From NCBI GenBank assembly GCA_029003235.1, contig JAQYBZ010000109.1, forward strand, positions 1-36,265: DNA of 36,265 bases, read 5' to 3'. Source of the DNA: Bacillota bacterium (GTDB taxonomy: Bacteria > Bacillota > Clostridia > Oscillospirales > Oscillospiraceae). The translations under genes and the position numbers were made by a program. This document shows, one piece after another, positions 1 to 36,265 of this stretch; the stretch's first letter is position 1; each line of letters starts with the position of its first letter. The notes under the pieces were generated by a model. It saw nothing but the letters and a program-made list of their open reading frames with translations, ran no database searches and had not been told where the DNA came from.

Positions 1-407
1 TTTTCCGCCTCGCCCCCGGGGCGTTTTTTCTGCGCGCCCGCGCCTGCGCGGGCTTGCTTTGGGTCGCGTTTTTCGCGGGGCTTTCCCGTGCGCGGGTTCG
101 GCGGCGTGGCCGCCGCCGTGCGGCATGCGCCGCCCGGTTGACAGACCGAAAAAAGTAAACCGTACTCTACACGTTGCGTGTGGGCGCGTTCTTTTTCGTT
201 GGCTTCTCCCCTGCGCCCCTCCCGTCCCCGCCGCCCCCGCTGGGGGCTCCGGGGAAGCGCGAGGCTGTGCCGCTGGGCTTCCGGTTCCCTGCTTCGTCCC
301 GCCGCCGCTCTCCCATTGTCCGCAGCGCGTAAAGACTGCCCTCCGGCGCGCCCTGCGTGGGATGGGCGCGGTCTTGACCCGCTGCGGGCTTTTTTTGCCC
401 GGCGGGC

Positions 408-437
408 TTGACTTTTCCGGCTCGCACGTGGTATACT
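408..437 (+). promoter_or_regulatory. Putative sigma-A promoter TTGACT-N18-TATACT, with -10 flanked by the perfect 8-bp inverted repeat CTCGCACG/CGTGCGAG (421-428/441-448)
   Basis: Direct reading: TTGACT 408-413, TATACT 432-437; palindrome arms flank the -10. Confidence 0.6.
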
Positions 438-443
438 GTTCGT

Positions 444-533
444 GCGAGGCTGTGCCGCTCCCGTTTGGGAGCCGCCCGAAAGGGTGTCCGGGGTTCAGAC
501 GAAAACCCGTCCGGTTTTTCCGGGCGGGTTTTT
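444..533 (+). ncRNA. Candidate short structured RNA ending in an intrinsic terminator
   Basis: Promoter just upstream; hairpins CUCCC-GUUU-GGGAG and CCC-GAAA-GGG; terminator AAAACCCGTCCGG-TTTTT-CCGGGCGGGTTTT (502-532); no convincing ORF. Confidence 0.4.
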
Positions 534-628
534 TGCTGCTTCGGTACATAGAGCCAAACCAAAATTGATACCCTTTGCCGCTGCGCCCGCCGCTCTTTTT
601 CTACTTGATACGAAATCGCCCGCCCGCC

Positions 629-663
629 TAACGCAACAAAACATCTGTTATTTTGTTGCGTTA
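629..663. repeat. Perfect 13-bp inverted repeat with 9-bp spacer (TAACGCAACAAAA-catctgtta-TTTTGTTGCGTTA)
   Basis: Direct reading. Confidence 0.9.
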
Positions 664-1125
664 ATGGTGTTCAAGGATCGTGGAGGCGCTCCATCCGGCT
701 TCCCACTCTCCCGGTCGAGCGGCCGCCACAAATCCGCAGCAGATCCCCGGTACGGCACAACAAAAGACACAGTGCAATCTTGCTACGACGCAGTCTGCGC
801 GCAGTGAATCAACTGTAATGGCGTGTCATAAGGTATCCAATGACAGATGAACGTTTTGCGGTTCCATCAATTAATGGCCATCGCCTTTCTGCTGCGGCAG
901 GTCTTGCACCGCCGTCTCTCATAGCCGATTTCCAAATTGCTACCGTCAAGCAGTAGTCCGATACTGCGATTTGGGAAAAAAGGCCGTCCGTATTTCTGCG
1001 GCAGAAAGAAGCGGCATATGGCAGCACAGTGACGGCAACCCGATGGGGTAGACAAAGACACTTGGACTTTACAGCAAAAATGAAAGAGACTTGCCGCTCC
1101 CCTGTCCCGGAATCGGAAAATTTGA

Positions 1126-1158
1126 AATTCCCCATGACGCAAAGCGTCATGGGGAATT
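1126..1158 (-). terminator. 15-bp perfect stem with AAA/TTT loop downstream of the deacetylase gene; likely terminator
   Basis: AATTCCCCATGACGC-AAA-GCGTCATGGGGAATT; on the minus strand followed by TCAAATTTT. Confidence 0.55.
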
Positions 1159-1181
1159 GTGTCGTTTCGTACAGAATTCCG

Positions 1182-3473
1182 TCAGGGTGTCCACTCACCG
1201 TGGACAATGCCCGACAGATACCACTTTCCTGCCTGTTTCTGGAAAACCAGCGTCAGGCTGCTCCAGCCCATCGGCGATCCTACGTCCTTACTGTCTACAT
1301 AATAGTCCACAAAGCGGCAGCCCGGATACGCCTCTGCCAGATTGGAAATGGCGGTAGCCGTCTCATAAATCCGATCGGTATTGACTTCATCGGCGGCTGT
1401 GTAGTCACAGTTCCAGACAAATTCCTGCCAATAGCAGTCAAACGTCATCACGATGTCTTCCCCGCTGCCTGCCCAACTGCCCCAGACCAGTTCTGTTTCG
1501 GTATCCTCAGACAGGCTCACAAGCTCTCCGGCCTGTATGGTTCGGTTATTCGGTTCCACGGAAATAAAAGGCGTCAGCGTCACACCCTTTTCCGGGTGAA
1601 TCCAGTCAGCCAGTTTGGTATAATCCTGCGCCTTTATGGCCTCCAGCACCTCTGCACTCATGGCCAGAAGTTCTTCCTCTGTGAGTTTTTTCTCCCATGT
1701 CTTCTCGGTCTGCATATACCGCTGCAGCAGCACCGCAAGTTCGGCTCTTGTGGTCGTCCCCCGCGGAGAAAGCGTGCCGTCGCCGTTGCCGCTGAGCAAT
1801 CCCGTCGCCACTGCCCAGCACAGCGCCGGCTGGGCGTAGTCCGATGCCTTTGCGCCGTCTGTAAAGGCTGCCAGAGAGCCGCCGCTGAGATGTTCATAGC
1901 CCCGGAAGTCTGCAAAACGGTAGAGAATGGTGGCAGTCTGTTCCCGGGTTACATTGGCGTTGGGCGCATAGGTGCCGTCGCCGTTGCCCAAAACAATGCC
2001 GTTCTGCTCCGCCCAGGCAACCGGCGCGGCATACCAGCTATCGGCCGCTACGTCCGTAAAAGCGGAAGAAGCCGCCATTTCCGGCTCACCGCACATACGG
2101 TACAGGACGGTGACCAGCATGGCGCGGGTCACGGACTCTCCTGGAGAGTAGTGATAGCCGCCCGTGCCCAGAAGCAGCTTTTCCGATGCGGCGTAATCTA
2201 TATAGGGATAGAACCAGTCGGAGAGTTTTACATCGTCAAAGACGTTTCCGTTTTTGGAATACAGGGCATAAACGCTTTTGCTGGCACACTTCGTTCCGCC
2301 AGCCGTATAGGCCATGGCACGCACGGGCGTCCCCGGTTCCACCGTAAAGGGCGCGGTGTATACGGCGCTGTCTGCGGTGGGCTCGGAGCCGTCGGTGGTA
2401 TAATAGACCGTATCTTTGGCGCTCAGCGTGACCAGACCGGCGGCGTCAATTTCAAGGGCGGGCGCATCGCACCGCTGCACCGTGATCTTTTGGGTCAGAC
2501 GGTTGCTGCGGCTGCCGTTCATGTCGTATCCGGCCACGGCGTTGATGGTGGTGGTCGATTTTACCGTAAACGGGCCTGTATAGACCTTGCTGGCGGAATT
2601 GGGTACCGTACCGTTGGTGGTATAGTAGATCTTCGTGCCCTTGTCGGCGCTGAGGGTGACCTCTACTCCATCGGGGGTCGCTCTGGTCTGCATTGTGGGC
2701 TTGGAGATCCCGGCATAGGTAAAGCCGTTGTCCCGGCAGGAGCTGTAGATATTCCCGGCGGTAGGTGTGATGCCCCGTCTGCGGAAAAGCTCGCTGAGCG
2801 TCACAAACTCAAAGCCCCGCGCCAGCAGCGTGTCCACCACGCGGATGGCTACATTGACGCTCCAGGAGTGGGAATCATGGAGCAGCAGAATATCTCCGTC
2901 CTGCGCGCCGCTGATCACATTGTTATAGATGACCGTCTCGTTCTGTGTGCGCCAGTCGCCGGAGTCGTCCGACCAGTAAATGGCCGGAGCGCCCAACAGG
3001 GACAGCACCCGGCTGTTATAGTCGCCGTAGGGCGGCCGGACGTAATATGTATTGGTGCAGCCGATGGCGCTGTTGAGGGCGTTGTTGGTCTTCTGAATTT
3101 CCTGCCTCACTTCGCTGTCGGAAAGTGAGGTGAGCGTGGGATGGGAATAGCTGTGGTTGGCAATCTGGTTGCCGTCCTCATAGCACTGCCTGACCACGCT
3201 GGAATACCGCTTCACATAGGAGCCGACCATAAAGAAAGTGCAGTGTACGCCTCGCTCCCGCAGGGCGCTCACAAGGCGCTCCGTGTTGGCGCCGGGACCG
3301 TCGTCAAAGGTCAGGGCGATGATCTTTTTCCCGGAAGACGCTTTTGTTTCTGCGCCGGCGGCAGAGGCCTCCTCCCTGCCCTGATTTTGTGCCGGAGCGG
3401 CAAAGCAGACCCCGGACAGGCAGGAGATCAGGCACGCTGCTGCCACGATCAGACTGAGTAACCGTTTTTTCAA
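1182..3473 (-). CDS. Secreted polysaccharide deacetylase (NodB) with chitobiase-type C-terminal repeats, three SLH domains and a C-terminal unknown domain
   Basis: Signal peptide MKKRLLSLIVAAACLISCLSGVCFA; ALTFDDGPG, HSYSHPTL and RPPYGDYN motifs; SLH repeats; TTG start with GGAGGAGG upstream. Confidence 0.9.
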   Translation of the reverse strand: MKKRLLSLIVAAACLISCLSGVCFAAPAQNQGREEASAAGAETKASSGKKIIALTFDDGPGANTERLVSALRERGVHCTFFMVGSYVKRYSSVVRQCYEDGNQIANHSYSHPTLTSLSDSEVRQEIQKTNNALNSAIGCTNTYYVRPPYGDYNSRVLSLLGAPAIYWSDDSGDWRTQNETVIYNNVISGAQDGDILLLHDSHSWSVNVAIRVVDTLLARGFEFVTLSELFRRRGITPTAGNIYSSCRDNGFTYAGISKPTMQTRATPDGVEVTLSADKGTKIYYTTNGTVPNSASKVYTGPFTVKSTTTINAVAGYDMNGSRSNRLTQKITVQRCDAPALEIDAAGLVTLSAKDTVYYTTDGSEPTADSAVYTAPFTVEPGTPVRAMAYTAGGTKCASKSVYALYSKNGNVFDDVKLSDWFYPYIDYAASEKLLLGTGGYHYSPGESVTRAMLVTVLYRMCGEPEMAASSAFTDVAADSWYAAPVAWAEQNGIVLGNGDGTYAPNANVTREQTATILYRFADFRGYEHLSGGSLAAFTDGAKASDYAQPALCWAVATGLLSGNGDGTLSPRGTTTRAELAVLLQRYMQTEKTWEKKLTEEELLAMSAEVLEAIKAQDYTKLADWIHPEKGVTLTPFISVEPNNRTIQAGELVSLSEDTETELVWGSWAGSGEDIVMTFDCYWQEFVWNCDYTAADEVNTDRIYETATAISNLAEAYPGCRFVDYYVDSKDVGSPMGWSSLTLVFQKQAGKWYLSGIVHGEWTP

Positions 3474-3598
3474 GAAAATTCCTCCTCCGTTTCCCTATCA
3501 ATTCCTGAAACTGGGAATCTGAAAGATATTATATCACGGGCTTATATAAAAGTGTAGTAATTTCAGCAGAAAAATTCCTGTCCTTTCCGAAAATGCCG

Positions 3599-3627
3599 TT
3601 TACTTTTTTGCAGCTCGGTTGTAAAAT
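3599..3627 (+). promoter_or_regulatory. Putative pfkA promoter TTTACT-N17-TAAAAT
   Basis: Direct reading upstream of pfkA. Confidence 0.45.
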
Positions 3628-3684
3628 AGTGCCGAAAGCGAAAGCAATAGAGAAAAACAGAGCATTTCACAGGAGGTTGATTTT

Positions 3685-4677
3685 ATGGATATTTCTGCAC
3701 CAAAGGTACGCCGCATTGGTGTGCTGACCTCCGGCGGCGACGCGCCCGGCATGAACGCAGCAGTTCGCGCCGTGTTCCGCGCCTGCGTCAACCGGGGCAT
3801 CGACTGCATCGGCATCCGCCGGGGCTGGAACGGGCTGATCAACGGCGACGTGTTCCGTCTGGATCAGAAAGCGTGCAGCCATATTATTGACCGGGGCGGC
3901 ACCATTCTCTTTTCGGCCAGAAGCGAGGAATTCAAGACGCCCGCCGGTATCCAGAAGGCGGTCAACACCTGCAAGCTCATCGGGATGGATGGCATCGTGG
4001 CCATTGGCGGCGACGGCACTTTCCGGGGCGCGCTGGAGTTGTCCAAATCGGGAATATCCGTGGTGGGTATCCCCGGCACCATCGACAATGACATCAGCTG
4101 CACCTCTTATACCATTGGCTTTGACACCGCCGCCAACACAGCCATTGAGGCCATAGACAAGCTGCGCGACACCATGCAGTCCCACGAGCGCTGCTCCGTG
4201 GTGGAGGTCATGGGACGGGGCGCCGGGCATCTGGCTCTGTATGTGGGTCTGGCAACAGGAGCCACCGCCGTGCTGGTGCCGGAGGAAAAGATCGACTATG
4301 AGCGGGACGTGATTGAAAAGATCCGTGCCGCCAGACTCAACGGCTTTACCCACTATATGATCGTCGTGGCCGAGGGTGCCGCCAGTGCCTTTGACGTGGC
4401 GGCTGAAATCAAAGAGGCCACATCCCTGGATCCCAGAGTTACGGTGCTGGGGCATATTCAGCGGGGCGGTTCCCCTACAGGCCGGGATCGCGTAACGGCC
4501 ACCAGAATGGGCTATTACGCTGTGGAGGTCATGGCCGCCGGGAAAACCAACCGGATCATCTGTGAGCGCAGCGGCAAGATCACAGACGTGGATATTGAAG
4601 AGGGGCTTTCCATGACCAAGACGCTGGAGCAGCAGGATGTGGACACCCTCCACGCCATGACCGGCATCGATTCGTAA
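3685..4677 (+). CDS. pfkA: 6-phosphofructokinase, ATP-dependent type
   Basis: GVLTSGGDAPGMNAAVRA, GGDGTFRGA (Gly rather than Asp as in PPi-dependent enzymes), GIPGTIDNDI; RBS AGGAGG. Confidence 0.95.
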   Translation: MDISAPKVRRIGVLTSGGDAPGMNAAVRAVFRACVNRGIDCIGIRRGWNGLINGDVFRLDQKACSHIIDRGGTILFSARSEEFKTPAGIQKAVNTCKLIGMDGIVAIGGDGTFRGALELSKSGISVVGIPGTIDNDISCTSYTIGFDTAANTAIEAIDKLRDTMQSHERCSVVEVMGRGAGHLALYVGLATGATAVLVPEEKIDYERDVIEKIRAARLNGFTHYMIVVAEGAASAFDVAAEIKEATSLDPRVTVLGHIQRGGSPTGRDRVTATRMGYYAVEVMAAGKTNRIICERSGKITDVDIEEGLSMTKTLEQQDVDTLHAMTGIDS

Positions 4678-4695
4678 TTTTCCCCATAGAAACTG

Positions 4696-4740
4696 CAAGC
4701 CCACCGGAAGCAGCGCTTTCCGGTGGGCTTGTGCTTTTTA
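4696..4740. terminator. Bidirectional intrinsic terminator between pfkA and the nucleotidase-family gene
   Basis: CAAGCCCACCGGAA...TTCCGGTGGGCTTG followed by T-rich tract. Confidence 0.8.
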
Positions 4741-4742
4741 TG

Positions 4743-6899
4743 TTATTTTACCATTTGATGGTAACGGGTCAGCATGGTGGCGGCTTCGGCACGGGTGGTA
4801 TTCCCTGCCGGAAGCAGATAGTTCACGCCGGACTCGTTGGAACCGGTCACCAGTCCCACTGCTACCGCCCACTGCAGGGCGTCCTGTGCCCAGTCGCTGA
4901 CCTTCCCGGCGTCGGGATAGGCGTCCAGCGGGGCTTTGGCACTCAGGTCGCCGCCCGTATGTTTCACATAGCGGTAGAAAATGGCTGCCGTCTGCTCCCG
5001 GGTGACGTTGCTGTTTGGCTCAAATTCCGTAGCGGAGGTGCCCAGAACGATGCCGTTGTTGGCAGCCCAGCAGACGGCGTCCGTGTACCACTGGCCGTCG
5101 GGGACATCCCGGAAGGGATTGTCATAGCCGGAAGCCTCCGGTTCCCCGGCGAGGCGGTACAGGGTCATCACGATCATGGCGCGGGTCATTTTCTCCTGCG
5201 GGCAGAAGGTTCCGTCGGGATTGCCCACAAACAGGCCATTTTGCGTGGTGTATTTTACATATTCATAGAACCAGTCGCTCTCTTTGACATCCTTGTAGGG
5301 ATTCTCATAGGGCTGCTGTGACAATACGGTAATGCGGTTCTGGGCTTGCGCATAGCGCTGGCCGACCACGCCGCCCAGATCTTCCTTCATGTACATCTGC
5401 ACGATGTCCCGGGTTTTGATGCCGTTGCCGTTGTTCAGATACTTCGCGCCCTCGGCGCTTTTGGCGTTCTTGAATACGTAATAGGTGTCGTTGCCGTTCA
5501 TGAGATAGTTGTCGGCAATGACGGCATAGGTGGCATCCGGGTCAAAGGCTTCACCGCCCACGGAGGTGATGGTTACCCGCTTGATGCTGTTGGCCTGATA
5601 GAACTTGCCGTAGGCCTCGCCCTTGTCATAAGGCGCATAGGCTGCCACGGTGTAGGTCAGGCCGGAAACCTGCGCAAAGCCGGGGCAGGCGTCGCCGTAG
5701 TCGTCAGAGGGCGAAGTGCCCGCCTCCAGCGCCTCCAGAAGCTGGCTGCCCTTGAGATAGAGGATGCCAACGCCCATGGGAGAGAACGGAAGCGCCCGGA
5801 GAAGGTCGGTCTGGGTAATCTGGCCGTCATAGATGGAATTGTCGCAGTTGCCGCCGTTCTGAATGGCTACCACGGGCACGTCCTTGTCGAAGCCCTCGAA
5901 CTCGTTCTCCGCGAACCATTTCAGCGCGTCCGTCACCAGATCGCCCAGGTTGGTCTCGCGGGTACGGCCGGCAGAATCCCTGCCGTCGAGAATCACTTCG
6001 GACACACCAACCACCGTATCGGCGTTGGCTTTCACCGTATCGGCCAGCGCGGCTACCGTTTCGTCCTTGCCGTCCAGCGTGACTTCCTCTCCGGTCACGG
6101 CTTTGGTCGCGTTATCGATGACATAAGCGCCTGTGGTGAACTTGTCCCCCGCCACAATGTCTACGGCGCCGTCGCAGGACTCCGCGCCGGGGTCGTTGAT
6201 CAGACGCACCAGCACGTCCGTATCCTCCGGCGTCTGCACCGGGCATACCTCATAGCCGGACAGAAAACCGTCCTGCAAATCGTCGGCCGTGTCGGGATCC
6301 GTCAGTGCAACCACGCCAATCTTCAGGCCGTTGTCCAGATGGAAAACATGATTGGCGGAAAAAGCGTAATAGCCGCTGTTGTCGTCAGCAATGGCATAAT
6401 TGGAGCAAAGAACCTGAAACTTTGCCGGAGCTTTGGCAGGGCGGGTCTCGGTCACGTCTCCCTTACCGTTTTTGGCATAGGTCAGTGCCTCACATCCCTG
6501 AAGCAGCTCCGCCTGGGTGTAGTATTTATAAAAGTTGCCGTGCCAGAGATAGCCGGTGGTGGCGTCGCCGTATACAAAATCATACGGACCCATGGCTGCC
6601 GCGTCATAGCCGGCGGCCTCCATGAGGGCATAGACCGAAAGACCGCGATCCGTATTGGCAGCAGCCGTGCCCTGCAGATAGTTGCCGGCGTCCAGCAACA
6701 GCACCTGCGCGCCTTTGGCCTCGTAATCTGCCTTGACTGCGGCGATCTGAGCGTAAACGTCCACATCGCCCCGGACGTTGGCCGTATAGAGTACCACGGT
6801 CTTGCCCGTATAGTTGTCTGCTGCATAGACAGACGGAATCAGCGCCAGCATCAACGACAGTACTAGCAGCAGGGACGTTACCCGTTTGCACAATTTCAT
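4743..6899 (-). CDS. SLH-domain 5'-nucleotidase/UshA-family surface protein, probably catalytically dead
   Basis: Signal peptide MKLCKRVTSLLLVLSLMLALIPSVYA; 5'_nucleotid_C motifs (ETNLGDLVTDAL, NGG, LPFSPMGV, QVSGLTYTV); three SLH repeats; ATG at 6899 with RBS. Confidence 0.88.
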   Translation of the reverse strand: MKLCKRVTSLLLVLSLMLALIPSVYAADNYTGKTVVLYTANVRGDVDVYAQIAAVKADYEAKGAQVLLLDAGNYLQGTAAANTDRGLSVYALMEAAGYDAAAMGPYDFVYGDATTGYLWHGNFYKYYTQAELLQGCEALTYAKNGKGDVTETRPAKAPAKFQVLCSNYAIADDNSGYYAFSANHVFHLDNGLKIGVVALTDPDTADDLQDGFLSGYEVCPVQTPEDTDVLVRLINDPGAESCDGAVDIVAGDKFTTGAYVIDNATKAVTGEEVTLDGKDETVAALADTVKANADTVVGVSEVILDGRDSAGRTRETNLGDLVTDALKWFAENEFEGFDKDVPVVAIQNGGNCDNSIYDGQITQTDLLRALPFSPMGVGILYLKGSQLLEALEAGTSPSDDYGDACPGFAQVSGLTYTVAAYAPYDKGEAYGKFYQANSIKRVTITSVGGEAFDPDATYAVIADNYLMNGNDTYYVFKNAKSAEGAKYLNNGNGIKTRDIVQMYMKEDLGGVVGQRYAQAQNRITVLSQQPYENPYKDVKESDWFYEYVKYTTQNGLFVGNPDGTFCPQEKMTRAMIVMTLYRLAGEPEASGYDNPFRDVPDGQWYTDAVCWAANNGIVLGTSATEFEPNSNVTREQTAAIFYRYVKHTGGDLSAKAPLDAYPDAGKVSDWAQDALQWAVAVGLVTGSNESGVNYLLPAGNTTRAEAATMLTRYHQMVK

Positions 6900-6986
6900 G
6901 TATGTTCCTTCTTTCGTTCTTGATGCTTTCATTATAGCAGGCGGCAATTTGGCCGCAAGCCCCCCACGGGGATAAAATCTGATAAA

Positions 6987-8168
6987 TTACGGCCAGATGG
7001 TGCCGCTGACGCCGAGTTCCGTGCCCACGGTCAAAAGATCCACATCCGCATACCAATCCGGATAGAGCAGCTTGCCGAAATACAGGCTGTAATACAGGCG
7101 CTGACTGTCGGTGCCGTAGACCGCCGCCGTGGGGACAATGAGAATCCGGCAGCCGGGGAACCGGGTGGCCATGGCATCATAGGCGCCGGCGCTGTCGGTG
7201 CATTTGACGATGACGTTGGGGTTTTTCCCCAGAACCCAATCGTCCGTCACGTGATAATCGCTTAAGTTCTGTGCCACATTGTAGCTGCCCGTGTCGGCCA
7301 GCAAAGGGCAGTAGCCTGTGGTTATGCCATCCTGGGCATACTCCCAGTAGACCGAGACCTGTTGGCAGGCATAGACCTGCTGGGTAATGTTTTGCAGGCG
7401 GAAACTCCAGTAGGCATAGGGATTATACGCCCATCCGGCATAGACGGTCACATTGCCGTCGGCCTGAAAGACATCCTCCGGATGAATCTGCGCTCCGTCC
7501 TGGGTGAACCAGCCTGTAAAGTCATAGCCGCTTCTGGCCGCCGTGGGCAGATCGCCCCAGGGATCGCCCAGATAGACGGTGCGCTCCGCCTGGCCGGAGG
7601 TAATCCAGCCCCCGTTGGGGTCAAATATTACCCCGTAGCCGCCCCGTGCCGCCCAGTGGGCGTAGAGGCTGTGATTTTCGCTGTTGGTGACAAGGGTTTC
7701 GGCCGTGATCTGACGGCCGCCGTTGGAAGCGGCGTACCATCCCGTAAAGGTATATCCCGGCCGGGTGGCAACCGGCAGTTGGCCGTAAGGCTCTCCCACC
7801 GTCACCGTCAGGCTTTCCACGTCACATTGCCCCCGGTTGGGGCGCAGCGTCACGGTAATTTCTTTGGCTTCCGGGGGTTTCGTCGGCTCTGTGGCCTGCA
7901 CCGGAGCTGTACCGCCGTCCGGACTGCCTGAGGTCTGGACAATCTGCGGCTCCTCCCTATGGCTGTCTTCGGTCTGTGTGACCGGCATAGCCTCTTTCGT
8001 CTCAGGAACAGTTTCCTCCTGCTCCGGCTGGGTCGGCTCCGTGTCCTGCCGGCTCTGGGTCGTTTCGTAGACGATCTGTTCCGCGTTTACCATGATGCGG
8101 CGGCGGCAGCCCGTGAGACACAGCACCAGACACAGCACCAGAATCACCGCCGGTATTGCTTTTTTCAT
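6987..8168 (-). CDS. Lipoprotein with two InlB B-repeat (Listeria-Bacteroides repeat) domains
   Basis: Lipobox LCLTGC; GYTFTGWYAASNGG and GYDFTGWFTQDG repeats; ATG at 8168 with GGGGAGG RBS. Confidence 0.85.
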   Translation of the reverse strand: MKKAIPAVILVLCLVLCLTGCRRRIMVNAEQIVYETTQSRQDTEPTQPEQEETVPETKEAMPVTQTEDSHREEPQIVQTSGSPDGGTAPVQATEPTKPPEAKEITVTLRPNRGQCDVESLTVTVGEPYGQLPVATRPGYTFTGWYAASNGGRQITAETLVTNSENHSLYAHWAARGGYGVIFDPNGGWITSGQAERTVYLGDPWGDLPTAARSGYDFTGWFTQDGAQIHPEDVFQADGNVTVYAGWAYNPYAYWSFRLQNITQQVYACQQVSVYWEYAQDGITTGYCPLLADTGSYNVAQNLSDYHVTDDWVLGKNPNVIVKCTDSAGAYDAMATRFPGCRILIVPTAAVYGTDSQRLYYSLYFGKLLYPDWYADVDLLTVGTELGVSGTIWP

Positions 8169-8181
8169 TGTTCTGCCTCCC

Positions 8182-9303
8182 CTACAGGCCAATCACGAAT
8201 CGGATGCGCAGGCGTTCCCTGCGAGAAAGTGTTCCATAAATTTCCGTGACCGTATGGGTCATATATTCCTTCATCTGGTCGCGCTGCGCTTCCAGCAGCG
8301 GATGATCGCTGTAGGCCGCAAGCTCAAACAGCTCCACCGCCTGCGCAGATTGGGGCGCGTTCTCCCCTGCCTGCCTGCGCCATTTCTGCGTATACAGATA
8401 CATGGCCACGATGGCGTCGGCGCAGTCCGGGCTATTTATTCCGTCGCGGGCGCTTTCCCGGCGCTTTTGCAGCCGGTCGCGCCAGACGGCCGGCACGAAC
8501 AGCACCAGCAGGGTCAGCCCCGTCAGCACCAGAAACAGGGTGTTGATTTTCTTCGGCGGCTGCAGCGCCTCGTCGGGCAACTGGGGTGCCTCCGCCGACT
8601 GCTCCTGTGTCTCCGTCTGCGTCTCCGGCGCGGGGCTTTCCGCATAGAAAATACTGTGGATTGCCAGAGTGTCCCGCAACCTTTCGTCCAGATTTGAAAC
8701 AGCAGGGCTTTGCGCCGGAGCAAGCATCAGAACTGCCAATGCAACCACTGCCAGCAGCCCCAGCGCCACTGCGGAACGCTGCCAAAAGCAGCCGGAGGGC
8801 AAAAGGCAGAGCACCAGAAACGCCAGCACCGCCAGCAGATACCCGGTCTGGGGCGCAATGCCCAAATAGGCAAAGCTCAGCGCCAGAACGCCCGACAACG
8901 GCAGCGCCACCGCCTTTTTCCATGCGGCGCAGCCAAGGCCGGTCAGCGCCGACAGGAGTGCCAGCGCCGCCCCGATGGAGCCGGAGGAGACGGTGAAATA
9001 ATCATATTCATAGGATTGGCAGCTTTCGCTGGCAGCGTACAGGCTGTTCAACAGCAGCTTTACGCCGCCGAAGACCGGCGGCAGAAACAGAGCGCCAAAC
9101 GCCAGCGCTGCCATGACAAGAAGCAGTCCTCTGCCCAAGCGCTTTGAGGGGATCAGCGCCAATAGCCCCAAAAGGCACGGAAGCGTCCATATAAAATACC
9201 GGCTCAGACCTGCGGCGGACAGAAAGGCCAGCCACAGACTGACAAGCAGCGCCGTCGCAGGCAGCGCGGCCGCAGGCGTATGGGTACGAATTGTAAGCTT
9301 CAT
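8182..9303 (-). CDS. Multi-pass membrane protein of a MoxR/DUF58 operon, with DUF4129-like C-terminus
   Basis: Multiple TM segments; ATG at 9303 with GGAGG, immediately downstream of the DUF58 gene. Confidence 0.7.
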   Translation of the reverse strand: MKLTIRTHTPAAALPATALLVSLWLAFLSAAGLSRYFIWTLPCLLGLLALIPSKRLGRGLLLVMAALAFGALFLPPVFGGVKLLLNSLYAASESCQSYEYDYFTVSSGSIGAALALLSALTGLGCAAWKKAVALPLSGVLALSFAYLGIAPQTGYLLAVLAFLVLCLLPSGCFWQRSAVALGLLAVVALAVLMLAPAQSPAVSNLDERLRDTLAIHSIFYAESPAPETQTETQEQSAEAPQLPDEALQPPKKINTLFLVLTGLTLLVLFVPAVWRDRLQKRRESARDGINSPDCADAIVAMYLYTQKWRRQAGENAPQSAQAVELFELAAYSDHPLLEAQRDQMKEYMTHTVTEIYGTLSRRERLRIRFVIGL

Positions 9304-9305
9304 CC

Positions 9306-10457
9306 CTACACCTCCAACCGGCTGAGCTGCCGGGGCGCCGTCCGGGGCGCAAACCGCGTCACAAACAGGCCGTCGGGCTGTAAACCCTCGGCACAACCGT
9401 CCGGGCTGCACAGCAGCACGGTCACCCGGTTGCCGTTATAAAGGTCTTGCGCCTGCCGGGGAATGGCGGGGGCAAAGAGCAGCACATGGGAAAAAGCGCA
9501 GTGCCCCTGCTCCTGCAGCCACCGTGCGGCCACACTTCCCCCTGTCCGTGGGGCAAGAGAGAGCAGCGCCTCCACCATTGCGTCAAATTCACCCACATCT
9601 GAGACGGAAAACCGGCAAATGGCGTCGGCATCCGCGTCGCGCCAGACCACCTGATGGGCGATCCCCTGCCGGGTCAGCGCGTGGGACACGCTGGCAAAGG
9701 CAACGGTCAGGGCATCCGCCAGGTCGGCGGTGTCCGGACGGCTGGTATCCAGCAAAAGCAGCACATCATTGATAATGGGCTTGGCAAACTGGCGGGACAT
9801 GAGCCGGTCGGTCTTCTCCGACAGCTTCCAATGAATCTGCCGCAGTGCGTCGCCGGGTACAAACTCCCGAATTTCAAAGGTTTCGCCGGGGTCTGAACCC
9901 GGCTGCGTCTGACTGTAAACGTCGCTGTCCGGCGCATAAGCGCCCTGATGTTCCAGCAGCACCTGCGATTCAAACAGCCGTGGCTGCACAAGCACCTGCG
10001 CCTGACAGGGGGCTTCCACCGCCGCGCGAAACAGGCCGAACACATCCTGTAAATACACCTTGCACGCCCGCACCTGCACCAGCCCGCAGTGGGTCAGCTC
10101 CAGAGAAAACGCCGCCTGTGACCGGCGAAAACAGCAGCATTGCAGTTCCTCCACCGCCGTCTCGTCCGTACGCAGATTGCGGATTTCCAGTCTCAGGCCG
10201 ACGAACAGGGGCAGATACAGGCGGCTTTCAAGGGTCACTTTACCGGTGAGCGTACTTCCCTGCTCTGTGCCGGGAGGCAGCACAATATCCGCATGCAGCC
10301 GACGGCGGCACAAGCGCAGCACCAACGCGCCCGGCAGGGGCAGCAGCAACAGCGCCAGCAAAGCATACAGGGTGGCCGCACTGTTTTCAAACAGATACAG
10401 GATCGCCGCCACCGCCAGCGCCGCCAGCCAGAGAAGTCTCCTTTTTCCCACACTCAT
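9306..10457 (-). CDS. DUF58 domain-containing protein
   Basis: Two N-terminal TM segments; REFVPGDALRQIHWKLSEKTDRLMSRQF is the DUF58 signature. Confidence 0.93.
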   Translation of the reverse strand: MSVGKRRLLWLAALAVAAILYLFENSAATLYALLALLLLPLPGALVLRLCRRRLHADIVLPPGTEQGSTLTGKVTLESRLYLPLFVGLRLEIRNLRTDETAVEELQCCCFRRSQAAFSLELTHCGLVQVRACKVYLQDVFGLFRAAVEAPCQAQVLVQPRLFESQVLLEHQGAYAPDSDVYSQTQPGSDPGETFEIREFVPGDALRQIHWKLSEKTDRLMSRQFAKPIINDVLLLLDTSRPDTADLADALTVAFASVSHALTRQGIAHQVVWRDADADAICRFSVSDVGEFDAMVEALLSLAPRTGGSVAARWLQEQGHCAFSHVLLFAPAIPRQAQDLYNGNRVTVLLCSPDGCAEGLQPDGLFVTRFAPRTAPRQLSRLEV

Positions 10458-11389
10458 GACTCCGCGTAAGGCTCCGGCACCTGGGACAGGAGCTCTGCAA
10501 GCACCTGCTGCGCCGATAGCTGCGCGGCCTTGGCCTTCTGACTGGGCAGAACTCTGTGGGCGCAGACGTCCACAAAAATTTCCCGCACATCCGCCGGGAT
10601 CACATAATCCCGTCCGCGCACAAAGGCGCAGGCTCTGGCCATTCTGCCCACGGCGATGGCGCCCCGGGGACTGATGCCCAGCTCCAGCAGCTCTGTCTGC
10701 TGAGAAGCCATGGTCAGCCGGGTGATATAGGACAAAATGCTGTCCTTCATGGTGACCTGCGCCGCCTGTTGCTGCATTTGCAGCACCTGCGCACAGTCCG
10801 CAACGGGTCTGACCTTTTCCACAGGATTTTCCAGCCGGTGGCTGCGCAGAATCTGCATCTGACTTTCAAAGTCCGGATAGCCAATGTGCAGGCGTATCAG
10901 AAAGCGATCCAACTGTGCCTGGGGCAAAAGCTGAGTGCCGGCAGCGCCCACATGGTTTTCCGTGGCAATGACAAGGAAGGGTTCAGGCAACGGATGGGCG
11001 GTGCCGTCTACCGTGACCTGCCGTTCCTCCATTGCCTCCAGCAGCGCCGACTGGGTCTTGCTGGAGGTACGGTTGATTTCATCTGCCAGCAGCAGATTGG
11101 AATCGTTGACGATGCCGGGCATATAGCGAAAACCGCCGCCGGCCTTGTCATAGACAGAAAAACCCACAATATCCGACGGCAGTACGTCCGGCGTCAACTG
11201 CAGCCGGTGATAGCGCATACCCAGCGCCTTTCCCAGCGCCACAGCCAGAGTGGTCTTGCCCACGCCGGGTACGTCGTCCAGCAAAATATGCCCATTGGCA
11301 AGCACGGCCATCCATACCTTTTCCAGTACCTCCGCCTTGCCCACGATAACCTGATTCATCTGCTCCAGCAGCTCATTGGTTCTGTTCAT
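10454..11389 (-). CDS. MoxR-family AAA+ ATPase
   Basis: Walker A DDVPGVGKTTLA, Walker B LLLADEINRTSSKTQSALLEAMEERQVTVDG; 4-bp overlap with DUF58 gene. Confidence 0.96.
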   Translation of the reverse strand: MNRTNELLEQMNQVIVGKAEVLEKVWMAVLANGHILLDDVPGVGKTTLAVALGKALGMRYHRLQLTPDVLPSDIVGFSVYDKAGGGFRYMPGIVNDSNLLLADEINRTSSKTQSALLEAMEERQVTVDGTAHPLPEPFLVIATENHVGAAGTQLLPQAQLDRFLIRLHIGYPDFESQMQILRSHRLENPVEKVRPVADCAQVLQMQQQAAQVTMKDSILSYITRLTMASQQTELLELGISPRGAIAVGRMARACAFVRGRDYVIPADVREIFVDVCAHRVLPSQKAKAAQLSAQQVLAELLSQVPEPYAES

Positions 11390-11448
11390 ATAAATCTCCC
11401 AAGTCTATCAAGATACACAGACACTATACTCAATATTCTCCCGGCACA

Positions 11449-11517
11449 CAACCCCCGGGAGGGGATTTTTTGCGGCTTTTGCCGGAATTTCTGAAAAATA
11501 TCCCCCACCGGGGGTTG
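11449..11517. repeat. 69-bp imperfect palindrome in the divergent moxR/S-component intergenic region
   Basis: CAACCCCCGG..GGGGAT...ATCCCC..CCGGGGGTTG. Confidence 0.8.
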
Positions 11518-11544
11518 CCGTAGATCCGCTCTGCGGATTATAAT
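11515..11544 (+). promoter_or_regulatory. Putative promoter TTGCCG-N18-TATAAT for the S-component gene
   Basis: Direct reading; spacer carries ATCCGC-tct-GCGGAT. Confidence 0.5.
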
Positions 11545-11599
11545 ACAAATTGCGTCCGCGCTGTGATTCCTGCGGCTGCAAAAACAAAGGAGGCGTTCC

Positions 11600-12163
11600 A
11601 TGAAGCCCATGTCTGCCATCAAGCGCTCGTGCATCTGCGCGCTGTGCATTGCCTTTTGCTATGTGCTGCCTCTGGCCTTCCACGCTCTGGGGCTGGCCAC
11701 GACTTTTTCTCCCATCCATATTCCGGTGCTTCTGTGCGGCCTGCTGTGCGGTCCCGTCTATGGCGCATTCTGCGGCGTCGCCGGTCCGGTGCTTTCCTCT
11801 GTGCTTTCCGGTATGCCCTCGGCAACGGCGCTTATCTCCATGGTACCGGAGCTGCTGGTTTACGGGCTGGTCTCCGGCCTGCTGTTCCGGCTGATCCATA
11901 CAAAAAATTTCTACGCCGATATATATGTGGCGCTGATTCCCGCCATGGTGCTGGGGCGCGTCATTGGCGGTGCGGCAAAGATGCTCTTCTATCTCTCCGA
12001 CGGCACGGCCTATACCCTGTCTTTGTGGGCGTCTGCCTACTTTGTCCAGACCCTGCCGGGAACCATTTTGCAGCTTGCTGTCATTCCGGCGCTGGTGCTG
12101 GTGCTGACCGTGGCGGGACTGATTCCCCGGCGCTATCCCAAACAAGGAGTCAAAAAGGCATGA
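11600..12163 (+). CDS. ECF transporter S component-like membrane protein
   Basis: About six TM segments, GPVYGAFCGVAGPVLSSVLSG motif typical of S components; RBS AAGGAGG. Confidence 0.75.
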   Translation: MKPMSAIKRSCICALCIAFCYVLPLAFHALGLATTFSPIHIPVLLCGLLCGPVYGAFCGVAGPVLSSVLSGMPSATALISMVPELLVYGLVSGLLFRLIHTKNFYADIYVALIPAMVLGRVIGGAAKMLFYLSDGTAYTLSLWASAYFVQTLPGTILQLAVIPALVLVLTVAGLIPRRYPKQGVKKA

Positions 12164-12744
12164 ACAAACAGGATGTAAAAGCATTTTTCGACCGCTGCGC
12201 CCCCCGGTGGGACGCGGACATGGTACGCAACGAGGCGGTCATTGAGACCATTCTCAACAACGGCGGCATCCGGGAGGGCGTCCATGTGCTGGACGTGGCC
12301 TGCGGTACCGGCGTGCTGTTTGGCGATTATCTGCGCCGGAACGTTGCCTCGGTGACGGCCATTGACATTTCCCCGGAAATGGTGAAAATCGCCCAGAGCA
12401 AATTCCCCCAGGTGCAGGTACTCTGCGGCGATGTGGAGGACACGGCCTTTGACCGGAGGTTTGACGCCGTGATGGTCTACAACGCCTTCCCCCACTTCCC
12501 TGACCCGGCGCACCTGATCGCCGTGCTGTCCGGTCTTTTGATGCCGGGCGGACGCCTCAGCGTCGCCCACGGTATGAGCCGTGCCGCCCTGTCTGCCCAC
12601 CATGCCGGCTGCGCCAGCAAGGTATCCGTGGAGCTGCTGTCGGAAGACGCACTGGCGCAGCTCTTTGCCAACAGCGGTCTGGATGTGGATGTAAGAATCT
12701 CTGATGAACGGATGTATCAGGTCAGCGGCGTGAAAAGAACGTGA
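12160..12744 (+). CDS. Class I SAM-dependent methyltransferase
   Basis: VLDVACGTGVLFGDYL, VTAIDISPEMV; ATGA overlap with upstream gene. Confidence 0.9.
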   Translation: MNKQDVKAFFDRCAPRWDADMVRNEAVIETILNNGGIREGVHVLDVACGTGVLFGDYLRRNVASVTAIDISPEMVKIAQSKFPQVQVLCGDVEDTAFDRRFDAVMVYNAFPHFPDPAHLIAVLSGLLMPGGRLSVAHGMSRAALSAHHAGCASKVSVELLSEDALAQLFANSGLDVDVRISDERMYQVSGVKRT

Positions 12745-12752
12745 GTTTTGGT

Positions 12753-12789
12753 AAAAATCGGGTCTGCTTCAAAAGCAGACCCGATTTTT
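12753..12789. terminator. Bidirectional intrinsic terminator
   Basis: AAAAATCGGGTCTGCTT-CAA-AAGCAGACCCGATTTTT. Confidence 0.9.
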
Positions 12790-12814
12790 CTCTGTCAAAT
12801 TCTGCCAGACCCGG

Positions 12815-13966
12815 TCACCGGCAAAGCTCCGCAGCAAGGGCGTCGATCTGCTCCATGTTCTCCGCGTGCAGGCCGGATTTGATATGTACGGTGGTATCCG
12901 TCCAGGTGAGATTTTTACAGCCGGACAGCGTTTCTTTCATAATATTGGCCGCCTGAGGCGCCCAGGTGCCGTTCTCCATAAGGCCAACCGTGCGGTTCTG
13001 GAAATTGCGCTCCGTCAGGTGCCCCAGGAAGGTGCGCATATAGGGGAAAATACCCATGTTATAGGTGGTGGTGGCAAGCACGACCTTTCCATAACGGAAA
13101 GCATCGGCCACGGCGACGGATGGTTCCGTTCTGGCCAGATCATGGACAACCACGTTCTCACAGCCGTTCTGGCGGAGCTTCTGTTCCAGCAGCTCCACGG
13201 CCTTTTTCGTGTTGCCGTAGACGGAGGTATAGCAGATGAGCACGCCGGGACTTTCCACACCGTAGGAAGCCCATGTCTGGTAAAGCGCCAGATAATGCCC
13301 CAGATCATCGTTCAAAACCGGGCCGTGGAGGGGGCAAATGCGCCCGATGTCCAGCGTTTTGGCCTTCTTCAGCACATTTTGCACCTGTACGCCGTATTTG
13401 CCCACAATGCCGATATAGTAGCGCCGGGCTTCGTCATCCCAGGGCTCGTCCGTATCCACCGCGCCGAACTTGCCGAAGGCGTCGGCGGAAAACAGGGTGC
13501 GCTCCGTATCGTCATAGGTCATGATGACCTCCGGCCAATGCACCATGGGGGCGGTGATAAAGCTTAAAGTATGGCGGCCGAGACAGAGCTGGGAGCCGTT
13601 GTCCACAGGCAGAGTCTTTTCCGGCTGCGCACCGTAAAAATTCTCCATCATGGCAAAACTCTTGGCGTTGGAAACCACGGTGGTTTCCGAATAAGTCCGC
13701 AGGAATTCTCCGATGCTGGAGGAGTGATCCGGCTCCATATGCTGAACGACCAGATAGTCCGGCCTGCGCCCGGCCAGAACCGCCGACAGATTGTCCAGCC
13801 ACTGCCGGGTAAAATGGGCGTCCACCGTGTCCATCACGGCGATTTTATCGTCCAGTATCACATAGGAATTGTAGGACATGCCGTTGGGCACCCGGTACTG
13901 GGATTCAAACAGATCCAGCTTGTGATCACTGACGCCTACATATTGGATGTCATTTGAGATCTTCAT
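12815..13966 (-). CDS. Flavodiiron protein (A-type flavoprotein, FprA-like)
   Basis: MBL motif HMEPDHSSSI; flavodoxin CYTSVYGNTKKAVE; ATG at 13966 with AAAGGA RBS. Confidence 0.93.
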   Translation of the reverse strand: MKISNDIQYVGVSDHKLDLFESQYRVPNGMSYNSYVILDDKIAVMDTVDAHFTRQWLDNLSAVLAGRRPDYLVVQHMEPDHSSSIGEFLRTYSETTVVSNAKSFAMMENFYGAQPEKTLPVDNGSQLCLGRHTLSFITAPMVHWPEVIMTYDDTERTLFSADAFGKFGAVDTDEPWDDEARRYYIGIVGKYGVQVQNVLKKAKTLDIGRICPLHGPVLNDDLGHYLALYQTWASYGVESPGVLICYTSVYGNTKKAVELLEQKLRQNGCENVVVHDLARTEPSVAVADAFRYGKVVLATTTYNMGIFPYMRTFLGHLTERNFQNRTVGLMENGTWAPQAANIMKETLSGCKNLTWTDTTVHIKSGLHAENMEQIDALAAELCR

Positions 13967-13988
13967 GGTAAAATTCCTTTCCATCTAC

Positions 13989-14534
13989 TTATGTTCTATT
14001 GATGCAGATCCGCCCCTCCAGCTTATTCAACAGCCGGGTCAGGGGGAGGATCAGCGTTCCCGCCACAAGATTGCCGACGGCGTGCATGACATCCCAGGGA
14101 AGCCCTGCCACAATCCAGGCCACCGTAGCGCGAAAGTTCAGCCCGAAAAACAGCGCCTGCGCCGGGGCGTACAGCGTTCCGAAAGCCAGCCCGTGGAGGG
14201 CACACACGGCCATATACACGGGCACGGCCACCACCGGCTTCATCTTCCGGGGCAGCAGCATGGTCCCTGCCCACAGCACTGTCCAGATGTACAGATAGGG
14301 TACCCACCAGACGGCAAATCCGGCATAGATGCCATTGAGCAATACATAGATATAAATGGGAATGAGCGCGCGCTTGCGGTATACCAGCGTATAAACCATG
14401 GTCAGCATCCCCAGCAGATGAATGTTGGGCAGCAGCTCCATGATCACCTTGGAGACGAACATCACCGTTCCCAGCATGGCAAATATGACCATGTGGCGCA
14501 GGTCGAGAGAAGCGTTCTTTTTTGTGGAATCCAT
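13989..14534 (-). CDS. ECF transporter S component-like membrane protein
   Basis: 181 aa hydrophobic protein with S-component-like TM pattern. Confidence 0.65.
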   Translation of the reverse strand: MDSTKKNASLDLRHMVIFAMLGTVMFVSKVIMELLPNIHLLGMLTMVYTLVYRKRALIPIYIYVLLNGIYAGFAVWWVPYLYIWTVLWAGTMLLPRKMKPVVAVPVYMAVCALHGLAFGTLYAPAQALFFGLNFRATVAWIVAGLPWDVMHAVGNLVAGTLILPLTRLLNKLEGRICINRT

Positions 14535-14610
14535 TGGGTCGCACCTTCGCAGGTAGATTGCAATATCTGCAAGGGATAGTATAACAAACCCGGCGGCTTT
14601 TTACAAGTAC

Positions 14611-14652
14611 GCGCACAGAAAAACGGCCGGGGCGCACAGAAAAACGGCCGAG
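14611..14652. repeat. Two tandem copies of a 21-bp unit (GCGCACAGAAAAACGGCCGRG)
   Basis: Direct reading; one mismatch between copies. Confidence 0.9.
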
Positions 14653-14707
14653 GCGCTTCTGGCCGCAGCCGTCTTTTCTGAAAAAGGAGCAAAAATCTCC
14701 GTCCGGA

Positions 14708-15094
14708 TCACTCTTTGATCTCCAGAACGCCCATGGGGCAGGCTCTTGCGCACAGGCCGCAGGCCACGCACTTGGACGCGCGCTGGGTCTGTTCCGGCAG
14801 AACGATCACATGGAAGGGGCAGACCTCTTTGCACTTGCCGCAACCCACGCACAGCTTTTTGTTGATCATGTACACGCCGGTCTTCGGATTTTGGGTAATG
14901 GCACCGGAGGGACAGGCATCTGCGCATTTGCCGCACTGCACGCAGGTCATGGGTCTTGCGCCGCCCTTCCACGGCACGATCTGCAGGCAGGCTTTGTCCG
15001 GATCAAATTCCTTAAAGTAGGCGTTGGAGCAGGCGCGGACGCACTCCAGACACGCCATACACTGTACGTCTTTCTTCACAGTCAGTTTTTTCAT
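14708..15094 (-). CDS. Polyferredoxin with multiple 4Fe-4S motifs (CooF/HycB-like)
   Basis: CMACLECVRAC, CVQCGKCADACP, CVGCGKCKEVCP, CVACGLCARACP. Confidence 0.92.
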   Translation of the reverse strand: MKKLTVKKDVQCMACLECVRACSNAYFKEFDPDKACLQIVPWKGGARPMTCVQCGKCADACPSGAITQNPKTGVYMINKKLCVGCGKCKEVCPFHVIVLPEQTQRASKCVACGLCARACPMGVLEIKE

Positions 15095-15218
15095 AAAACT
15101 CTCCTATCTATCACGGTTCCGCCGACCCATGGCCGGACGGGATTGCCCCGTTATTATACAACGTTCCGTGACAGGAATCAACCATAATTCGGTATAAAAC
15201 GACCGATTTCTTCCCTGC

Positions 15219-16073
15219 TCAGAATCTGGCGCGGATGGCCGCCTCGGCGCGTTGAAGGATTTCCTCTGTTTTTTCGCCAAGAATCCGCTGCAACAGCGCC
15301 GATTCCGTCCGGGCGCCGGTGACATGGGGCACACGGTACGCCCCCGCGTCGCTTCCAAGGCCGATGAGGCCGCCGTACTGTGCCGTGCGAGCCACGTTTT
15401 CCATGGCAGTGTCCAGAATTTCCTCCAATGCTCTGTCGGGGAACCTGCCGCTGCCCATCAAATTGGAAACAGTAGACAGGGTCGGCACCCAAACGGTGTC
15501 CGTCTGCGCCAGCGCATGGCAGACCTCATCATTGAGGAACGCTCCGTGTTCCACGGAGCCGACGCCGGCCTCGATCGCCGCAAGGGTCGCCCTGGCGCCG
15601 TTGCAGTGCGCCATAACGGAAAAGCCCTCGTCCCTTGCAATGGTTATCAGCGTTTTGATCTCCGCCGCATCCAGCGGTTCCTCCGTCAGCTTCCCTGCGG
15701 TATGAAAATCCATGAGGCCGGAGAGCATGAGCTTGATAAAATCCGCCCCCTGCTGCCTCGCCTGCCCGATCAGTGCCCGGTATTGTTTCAGGTCGGCGTA
15801 ACCCCGGCCAATGAATCCGCCATAATGGCCTTGCTTGTGGATGGGAAAGGCGGGGCTTCGGTAGACAATGCCGTATTCCGGCGCCAACTGCTTTGCCCGC
15901 AGGCTCACGCCCCAGGCGTCGCCGCCGTCCCGCAGATAAGTAATTCCTGCGCTGCGGTAGGCTGCAAGTCTTTGGCGGATGACCGTCTCATTAGGTGCAG
16001 GTCGGTGGGCGTCGATGGCGTCGCGGTAATAGACGCCGTCCAGCACCATGTGGATGTGCAGATCACAGTCCAT
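15219..16073 (-). CDS. Amidohydrolase-family metal-dependent hydrolase
   Basis: LHIHMVLDG, VMAHCNG, SVEHGAF, GLGSDAGAY motifs; overlaps the 3' end of folC by 11 bp. Confidence 0.88.
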   Translation of the reverse strand: MDCDLHIHMVLDGVYYRDAIDAHRPAPNETVIRQRLAAYRSAGITYLRDGGDAWGVSLRAKQLAPEYGIVYRSPAFPIHKQGHYGGFIGRGYADLKQYRALIGQARQQGADFIKLMLSGLMDFHTAGKLTEEPLDAAEIKTLITIARDEGFSVMAHCNGARATLAAIEAGVGSVEHGAFLNDEVCHALAQTDTVWVPTLSTVSNLMGSGRFPDRALEEILDTAMENVARTAQYGGLIGLGSDAGAYRVPHVTGARTESALLQRILGEKTEEILQRAEAAIRARF

Positions 16074-17343
16074 CCGGCATCGCCCTCAGGGCAGCTTTCA
16101 CGTCTCCCAGCATATACAGAGAGCCGTAGCACAGCACGGCGCCGTCCTTGCCCGTGTGTTCCAGCGCAAGGCGCACCCCGTCCGCCACGGTATCACAGGC
16201 GGTCACCGGCTTTTCAAAGCGTCTGAGATACTCCGCCAGCGCCGGAGCCTGCAATGCGCGGGGATTGTCCGGCGTTACCGTGAGAAATTCCCGCACATAG
16301 GGCGCCACATTGGCGTACATACAATGGTAATCCTTATCCCCCAGAACGCCGGTCAGGACGGTAAGGGGTCTGTCTGCCAGATAGTCCCGGATATTTTTGA
16401 CCAGCGCCTCGATGCACTGGGGATTGTGTCCGCCGTCAATGATGAACAGAGGATCCTCTCTCAGCAGCTCAAATCTACCCGGCCAGCGCACCTGCGCCAG
16501 TCCCCGGCGAATGTCCCCGTCCGTAATGTTCCAGCCTTTCTTCTGCAGCACCGTGGCGGTGGTCAGCGCCACGGCCGCGTTGCGAAGCTGATGCTCTCCC
16601 AGCAGGGGCAGCTCCACCTGGTCAAAGCGTCCCCAGCGGAAGCGCTGACCTGCAAGGGTACGGGATATAAGCTGCAAGGAGTCAAAATCGGCTTTTGTCA
16701 GGTGCGCGCCCACCTGACGGCAGCGCGCCTCAAAGACCGCCTCCACCGAGGGCGTTTCCCGGTAAATGACCGCTTCGCAGCCGGGTTTTATGATACCAGC
16801 TTTGGTCTGGGCGATTTTCTCAAGGGTATCGCCCAGATATTCCGTGTGATCCAGGCCGATGTTGCAGACCACGGCGACCTCCGGGGGCAGAATTACGTTG
16901 GTGGCGTCAAACTCTCCGCCCATGCCCACCTCGCACACCACGATGTCGCAATGGTGGCGGGCAAAGAACTCAAACCCTACGGCCGTGACCATTTCAAATT
17001 CCGTGGGCTGCTCAAAGATGGAATCCGCCATGGGCTGAATATAGGCGGTAATGTCGCACAGCTCCTCATCGGAGATCATCTCTCCGTCGATCTGCATACG
17101 CTCGTTGAAGCGTTCGATATAGGGGGAGGTATACAGACCGGTGCGGTAGCCGGCCTGATGAAGGATGGACGCCAGCATGGCGCAGGTGGAGCCTTTTCCG
17201 TTGGTACCGGTCACATGGACAAATTTCAGCGACCGTTCCGGGTGCCCCATTTTGTCCAGCAGGGCGTTGATGCGGGACAGGCCGGGGATACTCCCCTTCC
17301 AGCAGACCGCGTGAATATAGTGCAGAGCCTCGTCAATGTTCAT
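16063..17343 (-). CDS. folC: Folylpolyglutamate synthase / dihydrofolate synthase
   Basis: VHVTGTNGKGSTCAMLASIL, MGGEFDATNVI, DGGHNPQ motifs. Confidence 0.95.
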   Translation of the reverse strand: MNIDEALHYIHAVCWKGSIPGLSRINALLDKMGHPERSLKFVHVTGTNGKGSTCAMLASILHQAGYRTGLYTSPYIERFNERMQIDGEMISDEELCDITAYIQPMADSIFEQPTEFEMVTAVGFEFFARHHCDIVVCEVGMGGEFDATNVILPPEVAVVCNIGLDHTEYLGDTLEKIAQTKAGIIKPGCEAVIYRETPSVEAVFEARCRQVGAHLTKADFDSLQLISRTLAGQRFRWGRFDQVELPLLGEHQLRNAAVALTTATVLQKKGWNITDGDIRRGLAQVRWPGRFELLREDPLFIIDGGHNPQCIEALVKNIRDYLADRPLTVLTGVLGDKDYHCMYANVAPYVREFLTVTPDNPRALQAPALAEYLRRFEKPVTACDTVADGVRLALEHTGKDGAVLCYGSLYMLGDVKAALRAMPDGL

Positions 17344-17347
17344 TGCA

Positions 17348-17950
17348 TCATGCTTCCTTTATATTTGTCTCCTGTTGCCGTGACGTGGGAATCAGATTTG
17401 CCCGCTGCAGCGCAATAAGAATCGGCAGTGCGGCAGTGGCCGTCAAAAGCGCCGAGAGAATGCCGGACAAAATCCGCACACCCAGAACGCCGAAGATCAG
17501 GGCATAATTATAGTAGCCAAACATCTTGGAATCGACGTAGTACGCAGCGGTATTGCCCAGAGAAGTCAGGACTGCGGCAACAATACACACGATGTAGTAT
17601 ACATACGGGCGCTTTTTGTGGATAATGGTATCAAGGGACATGGATTTCTTCAGCAGTACCACAGCCAGACCGACAATCAGGCCGCGCAGTGCCGGCGGCA
17701 ATACCCACAGCAGCGTCGTCGCCGTCAGGCCGTACTGCCCCAGAAGCTGAGAGAGAAATTCGCCAAGGAAACCTACCAGAAATGCGTCTACCGGGCCGAA
17801 GAGCATGGCGCAAATGACCACCGCAAGAGAGTCAAAGGTGAGCTTCACGCCATAGATGGTGACAGAAAGACGGGACAGGGCAAAAAATACCGCCATTAAA
17901 ACGGCATCAAACACCAGTCGTTTGAGGGGGAATCCATTCTTTTTTTGCAT
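17348..17950 (-). CDS. folT: Folate-family ECF transporter S component
   Basis: S-component hydrophobic pattern; adjacent to folC and downstream of a THF riboswitch; RBS AGGAGG. Confidence 0.88.
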   Translation of the reverse strand: MQKKNGFPLKRLVFDAVLMAVFFALSRLSVTIYGVKLTFDSLAVVICAMLFGPVDAFLVGFLGEFLSQLLGQYGLTATTLLWVLPPALRGLIVGLAVVLLKKSMSLDTIIHKKRPYVYYIVCIVAAVLTSLGNTAAYYVDSKMFGYYNYALIFGVLGVRILSGILSALLTATAALPILIALQRANLIPTSRQQETNIKEA

Positions 17951-18031
17951 AAAAAAGCCTCCTGTTTCTAAATAAGAATTGGGAGGAGGTTAAAACATAT
18001 TTTGTTTGCAGAAGCCGTCAGGCAGCCTCTG

Positions 18032-18137
18032 TTTGCAACAGCGGATGCGAAAATGGCATCGCGGAGCAACGCTCCTTCGCCCGGCGGCAACCTCCCATCC
18101 AACCGGTACTTAACGCGCCATTTCTACTCATGCAACA
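18032..18137 (-). promoter_or_regulatory. Tetrahydrofolate (THF-I type) riboswitch aptamer
   Basis: Minus strand: GAGTAGA...GCGTTAAGT...GGATGGGAGGTTGCC...GCGAAGGAGCGTTGCTCCGCGATGCCATTTTCGCATCCGC, closed by TTGCA/TGCAA; matches the known folT THF riboswitch layout. Confidence 0.92.
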
Positions 18138-18197
18138 AGTGGTATGGTGTTAAATTAGCAGGTTCACATCTGCCTGCCCTTAGTTTTCTCCAGAGCT

Positions 18198-18225
18198 ATT
18201 GTAGCGGTTTTATGCAAAAATGCAA
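18198..18225 (-). promoter_or_regulatory. Putative promoter of folT leader, TTGCAT-N16-TACAAT on the minus strand
   Basis: Direct reading. Confidence 0.5.
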
Positions 18226-18256
18226 GAGGAAATCTGAAAAAAATCAGATTTCCTCT
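18225..18256 (-). terminator. Intrinsic terminator downstream of the CsoR-family gene
   Basis: AGAGGAAATCTGA-6 nt-TCAGATTTCCTCT followed on the minus strand by TGCATTTTTG. Confidence 0.75.
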
Positions 18257-18259
18257 GCT

Positions 18260-18619
18260 TTATTTTATGAACTTGTCGATGGCCTGACACAAATCGTCCA
18301 GCGCCTGCTTGTCATCGTGCTCTACAGCGCTGACGATGCAGTGCTGAATATGATCCTCCAGGATTACCTTTCCCACATTGTTTATGGCGGAGCGCACGGC
18401 GGCAATCTGGATAAGCACCTCGGAGCAGTCCCGCCCCTCCTCTACCATCTTGCGCACGGATTCCAGATGGCCGATGGCGCGGGAAAGCCGGTTCAGCACT
18501 GCCTTGGTGTTTTCGTGGACATGGGGCGTGCCCTCCGAATGAACGTGTTCGTGATGCTCCCCCGCCTCGTGCAGGTGCGGAATATTGTGCTGGTGCAGAT
18601 AAGCGTGATCGTGTTCCAT
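18260..18619 (-). CDS. CsoR/RcnR-family metal-sensing repressor with His-rich N-terminal extension
   Basis: DUF156 core NRLSRAIGHLESVRKMVEEGRDCSEVLIQIAAVRSAINNVGKVILEDHIQHCI; 12 His in the first 37 residues. Confidence 0.92.
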   Translation of the reverse strand: MEHDHAYLHQHNIPHLHEAGEHHEHVHSEGTPHVHENTKAVLNRLSRAIGHLESVRKMVEEGRDCSEVLIQIAAVRSAINNVGKVILEDHIQHCIVSAVEHDDKQALDDLCQAIDKFIK

Positions 18620-18750
18620 ATAAATACACCCTTTCTTTTTGCAGAGCTATCGTAGCACATTATTTAGAATATTTCCACTAAAAAAACAAAATCCCATGTT
18701 TTTTACGCAGAATTATCCCCCTCCCCGGGTTTTTCGGGAGACTTCGGGAC

Positions 18751-18779
18751 TTTACAAAGCCGCTGCCTTTGGGTATAAT
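18751..18779 (+). promoter_or_regulatory. Sigma-A promoter TTTACA-N17-TATAAT for the His-rich gene
   Basis: Direct reading. Confidence 0.7.
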
Positions 18780-18811
18780 AACGGCAAACATCTGAAACGG
18801 AGGAATCTTTC

Positions 18812-19180
18812 ATGCATCTGGAACACGACGGCTGCGCCCATGACCATGGGCACGAGCACGAACATACCCATGCCGACGGCACTACCCACAGCCATGTCCA
18901 CACCCACGATGACGGCGCCCATACCCACACCCACTGCGACCAGGCGCCGGAATGTGCCGGGTGCCAGCAGGGGCAGTACACGCCCCGGCAGGAGCTGATG
19001 GCACTGATGAAATACATGGTCGGCCACAACGCTTCCCATGCCAAAGAGCTGGCCGATCTGGCGGAAAAAGTGAAGTCTCTGGGCGATGACAGCGCCTATG
19101 AGCAGATCATGCTGGCTGTCAGCGACTTTGAAAAGGGCAATTTGCGTCTTTCCACCGTGCTGGCCGCCATGAAGGAGTAA
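18812..19180 (+). CDS. His-rich putative metal-binding protein
   Basis: 15 His in the first 41 residues plus CAGC motif and helical C-terminal domain; RBS GGAGG. Confidence 0.85.
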   Translation: MHLEHDGCAHDHGHEHEHTHADGTTHSHVHTHDDGAHTHTHCDQAPECAGCQQGQYTPRQELMALMKYMVGHNASHAKELADLAEKVKSLGDDSAYEQIMLAVSDFEKGNLRLSTVLAAMKE

Positions 19181-19186
19181 GGAGTT

Positions 19187-19387
19187 ATGTGTCTTTCTTC
19201 TGTATATGCCGACCGGGTGGACACGGAAAACCTCATCCTGTCCAATGTGCAGCGCATTGACTGCCGGGAGGGCTATGTAATCCTCACGGACATTCTGGAA
19301 CGGGAGATGAAGGTGCCCGGGTGTCTTCTGAGTATCGATCTGGTGGGCAACACCGCCATTGTTGAGCGCACGGAACGCCAGCCATGA
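19187..19387 (+). CDS. cooT: CooT-family small nickel-binding protein
   Basis: 66 aa MCLSSVYADR...VQRIDCREGYVILTDILEREMKVPGCLLSIDLVGNTAIVE matches the CooT pattern. Confidence 0.85.
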   Translation: MCLSSVYADRVDTENLILSNVQRIDCREGYVILTDILEREMKVPGCLLSIDLVGNTAIVERTERQP

Positions 19388-19611
19388 AGCAGTACGAGCT
19401 TGTCCGGGAAATCCAGAATCTGTGTGCAAACAACCAGATGCGGGACGTCTTTTTCGACGAGGTCGAGACAGACGACCCGGTCTTGTGGGTCAAAAACGCC
19501 GTCAAGGGACGTCAGGTTACGCTGACCGTAGAGCAAAAAGCCAACGGCGAGCTGACGATCTTTGTGGAAAGCGCCGGTATGACCCAAAAATTTCTATTTA
19601 CACCCATATAA
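19384..19611 (+). CDS. Small protein of unknown function (75 aa)
   Basis: ATGA overlap with the CooT gene; coding-like composition. Confidence 0.7.
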   Translation: MKQYELVREIQNLCANNQMRDVFFDEVETDDPVLWVKNAVKGRQVTLTVEQKANGELTIFVESAGMTQKFLFTPI

Positions 19612-19710
19612 TCGGCTGTGGTGGTACGGCGCCTCCGTACTTGGAATTTTTACGACAGATGGAGCGACCATCTCAAAGGAGCCGCTCCCTTGACTTCACA
19701 GCAAACATAA

Positions 19711-19745
19711 GACCGGCGGGGAAAACGTCCCAGCCGGTCTTTGCT
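19711..19745. terminator. Bidirectional intrinsic terminator
   Basis: AGACCGGCGGGGAAAACGTCCCAGCCGGTCTTTGCTTT. Confidence 0.8.
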
Positions 19746-20678
19746 TTAGCTCAGATGTATAAATGTCGTTCCAAGGCGAGTTTGAAAGCCAAGCGCCTGA
19801 TACATCCCCTCATCACACGGTGCGCAGCAGACGCTCAGGCTTGAAATACCGTTTTCCCTGCACCAGGTCTGCGCTGCCTGCGCCAGCAGCCTGGCCACAC
19901 CCTTTTTACGGAATACCGGCTCAATGTAGAAGTCATCAAACACACCGGTGTCGCCGCAGGAAAACGTGGAGAAGCATTTGCTGACACTGCACATTCCCAC
20001 TGCGCGATAGCCACGCCTTGCAACAAAGAACGTGATTCTCTTTTCCCGGATCGCCTGCTGGAGCAGCTCCTGCTTTTCTCCGGAGAAAGGTTCCTCGCCG
20101 ATTTCGTACAAAAAACCGTTCTCCAGCTTCAAAAGCTGCCAGTCCTGCGGGTCAGAGAGAAGCTCAATTTTGATCGGAACCGCTTCCTTCGGAGGCAGGA
20201 GCATCAGGGGCTCTCCCCACTCGTCCATTCCGTTGCGCACAAATCCAAGGCTCTGCCAGAAGCGAAGCCGGCGTTCATCACTGCCATAATTCAGTTCTGC
20301 ATAAGCAGCGCCGTTTTCAAACGCCCATTGCAGAAGCAATCCGGCACATTGCCTGCCCGTACCGTTGCCCCGGAATTGGGGGAAAACGCAGAACTCCAAG
20401 ATGAAGCATTTTCTGTCTTCTGTGTGATAAATCACCGGCATGGCAAAGCCAATGTCCTGATCCGCCCTGTGGAAAAACAGATAGCGGCATCGATCCTGCT
20501 CACGATCATGGAGCTTCTGTATATGCGCCCGGTACTCGGTATCACTGAGGAAGTATGCTCTGTTCCCGTCCTCCGGGTCAGGAAAAATATCGCGCTTGAA
20601 ATAGATGTGAAGCTGTTCCCAGAAGGCCGCAACATCGCGTTCCGTTCCGGCTTCACGAATGGTAATCTCTCTTTCCAT
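19746..20678 (-). CDS. Tandem-domain GNAT N-acetyltransferase
   Basis: Two GNAT-like cores: FCVFPQFRGNGTGRQCAGLLLQWA and FYIEPVFRKKGVARLLAQAAQ; RBS GGAGG. Confidence 0.9.
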   Translation of the reverse strand: MEREITIREAGTERDVAAFWEQLHIYFKRDIFPDPEDGNRAYFLSDTEYRAHIQKLHDREQDRCRYLFFHRADQDIGFAMPVIYHTEDRKCFILEFCVFPQFRGNGTGRQCAGLLLQWAFENGAAYAELNYGSDERRLRFWQSLGFVRNGMDEWGEPLMLLPPKEAVPIKIELLSDPQDWQLLKLENGFLYEIGEEPFSGEKQELLQQAIREKRITFFVARRGYRAVGMCSVSKCFSTFSCGDTGVFDDFYIEPVFRKKGVARLLAQAAQTWCRENGISSLSVCCAPCDEGMYQALGFQTRLGTTFIHLS

Positions 20679-20904
20679 TTATATTCCTCCAAATTTGATT
20701 CGGAGGGTTAAAATGCGTGAACCCTCCATACACGATTCATCTTCATAAAAAACCATCCTTTCCTGATCACGATTGATATACAGCATCTCATGATGCAGAT
20801 ACATCCCCAAGTAAAGACAAATCCCGTAAAAAGCCTGCGCAAGCCCGTTCACATCGAAGCGTTCAACAGACTTGTACAAGGAAAAACTGGGACGATGCGG
20901 ACTT

Positions 20905-20948
20905 TCCGAAAACAACGCCTCCGGCGCAGAAGCGGCGGAGGCGTTGTT
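20905..20948 (-). terminator. Intrinsic terminator after xerD
   Basis: AACAACGCCTCCG...CGGAGGCGTTGTT 13-bp stem, followed on the minus strand by TTCGG. Confidence 0.7.
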
Positions 20949-20974
20949 CTATACTGCGGAGAAAAGCGCCGGTA

Positions 20975-21862
20975 TTATGCCTTGGGATGGCATTTATTAT
21001 AGACCGACTGGAGATTCTGCTTGACCAGCTTGGCATAGATCTGGGTGGAAGAAATATCGCTGTGTCCCAGCATTTCCTGAATGGCCTTGAGATCGGCGCC
21101 GTTTTCCAGCAGATGGGCGGCAAAGCTGTGCCGCAAAGTATGGGGCGTAATATCCTTGTCGATCTGGGCGGTCTGCTGATAGTGCTTGATGATCTTCCAG
21201 AAGCCCTGCCGGGACATACGCTCTCCGTTGAGATTGACAAACAGCGCCGTTTCCAGCGGGCTGGCAATGAGATTGGGACGCACCTTGGCCAGATAATCGT
21301 CCAGCGCGCGGATGGCGGCAGGATACATGGGAATGATGCGGTATTTGCCGCCGCCGACACACTTAATGAATCCGGCGGAGATATTCACATCGTCCACGTT
21401 GAGGGAAATCAGCTCACTCACCCGGATCCCCGTCGCGTACAGCAGCTCCAGCATGGCCTTGTCCCGATAGCCCTTCATGTCCGTGCAGGTGGGCTGGGCA
21501 AGCAGCAGCTCCACTTCCTTGCCGGTCAGGATCTGGGGCAGCTTTTTCTCCGTTTTGGCAACGTGGATGTTGCGGATGGGATTGCTCTCCACATATCCGG
21601 CGCTGAGCAGAAAGCCGTAAAAGCTCTTGATGGAGGCCAGAGACCGGGAAACCGTGGCAGGTGATTTGCCCTGCTTGGTCAGCCAGGTCATGTAGCCGGA
21701 AACCATCTGCTGGGTGACGGAGAGAAGATCCGAGTCCAGCACGCCGATCACATAGGCGGAAAACTGCCGCACGTCCCGCAGATAGGAGGTCACCGTGTTG
21801 CCGGAGGAGTGCTTCATATTCATAAGATAGTCTTCGTAAAGCCCGATATAATCCATTCTCAT
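20975..21862 (-). CDS. xerD: Tyrosine recombinase XerD-like
   Basis: GIRVSELISL, HTLRHSFAAHLLENGADLKAIQEMLGHSDISSTQIY; directly downstream of spoIIM. Confidence 0.92.
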   Translation of the reverse strand: MRMDYIGLYEDYLMNMKHSSGNTVTSYLRDVRQFSAYVIGVLDSDLLSVTQQMVSGYMTWLTKQGKSPATVSRSLASIKSFYGFLLSAGYVESNPIRNIHVAKTEKKLPQILTGKEVELLLAQPTCTDMKGYRDKAMLELLYATGIRVSELISLNVDDVNISAGFIKCVGGGKYRIIPMYPAAIRALDDYLAKVRPNLIASPLETALFVNLNGERMSRQGFWKIIKHYQQTAQIDKDITPHTLRHSFAAHLLENGADLKAIQEMLGHSDISSTQIYAKLVKQNLQSVYNKCHPKA

Positions 21863-21875
21863 GTACCTTAATCCA

Positions 21876-22445
21876 TTATGATATGAACCAACCTTGGCAA
21901 AGGCGGCGCAGAAAATACGGCGCGAGGGAAAAGCCGAGCAAACAGCAAAGCAAAATACAGCCACCTGCAAGCAGACCGAAGGCAGGCATCCGGCGAAAGC
22001 CAAATTGCCGCCGCCCGGCGTTGACAAATGCACAGGCAGACAGCAAGAACAGGGGAAGCGGCAGTAAAAACGGCAGCATGGTCACTGCGGCCAGCACGGT
22101 TCCCCTGCTCCCTGCGGCGGCCGTGAGCAGACACACTGTGTAGCCCGACAGAAAGCCTTGCAGGCCAAACAGCAGCGTCACAGACACAAGGGAAAAACTG
22201 AGCTGGCTGCACAGAAACAAAAGCACCGGAAACAGCGCGCATGCCAGCAGCGTCTGAAGCGTCGGCCTGTGCAAAAAAGCCGCCAGATAGTTCTCAGCGA
22301 AAGCGCCGTCCAGCCGGTGGGTCTTCTGAAACACAAGGGCGCATCCGCTGCCGGCTACCGCGCCGAGAACCAGCGCCAGCAGCAAAAAGAGATAAAAACG
22401 GCGGCGATGGCGGTCACCCAAGACCGCATAATTTGTGTCATGCAT
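21876..22445 (-). CDS. spoIIM: Stage II sporulation protein M-like membrane protein
   Basis: Multi-TM protein of SpoIIM size and pattern (GLQGFLSGYTVCLLT); neighbours xerD as in Bacillus; ATG at 22445 with GGGAGG. Confidence 0.8.
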   Translation of the reverse strand: MHDTNYAVLGDRHRRRFYLFLLLALVLGAVAGSGCALVFQKTHRLDGAFAENYLAAFLHRPTLQTLLACALFPVLLFLCSQLSFSLVSVTLLFGLQGFLSGYTVCLLTAAAGSRGTVLAAVTMLPFLLPLPLFLLSACAFVNAGRRQFGFRRMPAFGLLAGGCILLCCLLGFSLAPYFLRRLCQGWFIS

Positions 22446-22911
22446 TGGAACCTCCCGAAAGAAAATACAACATCTTGTGGGTAAAAAAATGCAAGGCACA
22501 AATTATAATGAAAAGATTATTTCTACCAGTTTTCACAGGACTGTGCCTTGTTAATATAATCGAAAACGTGTGATAATTCAAGAGGTTTTCGACACTTTTT
22601 TGAAATTTGTTAATTATGAACAGATATTATGTAAATTACTTTATGTAAACCTTAGAACCGCAAGGCAGATTTTGTGTTCCCACAGGTTTGTGTGTACAAT
22701 ATATTGAAATATCCCACGTCTTTCCTCCCTGGCAGGCTGCCCAAAAGGTTCTGTTTTATTTATCAAGCAAGCGCATGGATAAAATGCCATATGCCCGTCC
22801 GGTGGCTCAGCCTTGTAGTTTTAAGCGCGTCGCCCGGGATGGTCTGTATGCGCAAAAATTTGTCCACGCATTTCCTTGCCTGTCTTTTGTGTGCTGACGG
22901 CGCAGGAAGGA

Positions 22912-23316
22912 TTAAGTGTATTTCCGCTGGCGCTTCCTTGCCCCCAGCAGGCCGCACACCAAAGCGCAGCCCAAAACGACGGCCATCGTGGGCAGCAGCC
23001 GCTGGAACTTCCCCTTTTGCAGGATGCCGTTGCTGATGGCGAGCAGAAGCAAATAGGACGCGCCCGTCACAAAAGACAGGGGCAGTTTTTGCTTCTCTAC
23101 CCGCCGGGCGGTCACGGCGCAGCCCGCCAGTGCGGAAAGACCCGTAATCACATAGGCGTATACCACCCGCATGGACACGGGCAAAGCGCCGCTGGTGATC
23201 AGCTTTGCCAGCAGCAGCGCCAACGCCGCCGATACCGCCGCACATAAAAAGCCGTTGAGAACCGCTGACAGCCACGGGTTCATGGGACGGCTCCTCTTCT
23301 TCCCTATTTTCCCCAT
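22912..23316 (-). CDS. TIGR04086-family membrane protein
   Basis: Four predicted TM segments; size and position near yajC. Confidence 0.7.
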   Translation of the reverse strand: MGKIGKKRSRPMNPWLSAVLNGFLCAAVSAALALLLAKLITSGALPVSMRVVYAYVITGLSALAGCAVTARRVEKQKLPLSFVTGASYLLLLAISNGILQKGKFQRLLPTMAVVLGCALVCGLLGARKRQRKYT

Positions 23317-23375
23317 TTTGCACTCCTCCTTTTTTCGTTACAGTCTATGTCCCATTCAAAACGGGCATGACAAAA

Positions 23376-23394
23376 CCCGGACGGCAAGTCCGGG
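23376..23394 (-). terminator. Intrinsic terminator
   Basis: Minus strand CCCGGAC-TTGCC-GTCCGGGTTTTGT. Confidence 0.6.
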
Positions 23395-23445
23395 CAAAAT
23401 TCTGCGCAGCGTTTGTTCACAGCATAGAAGCGTCTCCTGACACAC

Positions 23446-23476
23446 AAAAACCCGGGCTGAATATCAGCCCGGGTTT
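23446..23476 (-). terminator. Intrinsic terminator after yajC
   Basis: Minus strand AAACCCGGGCTGATATTCAGCCCGGGTTTTTGTG. Confidence 0.85.
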
Positions 23477-23486
23477 GAAAACACGC

Positions 23487-23906
23487 TTATTTCTTATCCT
23501 TTTTGGCTTTCTTTTCGGCCTTTTCCTTGGCCTTGGCAGCGGCACGCTCTTTGGCCTTGGCTTTGGCCTCGTCCTGTGCCTTTTTCTTTTCTTCCTCTGC
23601 GGAATTGTTGGTCATGACCGCCCACTTCTGCATGGCGATACGCACACGGTCTTCGCTGGTCTCGATGACAATCGCGTCGTCGCTGATCTCCACGATCGTG
23701 CCCATGAGACCGCCGATGGTAGTGATCTTATCGCCCTTGGACAGAGAGCTGCGAAGCGCCTCTGCCTCTTTCTTCTTCTTGTTTTCCGGACGGATAATCA
23801 TGAAATAGAACACTGCGAAAAGGGCAAGAAGCATAATGATGTAGGAGAAGCCGCCGCCGCTGCTTCCGTCGCCGGTCGTTGCCATAAGCGCAAAGAAATT
23901 GTTCAT
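23487..23906 (-). CDS. yajC: Preprotein translocase subunit YajC
   Basis: FYFMIIRPENKKKKE, LSKGDKITTIGGLMGTIVEI; downstream of queA-tgt. Confidence 0.95.
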   Translation of the reverse strand: MNNFFALMATTGDGSSGGGFSYIIMLLALFAVFYFMIIRPENKKKKEAEALRSSLSKGDKITTIGGLMGTIVEISDDAIVIETSEDRVRIAMQKWAVMTNNSAEEEKKKAQDEAKAKAKERAAAKAKEKAEKKAKKDKK

Positions 23907-24014
23907 TGTTTACCTCCAAGTATTGTTTGAATTCATTATAACGGCCATACTGTCGTATTTCAAGTGTCAAAATTGTTAATTTTTCCCGTTCATACTGCCG
24001 GAGGGTGCGAAGGA

Positions 24015-25145
24015 TTATAGTTTCTCCGACAGGCGCTGGGAATATTCGGCGCGGAAGGCTGCAAAGCGCCCCTCGTCCAGAGCCTGGCGAATTCTGCTCA
24101 TGAGGTCGTTGTAGAAATACAGGTTGTGCATGACGGCCAGACGCATGGCCAGCATTTCCTCCGCCTTGAACAGGTGGTGCAGATAGGCGCGGGAATACCG
24201 GCGGCAGACCGGGCAGTTGCATGCGGGGTCAATGGGGCTTTCGTCCCGCTCGTATTTGGCGTTTTTCAGATTTCTGGTGCCCTCCCAGGTGAACAGCTTG
24301 GCATGGCGGGCGTTTCTGGCGGGCATGACGCAGTCGAAGAAATCCACACCCCGGGCAACGCCCTCGATAATATTGCTGGGCGTGCCCACACCCATGAGGT
24401 AGCGGGTCTTGTTTTTGGGCATATATGGCTCTACCGCTTCAATGATGCGGTACATGGTCTCGGTGCTCTCCCCTACCGCCAGCCCGCCGATGGCGTAGCC
24501 GGGCAGATCCAGCTCTGCAATCTTCTGCATATGCCAGATACGCAGATCCTCATAGTCGCCGCCCTGATTGATGCCCCACAGCATCTGCTGGGGATTGACC
24601 GTGTCCGGCAGGGCGTTGAGCCGTTGGTTTTCCGCCTTGCAGCGGACGAGCCAGCGGTAAGTGCGCTGGCAGGACTCTTTCACATAGTCGTAAGGCGACG
24701 GGTTCTGTACACATTCGTCAAAGGCCATGGCAATATCAGAGCCCAGATTGGACTGGATCTGCATACTCTCCTCCGGCCCCATGAAGATCCGGCGTCCATC
24801 GATATGGGAGGCGAAGGTCACGCCCTCCTCCTTGATCTTTCGCAGGCTGGCCAGGGAAAAAACCTGAAATCCGCCGGAATCCGTCAGAATGGGGCCGTCC
24901 CAGGTCATAAACCGGTGCAGACCGCCCAGATCGTGTACCAGCCGGTCTCCGGGGCGCAGATGCAGATGGTAGGTGTTGGACAGCTCCACCTGACAGCCGA
25001 TGGCTTTTAAGTCCGCCGCCGAAAGGCCGCCCTTAATGGCGCCCTGAGTGCCCACGTTCATAAATACCGGCGTCTGCACCGTCCCATGGGCGCAGGTAAA
25101 CACCCCTCTGCGGGCAGCGCCCTCCGTTTTGATCAGTTCAAACAT
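24015..25145 (-). CDS. tgt: tRNA-guanine transglycosylase
   Basis: PVFMNVGTQGAIKG, LTDSGGFQVFSLA, GINQGGDYEDLR, zinc CxC..C motif NCPVCRRYSRAYLHHL. Confidence 0.97.
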   Translation of the reverse strand: MFELIKTEGAARRGVFTCAHGTVQTPVFMNVGTQGAIKGGLSAADLKAIGCQVELSNTYHLHLRPGDRLVHDLGGLHRFMTWDGPILTDSGGFQVFSLASLRKIKEEGVTFASHIDGRRIFMGPEESMQIQSNLGSDIAMAFDECVQNPSPYDYVKESCQRTYRWLVRCKAENQRLNALPDTVNPQQMLWGINQGGDYEDLRIWHMQKIAELDLPGYAIGGLAVGESTETMYRIIEAVEPYMPKNKTRYLMGVGTPSNIIEGVARGVDFFDCVMPARNARHAKLFTWEGTRNLKNAKYERDESPIDPACNCPVCRRYSRAYLHHLFKAEEMLAMRLAVMHNLYFYNDLMSRIRQALDEGRFAAFRAEYSQRLSEKL

Positions 25146-25187
25146 AGCAACCTCTCAAGGATGAATTTCCGGCAAACCGCAGGCCGG

Positions 25188-26219
25188 TCAAAGGATCAGC
25201 ATGGCGTCGCCGAAGCTGAAAAAGCGGTAGCGCTCTGCCACCGCCGTGTGGTAGGCGTTCATGGTATGCTCATAACCTGCAAAGGCGGAAACCAGCATGA
25301 TCAGCGTGCTTTCCGGCAGGTGGAAGTTGGTAATCAGCGCATCCATGGCGCGGAAACGGTAGCCCGGATAGATGAAAATGTCCGTCCACGCGGATTTTTC
25401 CGTAAAATGGCCGTCGGCATCCGCCAGAGATTCCAGCGTCCGGCAGGAGGTGGTGCCCACGCAGACGATGCGCCCGCCCCGGTCTTTGGCTTCGTTGATG
25501 GTCTCGGCAGTCTGGCGGTCGATCATGCAGAATTCCGAGTGCATATGATGCTCCGTAATTTCCTCCGCCTTGACGGGGCGGAAGGTGCCAAGCCCCACAT
25601 GGAGGGTGATATAGGCGATGGAAACACCCTTTTGGGCGATCTTTTCCAAAAGCTCTTTGGTGAAATGCAGACCCGCCGTGGGCGCGGCCGCAGAGCCGTT
25701 GACCTTGGAATAGACGGTCTGATAGCGCTCGGAATCCTTCAGCTCCTGCCGGATATAGGGCGGCAGCGGCATCTTGCCCAGCCGCTCCAGAACCTCCAGA
25801 AAAATGCCCTCATAGTGGAACTGTACCAGCTTGTTGCCCTCGTCCATGGCGCCCACCACCGTGGCGGTCAGCTCGCCGTCGCCGAAGGACAGTTCCGTGC
25901 CGACGGGAGTCTTTTTCCCGGGCTTGGTCAGGCACTCCCAAACGCCGTCGCCCTTGTCCTGCAGCAGCAGCACCTCCACCGCGCCTCTGGTGGGCTCCCG
26001 GTGTCCCAGAAGTCTGGCGGGCAGAACTCTGGAATTGTTCAGCACCAGACAGTCTCCGGGCTGCAGATAGTCCAGAATATCATAAAAATGGCGATGCTCC
26101 ATCGCACCCGTGTCCTTGTGCAGCACCATCAGCCGGGAGCTGTCCCGGCGCTCCAGCGGCGTCTGGGCAATCAGCTCCTGGGGCAGATCATAATAAAAGT
26201 CATGGGTTTTCAAAGGCAT
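25188..26219 (-). CDS. queA: S-adenosylmethionine:tRNA ribosyltransferase-isomerase
   Basis: [52 protein letters not shown] at 26219 with GAGGAA. Confidence 0.97.
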
Positions 26220-26339
26220 TTCCTCGGTTTTCTTCAAAGTAGTATGATTATAATGCATTTTGCGCCGGTTTGCAACCGCTGTTTCAGGCATGCCGCGCTT
26301 CTTTGGCGAATAGATATGAAGGGACAAGGAGGTTATGAT

Positions 26340-27221
26340 ATGGACAACATTCTCTTTCACGGCGCGTGTACCGCTTTGATCACGCCCTTTGACCAAAGCG
26401 GAGTTGATTTCCAAGCCTTTGACCGTCTGCTGGATCGCCAGCTACAGGCGGGGATCCAGGCCGTGGTGGTCTGCGGAACCACCGGCGAGGCCAGCGCCAT
26501 GAGCGACGTGGAAAAGCTGGCGCTGATGAGCCATGCCGTGCGCTATGTCCGGGGTCGCTGCCGGGTGTTGGGCGGTACCGGCAGCAACAGTACCGCGCAC
26601 GCGGCAGAACTATCGGCCGCCGCCGCTCAAACCGGTGTGGACGCCCTGCTGGTGGTGACGCCCTATTACAACAAATGTACCCAGCAGGGGCTGGTTGCCC
26701 ACTACGAACAGATCAAAAAGGCCGCCGGCATCCCGGTCATCGCCTACAATGTCCCAAGCCGTACCGGCGTGGACATTGCACCCCAGACCTGCAAGGCGCT
26801 TTGTGAAGTGGGCATTGCGGGCATCAAGGAGGCCAATCCCGACGCCTCCCGGGTCTCTCAGATCTGTGGCTTGTGTCCGGAGGGCTTCACCGTCTGGTGC
26901 GGCAATGACGACCGCATCGTACCTTTTATGGCTGCCGGCGCCCAGGGGGTCATCTCCGTTTTGTCCAACCCCTGCCCTGCTCTGCTGCGGCAGATCACCG
27001 ACGCCTGCCTGCTTGGGGACTACGCACTGGCGGCAAAGCGGCAGGCCGAGGCCATGCCTCTCATCAGCGCACTGTTTGCAGAGGTCAACCCTATTCCCGT
27101 CAAGGCGGTTATGGAGCTGCTGGGTCAGCAGGCCGGTCAGTGCCGTCTGCCGCTTACCGGGGCTTCCCCCCAGACGGTAGCGCGTCTGAAAGACGCTCTG
27201 CATGGGCTGAACCTGTGCTGA
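26340..27221 (+). CDS. dapA: 4-hydroxy-tetrahydrodipicolinate synthase
   Basis: [49 protein letters not shown]. Confidence 0.95.
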
Positions 27222-27306
27222 ACTGCGGAAATTTCAACCTTTGCCCGTAAAAACAGTGCCACAGAGGCAGTTATGGAAAAAAACGGAAAAAATCCGAAAA
27301 AGATTG

Positions 27307-27335
27307 TTGACAACGGGCGGCATCTGTGGTACTAT
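27307..27335 (+). promoter_or_regulatory. Sigma-A promoter TTGACA-N17-TACTAT of the metNIQ leader
   Basis: Consensus -35, 17-bp spacer. Confidence 0.85.
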
Positions 27336-27365
27336 GCAAGAAATTCAGGAAACGGAGGGGCAGTC

Positions 27366-27467
27366 ATGAAGGCTTTTGCACGCGGCGGCTGGATGATGAT
27401 GTGCATGTGCTGCTACATGTGCATGCCTTGCTATGCCTCCAAGCCGTCTCTTGAACCCTGTGAATAA
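27366..27467 (+). CDS. 33-aa Met/Cys-rich leader peptide upstream of metNIQ
   Basis: MKAFARGGWMMMCMCCYMCMPCYASKPSLEPCE; GGAGGGG RBS; followed by terminator before metN. Confidence 0.8.
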   Translation: MKAFARGGWMMMCMCCYMCMPCYASKPSLEPCE

Positions 27468-27484
27468 TTCTCTTTTGAATTACG

Positions 27485-27520
27485 AAGGCAGGAGACGAAA
27501 GTCTTCTGCCTTTTCTTTTT
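27485..27520 (+). terminator. Intrinsic terminator (attenuator) between leader ORF and metN
   Basis: AAGGCAGGAGAC-GAAA-GTCTTCTGCCTT-TTCTTTTT. Confidence 0.9.
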
Positions 27521-27532
27521 ACGGAGGATGAA

Positions 27533-28522
27533 ATGATTGAACTGGTTCATTTAGGAAAGGTCTTTCAGACGGCGGCGGAACCCATCGTCGCGCTGGAAGA
27601 TGTCAGTCTCACCATTGAAGACGGTGAGATCTTCGGCATCATCGGCCTGTCCGGCGCCGGAAAAAGCACGCTGGTACGATGTATCAACCTGCTGGAGCGC
27701 CCCACGTCCGGCGACGTGCTGCTGGACGGCAAATCCCTGCTGGCGCTGCCTCAGAAAGAGCTGCTGACCGTGCGCCGGCAGATCGGCATGATTTTCCAGA
27801 GCTTCAACCTCTTTGAACAGCGCACGGTGCTGAAAAACGTGTGCTACCCGCTGGAGATCGCCGGGGTGTCCAAGGCGGAGGCCGTGAAAAAGGCCAGAAA
27901 GCTGCTGGAGCTTGTCAGCCTTGCCGACCGGGAAAAGGCATATCCCTCTCAGCTCTCCGGCGGCCAGAAGCAGCGCGTGGCCATTGCCCGTGCCCTGGCC
28001 ACCGACCCCAAGTATCTGCTGTGCGACGAAGCGACCAGCGCCCTTGACCCCAACACCACCCAGTCGATTTTAAGTCTGCTGAAAAAGATCAACCGAGAGC
28101 TGGGCGTCACCATCGTGGTCATTACCCACGAAATGCGTGTGGTAGACCAGATCTGTGACCGGGTGGCCGTCATTGACAAGAGCCGCATTGCCGAAATTGG
28201 CCGGGTCTCAGATATCTTCTCCAATCCTCAGTCGGAGATTGCCCGGGAGCTGATCCTCCCACAGTCCCCGCTGACCAAAAAGAAGATCGGAAAGGAACGG
28301 GTGCGCATCATCTTCGACGGCACGGAAGCGCAGCCCGCCATCGCCGACATGGTTCTGGCCTGTCAGACCCCCGTAAGCATCATCTTCGCCGATACCAAGG
28401 AGCTCGACGGCAAATCCTACGGCCATATGATCATCCAGCTTCCCGAGGATGCCATGCAGGCTGAACGCATTACCGCATGGCTCAACGCCAGCGGCCTGAA
28501 ATTCACAAAGGAGGCGCAGTGA
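27533..28522 (+). CDS. metN: Methionine ABC transporter ATP-binding protein with NIL domain
   Basis: GLSGAGKSTLVRCINLLERPTSG, LSGGQKQRVAIARAL, C-terminal NIL-like region; RBS GGAGG. Confidence 0.95.
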   Translation: MIELVHLGKVFQTAAEPIVALEDVSLTIEDGEIFGIIGLSGAGKSTLVRCINLLERPTSGDVLLDGKSLLALPQKELLTVRRQIGMIFQSFNLFEQRTVLKNVCYPLEIAGVSKAEAVKKARKLLELVSLADREKAYPSQLSGGQKQRVAIARALATDPKYLLCDEATSALDPNTTQSILSLLKKINRELGVTIVVITHEMRVVDQICDRVAVIDKSRIAEIGRVSDIFSNPQSEIARELILPQSPLTKKKIGKERVRIIFDGTEAQPAIADMVLACQTPVSIIFADTKELDGKSYGHMIIQLPEDAMQAERITAWLNASGLKFTKEAQ

Positions 28523-28523
28523 G

Positions 28524-29204
28524 ATGATTTCTGAAATGCTGGCAAAGCTGTGGCAAAACGGTATTTTGCAGCTTGGCATCTGGGAAACCGTTTATATGAC
28601 TCTGATCTCCACGGCTTTCGCCTATCTCATTGGTCTGCCCCTGGGACTGCTGCTTGTGGTGACGGACAAAAACGGCATCCATCCCATAAGCTGGCTCAAC
28701 CGGGTGCTGGGCATCGTGGTCAACGCCTTCCGCAGCGTACCGTTTATCATCCTCATGATCGCCATGCTGCCCGTGGCCAAATTTGTGGTAGGCACCAGCC
28801 TTGGCAACAAGGCCATGGTCGTCACGCTGGTCATTGCCGCTGCCCCCTATGTGGCGCGTATGGTGGAGTCCTCCGTCAAGGAAGTGGACAACGGCGTGAT
28901 TGAGGCGGCAAGAGCCATGGGCACATCTTCCTTCAAGATCGTCTGGAAGGTGCTGATTCCCGAGGCAAAGCCCTCCCTCATCACCGGCGCCATCATCTCC
29001 ATGGTAACGATTCTGGGCTATTCCGCCATGGCCGGTACCATCGGCGGCGGCGGCCTGGGACAGATCGCCATTACATACGGCTATCAGAAATACAATGACG
29101 ATATTGTCTGGATCTGCGTGGTGCTTACCGTTATTATCGTTCAGATCATTCAGGAGGCGGGTATGCTGCTGGTACGCAAAACCGACAAGCGCATCCGCCA
29201 GTAA
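28524..29204 (+). CDS. metI: Methionine ABC transporter permease
   Basis: VNAFRSVPFIILMIAMLPVAKFVVGTSLG typical of MetI. Confidence 0.95.
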   Translation: MISEMLAKLWQNGILQLGIWETVYMTLISTAFAYLIGLPLGLLLVVTDKNGIHPISWLNRVLGIVVNAFRSVPFIILMIAMLPVAKFVVGTSLGNKAMVVTLVIAAAPYVARMVESSVKEVDNGVIEAARAMGTSSFKIVWKVLIPEAKPSLITGAIISMVTILGYSAMAGTIGGGGLGQIAITYGYQKYNDDIVWICVVLTVIIVQIIQEAGMLLVRKTDKRIRQ

Positions 29205-29336
29205 GGAGAAGCCATGAGTATACAACTTGCGCGGTTGGTTCGATGTAACTTCCGCCTTGGTCGAATGTGCGGCCAGTCAAACTTCATAGGAAAAACAACA
29301 ACAAACAATAAATATAAATGATAGGAGATCTTTCAA

Positions 29337-30206
29337 ATGAAAAAGCTGCTTACAATTCTTCTGGTTCTGACCCTGACGCTGTCTCTCGTCGCCTGCGGCG
29401 GCGCACAGACCACCACGACCACGGCGAACGACGCCGCAACCACCGAAGCCGCCGGATCGGCTGATGACAACGTTATTACCGTCGGCGCCAGCTCCACTCC
29501 CCATGCGGAAATTCTGGAACAGGTTAAGGACGCACTGGCTGCCGAGGGCTACACCCTGAACATTGTGACCTACGATGACTATGTACTGCCCAACGAAGCC
29601 CTGGCGGACGGCACACTGGACGCCAACTACTTCCAGCACACCCCCTACCTGAACAACTACAACGCCTCCAACGGCACCGATCTGGTGGCCGCAGCCTCCA
29701 TCCACTATGAGCCCTTCGGCATCTATGGCAACGGCGTGGACGACCTGTCCCAGCTTGCCGACGGCGCCACCATTATTATCCCTGCCGACGACAGCAACGA
29801 GACTCGCGCCCTGCTTCTGCTGCAGCAGGAAGGTCTGATCACCCTGCCCGAGGATGCCAGCGCCACTGTGGGCGTGAGCACACTGGACATCGTGGACAAC
29901 GGCGGATATAACATCGTTCCCGTACAGGCCGACACCGTGGCCGCACAGCTCAACAACAGCGACGCCGGCACCATCGCCGTCATCAACGGCAACTACGCCA
30001 TGGCCGCCGGTCTGAAGGTTGAAAACGCCCTGGCTATTGAAGACGCCTCCGGCGACGCCGCCCAGACTTATGCCAACATCATCGCCGTGAGAAAAGACGA
30101 CCTGAACAGTGCAAAGACCCAGGCGCTGATCAAGGCGCTGCAGACCGACGCGGTCAAGCAGTACATCGAAGAGACTTACAACGGCGCTGTGGTCGCCATT
30201 TTCTAA
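29337..30206 (+). CDS. metQ: MetQ/NlpA-family substrate-binding lipoprotein
   Basis: Lipobox LSLVACGG; VGASSTPHAEILEQVKDALAAEGYTLNIVTYDDYVLPNEALADGTLDANYFQHTPYL. Confidence 0.96.
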   Translation: MKKLLTILLVLTLTLSLVACGGAQTTTTTANDAATTEAAGSADDNVITVGASSTPHAEILEQVKDALAAEGYTLNIVTYDDYVLPNEALADGTLDANYFQHTPYLNNYNASNGTDLVAAASIHYEPFGIYGNGVDDLSQLADGATIIIPADDSNETRALLLLQQEGLITLPEDASATVGVSTLDIVDNGGYNIVPVQADTVAAQLNNSDAGTIAVINGNYAMAAGLKVENALAIEDASGDAAQTYANIIAVRKDDLNSAKTQALIKALQTDAVKQYIEETYNGAVVAIF

Positions 30207-30221
30207 AAAATTTATTCCCGG

Positions 30222-30254
30222 ATCGGCCTGCTGTAAAAAGCAGGCCGATTTTTT
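30222..30254 (+). terminator. Intrinsic terminator after metQ
   Basis: ATCGGCCTGCT-GTAAAA-AGCAGGCCGAT-TTTTTG. Confidence 0.9.
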
Positions 30255-30437
30255 GTTTTCCATAAAAAATGCAGAACTTTTCTCTATGCGTCCCGTCTAA
30301 TCTATGGTAGAATATACGGCGCAGGATACCATGCTCCTATGGGCGGTTTTCCCTTTTTCCCTGCGCAGCCCTTTTCTGCCCTGTTTACGGCAAAATGTAA
30401 ATGCTCAATTTCAAGAGAACAACAGGAGGATCCCATT

Positions 30438-31793
30438 ATGCGCAAGTTTTTCAGCGTAATCCTAGTGCTCTGCCTGAGCTGCGGCCTTTTTTGCGGCTGC
30501 GGCGCAGATTCGGACGTGACCGTGTCGGTGCAGTCCGTGAGTATGCTGACCGGCGTCAGCTCCATCGGTATGTACAGCCGCTATGCCGGGATCGTACAGT
30601 CGGGAGATGTGGAAAAAATTGAAAAGTCTTCCGACCTCGAAGTTCTGGAAGTAAAAGTATCCGCCGGAGACACGGTGAAAGCAGGTCAGGTGCTGTTCAC
30701 CTATGACACGGACGCCATTTCTCTGGATCTGGAGAAAAAGCAGTTGGAGCTGGAGCAGCTCAACGGTGCCATCGATACCAAGACCCAGCAGATCGCCGCG
30801 CTGGAGAAGGAAAAGGCTTCGGCGTCTTCTGCCGATCAGTTGGATTACACCCTGCAGATTCAGGAACTGCAGTTGGATATTTCCGAGTCGAAATATAACG
30901 TTTCCGCCAAGGAAAAGGAGATCGCCCGCACCAAGAATCTGCTGGAAAATGCGGAGGTCAAATCCCCTGTGGACGGCACGGTGCAGTCCGTCAACGAAAC
31001 GGGCGCAACGGACAACAACGGCAATCCCCTGCCCTTTATGACCGTGGCGCAGACCGGTGATCTGCGGGTAAAGGGCGCCCTCAACGAACAAAACCGCGCC
31101 AGCCTCTCCGAGGGCATGGCAGTGATCATCCGTTCCAGAACCGACGAGAGTGTGACCTGGACCGGCACCATTACTGCCATCGACTGGGAAAACCCCGTTG
31201 AGGATAACAGCAACGGCTATTATTATATGGACTACGGCTCTTCCGATGAAATGACCACCTCCACAAGCTGGCCGTTTTATGTGACGCTGGACAGCGACGA
31301 CGGACTGCTGCTGGGACAGCATGTGTATATTGAGCCGGACTTCGGCACGCAGGAAGCCCAGCAGATGTATCTGCCTGCCGCTTTCATTCTGGACGCGGAC
31401 AGCGACCCCTATGTGTGGGTTGCCAACGACAAGGACAAGCTGGAAAAGCGCAGCCTCACCCTTGGCGAATACGACGCCGATCTGGATTCCTATCCTGTGC
31501 TGGACGGCCTTGCACCGGAGGACTACATTGCCTTCCCGGACGAGACCTGCAAGACCGGCGTTGCCGTGACCCGTTATGACGAAAGCTATTTCGGCGGCGA
31601 CGGCATGGAGGGCGATGAATACGGCGGCGAAGAAGAATACTACTTTGACGGCGAAGAAGGCGGCGACTTTGCCTACGGAGAAGATCCCGGCGTATACGAC
31701 AGCGGCTATGACGCCGAGGGCGGCGAAGCTGCCACCGGTGGTTATGGGGACGAAAGCGGCGAAGCCGGCGCGGAAACGGGGGCGGTAGGATGA
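30438..31793 (+). CDS. HlyD/MacA-like efflux adaptor lipoprotein with acidic low-complexity C-terminal tail
   Basis: Lipobox LFCGCGA; coiled-coil flanked by lipoyl-like halves (VSAGDTVKAGQVLFTYD, VKSPVDGTVQSVNE); RBS AGGAGG. Confidence 0.88.
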   Translation: MRKFFSVILVLCLSCGLFCGCGADSDVTVSVQSVSMLTGVSSIGMYSRYAGIVQSGDVEKIEKSSDLEVLEVKVSAGDTVKAGQVLFTYDTDAISLDLEKKQLELEQLNGAIDTKTQQIAALEKEKASASSADQLDYTLQIQELQLDISESKYNVSAKEKEIARTKNLLENAEVKSPVDGTVQSVNETGATDNNGNPLPFMTVAQTGDLRVKGALNEQNRASLSEGMAVIIRSRTDESVTWTGTITAIDWENPVEDNSNGYYYMDYGSSDEMTTSTSWPFYVTLDSDDGLLLGQHVYIEPDFGTQEAQQMYLPAAFILDADSDPYVWVANDKDKLEKRSLTLGEYDADLDSYPVLDGLAPEDYIAFPDETCKTGVAVTRYDESYFGGDGMEGDEYGGEEEYYFDGEEGGDFAYGEDPGVYDSGYDAEGGEAATGGYGDESGEAGAETGAVG

Positions 31794-32485
31794 TTGTATC
31801 AATGAAGGGCATCTACAAGAATTATTTTCGCGGCAAAACGGAAGTGCCCGTTCTCAGAGACATCAATCTTCAGGTCGCCCAGGGCGAGTATCTGGCCATT
31901 ATGGGGCCCTCCGGCTCCGGCAAGACCACGCTGATGAATCTGCTGGGCTGTCTGGATAAGCCCACCTCCGGAACCTATCTGCTGGAGGATCAGGACATTG
32001 CGGAGAAAAAGGATGACGAACTGGCGGAGCTGCGCAACAAATACATCGGCTTCGTGTTCCAGAACTTTTATCTGCTGCCAAAAATGAGCGCATTGGAAAA
32101 CGTGGCGCTGCCGCTGCTGTATGCCGGGGTGCCCAAAAAAGAACGGCTGGAGCGGGCGGAACAGGCGCTGCTCACCGTGGGGCTGGAGGGCAGGCTGCGC
32201 TTTCTCCCCAACCAGCTTTCCGGCGGCCAGTGCCAGCGTGTGGCCATTGCCAGAGCCATGGCGGGCAACCCCAAGCTGCTGCTGGCGGACGAACCCACCG
32301 GCGCTCTGGACACGGCCTCCGGTGAGCAGGTCATGGAGCTGTTTTCCAAGATCAACGAAAGCGGCGCCACCATTATTATGATCACCCATGAGCCTTCCAT
32401 CGCCCAGTGTGCCAAAAAGATCTATCACATCCGCGACGGGCGTTTGGATACAGGAAAGGACGGTGTACAAAATGCCGCGGAATAA
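31790..32485 (+). CDS. MacB/LolD-type ABC transporter ATP-binding protein
   Basis: GPSGSGKTTLMNLLGCLDKPTSG, LSGGQCQRVAIARAM, LADEPTGALDT. Confidence 0.95.
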   Translation: MIVSMKGIYKNYFRGKTEVPVLRDINLQVAQGEYLAIMGPSGSGKTTLMNLLGCLDKPTSGTYLLEDQDIAEKKDDELAELRNKYIGFVFQNFYLLPKMSALENVALPLLYAGVPKKERLERAEQALLTVGLEGRLRFLPNQLSGGQCQRVAIARAMAGNPKLLLADEPTGALDTASGEQVMELFSKINESGATIIMITHEPSIAQCAKKIYHIRDGRLDTGKDGVQNAAE

Positions 32486-34154
32486 GAAAAAGACCCTGCT
32501 GATCTGTGTAAGCTGTGTGCTTGCCGTGGCGCTGATCCTTGGCGGTGTTTTCACCGTGCTGAAGCTGCGCCAGCCGCCGGTCTATGTCTACGCCGTTTCC
32601 GATCTGTCCACCACCAACGCCGATTTTGGCGGCAGTACCACCAGCGGCTACGTCAAATCCGACAAGGTGCAGAACATTTTCCTCACGGAGACCCAGACCG
32701 TCACCCAGATTCATGTCACCGAGGGGCAGCAGGTCAAAGCAGGTGATCCCCTGCTGGACTATGACACCACCCTGACCGACCTGCAGCTTCAGCGCAAGGA
32801 GCTGGAGATACAGAAGATGCAGCGGGATCTGGCTGCGGCGAAAAAGGAATACAATGACCTGTGCGGCTACAATTATTACAGCCTTGCCGATCAGGAAAGC
32901 CTTGTCCGGCTGAGCGCAGGGCTGTCCAAGGCCGGCCTTTCCTGGCTGGACGAGGAAGATCCCGTGTTTTCCACAGACGATGCTTCAACGGACACGGAAG
33001 CGCCTACAGCGGAACCTACGGAAGAACCGTCGACAGAACCCACCCAGGAGCCTACCCAGCCGACGGAGAATCCCTCGGAGGACGGCGTGGTCAAGACCTA
33101 CGTTCTTGTGGGGGGTCAGGGCACGGAAGAAAAGCCCTATCTGTGCGTGTTTGCAGACGGCATTCCCATTGAAGACAAGTTTATCAACAGCCTGCTTGCT
33201 TCCTCCGATCCGGCCAACGTGGTCTTTGTCCAGTGCGAGGAAAACCGACTGGACGGCGTTGTGACGCTGGCCTGGGGCATGAAGTTTGAATCCAGCCCCA
33301 CCGACGGCTACACCTTTACTCTGTTTGACGCCTCTGACTATGTAGGTTCCACACTCAACGGCGCCTCACCCGAAACACCCGTGGATCCCGGCTTTGATCC
33401 GGGTGGCGGTGGCGGCGGCTATTCCTATGCAGAGCTGCAGAAGCTGAAGGCGGAAAAGGCCGCCCAGATCAAGGAACTGGACGTGAACATCCGGCTGGCA
33501 CAGGTGGAATACGACAAAATGAAGGCGGAGCTCGAAGACGGCACGGTATACGCCGAATTTGACGGCGTGGTGTCCACCCTGAGCGACCCGGACACGGCCT
33601 ATCAAATGAATGAGCCGGTGCTGAAGCTTTCCGGCGGCGGCGGGTTCTATATCGAGGGTACCATCAGCGAACTGGCGCTGGATACAATCCATGTGGGCGA
33701 CGCATTAAGCGTCACCTCCTGGACGGACTACTGCCAGTACGAAGCCACGGTGGAGAGCGTCTCCGACTATCCCAGCAGCTCCTACGGCTGGTCAGACGGC
33801 AATACCAACGTTTCCTACTATCCCTTTACGGTCTTTGTGGACGACTCGGCCAATTTGCAGGAGGGTGAATATGTGGATATTTCCCTGAACTCCACCCAGA
33901 GCGGCAGTTCCAATTTCTATCTGGAAAAGCCCTTTGTCCTGCAGGAAAACGGCCGCAGCTACGTCTATGTGGCCGGAGAAGACGGCAAGCTGGAAAAGCG
34001 TGCGCTGTCCACCGGCGGCGAACTGTGGGGCTCCTATGTGGAGGTTCTCGGCGGTATCACCATGGATGACTATATCGCCTTCCCCTATGGCAAAGCCGTC
34101 AAAGATGGCGCCAAAACTGAGGCCAGCACGCTGGACACCCTGTACAACTATTAA
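32472..34154 (+). CDS. Second HlyD/MacA-like efflux adaptor with large insertion in its coiled-coil region
   Basis: N-terminal TM; IHVTEGQQVKAGDPLLDYD lipoyl half; two helical segments separated by T/P/E-rich linker and a globular insert. Confidence 0.85.
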   Translation: MPRNKKKTLLICVSCVLAVALILGGVFTVLKLRQPPVYVYAVSDLSTTNADFGGSTTSGYVKSDKVQNIFLTETQTVTQIHVTEGQQVKAGDPLLDYDTTLTDLQLQRKELEIQKMQRDLAAAKKEYNDLCGYNYYSLADQESLVRLSAGLSKAGLSWLDEEDPVFSTDDASTDTEAPTAEPTEEPSTEPTQEPTQPTENPSEDGVVKTYVLVGGQGTEEKPYLCVFADGIPIEDKFINSLLASSDPANVVFVQCEENRLDGVVTLAWGMKFESSPTDGYTFTLFDASDYVGSTLNGASPETPVDPGFDPGGGGGGYSYAELQKLKAEKAAQIKELDVNIRLAQVEYDKMKAELEDGTVYAEFDGVVSTLSDPDTAYQMNEPVLKLSGGGGFYIEGTISELALDTIHVGDALSVTSWTDYCQYEATVESVSDYPSSSYGWSDGNTNVSYYPFTVFVDDSANLQEGEYVDISLNSTQSGSSNFYLEKPFVLQENGRSYVYVAGEDGKLEKRALSTGGELWGSYVEVLGGITMDDYIAFPYGKAVKDGAKTEASTLDTLYNY

Positions 34155-34166
34155 GGAGGGCGCAGA

Positions 34167-35420
34167 ATGTTAGAGAATATTCAGCTTGCCTTTCAGGGCG
34201 TATGGAATCACAAGCTCCGCTCCTTTTTGACCATGCTGGGCATCATCATCGGTATCGCCTCCATTATCACCATCGTCTCCACCATCAAGGGCACCAATGA
34301 GCAGATTAAGCAAAATCTCATCGGCTCCGGCAACAACACGGTGGTGGTATCCCTGTATCAAAACGAGAACACCTATGATATGGACTACAGCCCCCTGCCC
34401 AAGGGCGTGAACGTCATCTCCGAAGATACGGTGTCCGAACTGGAAAAGCTCCGGGACGTGGAGGGCATCTCCCTGTTCCACGCCAGAACCTATGCCGAGG
34501 GCGTCTACTACCGCAACAGCGCCTTTAACGGCAAGCTCTTCGGTGTAGACGGGAATTATTTCGACCTGTACGGCTATCAGCTCTGCTACGGCAGAAATTT
34601 CACCCAGAAAGACAGTGACGACAGCCGGAAGGTGGTTATTCTGGACACCAAGGCGGTCTCCACCCTGTTCAGCGGCCAAAATCCCATCGGTCAGACCATT
34701 GAAATCAAATCTGAGCCCTTTACGGTGGTGGGCGTGGTGGCGCAGTCCAAGGTCTTTACTCCGGTCATTGAGAGCATCGACGACTATTACACCTATATGG
34801 ACACGTCCAGCGGCTGCGTTTTCCTCCCGGACGCCCTCTGGCCGGTGGTATTCCGCTATGACGAGCCCCAGTCCGTGCTGGTCAAGGCCGGAGGAACGGA
34901 CACCATGACCTCCGCAGGCAAAAACGTAGCGGATTATCTCACCGGCTCTCAGATTGCAGACCCGTCCTCCGGCTACTCCTACCGGGCAGAAGACCTGCTG
35001 GAGCAGGCACAGCAGCTTCAGGCCATGAGCAGCTCCACCAATAAGCAGTTGATCTGGATTGCCAGCATTTCCCTGCTGGTGGGCGGAATCGGCGTCATGA
35101 ACATCATGCTGGTGACGGTGACGGAGCGAACCTCCGAGATCGGCTTGAAAAAGGCCATCGGTGCGAAAAAGCGCCGCATTCTGCGCCAGTTTTTGACAGA
35201 AGCCGCCGTTTTGACCACCTTGGGAGGTCTTATCGGCGTACTTGCCGGCATCGGACTGGCCAAGCTGCTGTCTCAGGTCATGGGGACACCCACGGCCATC
35301 AGTATGCCGGCCATTCTGGTCGCGGTGTTGTTCTCCGCTGTGATCGGCATCCTCTTCGGCCTGCTCCCCGCTACCAAGGCCGCCAATATGAACCCCATCG
35401 ATGCCCTGCGCAGAGAATAA
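34167..35420 (+). CDS. MacB-like ABC transporter permease (MacB_PCD plus FtsX)
   Basis: FLTMLGIIIGIASIITIVS; LVGGIGVMNIMLVTVTERTSEIGLKKAIGAKKRRI. Confidence 0.95.
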   Translation: MLENIQLAFQGVWNHKLRSFLTMLGIIIGIASIITIVSTIKGTNEQIKQNLIGSGNNTVVVSLYQNENTYDMDYSPLPKGVNVISEDTVSELEKLRDVEGISLFHARTYAEGVYYRNSAFNGKLFGVDGNYFDLYGYQLCYGRNFTQKDSDDSRKVVILDTKAVSTLFSGQNPIGQTIEIKSEPFTVVGVVAQSKVFTPVIESIDDYYTYMDTSSGCVFLPDALWPVVFRYDEPQSVLVKAGGTDTMTSAGKNVADYLTGSQIADPSSGYSYRAEDLLEQAQQLQAMSSSTNKQLIWIASISLLVGGIGVMNIMLVTVTERTSEIGLKKAIGAKKRRILRQFLTEAAVLTTLGGLIGVLAGIGLAKLLSQVMGTPTAISMPAILVAVLFSAVIGILFGLLPATKAANMNPIDALRRE

Positions 35421-35428
35421 AACCTGAT

Positions 35429-35459
35429 AAAGCCTCCGGCCAAATGGTCGGAGGCTTTC
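35429..35459 (+). terminator. Intrinsic terminator after the MacB-like permease
   Basis: AAAGCCTCCGGCC-AAAT-GGTCGGAGGCTTT. Confidence 0.85.
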
Positions 35460-35519
35460 TATATTCAATGGCGTGCCGCCGGAGCGCGCAAACGGCAGGT
35501 TCAACGATGCCTTTCCATG

Positions 35520-35558
35520 AAAAAACTGCGTCTTCCTTTGCCGGAGACGCAGTTTTTG
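35520..35558 (-). terminator. Intrinsic terminator after tyrS
   Basis: AAAAACTGCGTCT...AGACGCAGTTTTT. Confidence 0.8.
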
Positions 35559-35575
35559 CCGTATGAAGAAGATGG

Positions 35576-36265
35576 TTACAGAGTTGCCTTGTGGAAAACC
35601 TTTTTGCCCTTGCGGATCTTCAGACCGTCCTTGGCCTGCATTTTGGTGAAGCTGACGTCGATGGAGGGCACCTTTTCTTCGTTGACGAACACGCCGCCCT
35701 GCTGCACCAGTCTGCGACCCTCGGAACGGGAAGCAATGAGACCGCAGGCAGAGAGCAGATCCAGAACCGAAATTCTGTCGTCCGTAAACTGATCCTCCGT
35801 CAGTTGGGTGGTGGGCATATGACTGTCGTCGCTGCCGCCTGCAAACAGGGCTCTGGCTGCCGCCTGTGCCTTCTCGGCCTCCTCCTCGCCGTGTACCATT
35901 CTGGTCAATTCATAGGCCAGAATCTCCTTGGCGCGGTTGAGCTGGCTGCCCTCCCACTTGTCCATCTCGTTGATCTGCTCCAGCGGCAGGAAAGTGAGCA
36001 TCCGAATACACTTCATCACGTCCGTGTCGGCCACGTTGCGCCAATACTGATAGAAGTCAAAGGGCGAGGTCTTGTTGGGGTCGAGCCACACGGCGTTGCC
36101 GGCGGTTTTGCCCATCTTCTTGCCCTGAGAGTCGGTCAGAAGGGTGATGGTCATGGCGTTGGCGTCCTTGCCCAGCTTGCGGCGGATCAGCTCTGTGCCG
36201 CCCAGCATATTGGACCACTGGTCGTCGCCGCCGAACTGGAGATTGCAGCCGAAGTGCTGATAGGC
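35576..36265 (-). CDS. tyrS: Tyrosyl-tRNA synthetase, C-terminal part (truncated by window end)
   Basis: Frame open to window edge: AYQHFGCNLQFGGDDQWSNM..., KMGKT (KMSKS-like), C-terminal S4 domain VLDLLSACGLIASRSEGRRLVQQGGVFVNEEKV. Confidence 0.95.
   Translation of the reverse strand, partial: AYQHFGCNLQFGGDDQWSNMLGGTELIRRKLGKDANAMTITLLTDSQGKKMGKTAGNAVWLDPNKTSPFDFYQYWRNVADTDVMKCIRMLTFLPLEQINEMDKWEGSQLNRAKEILAYELTRMVHGEEEAEKAQAAARALFAGGSDDSHMPTTQLTEDQFTDDRISVLDLLSACGLIASRSEGRRLVQQGGVFVNEEKVPSIDVSFTKMQAKDGLKIRKGKKVFHKATL

Follow-up and report, generated by a model that had tools for sequence, protein, structure and literature searches.

A probable ribosome-mediated attenuator with a methionine-rich leader upstream of metNIQ in an Oscillospiraceae genome

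The 27307-27532 bp region of the window, as we call the whole 36,265-nucleotide stretch of Oscillospiraceae DNA that was analysed, very probably controls transcription by ribosome-mediated attenuation, as trp/his leaders do, with methionyl-tRNA as the signal; the stalling of the ribosome, the identity of the signal and the direction of the response are inferred. All parts of the device, its recurrence, its specificity for Met and the coevolution of its helices were observed; translation of the leader itself was not demonstrated. The sequence satisfies four of the criteria of such an attenuator, namely a leader ORF with promoter and SD, a conserved excess of Met codons, a terminator and a coevolving antiterminator.

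Layout and recurrence of the leader

The features of the leader and of the operon behind it are as follows.

27307-27335, + strand: sigma-70-type promoter driving the leader (TTGACA-N17-TACTAT, 10 of 12 matches, TG ahead of the second hexamer)
27344-27362, + strand: region 1 (protector), 5'-UTR with the leader SD (MFE fold and coevolving pairing)
27354-27359, + strand: leader SD, GGAGGG (sequence)
27366-27467, + strand: leader peptide ORF, 33 aa, MKAFARGGWMMMCMCCYMCMPCYASKPSLEPCE (ATG 27366-27368, TAA 27465-27467)
27393-27431, + strand: Met/Cys codon run, codons 10-22, the proposed sensor (shuffles; Met codon conservation)
27445-27457, + strand: region 2, antiterminator arm inside leader codons 27-31 (pairing tests)
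27484-27513, + strand: stem of the intrinsic terminator, made of regions 3 and 4 and followed by T-rich sequence up to 27520 (sequence)
27533-28522, + strand: metN, ABC ATPase with a C-terminal NIL domain (family search)
28524-29204, + strand: metI, permease, above the NCBIfam MetI cut-off (family search)
29214-29321, + strand: second conserved uORF, 35 aa, MSIQLARLVRCNFRLGRMCGQSNFIGKTTTNNKYK, SD-led, CGA-ATG at 29262-29267 (pattern search)
29337-30206, + strand: metQ, NlpA/MetQ-family lipoprotein (family search)
30220-30251, + strand: terminator-like hairpin at the operon end (sequence)

The promoter, the SD, the 33-aa Met/Cys ORF and the terminator were all found where an initial annotation of the bare sequence had placed them; two features had escaped it, the pairing of the SD region with the antiterminator arm and the second short ORF between metI and metQ. 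The leader ORF contains six internal Met and six Cys codons, 11 of these 12 lying in codons 10-22, and the tail of the terminator ends at 27520, leaving a gap of 12 nt to the metN ATG at 27533. As promoter and SD are present, the ORF should be translatable, judging from the sequence. No SD-led ORF equalling its Met + Cys count per 15 residues arose in 2000 dinucleotide shuffles, and a genome-wide search for ATGATGATG identified the window copy as the sole leader-like one among the 30 loci examined. Neither Pfam nor NCBIfam held a model matching the leader peptide. MetN and MetQ scored below the NCBIfam equivalog cut-offs, thus the exact substrate of the transporter is inferred rather than certain.

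To survey the occurrence of such leaders, metN homologues were gathered from public genomes, about 100 upstream regions were fetched, and 187 upstream regions were scored. In 46 of the 187, a short ORF behind an SD carried three or more Met within 15 residues, compared with one on the reverse strand and a mean of 1.0 in shuffled sequences. When at least four residues of one kind in 15 aa were required, the forward, reverse and shuffled counts were 39, 1 and 0 for Met and 7, 1 and 0 for Cys, and no other residue behaved in this way. The leader was found together with a terminator at about 49 loci (a few of them added or corrected by hand), ahead of metN, or ahead of metQ in genomes where metQ comes first (L008, which belongs to the genus of the window, L059, L261, and L273). 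The lengths of the 49 leaders range from 11 to 52 aa with a median of 29 aa, the median number of internal Met is five, and the stop codon precedes the terminator by a median of 31 nt. Promoter-like sites were located no more than 120 nt upstream of 47 of the 49 leaders, as against one on the reverse complement. The leaders represent six or more families of the order Oscillospirales and also include one from an Erysipelotrichaceae MAG (L053); the metQ-first leader of L059 belongs to a Lachnospiraceae genome, and a Spirochaetales MAG (L093) carries a Met-rich leader without a clear terminator. In two genomes (L047 and L049), a single metN is preceded by a tandem pair of complete Met-leader/terminator units. 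The majority of the metN upstream regions examined had no such leader, and when runs of Met close to an SD were sought by pattern, the hits were mainly coding-sequence noise and a few metQ-first or otherwise placed leaders. The leaders recur in dozens of relatives, where, as far as can be read from sequence, the ribosome itself probably senses methionine shortage.

Competing helices and the proposed switch

The 191-nt leader RNA folds far better than its shuffled versions (z = -5.65). The competing pairing claimed in the initial annotation, CGTCTCTTG (27445-27453) with CAGGAGACG (27489-27497) and an additional CC:GG, exists exactly as described, and as an isolated hairpin (27444-27498) this antiterminator reaches -19.5 kcal/mol, against -19.6 kcal/mol for the terminator. 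The MFE fold of the untranslated leader places 27344-27362, which contains the SD, in a helix with the antiterminator arm. In individual loci, the antiterminator pairing was often weak: only three of 22 loci reached p<=0.05 against shuffles (Fisher p=0.013), and L009 and L061 showed little of it. Since this per-locus test was too weak, a cross-pairing permutation test was used, in which the sequence separating the Met run from the terminator was paired, for each locus, with the locus's own terminator 5' arm and with that of every other locus. Own pairs were stabler than swapped ones in both of two separately collected 18-locus sets (p=0.0018 and 0.0024) and in the 36 loci taken jointly (p=5e-5), whereas the control segments upstream of the leader and downstream of the terminator gave no signal (p=0.35 and 0.27). 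The loci are related to differing degrees, so these p values are guides only. Preferential pairing with the antiterminator arm of the same locus was also seen for the SD-to-Met-run region (p=5e-5, 36 loci); by parts, the UTR gave p=0.01 and the first codons p=0.04, the Met run was not significant, and the upstream control gave p=0.15. Because the antiterminator and the protector pairings both coevolve, the window follows the three-helix scheme of the trp attenuator, in which region 1 sequesters region 2, region 2 is able to pair with region 3, and region 3 otherwise forms the terminator. The alternative helix coevolves with the terminator in both locus sets, and this, along with the recurrent Met leaders, supports the ribosome-mediated attenuation put forward in the initial annotation.

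According to the proposed mechanism, transcription would begin at the 27307-27335 promoter and a ribosome would trail RNA polymerase through the 33-codon leader. With Met (possibly Cys too) plentiful, the ribosome would arrive at the stop codon, where its footprint (about 27448-27478) would mask most of the 27445-27457 arm, the 27484-27513 terminator would form, and metNIQ would be off. When Met-tRNA is scarce, the ribosome would stall in codons 10-22 and the downstream antiterminator arm would stay free to pair with the 5' arm of the terminator, letting polymerase proceed into metNIQ. If the leader is not translated, the SD region would pair with the antiterminator arm and termination would be the default.

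The geometry of this switch was examined assuming a ribosome footprint of the usual size, which starts about 14 nt upstream of the P site and ends about 16 nt past the first P-site base. A stall in codons 10-22 leaves the RNA clear from 27445 onward, and a ribosome sitting on the stop codon hides about 10 of the arm's 13 nt; this arm-free/arm-masked geometry fits the window and many loci, but not all. In the equilibrium model of a transcript ending at 27500, few or no antiterminator pairs remained with a ribosome at the stop codon, whereas 5.7-9 of the 12 pairs formed when the run and the start site were both occupied. With a single ribosome stalled at Met20, the arm stayed in its pairing with the SD region except when an initiating ribosome covered the latter. 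In the full leader at equilibrium, the terminator won in nearly all states; taken together with the effect of the single stall, this means that the switch must be kinetic. Going by the model, the switch in the window probably depends either on a ribosome trailing at the start codon or on a stall late in the run; both conclusions are inferences. The ribosome masks used in the fold model sat 1 nt downstream of the true codon positions, and the conclusions should hold regardless.

The amino acid sensed and competing explanations

The initial annotation had left the signal as Met or Cys. Met occurs in 49 of the 49 leaders and makes up 20.5% of their residues, and Cys occurs in 44 and accounts for 8.8%; five leaders with a Met run (L009, L045, L053, L061, and L208) have no Cys. 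Among closely related leaders, Met positions were changed in three of 43 cases versus 38 of 156 for other positions (one-sided p=0.007), and the codon changes overall comprised 18 synonymous and 41 non-synonymous ones. The retention of Met positions while others change is better explained by a codon sensor than by a peptide with a function of its own, and the Met run, whose absence from orthologous leaders would have told against the initial annotation, is kept in the 49 leaders. Since Met is in every leader and Cys is missing from five, Met is the likelier primary signal, as far as leader composition can tell; regulation by Met supply is untested and the role of Cys is open. The same attenuator could have Cys-tRNA as its main or joint signal and thus be a sulfur-amino-acid rather than a Met sensor, an unlikely but still serious possibility to which the six Cys codons of the window leader and the Cys content of the other leaders lend some weight. 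The annotated metNIQ leader of Streptomyces lividans mixes Met and Cys as well (...ARCMCRRMCAF, PMC8079986). Against Cys-tRNA stand the presence and abundance of Met in all leaders, the five Cys-free Met runs, and the genes downstream, which are of the methionine-uptake type.

Control of Firmicute methionine genes is usually ascribed to S-box riboswitches or Met T-boxes. The terminator might be governed by an RNA that binds a metabolite or a tRNA, such as an unknown SAM/Met riboswitch or a degenerate T-box, and the ORF might be incidental, but we regard this as very improbable. The frequent use of such elements in Firmicutes speaks for it, as do the S-boxes identified in 37 of 59 relatives and the T-box (L182, 340-599) lying upstream of a metN at the position held elsewhere by the Met leader. 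However, Rfam searches detected no SAM aptamer (RF00162 and other SAM families) or T-box (RF00230) in the window leader, where even at E=10 only chance-level matches were obtained, and none was present in 20 leader loci of relatives, in agreement with the initial annotation, which had seen no aptamer of either class. Moreover, the Met codons persist across families whose leader RNAs are otherwise unalike. The window's own genome has an S-box ahead of metK; its S-boxes were located in L250 (66-160, with metK at 218-1381) and in L251 (675-761, minus strand), the latter preceding a 117-aa ORF of unknown function (288-641, minus strand). Three relatives (G024, G025, and G032) have Met leaders and no S-box match. 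The only Rfam match in the window is a THF riboswitch (RF01831) at 18037-18134 on the minus strand, well above the gathering score. The swapping of sensors ahead of one gene is a known pattern (PMC2965389).

Marginally less credible still is a reading in which the short ORF codes for a functional metal-binding peptide rich in Met and Cys, with the terminator merely marking the 3' end of that ORF. MMMCMCCYMCMPC does resemble thiol/thioether metal ligands and an SD is present, but the length varies between 11 and 52 aa, the non-Met residues drift, Pfam and NCBIfam gave no match, and the ORF recurs ahead of metN/metQ with a terminator and a coevolving alternative pairing. Finally, although slippage can yield low-complexity ATG/TGC repeats, a chance origin of the Met-rich ORF and the helix in a GC-rich leader was refuted by the comparative data (46 loci versus about one) and left without support by the window shuffles (0 of 2000).

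A second short ORF and the relation to known systems

The uORF between metI and metQ fits the pattern MxxxFxxL[LV]RxN[FY]RxGRM in its first 18 codons, with Leu replacing Phe at position 5. Among 394 genomes of the order, 77 contained the degenerate pattern RxN[FY]RxGRM, at 84 places in all, and its reversed version gave a handful of hits. At 83 loci (L313-L342 and L343-L394), the next recognised gene was metY in 62 cases, metQ in 12, metN in three, and none of these in six, the metY calls being based on resemblance to the protein encoded next after the L313 uORF, which we take to be an O-acetylhomoserine sulfhydrylase, judging from its sequence without a family search. The Arg before the final Met is encoded by CGA in 80 of 80 distinct copies, whereas the two other Arg draw on any of the six codons. 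This Met falls exactly at codon 18 in 68 of the 83, and 24 have the stop right after it. The search pattern imposed the residues of RxN[FY]RxGRM, but it fixed neither the CGA bias nor the length nor the gene association. In the longer copies of L331, L333, and L334, the 5' arm of a terminator matches, by eye, the codons just past the Met. No Pfam, NCBIfam or Rfam family covers the GRM uORF and no mention of such peptides was found in the open-access literature, so the family is apparently undescribed.

The fixed length, the peptide motif and the invariant codon pair suggest an arrest-type uORF of the methionine regulon; ligand-dependent stalling is conjectural, and no stall codon is known. TnaC-like arrest peptides have conserved residues at a fixed distance from the stall codon; the only traits here that may compare are the 18-codon length and the CGA before Met, the motif residues having been search-imposed. 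We are inclined, by a small margin of confidence, to the view that metNIQ has two ribosome-based sensors, the Met-codon attenuator and an 18-codon arrest-type uORF of an undescribed Oscillospirales-type methionine-regulon family, which perhaps senses methionine or a related metabolite by nascent-chain or codon-pair stalling. Upstream of metN in L242, L243, L244, and L249, there is a short ORF ending in ...R-M-stop (CGAATGTGA), for example MQQGGTLRERM and MSKRPVLKERM, which falls after the attenuator terminator in L242-L244; these ORFs are possibly related to the GRM family. Two apparently homologous leaders upstream of metN in one genus, L171 with the Met run FRMMRMLCSR and L174 with the motif FRCGRM in FRCGRMLCSR, suggest by their likeness that the Met-run and GRM leader types interconvert.

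To our knowledge, ribosome-mediated attenuators have rarely been described in Clostridia-type Firmicutes. Like the trp, his, leu and ilv attenuators, the metNIQ leader has a run of codons for the very amino acid with which its operon deals, helices for protection, antitermination and termination built from shared segments, and a geometry that may suit a stalled ribosome; it differs in its amino acid (Met, with Cys), its transporter operon and its Clostridia-type Firmicute host. The nearest counterpart is the metL leader upstream of metNIQ in S. lividans TK24, MSTTSDRTPATEATTTPGARCMCRRMCAF, a short ORF with Met and Cys codons ahead of the same operon (PMC8079986, Table 4), for which the authors name Met and Thr, not Cys; unlike the window leader, it belongs to an Actinobacterium, lies on a leaderless transcript and is missing a typical Rho-independent terminator (PMC8079986). 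The His leader peptides of hisS/hisZ in Bacilli likewise exemplify Firmicute leader-peptide attenuation replacing T-boxes, but they concern His, histidyl-tRNA-synthetase-type genes and another order, and the portion of PMC2965389 on which we rely mentions no methionine leader. Cys leader peptides resemble ours in having Cys-codon runs (cys operons of Actinobacteria, PMC1262725; cysS uORFC-8-2 of Rhodobacterales, PMC8632094), but precede other genes in other phyla, the actinobacterial ones without clear terminators (PMC1262725). S-boxes (SAM-I) and Met T-boxes also control Firmicute met genes via premature termination, whereas the window leader has neither aptamer nor tRNA-binding domain. In the publications that we located, the leader peptides described for Firmicutes relate to His and branched-chain amino acids. 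The open-access literature yielded no methionine leader from a Firmicute, which does not prove novelty; leader attenuation of this type appears new for methionine in Firmicutes, with the S. lividans leader as a precedent without a terminator.

It is an oddity of this arrangement that Met shortage should also curb initiation, on which the sensor itself depends. If the GRM uORF is an arrest peptide, it would add a new sensor class for methionine synthesis genes. As to the attenuator, a large gut-associated group appears to translate a Met-codon run that reports charged Met-tRNA rather than SAM; as the leader would respond to Met-tRNA and metK keeps its S-box, the two ends of the pathway would be sensed separately within a single organism.
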